Source: Candidatus Aenigmatarchaeota archaeon | GTDB taxonomy: Archaea; Aenigmatarchaeota; Aenigmatarchaeia; CG10238-14 | NCBI GenBank assembly: GCA_026397455.1 | Contig: JAPLUX010000023.1 | Span: 1 to 11,390 of the forward strand | Reading direction: 5' to 3' | DNA: 11,390 nucleotides | In this document: in pieces, positions 1-11,390 of the stretch | Numbering within the stretch: the first letter of the stretch is position 1 | Layout: each line of letters starts with the position of its first letter | The notes under the pieces: generated by a model | The model's input: only the letters and a program-made list of their open reading frames with translations | What the model was told of the DNA's origin: nothing | The model's database searches: none | Translations under genes and position numbers: made by a program

Positions 1-1551
1 TTGTTAGCCTTTGTTTTTGTTTTTACTCCAGTTTTTGCAGTTAATGATTATAATTTATCAGTTACCGTATCGCCTAAAACGATAACTACAAGACCATGTG
101 GTATCGCAACTTTCGACGTTGCAGTTAATAATCTCGGTACCCTAGAAGATACTTACACTGTAATAGTGGATGGAATACCAACGGGTTGGTATACATTAAG
201 CTCCGATTCTATAACTTTATCACCTGGAAAATCGGATAAAGTATACTTGTTCGTCACACCGTACTGTTACGAAAATAAATTTGGAACTTATAATGGTTCA
301 ATAACTTTGGTTGGTAAGGCTAACGCTACAGATAAGTTTACTCTGATTGTAGTTCCTGATCATATAATAAAATTAACTCTTCCAGAAGAAGTAACGGTTT
401 GTTTAGGTGAAGAAAAAGAAGTTGCTGGAATCCTAGAAAATACAGGGAATTATACTGAGGATGTTACGTTCACAACTTCAGGAGATGCATCAGCCTTTGT
501 TAAGGCGCCTGAAGAAAAAGTGGTAATAAACACTAATAAAAAAAGCAATGTTACCGTTGCATTAAACCCTGTTGATGTCCAGTTGGGTTCTTACAATCTA
601 AAAATAGATGCCGCATCGGCGACAAGTTATGCAACATCTTCAGCATCTACTACCGTGAAAGTTGTTAAATGTTATGATGTTGAAGTCACATCTCCAGAGC
701 AAGTACAAGCATGCGGTGGCAAAGCAAAAACATTCGATATAACGATTAAGAACACTGGATTAAAGGATGATACTTATACGTTGAGTATGCAAGATTTGAA
801 CTATTCAACTGATGTAACCCTTGGACCTGGAGAATCTAAGACTTTGAGTATGGATTTCATGAATGAAGCTGAAGGAACTTATGAAGTTGCCTTTACTGTT
901 GAATCCACGTTCGTGAAGAAAGAAGGAAAGATAAATTTTGTCGTAACTAAATGTTACGGTGTTGATTTAACAGTCGACGAGAATGAATTCCAGATAGAGA
1001 GTGGTAAAGGTAAGTTAGTCAAGGGTAAAGTCACAAACATTGGTTTGTTTGCTGATACTTTCAAGATAATTTCTGATGTAATCTGGTCATCGATAAGACC
1101 TGAACAAGTAAACTTAAACTCCAACGAATCGAAAGACGTGTACGCTTATTACAGTCCAGAATACGGGGCTCAAGGAACGTATGAAGTAAACTTGACAGCA
1201 AAATCTGATAACAGTCAGGCGACTCAACAATTGAACATAGAGGTCTTGGGTAAAGGTGAAGCAACGACAACAACTATTGAAGAAACTACGACTGTTGAAG
1301 AAACTATACCTACGAATGAAACAACGCCTGCTGAAAATATTACAACCACTGTTGAAGAAACGACCCAAGAAGCAACGACAGTATCAGAAACTACGTTAGA
1401 AACAAATCAAACAACCACACCAGCAGTAGAGATACCGACTGGTGAAGTGATCAGAGGTTTCTGGGAAAACAAAGTCATGAGATCATTGTTGATTTCGATA
1501 ATAATCGTGATAATCATCCTAATCATCATATACTTGGTTGTGATGAGGTGA
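1..1551 (+). CDS. Secreted surface protein with four Ig-like repeats, Thr-rich stalk and C-terminal membrane anchor (5' partial)
   Basis: The frame is open from base 1 and its first residues are already the hydrophobic core and cleavage region of a signal peptide (FVFVFTPVFA, likely cut after Ala13). The true start therefore probably lies left of the window; the TTG at base 1 is not a convincing start. Four Ig-like beta-sandwich repeats follow, at about residues 14-117, 118-223, 224-317 and 318-420. They resemble the CARDB/NEW3-type domains of archaeal surface proteins: each has an N-x-G turn followed by a 'DTYT/DTFK' strand and a late 'GTYEV/GTYNG' strand. Several repeats carry paired cysteines that could form disulfides. 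Residues 421-482 are a Thr/Glu-rich stalk with NET/NIT/NQT sequons, probably glycosylated, followed by a transmembrane helix at about 493-515 ending in a basic residue. Expected location is the outer face of the cell membrane. The ligand or role is unknown; adhesion or envelope structure are guesses. Confidence 0.85.
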   Translation: MLAFVFVFTPVFAVNDYNLSVTVSPKTITTRPCGIATFDVAVNNLGTLEDTYTVIVDGIPTGWYTLSSDSITLSPGKSDKVYLFVTPYCYENKFGTYNGSITLVGKANATDKFTLIVVPDHIIKLTLPEEVTVCLGEEKEVAGILENTGNYTEDVTFTTSGDASAFVKAPEEKVVINTNKKSNVTVALNPVDVQLGSYNLKIDAASATSYATSSASTTVKVVKCYDVEVTSPEQVQACGGKAKTFDITIKNTGLKDDTYTLSMQDLNYSTDVTLGPGESKTLSMDFMNEAEGTYEVAFTVESTFVKKEGKINFVVTKCYGVDLTVDENEFQIESGKGKLVKGKVTNIGLFADTFKIISDVIWSSIRPEQVNLNSNESKDVYAYYSPEYGAQGTYEVNLTAKSDNSQATQQLNIEVLGKGEATTTTIEETTTVEETIPTNETTPAENITTTVEETTQEATTVSETTLETNQTTTPAVEIPTGEVIRGFWENKVMRSLLISIIIVIIILIIIYLVVMR

Positions 1552-1555
1552 TTGG

Positions 1556-1711
1556 TTGATAGAAAAAATACTTTTGCTCGCCAGCTTCTTCTTGTTCTTG
1601 GCCGTAACTGTAGAAGCAAAAGTTAAGTCAAAGTTGGGTTTATTCATCATCATCACAGGCCTCATCGTCGGAATAATTAACCTTATATACGTTCTGTTGC
1701 AATCATTTTAG
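1556..1711 (+). CDS. Small two-helix membrane protein (51 aa)
   Basis: This short frame starts at TTG 1556, five bases after the stop of the surface protein. The ribosome site GAGGTGA (1545-1551) overlaps that stop. The product is strongly hydrophobic, with two predicted membrane helices at about residues 4-18 (ILLLASFFLFLAVTV) and 27-48 (LGLFIIITGLIVGIINLIYV), separated by a basic loop EAKVKSK. The next gene's ribosome site, GGGTGAT, begins at the last base of this stop codon, so three genes are tightly coupled. I recognise no family. Its place between two related Ig-like surface proteins suggests a role in their anchoring, export or assembly, but that is inference. The existence of the gene rests on the ribosome site, the spacing and the uninterrupted hydrophobic pattern. 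Confidence 0.7.
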   Translation: MIEKILLLASFFLFLAVTVEAKVKSKLGLFIIITGLIVGIINLIYVLLQSF

Positions 1712-1720
1712 GGTGATAAA

Positions 1721-2149
1721 ATGAAACCCAACAGTTTTCTCGCACTCTTGTTTACCGTCATAGCTATACTGACAATTATCGTTGGGATCGGAATGAGTTT
1801 TTCAGGTTTATTGCCACCTGTGAGAAAAAGTTGTGATGGTTATTCATTGTTTTTGTTTCCGGATGAGAAGAAAGTTGACACAGAAGTCGGAAAGGGAACA
1901 CTCTTAAAGATAAGAGTGATAAATGCTGGCAGTTTTGGCGACAAATATGATGTTTTATTGAAAGGACCTGAATGGACAGTCGTCAAACCGAATACATTCG
2001 GACTGAAAGCAGAAGAATCAAAGACTCTGTTCTTGTATGTCAGTCCTAATATTGGAAATGAAGGAAAATATTATGTTGATTTAACAGTGAAATCGGATTG
2101 TGTTTCTGAAAGTCAACAGATAGAAATCGGGGTTTTACCTAAAGTTTAA
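1721..2149 (+). CDS. Signal-anchored protein with a single Ig-like (CARDB/NEW3-type) domain
   Basis: 142 residues. ATG 1721 follows GGGTGAT (1711-1717) at short spacing. An N-terminal hydrophobic segment (residues 7-30, LALLFTVIAILTIIVGIGM) has no clear cleavage site, so it may be an uncleaved anchor with the domain outside the cell. Residues 36-142 form one Ig-like domain that closely resembles the fourth repeat of the upstream surface protein. Shared features are a GKG-T/K-L-K-V start, the N-x-G-x-F-x-D-x-[YF] turn, 'W--V/IRP', 'ESKxxxxYxSP', 'GxYxVxLTxKSD' and a final 'QQ-x-IEV' strand. Two cysteines (residues 38 and 127) could form a disulfide. It looks like a domain duplicate of its neighbour and probably works in the same surface assembly. 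Function unknown. Confidence 0.82.
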   Translation: MKPNSFLALLFTVIAILTIIVGIGMSFSGLLPPVRKSCDGYSLFLFPDEKKVDTEVGKGTLLKIRVINAGSFGDKYDVLLKGPEWTVVKPNTFGLKAEESKTLFLYVSPNIGNEGKYYVDLTVKSDCVSESQQIEIGVLPKV

Positions 2150-2199
2150 TTGTTATTCTAATCTTTCTATTTCAAGTTTAGCTAGAAGAAATAAGTCAC

Positions 2200-2243
2200 A
2201 CAGAATCAGACAGCTTTTTGTTCTGATAAGAGAAATATTAAAT
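2200..2243 (+). promoter_or_regulatory. Promoter-like region of the HNH gene, copy 1 of a duplicated segment
   Basis: The segment reads ACAGAATCA, then three bases, AGCTTTTT, and TTAAAT just before ATG 2245. The T-rich element centred near 2218 lies about 27 bases upstream of the ATG, as expected for an archaeal TATA-position element driving a leaderless mRNA. A near-copy with the same internal spacing occurs at 2560-2602 upstream of alba. Confidence 0.45.
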
Positions 2244-2244
2244 C

Positions 2245-2553
2245 ATGGAAGAAGAATTTGACTTTAATCACTGGGAAGAAGACGGTGAAGCGGGAATAAA
2301 AGGGGAAAAGCCAATCAGTTCTGATAATAGATGGAAGGTACTGCAGAAGCAACATTTCAAATGTAAAAGATGTGGTGCTGATTTGAGGAAAGTAGTACCG
2401 CATATCCACCATAAAACACTATTACCACAAAGTGGTTCAAAAAATGTTAAATTAGTGGCTCTATGTCCTAATTGTCATTCAATAGCAAGAGAACATGAAA
2501 ATAAAAAAATCACCAACTATTCGGAAGAAGATGAAAGAGAATTTGAGTGGTAA
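2245..2553 (+). CDS. HNH nuclease-like protein
   Basis: 102 residues with a compact HNH/zinc motif in the C-terminal two thirds. The zinc ligands are C40-x2-C43 and C74-x2-C77, the catalytic-type histidines are H53/H55/H56 (HIHHKT), an Asn (N67) lies before the second knuckle, and the family signature CPNCH ends at H78. The arrangement matches the HNH family, which cleaves or nicks DNA using one metal ion. The first 30 residues are acidic and carry no motif. The start has no ribosome site and lies at the expected leaderless distance from a T-rich box. It could be a free-standing homing-type or defence nuclease, or a zinc protein that has lost activity. No partner methylase or restriction gene is nearby, so the biological role is open. 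Confidence 0.82.
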   Translation: MEEEFDFNHWEEDGEAGIKGEKPISSDNRWKVLQKQHFKCKRCGADLRKVVPHIHHKTLLPQSGSKNVKLVALCPNCHSIAREHENKKITNYSEEDEREFEW

Positions 2554-2559
2554 GAAATC

Positions 2560-2602
2560 ACAGAATCAAATAGCTTTTTATTTCTTATAGAAAGAGTTAA
2601 AT
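2560..2602 (+). promoter_or_regulatory. Promoter-like region of alba, copy 2 of the duplicated segment
   Basis: ACAGAATCA (2560-2568) and AGCTTTTT (2572-2579) sit at exactly the spacing seen in copy 1, and TTAAAT is at 2597-2602. The CTTTTTAT element centred near 2577 would place the transcript start near 2602, leaving a leader of about 70 bases before alba. Confidence 0.45.
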
Positions 2603-2642
2603 GCTCATAAGTTATCTTACTTTTAGGAAAATAACAACCTAA
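2601..2642 (+). CDS. Possible 13-codon leader ORF ahead of alba
   Basis: ATG 2601 opens a 13-codon frame (MLISYLTFRKITT) that ends at TAA 2642, 21 bases before the alba ribosome site. The ATG lies about where transcription should start, so it could be read as a leaderless mini-gene. No homolog is recognised and chance is a real alternative. Confidence 0.2.
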   Translation: MLISYLTFRKITT

Positions 2643-2663
2643 ACAATCATGCTCTAAAAAACA

Positions 2664-2668
2664 GGAGG
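2664..2668 (+). promoter_or_regulatory. Strong ribosome binding site of alba
   Basis: GGAGG lies seven bases before ATG 2676. It decides this start over the in-frame ATG at residue 18, where the conserved Alba fold begins. Confidence 0.8.
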
Positions 2669-2675
2669 AATACAA

Positions 2676-2996
2676 ATGGTAGCAAAAAAAGCTGAAGAAG
2701 TAAAAGAAGTCAAGGAAATAAAAAGGATGGACGACAATGTTGTGTACGTAGGACAAAAACCAACGATGGCTTACGTTTTAGCAGTAATAACCCAGTTTTC
2801 TGGGAGTCTAAAAGAAGTCCATTTAAAAGCAAGAGGAAGGTCAATCTCGAGAGCTGTAGATGTTGCAGAGATTGTGAAGAATCGTTTCCTTCAAGATGTC
2901 AAAGTAAATGGGATTGAAATCGGAACTGAGGAAAGAGAGGTTGAAGAGGGAAACAAAATCAACGTTTCCACGATTGACATAAAATTGTTAAAGTAA
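2676..2996 (+). CDS. albA: Chromatin protein Alba
   Basis: 106 residues. The Alba fold is clear from residue 22: [16 protein letters not shown], then [20 protein letters not shown] (50-69) and a final beta hairpin ending STIDIKLL. Alba is an abundant dimeric protein that binds double-stranded DNA and also RNA, coating and compacting the archaeal chromosome. Relative to Sulfolobus Alba, the first lysine of the GKKP motif (the acetylated Lys16) is Gln27 here, while the second is kept as Lys28. An extra basic/acidic N-terminal tail of about 18 residues ([14 protein letters not shown]) precedes the fold; the strong GGAGG site argues that it is really translated. Alone in its transcript, with a T-rich terminator after the stop. 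High expression is likely from the ribosome site. Confidence 0.96.
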
Positions 2997-2998
2997 AC

Positions 2999-3020
2999 CT
3001 CTTTCTTTTTTTTCTTTTTT
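2999..3020 (+). terminator. Poly-T transcription terminator after alba
   Basis: Directly after the alba stop the plus strand is almost pure pyrimidine with long T runs (CTCTTTC, T8, C, T6). No stem precedes it. This is the usual form of an archaeal intrinsic terminator. Confidence 0.7.
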
Positions 3021-3080
3021 CAAAACAATTTCAAAATAAGATAAGTTTTTGTTCTTTGGGAAACTAATTTTGATTTATTA

Positions 3081-3090
3081 TTTATAATTT
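3081..3090 (+). promoter_or_regulatory. TATA box of the taw1 gene
   Basis: TTTATAATTT is centred about 27 bases before ATG 3112, the spacing expected for a leaderless archaeal transcript. No ribosome site is seen before the ATG. Confidence 0.5.
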
Positions 3091-3111
3091 GATTTTTACA
3101 TGATTTAGAAT

Positions 3112-4041
3112 ATGCCAGATAAAATTCCAAAGAAATTTCTGAATATGTACTACAAACAAGGTTACAGAATAGTAGGAAAACATCAACATTCTGCGGTTAA
3201 AATCTGTAGATGGACTAAAGAAAGTTTAAGACATGATAGAGTTTGTTTCAAACAGAAATGGTATGGAATTGAAAGTCATAGATGTTTGCAATGTACGGTC
3301 AGCCTGTCATGCTTGAACAGATGCGTTTATTGTTGGAGGACTTTTCATCCAATCTTTGAAAAGGAGATGAGTAAAAAAGCGATAGATGAACCATCTGAAA
3401 TAATCGATGAACTGATAAAAGCACAAAGATTACTGTTGACTGGATTTAAAGGGAATGAGAAAGCTGATAAGAAAAAATGGGGAGAAGCACAGAACCCGAC
3501 TAATGCTGCTTTGAGTTTAATCGGTGACAGCATATTGTATCCAAGATTTTCTGAACTTCTAGAAGAATTTCACAAGAGAAAGTTTTCAACATTTTTAGTG
3601 ACTAAAGGTACGTCTCCAGAGAAGTTGAAAATTTTAGAAGTTGAACCGACAAACCTTTACATTTCTCTTTGCGCACCAGATGAAGAAACTTACATGAAAA
3701 TTGATAATCCAATCGTGAAAGATGGCTGGAAAAGGATGAATGAAAGTTTAGAGTTGATGAAAAGTTTTGGTTGTAGAAAGATTTTGAGGTTGACGTTAGT
3801 TAAAGGATTGAACATGAAAAATCCTGAGAAATATGCTAAGTTAATTTTAAAAACAAATTGTGATTTCGTTGAGACCAAGGGTTTTATGTGGGTTGGGGAA
3901 TCACAAAAAAGGTTGCCAATGAATTCGATGCCTTATCATGAAGAAATTATGGAATTTGCTAAAAAGTTGTCTGAATTTACTGGTTATGAAATTAAGGATG
4001 AATTCAAACCCAGTAGAGTTGTTTTACTTACAAAGAAATAG
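3112..4041 (+). CDS. taw1: 4-demethylwyosine synthase (radical SAM, Taw1/TYW1)
   Basis: 309 residues. It makes the tricyclic base of wyosine at position 37 of tRNA-Phe by condensing pyruvate carbons with N1-methylguanosine in a radical SAM reaction. The radical SAM cluster motif CxxxCxxC is C67-C71-C74 (SCLNRCVYCWR). Three earlier cysteines, C32, C45 and C58, are spaced 13 and 13, which matches as I recall the second iron-sulfur cluster of archaeal TYW1, so both clusters look intact. Further marks are ALSLIGDS (SAM-contact region, about 137-144), FLVTKGT and LYISLCAPDEE. It lacks the flavodoxin domain of eukaryotic TYW1, as expected for archaea. It probably starts leaderless and its 3' end overlaps trm56 on the other strand by 14 bases. 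No other wyosine genes are in the window. Confidence 0.93.
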   Translation: MPDKIPKKFLNMYYKQGYRIVGKHQHSAVKICRWTKESLRHDRVCFKQKWYGIESHRCLQCTVSLSCLNRCVYCWRTFHPIFEKEMSKKAIDEPSEIIDELIKAQRLLLTGFKGNEKADKKKWGEAQNPTNAALSLIGDSILYPRFSELLEEFHKRKFSTFLVTKGTSPEKLKILEVEPTNLYISLCAPDEETYMKIDNPIVKDGWKRMNESLELMKSFGCRKILRLTLVKGLNMKNPEKYAKLILKTNCDFVETKGFMWVGESQKRLPMNSMPYHEEIMEFAKKLSEFTGYEIKDEFKPSRVVLLTKK

Positions 4042-4546
4042 TCTTCTTTCCATGTTCTTGAGGTGTTATTTTTATTTTTTTATTCTCAAAATCTTTTTTC
4101 AATTGTTTTCCATCAAAAAATCTGTCTAAAAAAACAGCCAGAGCAGCAACTTCAGAATGTGGCTGGTTTGAAACAGCAACGTTCCAATCAGATAAATGAT
4201 AGACTTCTCCAGGCACGTGTTGAGAGCCGATTATTACCAACAAATCCTTTTTACTGTTTTTTATTTCATTCATGACATCTTGTATTGACAAACCGTACAT
4301 AGTCAAGTGCACAATCTTTCCTTTCCAATTTTTTATAACTTTTTTCCAATTCTTTTCATAGTTAATCTCGAAAGGTCCTCCCCAATTTTCAACAACTTTT
4401 TTTATGCTTTTCTCCAAGTTCTCGTCTCTATCTCCAGAATAAGTCATGCCGTTAGCTCCGAATGTCCTCGCGACTAGAGCACAGTGTGAACTTATCCTCT
4501 GGTCCCTTACTCTTCTATGTCCTAATCTCAGAACCCAAATTCTCAT
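4028..4546 (-). CDS. trm56: tRNA (cytidine(56)-2'-O)-methyltransferase Trm56
   Basis: 172 residues, a SPOUT-class methylase that 2'-O-methylates C56 in the T loop of archaeal tRNAs using SAM. The family marks are the N-terminal VLRLGHRRVRDQRISSH (5-21), HLTMYG (80-85), the knot segment IIGSQHVPGEVY (105-116) and the very typical C-terminal motif NQPHSEVAALAVFLDR (127-142). Length is normal. The start at 4546 fits the family N-terminus and has no ribosome site; a TATA-like ATTTAAAA lies about 27 bases upstream, so it should be leaderless. It is divergent from aIF1A and convergent with taw1, with a 14-base overlap at the 3' ends. All key regions are present and the call is secure. Confidence 0.95.
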   Translation of the reverse strand: MRIWVLRLGHRRVRDQRISSHCALVARTFGANGMTYSGDRDENLEKSIKKVVENWGGPFEINYEKNWKKVIKNWKGKIVHLTMYGLSIQDVMNEIKNSKKDLLVIIGSQHVPGEVYHLSDWNVAVSNQPHSEVAALAVFLDRFFDGKQLKKDFENKKIKITPQEHGKKTISL

Positions 4547-4569
4547 AATATTAAGACGTTTAAATTAAC

Positions 4570-4577
4570 TTTTAAAT
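4570..4577. promoter_or_regulatory. Palindromic TATA-like box between trm56 and aIF1A, possibly serving both
   Basis: TTTTAAAT is near-palindromic and reads as a TATA-like box on both strands. It is centred about 27 bases from the trm56 ATG on the minus strand and about 26 bases before the AGGTG ribosome site of aIF1A on the plus strand. One TBP site could therefore feed both divergent transcripts. A second box, TTTAAA at 4559-4564, is too close to the trm56 start to serve it. Confidence 0.45.
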
Positions 4578-4599
4578 CTTCAACTATCGCTGTATTATT

Positions 4600-4604
4600 A
4601 GGTG
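4600..4604 (+). promoter_or_regulatory. Ribosome binding site supporting a CTG start of aIF1A
   Basis: AGGTG is a perfect match to the archaeal anti-Shine-Dalgarno core and sits five bases before the in-frame CTG 4610. No ATG, GTG or TTG occurs in this frame between the divergent promoter and codon 25. Confidence 0.55.
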
Positions 4605-4609
4605 TTTAT

Positions 4610-4927
4610 CTGAAAAACAGACAACCATTAACAGAAGAGGAAGAAATATCCAGGATCAGAATTCCTAAACAAGGTGAAATCTTGGCTTTCGTAGAATTAA
4701 TGCTCGGTTCGGATAAAATGCGTGTTCGATGTGAAGATGGTAAAGAGAGAATAGCTAGAATCCCAGGAAAATTGAGAAAAAGAGTCTGGATAAAAGTTGG
4801 TGATGTCATTCTGTTACAACCATGGAAGGTCATGACTGACAGAAGAGGGGATGTCATCTGGAGATACACAAGGACACAGGTAAACTGGTTACAAAAGAAA
4901 GGTTATTTGAAGAATCTTTCCTTTTAA
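4610..4927 (+). CDS. Translation initiation factor aIF1A, apparent CTG start
   Basis: 105 residues if started at CTG 4610. aIF1A is the OB-fold factor (bacterial IF1-like) that binds the A site of the small subunit and helps place the initiator tRNA. Family marks are EEEEISRIRIPKQGEIL (10-26, acidic tail and first strand), DKMRVRCEDGKERIARIPGK (35-54), RKRVWIKVGDVILLQPW (56-72) and GDIIW-like RGDVIWRYT. Length is normal for the family. The only nearby canonical start, TTG 4682 behind AAGGTGA, would remove the first OB strand and the conserved GEIL segment, so I reject it as the main start. ATA 4646 behind GAGG is a weaker alternative. The stop is followed within eight bases by a recurring motif and the first of three small zinc genes. 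RIO1 and the Dim2-like protein downstream act on the same ribosomal subunit. Confidence 0.92.
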   Translation: MKNRQPLTEEEEISRIRIPKQGEILAFVELMLGSDKMRVRCEDGKERIARIPGKLRKRVWIKVGDVILLQPWKVMTDRRGDVIWRYTRTQVNWLQKKGYLKNLSF

Positions 4928-4934
4928 TGATAGG

Positions 4935-4950
4935 TTCTTGTTCTTGGAAA
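4935..4950 (+). repeat. Copy of the recurring intergenic motif TTYTTGTTCTTGGAAA
   Basis: TTCTTGTTCTTGGAAA begins eight bases after the aIF1A stop and ends 14 bases before ATG 4965. The 12-mer TGTTCTTGGAAA is identical to the copy at 5549-5564. Its T-rich part is centred about 25 bases before ATG 4965, so it could act as a promoter element, or as a terminator for aIF1A. Confidence 0.5.
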
Positions 4951-4964
4951 ACAAATAATTAATT

Positions 4965-5126
4965 ATGGTAGAAAAGGATAAATTTTGGTCCGAAAGGTTA
5001 TCGAAATCAACGAGTTTAAAATGTCCTAAATGTGGTTCAGAATTAAGAGAAAGTACTGGGTCATGGACGACTAGAAGCTTTTATCTTTGTCGTAAATGTG
5101 GTTATTCTGAAAAAATAATAAAATAA
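4965..5126 (+). CDS. Small zinc-ribbon protein (53 aa)
   Basis: ATG 4965 to TAA 5126. Two zinc knuckles, CPKCG (C20, C23) and CRKCG (C42, C45), are separated by 18 residues. This is the layout of a minimal rubredoxin-like zinc ribbon, as in many archaeal nucleic-acid-binding or polymerase-associated small proteins. The N-terminus is charged (VEKDKFWSERLSK) and the tail basic. There is no ribosome site; a T-rich element about 25 bases upstream suggests a leaderless mRNA. It sits between aIF1A and RIO1 with two more small zinc proteins, so a role near translation or transcription is plausible. The specific function is not recognisable. Confidence 0.75.
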   Translation: MVEKDKFWSERLSKSTSLKCPKCGSELRESTGSWTTRSFYLCRKCGYSEKIIK

Positions 5127-5253
5127 GGGGAAAAATTGAAATATTTAGCAGTATTTAACCTCATGCTATAAATTAACCTATACGGATAACCTTAATTTCT
5201 AAATATCGGTTTAGAGATCATCGTTTTCTGTTATAATTTGAGATGTGAGTATA

Positions 5254-5349
5254 ATGAAACATGTATGCCCTGTGTGTCATATGAGAAAGCCAGTAAGGCT
5301 TTATCGTAGACATGTAAAGACTTGTGGTGGTCTTAGTAATAGGAGATAA
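5254..5349 (+). CDS. Tiny C2HC zinc-finger protein (31 aa)
   Basis: ATG 5254 to TAA 5349. The whole protein is one zinc-binding unit: C5-x2-C8, then H20-x3-C24 (CPVC ... RRHVKTC), with a basic stretch RKPVRLYRRH between. Charge and size suggest nucleic-acid binding. The ribosome site is weak (GATGTGAG about five bases upstream). Its 3' end carries AGGAG (5341-5345), which serves the next gene two bases after the stop, so the two are an operon. The 127 bases before it hold only AT-rich DNA; TTTCTAAATA near 5196-5205 is a possible TATA box. No family is recognised. The intact ligand set and the coupling to its neighbour support a real gene despite its size. Confidence 0.6.
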   Translation: MKHVCPVCHMRKPVRLYRRHVKTCGGLSNRR

Positions 5350-5351
5350 TT

Positions 5352-5522
5352 ATGTCTAATATATCAGTTCGTTGTGCATATTGTGGTCAGATAACAAAAC
5401 AAGACCACTGTGGTTATTACAGAGGAATGAATGTTCATAACATATCCACTTGCAATTGTTTACAAGAAGCTATGAAAATAGCGTCTTTAGAGGAATTCAA
5501 TAAAAAGAAATGGTTCATTTAG
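5352..5522 (+). CDS. Small Cys/His-rich protein (56 aa), probable zinc binder
   Basis: ATG 5352 to TAG 5522, with AGGAG six bases upstream inside the previous gene. An N-terminal knuckle CAYCG (C8, C11) is followed by H19-C20, H29 and a C34-x-C36 pair (STCNC), enough ligands for one zinc site and perhaps two. The C-terminal helix (LQEAMKIASLEEFNKKKW) is amphipathic and could bind a partner. No family is recognised. It is the third consecutive small zinc-type protein, co-transcribed with the 31-residue one and ending 80 bases before RIO1. A helper for ribosome assembly or transcription is a guess from context only. Confidence 0.72.
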   Translation: MSNISVRCAYCGQITKQDHCGYYRGMNVHNISTCNCLQEAMKIASLEEFNKKKWFI

Positions 5523-5548
5523 TTCAAACAACTCAAATTTTAGATGGA

Positions 5549-5564
5549 TTTTTGTTCTTGGAAA
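5549..5564 (+). repeat. Copy of the recurring intergenic motif, upstream of RIO1
   Basis: TTTTTGTTCTTGGAAA lies 27 bases after the stop of the small zinc gene and is followed closely by TTTAAATT (5570-5577), a TATA-like box about 30 bases before ATG 5603. Here the motif would sit just upstream of the TATA box. Related copies are at 2215-2224 and 3046-3063. Confidence 0.5.
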
Positions 5565-5602
5565 GGCATTTAAATTGGTTTTAATATCTATTTTCTGGTA
5601 TC

Positions 5603-6340
5603 ATGGTACTAAAAAGAAAGAAAGAATCTTATAAAGAACTTAAAATCGTTCATGGTGTTTTTGATGAGCGTACTCTTATGACATTTTACAGGTTAATCAA
5701 CAAACTTGACATATCCGCCATATCCATGTTAGAAGAAGGTAAAGAAGCCGTTGTCCTGTCTGGATTAAGAAAAGAAAAAGAATTGATCATAATAAAAGTC
5801 TACAGGGTTGAGGCATGTGATTTCAAAAAAATGTGGAAGTATCTAGTCGAAGACCCGAGGTTTAAAGGTGTGAATAAAAGGACACACGCAGTAGTCAAGA
5901 TCTGGTGCCAGAGAGAATTCAAAAACATGATGATAGCTTGTGCTGCTGGAGTTAACTGCCCAACACCTATAGCATTCAAGGATAATATCCTGATAATGAG
6001 TTTTATAGGGGATAAAGGTGTACTTGCCAGGAGACTCATCGATGTCAGGCCAGATAACCCCAAAGAATTATACAAAATGGTTTTAGAAAATTTAAGAAAA
6101 CTTGCTAGTGCCGGGTTGGTGCATGGCGATTTGAGCGCTTATAACATCTTACTATGGGATGAGCCTTATTTTATAGACTTCAGTCATGGCACTACGTTGA
6201 AAAATCAAAACGCCCTAGAACTCCTGAAAAGAGACATAAAAAATATAAATTCTTACTTTTCCAAATTGGATATAGCTGTAAAAGACCCAGAAGATATTTT
6301 TAAAGAATTAATAAAGCTTATTAAATCTAAAAGTGAATAA
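5603..6340 (+). CDS. rio1: RIO1-family serine/threonine protein kinase/ATPase
   Basis: 245 residues, close to archaeal Rio1 length. Rio1 is an atypical kinase that binds pre-40S/30S subunits and uses ATP hydrolysis in late small-subunit maturation. Visible parts are the glycine-loop-like MLEEGKEAVVLSG (42-54), the ATP-binding lysine K65 in IIIKVYR, the RIO1-type flexible segment EDPRFKGVNKR (83-93), the catalytic loop LVHGDLSAYN (172-181, catalytic D176, metal-binding N181) and the metal-binding IDFS (D192). The usual Gln after that Asp (archaeal D-x-G/S-Q) appears to be His195. The stop codon TAA is directly followed by the ATG of the KH gene. Rio1 and Dim2 act on the same particle, so this coupling makes sense. 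Rio2 is excluded because its N-terminal winged helix is absent. Confidence 0.95.
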   Translation: MVLKRKKESYKELKIVHGVFDERTLMTFYRLINKLDISAISMLEEGKEAVVLSGLRKEKELIIIKVYRVEACDFKKMWKYLVEDPRFKGVNKRTHAVVKIWCQREFKNMMIACAAGVNCPTPIAFKDNILIMSFIGDKGVLARRLIDVRPDNPKELYKMVLENLRKLASAGLVHGDLSAYNILLWDEPYFIDFSHGTTLKNQNALELLKRDIKNINSYFSKLDIAVKDPEDIFKELIKLIKSKSE

Positions 6341-6832
6341 ATGAAAGACTTCATAAAAATACCGCAAGAAAGGAAGGAAATTTTGGAAAAAGATTCGAAA
6401 ATAAAGGAAAATATAGAGGAATTTACGAGCACTAAGATTGAAATTAATGACGATGTGTCGATTGACGGCGAGAGTTTCAACGTATTCCAAGCAAAGAATG
6501 TCTTGAAGGCTTTTGGACGTGGCTTTAACGTTAATGATTGCCTTTATCTGTTGGAAGACGAATACGGGTTGGAAATAATAGATTTATCAGAGTTCACCAA
6601 ATCAAAAGAAAGAATGAGTACATTGAAAGGAAGAATAATCGGAACAGGTGGTAAAACGAGGAAGTACATAGAGAAGTATGTTGACGTAAAAACCTGTGTT
6701 TTTGGTAAAACAGTAAGCATTATAGGGAAGTGGAATAAGATTAATATAGCTAAAGAGGCAATAATGAAGATAATCCAAGGTTGTACTCACAAGACCTTAT
6801 ACAAATGGTTAGAAAGACATTCGATGGTTTGA
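6341..6832 (+). CDS. KH-domain RNA-binding protein, Dim2/Pno1 (Krr1-like) family
   Basis: 163 residues. The archaeal Dim2/Pno1 homolog binds the 3' end of 16S rRNA in the maturing small subunit. It has two KH modules. The second is canonical: LKGRIIGTGGKTRKYIEKYV (95-114) with the GTGG loop at 101-104, followed by the strand VSIIGKWNKINIAKEAIMKI. The first (residues about 5-43) keeps the flanking pattern IKIPQER ... IKENIEEFTSTKIEIND, but its GxxG loop seems replaced by EKDS at about 16-19. The ATG follows the RIO1 stop with no gap and four bases separate its stop from top6B, so it is in the middle of one operon. The conserved archaeal order RIO1-KH-top6B-top6A supports the call. Confidence 0.9.
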   Translation: MKDFIKIPQERKEILEKDSKIKENIEEFTSTKIEINDDVSIDGESFNVFQAKNVLKAFGRGFNVNDCLYLLEDEYGLEIIDLSEFTKSKERMSTLKGRIIGTGGKTRKYIEKYVDVKTCVFGKTVSIIGKWNKINIAKEAIMKIIQGCTHKTLYKWLERHSMV

Positions 6833-6836
6833 TAGA

Positions 6837-8429
6837 ATGGTTGAAGAGATTGGGAAAACTGCTGAAGAGATGGGGAAAGAACAGAGACAGATTGCTGTAT
6901 CTGAATTCTTCGAGAAGAATAGGCATTTGTTGGGTTATGATAATCCTACTAAGGCTTTGTTGACTGTAGTTAAGGAATTGGTCGATAACAGCTTGGATGC
7001 AGCCGAGGAAGCGAGAATATTGCCAAGGATATGGGTAGAAGTTAAACCGAACGGACCGGACAGGTTCAGAGTCATGATCAAGGATAACGGACCAGGTTTG
7101 GTTGATAAACAGATTCCTTTAGCTTTAGGGAAATTGCTCTATGGTTCTAAATTCTTTAGGTTAAGACAGTCTAGAGGGCAACAAGGGATAGGAGGTAGCG
7201 GTGCCATTTTGTACAGCCAATTGACGACTGGCAAACCCACAACTCTCATATCAAGCACTGGCAACAAAAAAACATCACATTATGAAATGATGATTGATGT
7301 GAAAAAAAATGAACCAGAAATCATAAGCCATCAGATACTAGAAGATGGAAGAGAATGGCACGGCTTGAAAGTGGAGATGGAGATTGAAGGTAGATATATA
7401 GAGAGCAGACAAGGTATTCCTGAGTACATTAAACAAGTTGCGATAGGTAATCCTTTTGCTGAAATAGTCTTTGAAGGACCAAATGGAAAGATGGAATTTC
7501 CGAGAGCAGTGAATGAACTACCACCGATACCAAAAGAGATAATGCCGCATCCTCATGGTGTGGAATTGGGTATTTTAAGAAGGATGATGAAATCGACTAA
7601 GTCTAGAACAATCGCTTCTTTCATGACTAACGATTTCTCGAGGATAGGGTCTGGGACTGCGAATGAAATATGTAAATTAGCTGGAATAGACCCAAAAATA
7701 AGTCCTGGTAGACTGGAAGTTGAAGATACAGAAAAATTGTTCAAGGCAATGCAAAAAGTCAAGCTCGTCAGGCCACCGACAGATTGTCTGTCACCGTTGG
7801 GGGAAGAGATGATGGTTAAGGGGTTGAAAAAAGAATTGTACGCAGAATTCTTTGCTGCCGTGACAAGACCACCAGAAGTTTACCGTGGCAATCCTTTCCA
7901 AATAGAATGTGCTATCGCATTCGGTGGGCAGTTACCAGCCGATCAACCAATCAAAGTTGTAAGGTTGTCAAATCGTGTTCCATTGATATACCAAGAAGGG
8001 GATTGTGCGATAACGAAGGCTATTTCTGGAACTGACTGGAAAAGGTATGGCTTACAGCAATCTGGTAGGAGTATTCCTGTCGGTCCTGCTGTTATTATGG
8101 TTCACATAGTTTCTGTCTGGGTTCCATTCTTGTCTGAGAGTAAACAAGCTGTGGCAGCATACCCAGACATAATGAAAGAAATCAAATTATCATTGCAAGA
8201 ACTGGGAAGGAATTTACAACATCATGTCGCTGGTAAAAGAAAGATGGAGATGCAACAAAGGAGGAAGGAAATATTCGACAGATACCTTCCAGAAGTTGCT
8301 AATGCTGTCGGGAAATTGACGAATAAACCTGCAGAACCGATTTTAAATAAATTAAGAAGTATAATAAAAAAGAACACTGAGGTAATTGTAGATGACAGAA
8401 GTAAAGAAGAAGTTGGAAACGCTGGGTGA
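6837..8429 (+). CDS. top6B: DNA topoisomerase VI subunit B
   Basis: 530 residues, typical length. Top6B is the GHKL ATPase half of the A2B2 type IIB topoisomerase that relaxes and decatenates archaeal chromosomes. The Bergerat-fold motifs are intact: N box KELVDNSLDA with E47 and N51, G1 box DNGPG (83-87), G2 box GQQGIGGSGA (114-123). A helix-two-turn-helix region follows (about 230-310), then the transducer domain, where VWVPFLSESKQAVA (427-440) holds the switch lysine K436. The gene starts four bases after the KH gene and its last 38 bases overlap the start of top6A, so A and B translation is likely coupled for balanced subunits. Arginine codons are nearly all AGA/AGG. Confidence 0.98.
   Translation: MVEEIGKTAEEMGKEQRQIAVSEFFEKNRHLLGYDNPTKALLTVVKELVDNSLDAAEEARILPRIWVEVKPNGPDRFRVMIKDNGPGLVDKQIPLALGKLLYGSKFFRLRQSRGQQGIGGSGAILYSQLTTGKPTTLISSTGNKKTSHYEMMIDVKKNEPEIISHQILEDGREWHGLKVEMEIEGRYIESRQGIPEYIKQVAIGNPFAEIVFEGPNGKMEFPRAVNELPPIPKEIMPHPHGVELGILRRMMKSTKSRTIASFMTNDFSRIGSGTANEICKLAGIDPKISPGRLEVEDTEKLFKAMQKVKLVRPPTDCLSPLGEEMMVKGLKKELYAEFFAAVTRPPEVYRGNPFQIECAIAFGGQLPADQPIKVVRLSNRVPLIYQEGDCAITKAISGTDWKRYGLQQSGRSIPVGPAVIMVHIVSVWVPFLSESKQAVAAYPDIMKEIKLSLQELGRNLQHHVAGKRKMEMQQRRKEIFDRYLPEVANAVGKLTNKPAEPILNKLRSIIKKNTEVIVDDRSKEEVGNAG
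8379..8383 (+). promoter_or_regulatory. Ribosome binding site of top6A inside top6B
   Basis: GAGGT lies eight bases before ATG 8392, within the last codons of top6B. It supports the overlapping start of top6A. Confidence 0.65.
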
Positions 8430-9465
8430 AGACGTATTAAAGGATATTGATAATCAAAAAAACCCTGATATAGACATACCTGTAAGGTCTTTGTCCAATG
8501 TCATTTATGATGATAAATTAAAACAGCTTACTCTGGGTGATAAAGTCTCTAAAAGATTCTTGTTCAACGTTGCTCATGCCAAACCTTTTATGCAATTTAT
8601 GCTTATCGCTGCTCTATGCAAGGAATTACAAGAGCAAAACATTCATACTAGTCTAAGAGATGTGTTCTATGCGTTGAAGAGGACTTTACCTAATTCTGAT
8701 GAGAACACTTTTGATGAACAGAATGAGAGTGATCCGATCATTGTGGATTTGGAAGTTACTCTTGATGTTCTAAGGGAACAATTACACTTGAATGCAGATG
8801 TCCGAGGGAGAGTCGTGGGTAATGTTATCATAAAAGATAGGGGGGACACTATAAACTGGTCAAAGCTTGGTTCAGGAGGATGGTCAATCCCGAGCAACGT
8901 CGAAGAGTTGACTTTCAAGAGTGTGGATGCTGATTATATTCTTGTTATGGAGAAGAACGCTGCTTTTGAAAGGTTGCATGAGGATAGGTTCTGGCAGAAA
9001 CAGAATTGTATTCTTGTGACGACTCAGGGTCAAGCTGCAAGAGGACCGAGAAGGTTGATACAGAGGTTGTCGAGTGATTATAAGTTGCCTGTTTATGTTT
9101 TCACAGATGCTGACTCTTACGGATGGTACATTTACTCGGTCATAAAGTACGGTAGTATTTCGCTTGCTCATATTTCCGAAAGGCTCGGCTGTCCTACTGC
9201 CAAGTTCATCGGCCTGACAATAAGTGATATAGACGAGTTTAAGTTACAAGGATTTACGATCAAGGCAAAAGAAGTCGATATAAAGAGAGCGCATGAGATG
9301 TTGAAGTACGATTGGTTTAAACATCCGGCATGGCAGAAGGAATTGAAGTTGATGATAGAGAGAAAGGTGAAGGCAGAGTTAGAAGCTCTTTCTGGCCGTG
9401 GGTTGAGGTTCATGACTGAAGTTTATCTGCCGACGAAAATCAAGAGGAAAGATTTCTTACCTTAG
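8392..9465 (+). CDS. top6A: DNA topoisomerase VI subunit A (Spo11-like)
   Basis: 357 residues, normal length. Top6A carries the DNA cleavage centre and is the relative of eukaryotic Spo11. The winged-helix/CAP domain has the catalytic tyrosine Y93 in TSLRDVFYALKRT. The Toprim domain has E187 (VMEKNAAFERL) and the metal pair D239/D241 in FTDADSYGWYIYSVIKYGS. TQGQAARGPRRLIQRL (211-226) and LGLTxxD-like FIGLTISDID are further family marks. It starts inside the end of top6B behind GAGGT, so both subunits come from one mRNA. It ends 15 bases before the convergent recombinase gene. No residue needed for catalysis appears missing. The usual archaeal 'GDPDPYG' is 'TDADSYG' here, with the two acidic metal ligands kept. 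Confidence 0.98.
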   Translation: MTEVKKKLETLGEDVLKDIDNQKNPDIDIPVRSLSNVIYDDKLKQLTLGDKVSKRFLFNVAHAKPFMQFMLIAALCKELQEQNIHTSLRDVFYALKRTLPNSDENTFDEQNESDPIIVDLEVTLDVLREQLHLNADVRGRVVGNVIIKDRGDTINWSKLGSGGWSIPSNVEELTFKSVDADYILVMEKNAAFERLHEDRFWQKQNCILVTTQGQAARGPRRLIQRLSSDYKLPVYVFTDADSYGWYIYSVIKYGSISLAHISERLGCPTAKFIGLTISDIDEFKLQGFTIKAKEVDIKRAHEMLKYDWFKHPAWQKELKLMIERKVKAELEALSGRGLRFMTEVYLPTKIKRKDFLP

Positions 9466-9480
9466 TTTTTTGTGATATTT
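9466..9480 (+). terminator. T-rich end of the top6 operon
   Basis: TTTTTT follows the top6A stop at once and TATTTTT follows within ten bases, an archaeal T-tract terminator. The gap to the convergent recombinase is only 15 bases, so the transcripts probably overlap. Confidence 0.45.
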
Positions 9481-10314
9481 TTACAAATATTCCAAAGGAT
9501 TTTTAATCCTCTTCAAATCCTCTGTCGTTAGGTGTGTGTAGATTTCTGTGCTCGTCAACCTTTTGTGACCGAGTAATTTTTGAATGAAACGAATGTCTGT
9601 ACCAGCGTTAAGAAGATGTGTTGCAAAAGAATGTCTAAGAGTATGGACTGTCACCCACTTGTTAATCCTTGCCTTTTCTGCTGCTCTACTTATGATTTTT
9701 TCAGCACTTCTTTTACTTAGATGATTAGCCTTAAAACTTGGAAATAGATAGATATTCTCATCTTTCCTTGATATCAAATATTCCATCAGTTCATCGACTA
9801 AGATTTTTGGTATCGGAACAACTCTATCTTTGCTTCCTTTTCCTGCCCTGACATAGACTAATCCTTCTTTCAAATCTAAATTCTCAATCTTTAATCTTAC
9901 CAATTCACTAACTCTCAATCCTGTCGCATACGTGAATTTTATTAGAAGTTTGTGTTTTTTGTTATCAGTATAATCGATCATTTTCTTTACTTCTTCTTTA
10001 GTAAGAATAGTCGGTATTGTTCTTTCTCGATGTGGTCTCTTTATTCTTAGAAAAATCGTTTTCTCGAGTAGACTGTCATAGAAGAATTTTAACGCGCTTA
10101 TTACATGGTTTAAAGTTACTTTTTTAACCTTCTTCTGTGTCAGGAGAAAATCAAGATAGTTTTTTATGTCGTCTTCTGTTATTTCCAAGGCGTTCTTTTT
10201 TGTAAAATTTATGAGATGTTTGTTGTAAAGAAAATAGCTTTTTATCGTTCTTTGGCTAAATCCCCTAATTCTCATCTCCCTGAGCAATTTGTCGAGAAGT
10301 TCTTGATTTTCCAT
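9481..10314 (-). CDS. xerA: Tyrosine recombinase, archaeal XerA type
   Basis: 277 residues with the full tyrosine recombinase catalytic set: R134 (ATGLRVSELVRL), K159 (AGKGSKDRVVPIP), H224 and R227 (HTLRHSFATHLL), H250 (LLGHKRLTSTEIYTH) and nucleophile Y259. The N-terminal SAM-like core-binding domain occupies residues 1-95. XerA resolves chromosome dimers at a dif site in archaea without the XerC/XerD pair. Length and the plain two-domain layout fit XerA better than a phage or SSV integrase, but an integrase of an element cannot be fully excluded because an inverted-repeat-bounded orphan gene lies next to it. The likely promoter is a TTTATTATTA box (minus strand, 10335-10344) about 26 bases before the ATG, so the mRNA should be leaderless. 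It converges on top6A. Confidence 0.92.
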   Translation of the reverse strand: MENQELLDKLLREMRIRGFSQRTIKSYFLYNKHLINFTKKNALEITEDDIKNYLDFLLTQKKVKKVTLNHVISALKFFYDSLLEKTIFLRIKRPHRERTIPTILTKEEVKKMIDYTDNKKHKLLIKFTYATGLRVSELVRLKIENLDLKEGLVYVRAGKGSKDRVVPIPKILVDELMEYLISRKDENIYLFPSFKANHLSKRSAEKIISRAAEKARINKWVTVHTLRHSFATHLLNAGTDIRFIQKLLGHKRLTSTEIYTHLTTEDLKRIKNPLEYL

Positions 10315-10334
10315 AATCCATAGTCATTTTTTAG

Positions 10335-10344
10335 TAATAATAAA
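10335..10344 (-). promoter_or_regulatory. TATA-like box of the recombinase gene
   Basis: Read on the minus strand it is TTTATTATTA, centred about 26 bases before the ATG at 10314. There is no ribosome site before that ATG. Confidence 0.45.
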
Positions 10345-10348
10345 CATT

Positions 10349-10379
10349 GCGTCATCCCATAGTTGGGCAAAATTGACGC
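10349..10379. repeat. Imperfect hairpin between the recombinase and the orphan gene
   Basis: GCGTCA (10349-10354) pairs with TGACGC (10374-10379), and inside it CCCA (10356-10359) pairs with TGGG (10364-10367) around a four-base loop. A one-base bulge and a six-base bulge separate the two stems. The right arm overlaps the left terminal repeat of the orphan-gene segment. It could be a protein or recombinase site, or part of an element end. It is too divided to be a standard 11-6-11 dif site. Confidence 0.5.
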
Positions 10380-10413
10380 GATTATATTATTGCGATTTGC
10401 CAGCTCGCTCGCT
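10373..10413 (+). repeat. Left imperfect inverted repeat and GCTCGCTCGCT tract beside the orphan gene
   Basis: In order: TTGACG (10373-10378), an AT stretch, GCGATTTG (10392-10399), CCAG, then GCTCGCTCGCT (10403-10413) and a run of C. The first three blocks recur in the same order on the minus strand at the right side of the orphan gene. Confidence 0.5.
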
Positions 10414-10433
10414 ACCCCCAAACTCATTGTCCC

Positions 10434-10443
10434 GTTTTTAAAT
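10434..10443 (+). promoter_or_regulatory. TATA-like box of the orphan gene
   Basis: GTTTTTAAAT is centred about 32 bases before ATG 10471; a second AT-rich candidate, CTTAAAT, is at 10449-10455. No ribosome site is present, which suggests a leaderless mRNA. Confidence 0.4.
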
Positions 10444-10470
10444 CAAACTTAAATCCTTTTCGGTTTATAG

Positions 10471-11166
10471 ATGATTCAGATAAAAATGTATCAAATCGGA
10501 CTAAAAGAAACCAAAGAACTATATGATGTTTTTTCACGCTTTGAGCGGTTTAATGTAATGAACTATGTAGATAAAAAGCTTATGCAAGAAGAACTTGCAA
10601 AAATAGAAAAATTAGACGATGTTCCTGGTGTAAGACCCTTACTTGACATTACTCAGAATGCAGCAAAAGACCCACAAATTTCAAAGACAACTCATTATAC
10701 ACCTCAAAGAACATTATGTCGACTTTTCACATACACATTAGGTCTTATTCACGACATATATTATGAAAATCTTCCTGAAAGTGAAAGAAAAATATATCTT
10801 GAAGTCACTCAAAGTCAGAAATCCATTAATTTGTTTAGGTCTGATATAGAAAGTGGATTAAGAACAAATTGGGGACCAGAAAGAACTCAAAGATTATTTA
10901 GATCTGCATTTACAACTGCGATGAGAGAAGAAGAAGCTCCTAAAGATACAAAAACATTTGCACAAGCTCTTTTTACTGATGTTAAAAGACCTGATGAAAC
11001 ACTACGAGATTTGGAACAAGAGATAAAAGACGTAGAACGAACCGAACTTATGTTGGCTAAAAATGCAATTTCTATAGCAAAACAATGGACCTGCGAACCA
11101 CAATTGATTGATCAATTTATTAAAAAATATTTCGAAGATATCCCAGAAATTGTTGAAAAAGATTAA
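10471..11166 (+). CDS. Orphan protein of unknown function (231 aa)
   Basis: I do not recognise a family. The protein is soluble, highly charged and looks mostly helical, with no signal peptide, membrane segment, zinc knuckle or nuclease/transposase triad that I can see. The most distinctive stretch is about residues 74-130 (HYTPQRTLCRLFTYTLGLIH), rich in aromatic and basic residues; a charged helix follows at about 178-210 (RDLEQEIKDVERTELMLAKN). Codon use differs from the neighbours: by hand, 5 of 15 Arg codons are CGN (including CGC and CGG) and Leu is often CTT, whereas top6B uses almost only AGA/AGG and mostly TTG/TTA. It is flanked by imperfect inverted repeats. Recent transfer or carriage by a small mobile unit is the inference; the frame itself is clearly coding. 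Confidence 0.75.
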   Translation: MIQIKMYQIGLKETKELYDVFSRFERFNVMNYVDKKLMQEELAKIEKLDDVPGVRPLLDITQNAAKDPQISKTTHYTPQRTLCRLFTYTLGLIHDIYYENLPESERKIYLEVTQSQKSINLFRSDIESGLRTNWGPERTQRLFRSAFTTAMREEEAPKDTKTFAQALFTDVKRPDETLRDLEQEIKDVERTELMLAKNAISIAKQWTCEPQLIDQFIKKYFEDIPEIVEKD

Positions 11167-11203
11167 AATTTCTTATAATTTTAAATACTAAATAACCCCC
11201 TAC

Positions 11204-11246
11204 GCTCGCTCGCTGGACAAATCGCTTTTTCTTATATTGACGTCAA
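11204..11246 (-). repeat. Right imperfect inverted repeat and GCTCGCTCGCT tract
   Basis: On the minus strand from 11246: TTGACG, an AT stretch, GCGATTTG, T, CCAG. This matches the left repeat in block order and nearly in spacing (34 against 31 bases). GCTCGCTCGCT (11204-11214, plus strand) is an exact direct copy of 10403-10413. TTGACGTCAA (11237-11246) is also a perfect 10-base palindrome. Confidence 0.5.
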
Positions 11247-11305
11247 CCTCCGCTCATTTCATTCGCTCCGTCTTCGTTCGCTTTGAGCTCACTCGATTCG
11301 CCCAA
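11247..11305 (-). repeat. Strand-asymmetric degenerate tract of GAGCGAA-like units
   Basis: Read on the minus strand, this stretch repeats purine-rich units such as GAGTGAGC, GCGAACGAAG, GGAGCGAATGAA and ATGAGCGGAGG. No open frame of useful length runs through it. The rest of the window's right end (11306-11390) holds no gene I can support; TATAAAAG on the minus strand (11351-11358 region) is a possible TATA box with nothing identifiable downstream. Confidence 0.4.
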
Positions 11306-11390
11306 CAATTTTTATGCGCTGGCTCTTCCTATCATCAGAGCGATCTTCGATACATTCCTTTTATACTCCTTTCAGTCATTAAAAGGAACG

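Follow-up and report, generated by a model that had tools for sequence, protein, structure and literature searches.

The closest described system is bacterial infC, the gene for IF3, which starts at AUU or AUC and is under autocontrol; like the archaeal gene considered here, it encodes a factor for start selection, uses a codon outside AUG, GUG and UUG, and is often misannotated (PMC5472188). The codons reported there to be repressed by IF3 do not include UUG and GUG. The same article describes Streptomyces sigR, with a GTC start repressed by IF3, as a case in which a non-canonical start acts as dosage control and was missed by annotation. In eukaryotes, eIF1 is described as a start-fidelity factor under negative feedback through a weak start (PMC6237735), and a counterpart at archaeal aIF1A is conceivable. 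That article also reports that aIF1 destabilises the complex on non-AUG mRNA, that aIF1A adds to the loosening of the complex by aIF1 and, together with it, makes the complex more dynamic (an effect of aIF1A seen only in toeprints), and that the initiator tRNA was stabilised when aIF1A was present and aIF1 was not. CUG starts are rare: for bacteria and archaea, Belinky et al. (PMC5622118) give switches to CUG for 2 of 61,358 ancestral AUG starts and 1 of 2,468 UUG starts, so that CUG is, for the numbers given there, more often reached from UUG, the route proposed below for aIF1A. In the open-access literature searched, no report of non-AUG aIF1A starts or of aIF1A autocontrol was found.

The aIF1A gene and its start region

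The stretch of DNA analysed, referred to here as the window, has 11,390 nucleotides (G000:C49) and belongs to a draft genome, G000, of 942,536 bases in 191 contigs that is 72% complete. The named relatives of this genome are mostly Candidatus Aenigmatarchaeota. The gene of interest matches PF01176 at 71 bits (cut-off 30.2) over codons 22-85 and profile positions 1-64, is the sole match found by a profile search of G000, and has 74% identity to the aIF1A of the relative G004. The features referred to in the text are as follows.

4610..4927, + strand: aIF1A coding sequence from CTG to stop, 105 aa, assigned by its PF01176 match, identity to G004 and solved structures
4610..4612, + strand: proposed start codon CTG, in the same place behind GGTG as the TTG or ATG of relatives
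4600..4604, + strand: Shine-Dalgarno (SD) sequence AGGTG, 5 nt 5' of the CTG, assigned from the 16S 3' end of relatives and its common register
4571..4576, + strand: TATA-like TTTAAA, 27 nt 5' of GGTG, with which the leader would be about 10 nt long
4559..4564, + strand: possible TATA-like TTTAAA, 39 nt 5' of GGTG, assigned from motif and spacing
4682..4684, + strand: rival start TTG, codon 25, the first canonical start in the frame, behind GGTG at 4673-4676 and then 5 nt
4700..4702, + strand: ATG, codon 31, a nearly invariant Met, at the equivalent of which the public models P0095 and P0099 begin
4028..4546, - strand: divergent Trm56, a control gene with an ATG start, which is also ATG in all 8 family relatives where it was found

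The aIF1A frame has an in-frame stop at codon -29 and is then open for 28 codons 5' of CTG 4610 and on to the stop at 4925-4927. It holds no ATG, GTG or TTG before TTG 4682, as an earlier sequence-only reading of this DNA had said, with the right coordinates; ATG 4700 follows. That reading also held that a start at 4610 gives the normal family length and an acidic N-terminus, and this agrees with the 105-aa product, whose N-terminus is acidic as in the family. With this start the protein includes the N-terminal part that stands ahead of the OB fold in solved archaeal aIF1A, the structures 1jt8, 5jb3 and 4mno aligning from query residues 10, 6 and 6, respectively.

The 16S gene of G000 was searched for in the draft genome and not found, and the anti-SD was taken from the 16S of relatives. 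In seven of their loci the 16S 3' end reads GGATCACCTCCTTT, in most with a further T or A after it. The AGGTG that the sequence-only reading had seen five bases before the CTG does lie there, and it stands in a common register: picked starts in related genomes often carry an SD equivalent to GGTG+5 (tgat+3, aggtga+4, gtgat+3, ggtg+5, aggtg+5, gaggtg+5), with a match of at least 4 absent from 112 of 255 of them. When 4547-4681 was shuffled 5000 times with dinucleotides preserved, an in-frame CTG with such an SD arose in 0.08% of shuffles, and an SD before any of ten AUG-like codons, including ATG, GTG and TTG, in 6.2%. Given these frequencies the SD alone is modest evidence, and it is the comparative data that carry the case. 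Taken together, they make CTG 4610 very probably the translation start.

The usual archaeal distance from TATA element to start is the basis on which transcription starts are placed here. TATA-like elements are found 25-35 nt 5' of GGTG in the seven relatives compared (G006 left out), with additional ones at 44 nt in G010 and at 18 nt in G004, and the elements at 25-35 nt imply that the leaders are probably short. The GTG within the SD opens a tiny GTG-x-x-TGA/TAG frame over the start (4602-4613 in the window), which is seen also in G002, G006, G007, G008 and G009; this frame probably results incidentally from the GGTG+5 spacing with NTGA or ATAG after it.

Start codons of aIF1A in related genomes

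The family set consists of G000 and 11 further genomes, and aIF1A was matched in nine of the twelve (G001, G003 and G011 had no match). The codon behind GGTG is CTG in the window, TTG in three genomes, ATG in one, GTG or CTG in one, and possibly ATA in three. The spacing is 5 nt for the TTG of G005, G007 and G009 and for the ATG of G002. G004 has GGTG, 6 nt and CTG, the alternative being the in-frame GTG of the SD itself, which places CTG at aIF1A in the window and possibly in G004. G006 and G008 have ATA at 5 nt, which in G006 is followed directly by GTG, and G010 has TTG-GTG at the SD and ATA 6 nt behind. These last three belong to one genus, and in their loci (L005, L044 and L067) the ATA 5-6 nt behind GGTG precedes the aIF1A N-terminus, making ATA starts possible there. 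G008 also has an in-frame ATG 5' of the SD, which, judging from usual archaeal spacing, may coincide with the transcription start or lie 5' of it.

The comparison shows a putative non-AUG aIF1A start to be usual in the window's Aenigmatarchaeota family, where CTG fits as an extreme member. The suggested comparison of CTG plus AGGTG across relatives came out divided: GGTG with a non-AUG codon recurs, and CTG itself does not, the codon being mostly TTG. An ATG at the same place, which had been named as a sign of sequencing error in the window, is present in only one of eight relatives (G002), with the G008 ATG further upstream in addition. The CTG looks like one step in a lineage-wide avoidance of AUG at aIF1A, probably taken from TTG.

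Beyond the family, Aenigmatarchaeota loci have 29 ATG and 2 TTG starts among 31, and in a second set 30 ATG and 3 TTG among 33; these loci were assigned by record title or by exclusion, with an automatic rule that favours ATG. Under the automatic rule, loci titled Bathyarchaeota have 13 GTG, 8 TTG and 2 ATG (23 loci). A wider sample around a Bathyarchaeota genome, in which 72 of 81 genomes had a match and 30 loci were shown, has 20 ATG, 8 TTG and 2 GTG. For Asgard archaea (76 of 79 genomes with a match, 30 loci shown) the figures are 9 ATG, 13 TTG and 8 GTG. In the wider Bathyarchaeota sample the automatic picks fell in the wrong place in L222, L226 and L239, which are ATG whichever position is taken, and in L241, for which homology points to GTG; L246 is ambiguous. 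Two loci outside Aenigmatarchaeota have CTG at the homologous aIF1A codon when read by eye. In L085, near 492, from an uncultured archaeon with a similar N-terminus, an in-frame TAG lies directly 5' of the CTG and there is no canonical start within 15 codons; in L094, near 1892, the rule had chosen an upstream TTG. A scan of viral contigs for relatives found none.

Start codons of other genes and the level of aIF1A

In the relatives, manual reading gives ATG for Trm56 in 8/8, Pno1 in 6/6, rSAM in 3/3, RIO1 in 5/6, the 1721 ORF in 5/6, Alba in 1/2, TopoVI-B in 3/6 and TopoVI-A in 3/5. For these eight neighbours together ATG accounts for 34 of 42 starts, whereas aIF1A has it in 1 of 8. Fisher's test gives p 0.0004, and 0.004 when the upstream ATG of G008 is counted for aIF1A; both values are optimistic because the genomes are related. 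Leaving out TopoVI raises the neighbours to 28/31 (p 6e-5 versus aIF1A), and the TopoVI genes alone, with 6/11, are not clearly different from aIF1A (p 0.15). In the window itself TopoVI-B (6837) and TopoVI-A (8392) begin with ATG. Two partial recombinase-like ORF matches, aligned from residues 200 and 145, were excluded from the counts, and ORFs 2245 and 10471 had no matches in family relatives. The aIF1 gene begins with ATG in 8 and TTG in 3 of 11 family relatives (manual reading); that of G000 was searched for in the draft genome and not found.

A stop-to-stop homology screen of related genomes, with shadows removed, gave 265 ORFs, of which 199 start with ATG, 35 with TTG, 21 with GTG and 10 with none of these, a rough background only, as aIF1A rows and some shadow ORFs are still included. 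Among 46 orthologue pairs of G005 and G007 the automatic rule gave non-ATG in both genomes for four, and aIF1A and an ORF with the motif HELVPKH have SD matches in both. This ORF, which we take to be rpoH-like, has TTG behind AGGTG in both genomes.

What a weak start at aIF1A would do is best considered against these controls. CTG 4610 would be positioned by the AGGTG SD and decoded as Met by the initiator tRNA, as homology, SD and relatives suggest, and a weak start would be expected to lower aIF1A output. Its most likely function would then be to hold aIF1A production down and couple it to how strictly start codons are chosen. As a whole explanation, a CTG start together with family-wide non-AUG usage and low, strictness-tied synthesis of aIF1A is given a probability of roughly two in three. 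In this explanation the recurrent weak start is, from the genomes compared, well supported. The feedback itself would go one step further, in that more aIF1 and aIF1A on the 30S subunit would make a mismatched start less productive and less aIF1A would be made; even granting the correct start, this part we infer with somewhat less than even confidence.

The strongest alternative, which comes close to even odds, is that the non-AUG start just sets a fixed stoichiometry of aIF1A with no feedback, and that CTG arose from TTG by a T-to-C change. Most relatives have TTG or GTG, 5 of the 11 copies of the nearby TopoVI-A and TopoVI-B in relatives begin with TTG or GTG, and the aIF1A start type drifts, being ATG in G002 and in 20 of 30 loci of the wider Bathyarchaeota sample. 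It is consistent with this that aIF6 starts with TTG in 19 of 22 Bathyarchaeia and Asgard loci (L198-L219), with 2 ATG and 1 ambiguous. On the other side, the family is nearly without ATG at aIF1A while Trm56 and Pno1 keep ATG, which points beyond drift, but no further than static tuning. A static lowering of expression would explain the data about as well as autoregulation.

The aIF6 starts have a wider bearing. To our knowledge aIF6, an anti-association factor, does not choose start codons, and its TTG habit suggests that in Bathyarchaeia and Asgard archaea aIF1A is not the only translation-factor gene with a weak start, and that such a start need not be a sign of feedback. Many of these TTG codons stand behind GGAGACT-like leaders. 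In the family genomes G000-G011, aIF6 (PF01912) was found in 0/12 by a search that gave matches in four archaeal controls. The idea of a pan-archaeal non-AUG trait specific to aIF1A was dropped, as 20 of 30 loci in the wider sample are ATG and aIF6 also uses TTG.

Position of the start within the frame

It is improbable that translation begins elsewhere, at TTG 4682, at ATA 4646, or at GTG 4602 with a change of frame. TTG 4682 is canonical, has the GGTG+5 register and pairs better with the anti-SD (-8.5 kcal/mol, against -6.3 for CTG 4610 and -5.9 for ATA 4646, which lies inside the conserved N-terminus); moreover, G004 has an in-frame GTG within AGGTG, 6 nt ahead of the CTG. Against such starts stands the region that they would leave out. 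In an alignment of 13 sequences there is no variation at E10, E12, I13 and P19 and almost none at E11, R15 and G22. Differences between G000 and G004 fall 4/1/8 on first, second and third positions in codons 7-24, a small sample of 18 codons, and 12/10/37 in codons 25-104; third positions change most in both parts, so codons 7-24 look translated. The conservation of residues 5' of 4682 points to a start of translation ahead of that codon. Starting at 4682 would also trim PF01176 by three positions and lose the stretch aligned with solved aIF1A. Codon 25 is TTG in three of the nine family genomes (G000, G004 and G007, manual reading), and the SD-like bases before it encode a conserved G-E. GTG 4602 reads GTG TTT ATC TGA in the window.

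The AAGGTGA with GGTG+5 before TTG (4671-4684) is a second good in-frame initiation site inside aIF1A, from which a shorter 81-aa product without the N-terminal tail could be made.

Public protein models

Among the 55 JGI-sourced models within the best 120 of 259 aIF1A homologues, the first residue is L in 26, V in 12 and M in 17. The same count for Pno1 (54 JGI-sourced models within the best 120 of 161) gives M throughout, and for Trm56 (66 within the best 120 of 7915) 61 M, 3 L and 2 V. Of the 55 aIF1A models, fifteen have their first residue within the conserved part (L or V in 8, M in 7), and P0004 and P0011 begin far upstream; the other 38 have 21 L, 8 V and 9 M, that is, 29 of 38 non-M. 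P0004 and P0011 extend some 30 codons further 5', across the divergent promoter region, as far as an ATG or GTG, and are probably over-extended calls of the same gene.

The first residue printed in JGI entries appears to be the coded one. In six pairs the two sequences differ at that residue alone, the JGI entry having L or V and its partner M (P0016/17, P0031/32, P0052/53, P0028/30, P0037/40 and P0081/83), and among the aIF1A entries listed no L- or V-first one has a non-JGI source. Reading L as TTG assumes callers that allow just ATG, GTG and TTG. On this reading P0007 (JGI, L), which begins LKNREPLTEEEE, has TTG at the residue homologous to CTG 4610.

The models P0099 and P0095, each of 75 aa, are 96-97% identical to the window aIF1A over those 75 aa. 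The sequence-only reading expected a gene caller to choose TTG 4682; in public data both are instead called from the equivalent of ATG 4700. P0095 has no stated source, may cluster with the window's own protein, and was not counted as independent. An assembly or base-call error that made CTG from ATG or TTG is improbable: the CTG is a single base in one MAG and P0007 has TTG at the homologous codon, but two other models look as if codon 1 were non-canonical there too. P0099, which comes from a JGI contig and is distinct (75 aa with 3 differences), has codon 31 as its called start, and P0002 (91%) has a TTG at codon 7. The argument is indirect, since callers differ, P0008 and P0010 being alike except at the start residue.

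Discussion

Even without feedback, CTG starts, and possibly ATA starts, would mean that some public models of aIF1A, a universal translation factor, are too short in these archaea. The recurrent avoidance of AUG at aIF1A also supplies genes on which start-codon discrimination in archaea could readily be tested. If the feedback were true, all three domains would have come separately to one kind of control, in which a factor for start selection finds a poor start on its own mRNA. The full form of this idea is that aIF1A limits itself through a non-AUG start, evolved in archaea independently of infC and eIF1, with the codon in one Aenigmatarchaeota family moving through UUG, GUG, CUG and perhaps AUA and being hardly ever AUG; we regard it as rather unlikely.

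The locus differs from each of the known systems. From ordinary archaeal UUG and GUG starts it differs in its codon, CUG not being named among those. In sigR the regulated gene encodes a sigma factor, not an initiation factor itself. The weakness in eIF1 lies in the context of an AUG and not in the codon, and the factor is eIF1, not eIF1A. The parallel with infC, drawn already by the sequence-only reading, is fair as a pattern and weaker in its particulars, since most relatives use UUG or GUG, which are not IF3-repressed codons, and aIF6 shares the UUG habit. IF3 and aIF1A are unrelated proteins. Compared with infC, the aIF1A codon varies (CTG, TTG, GTG, ATG, perhaps ATA), and at aIF1A the feedback would be a proposed property of the gene.
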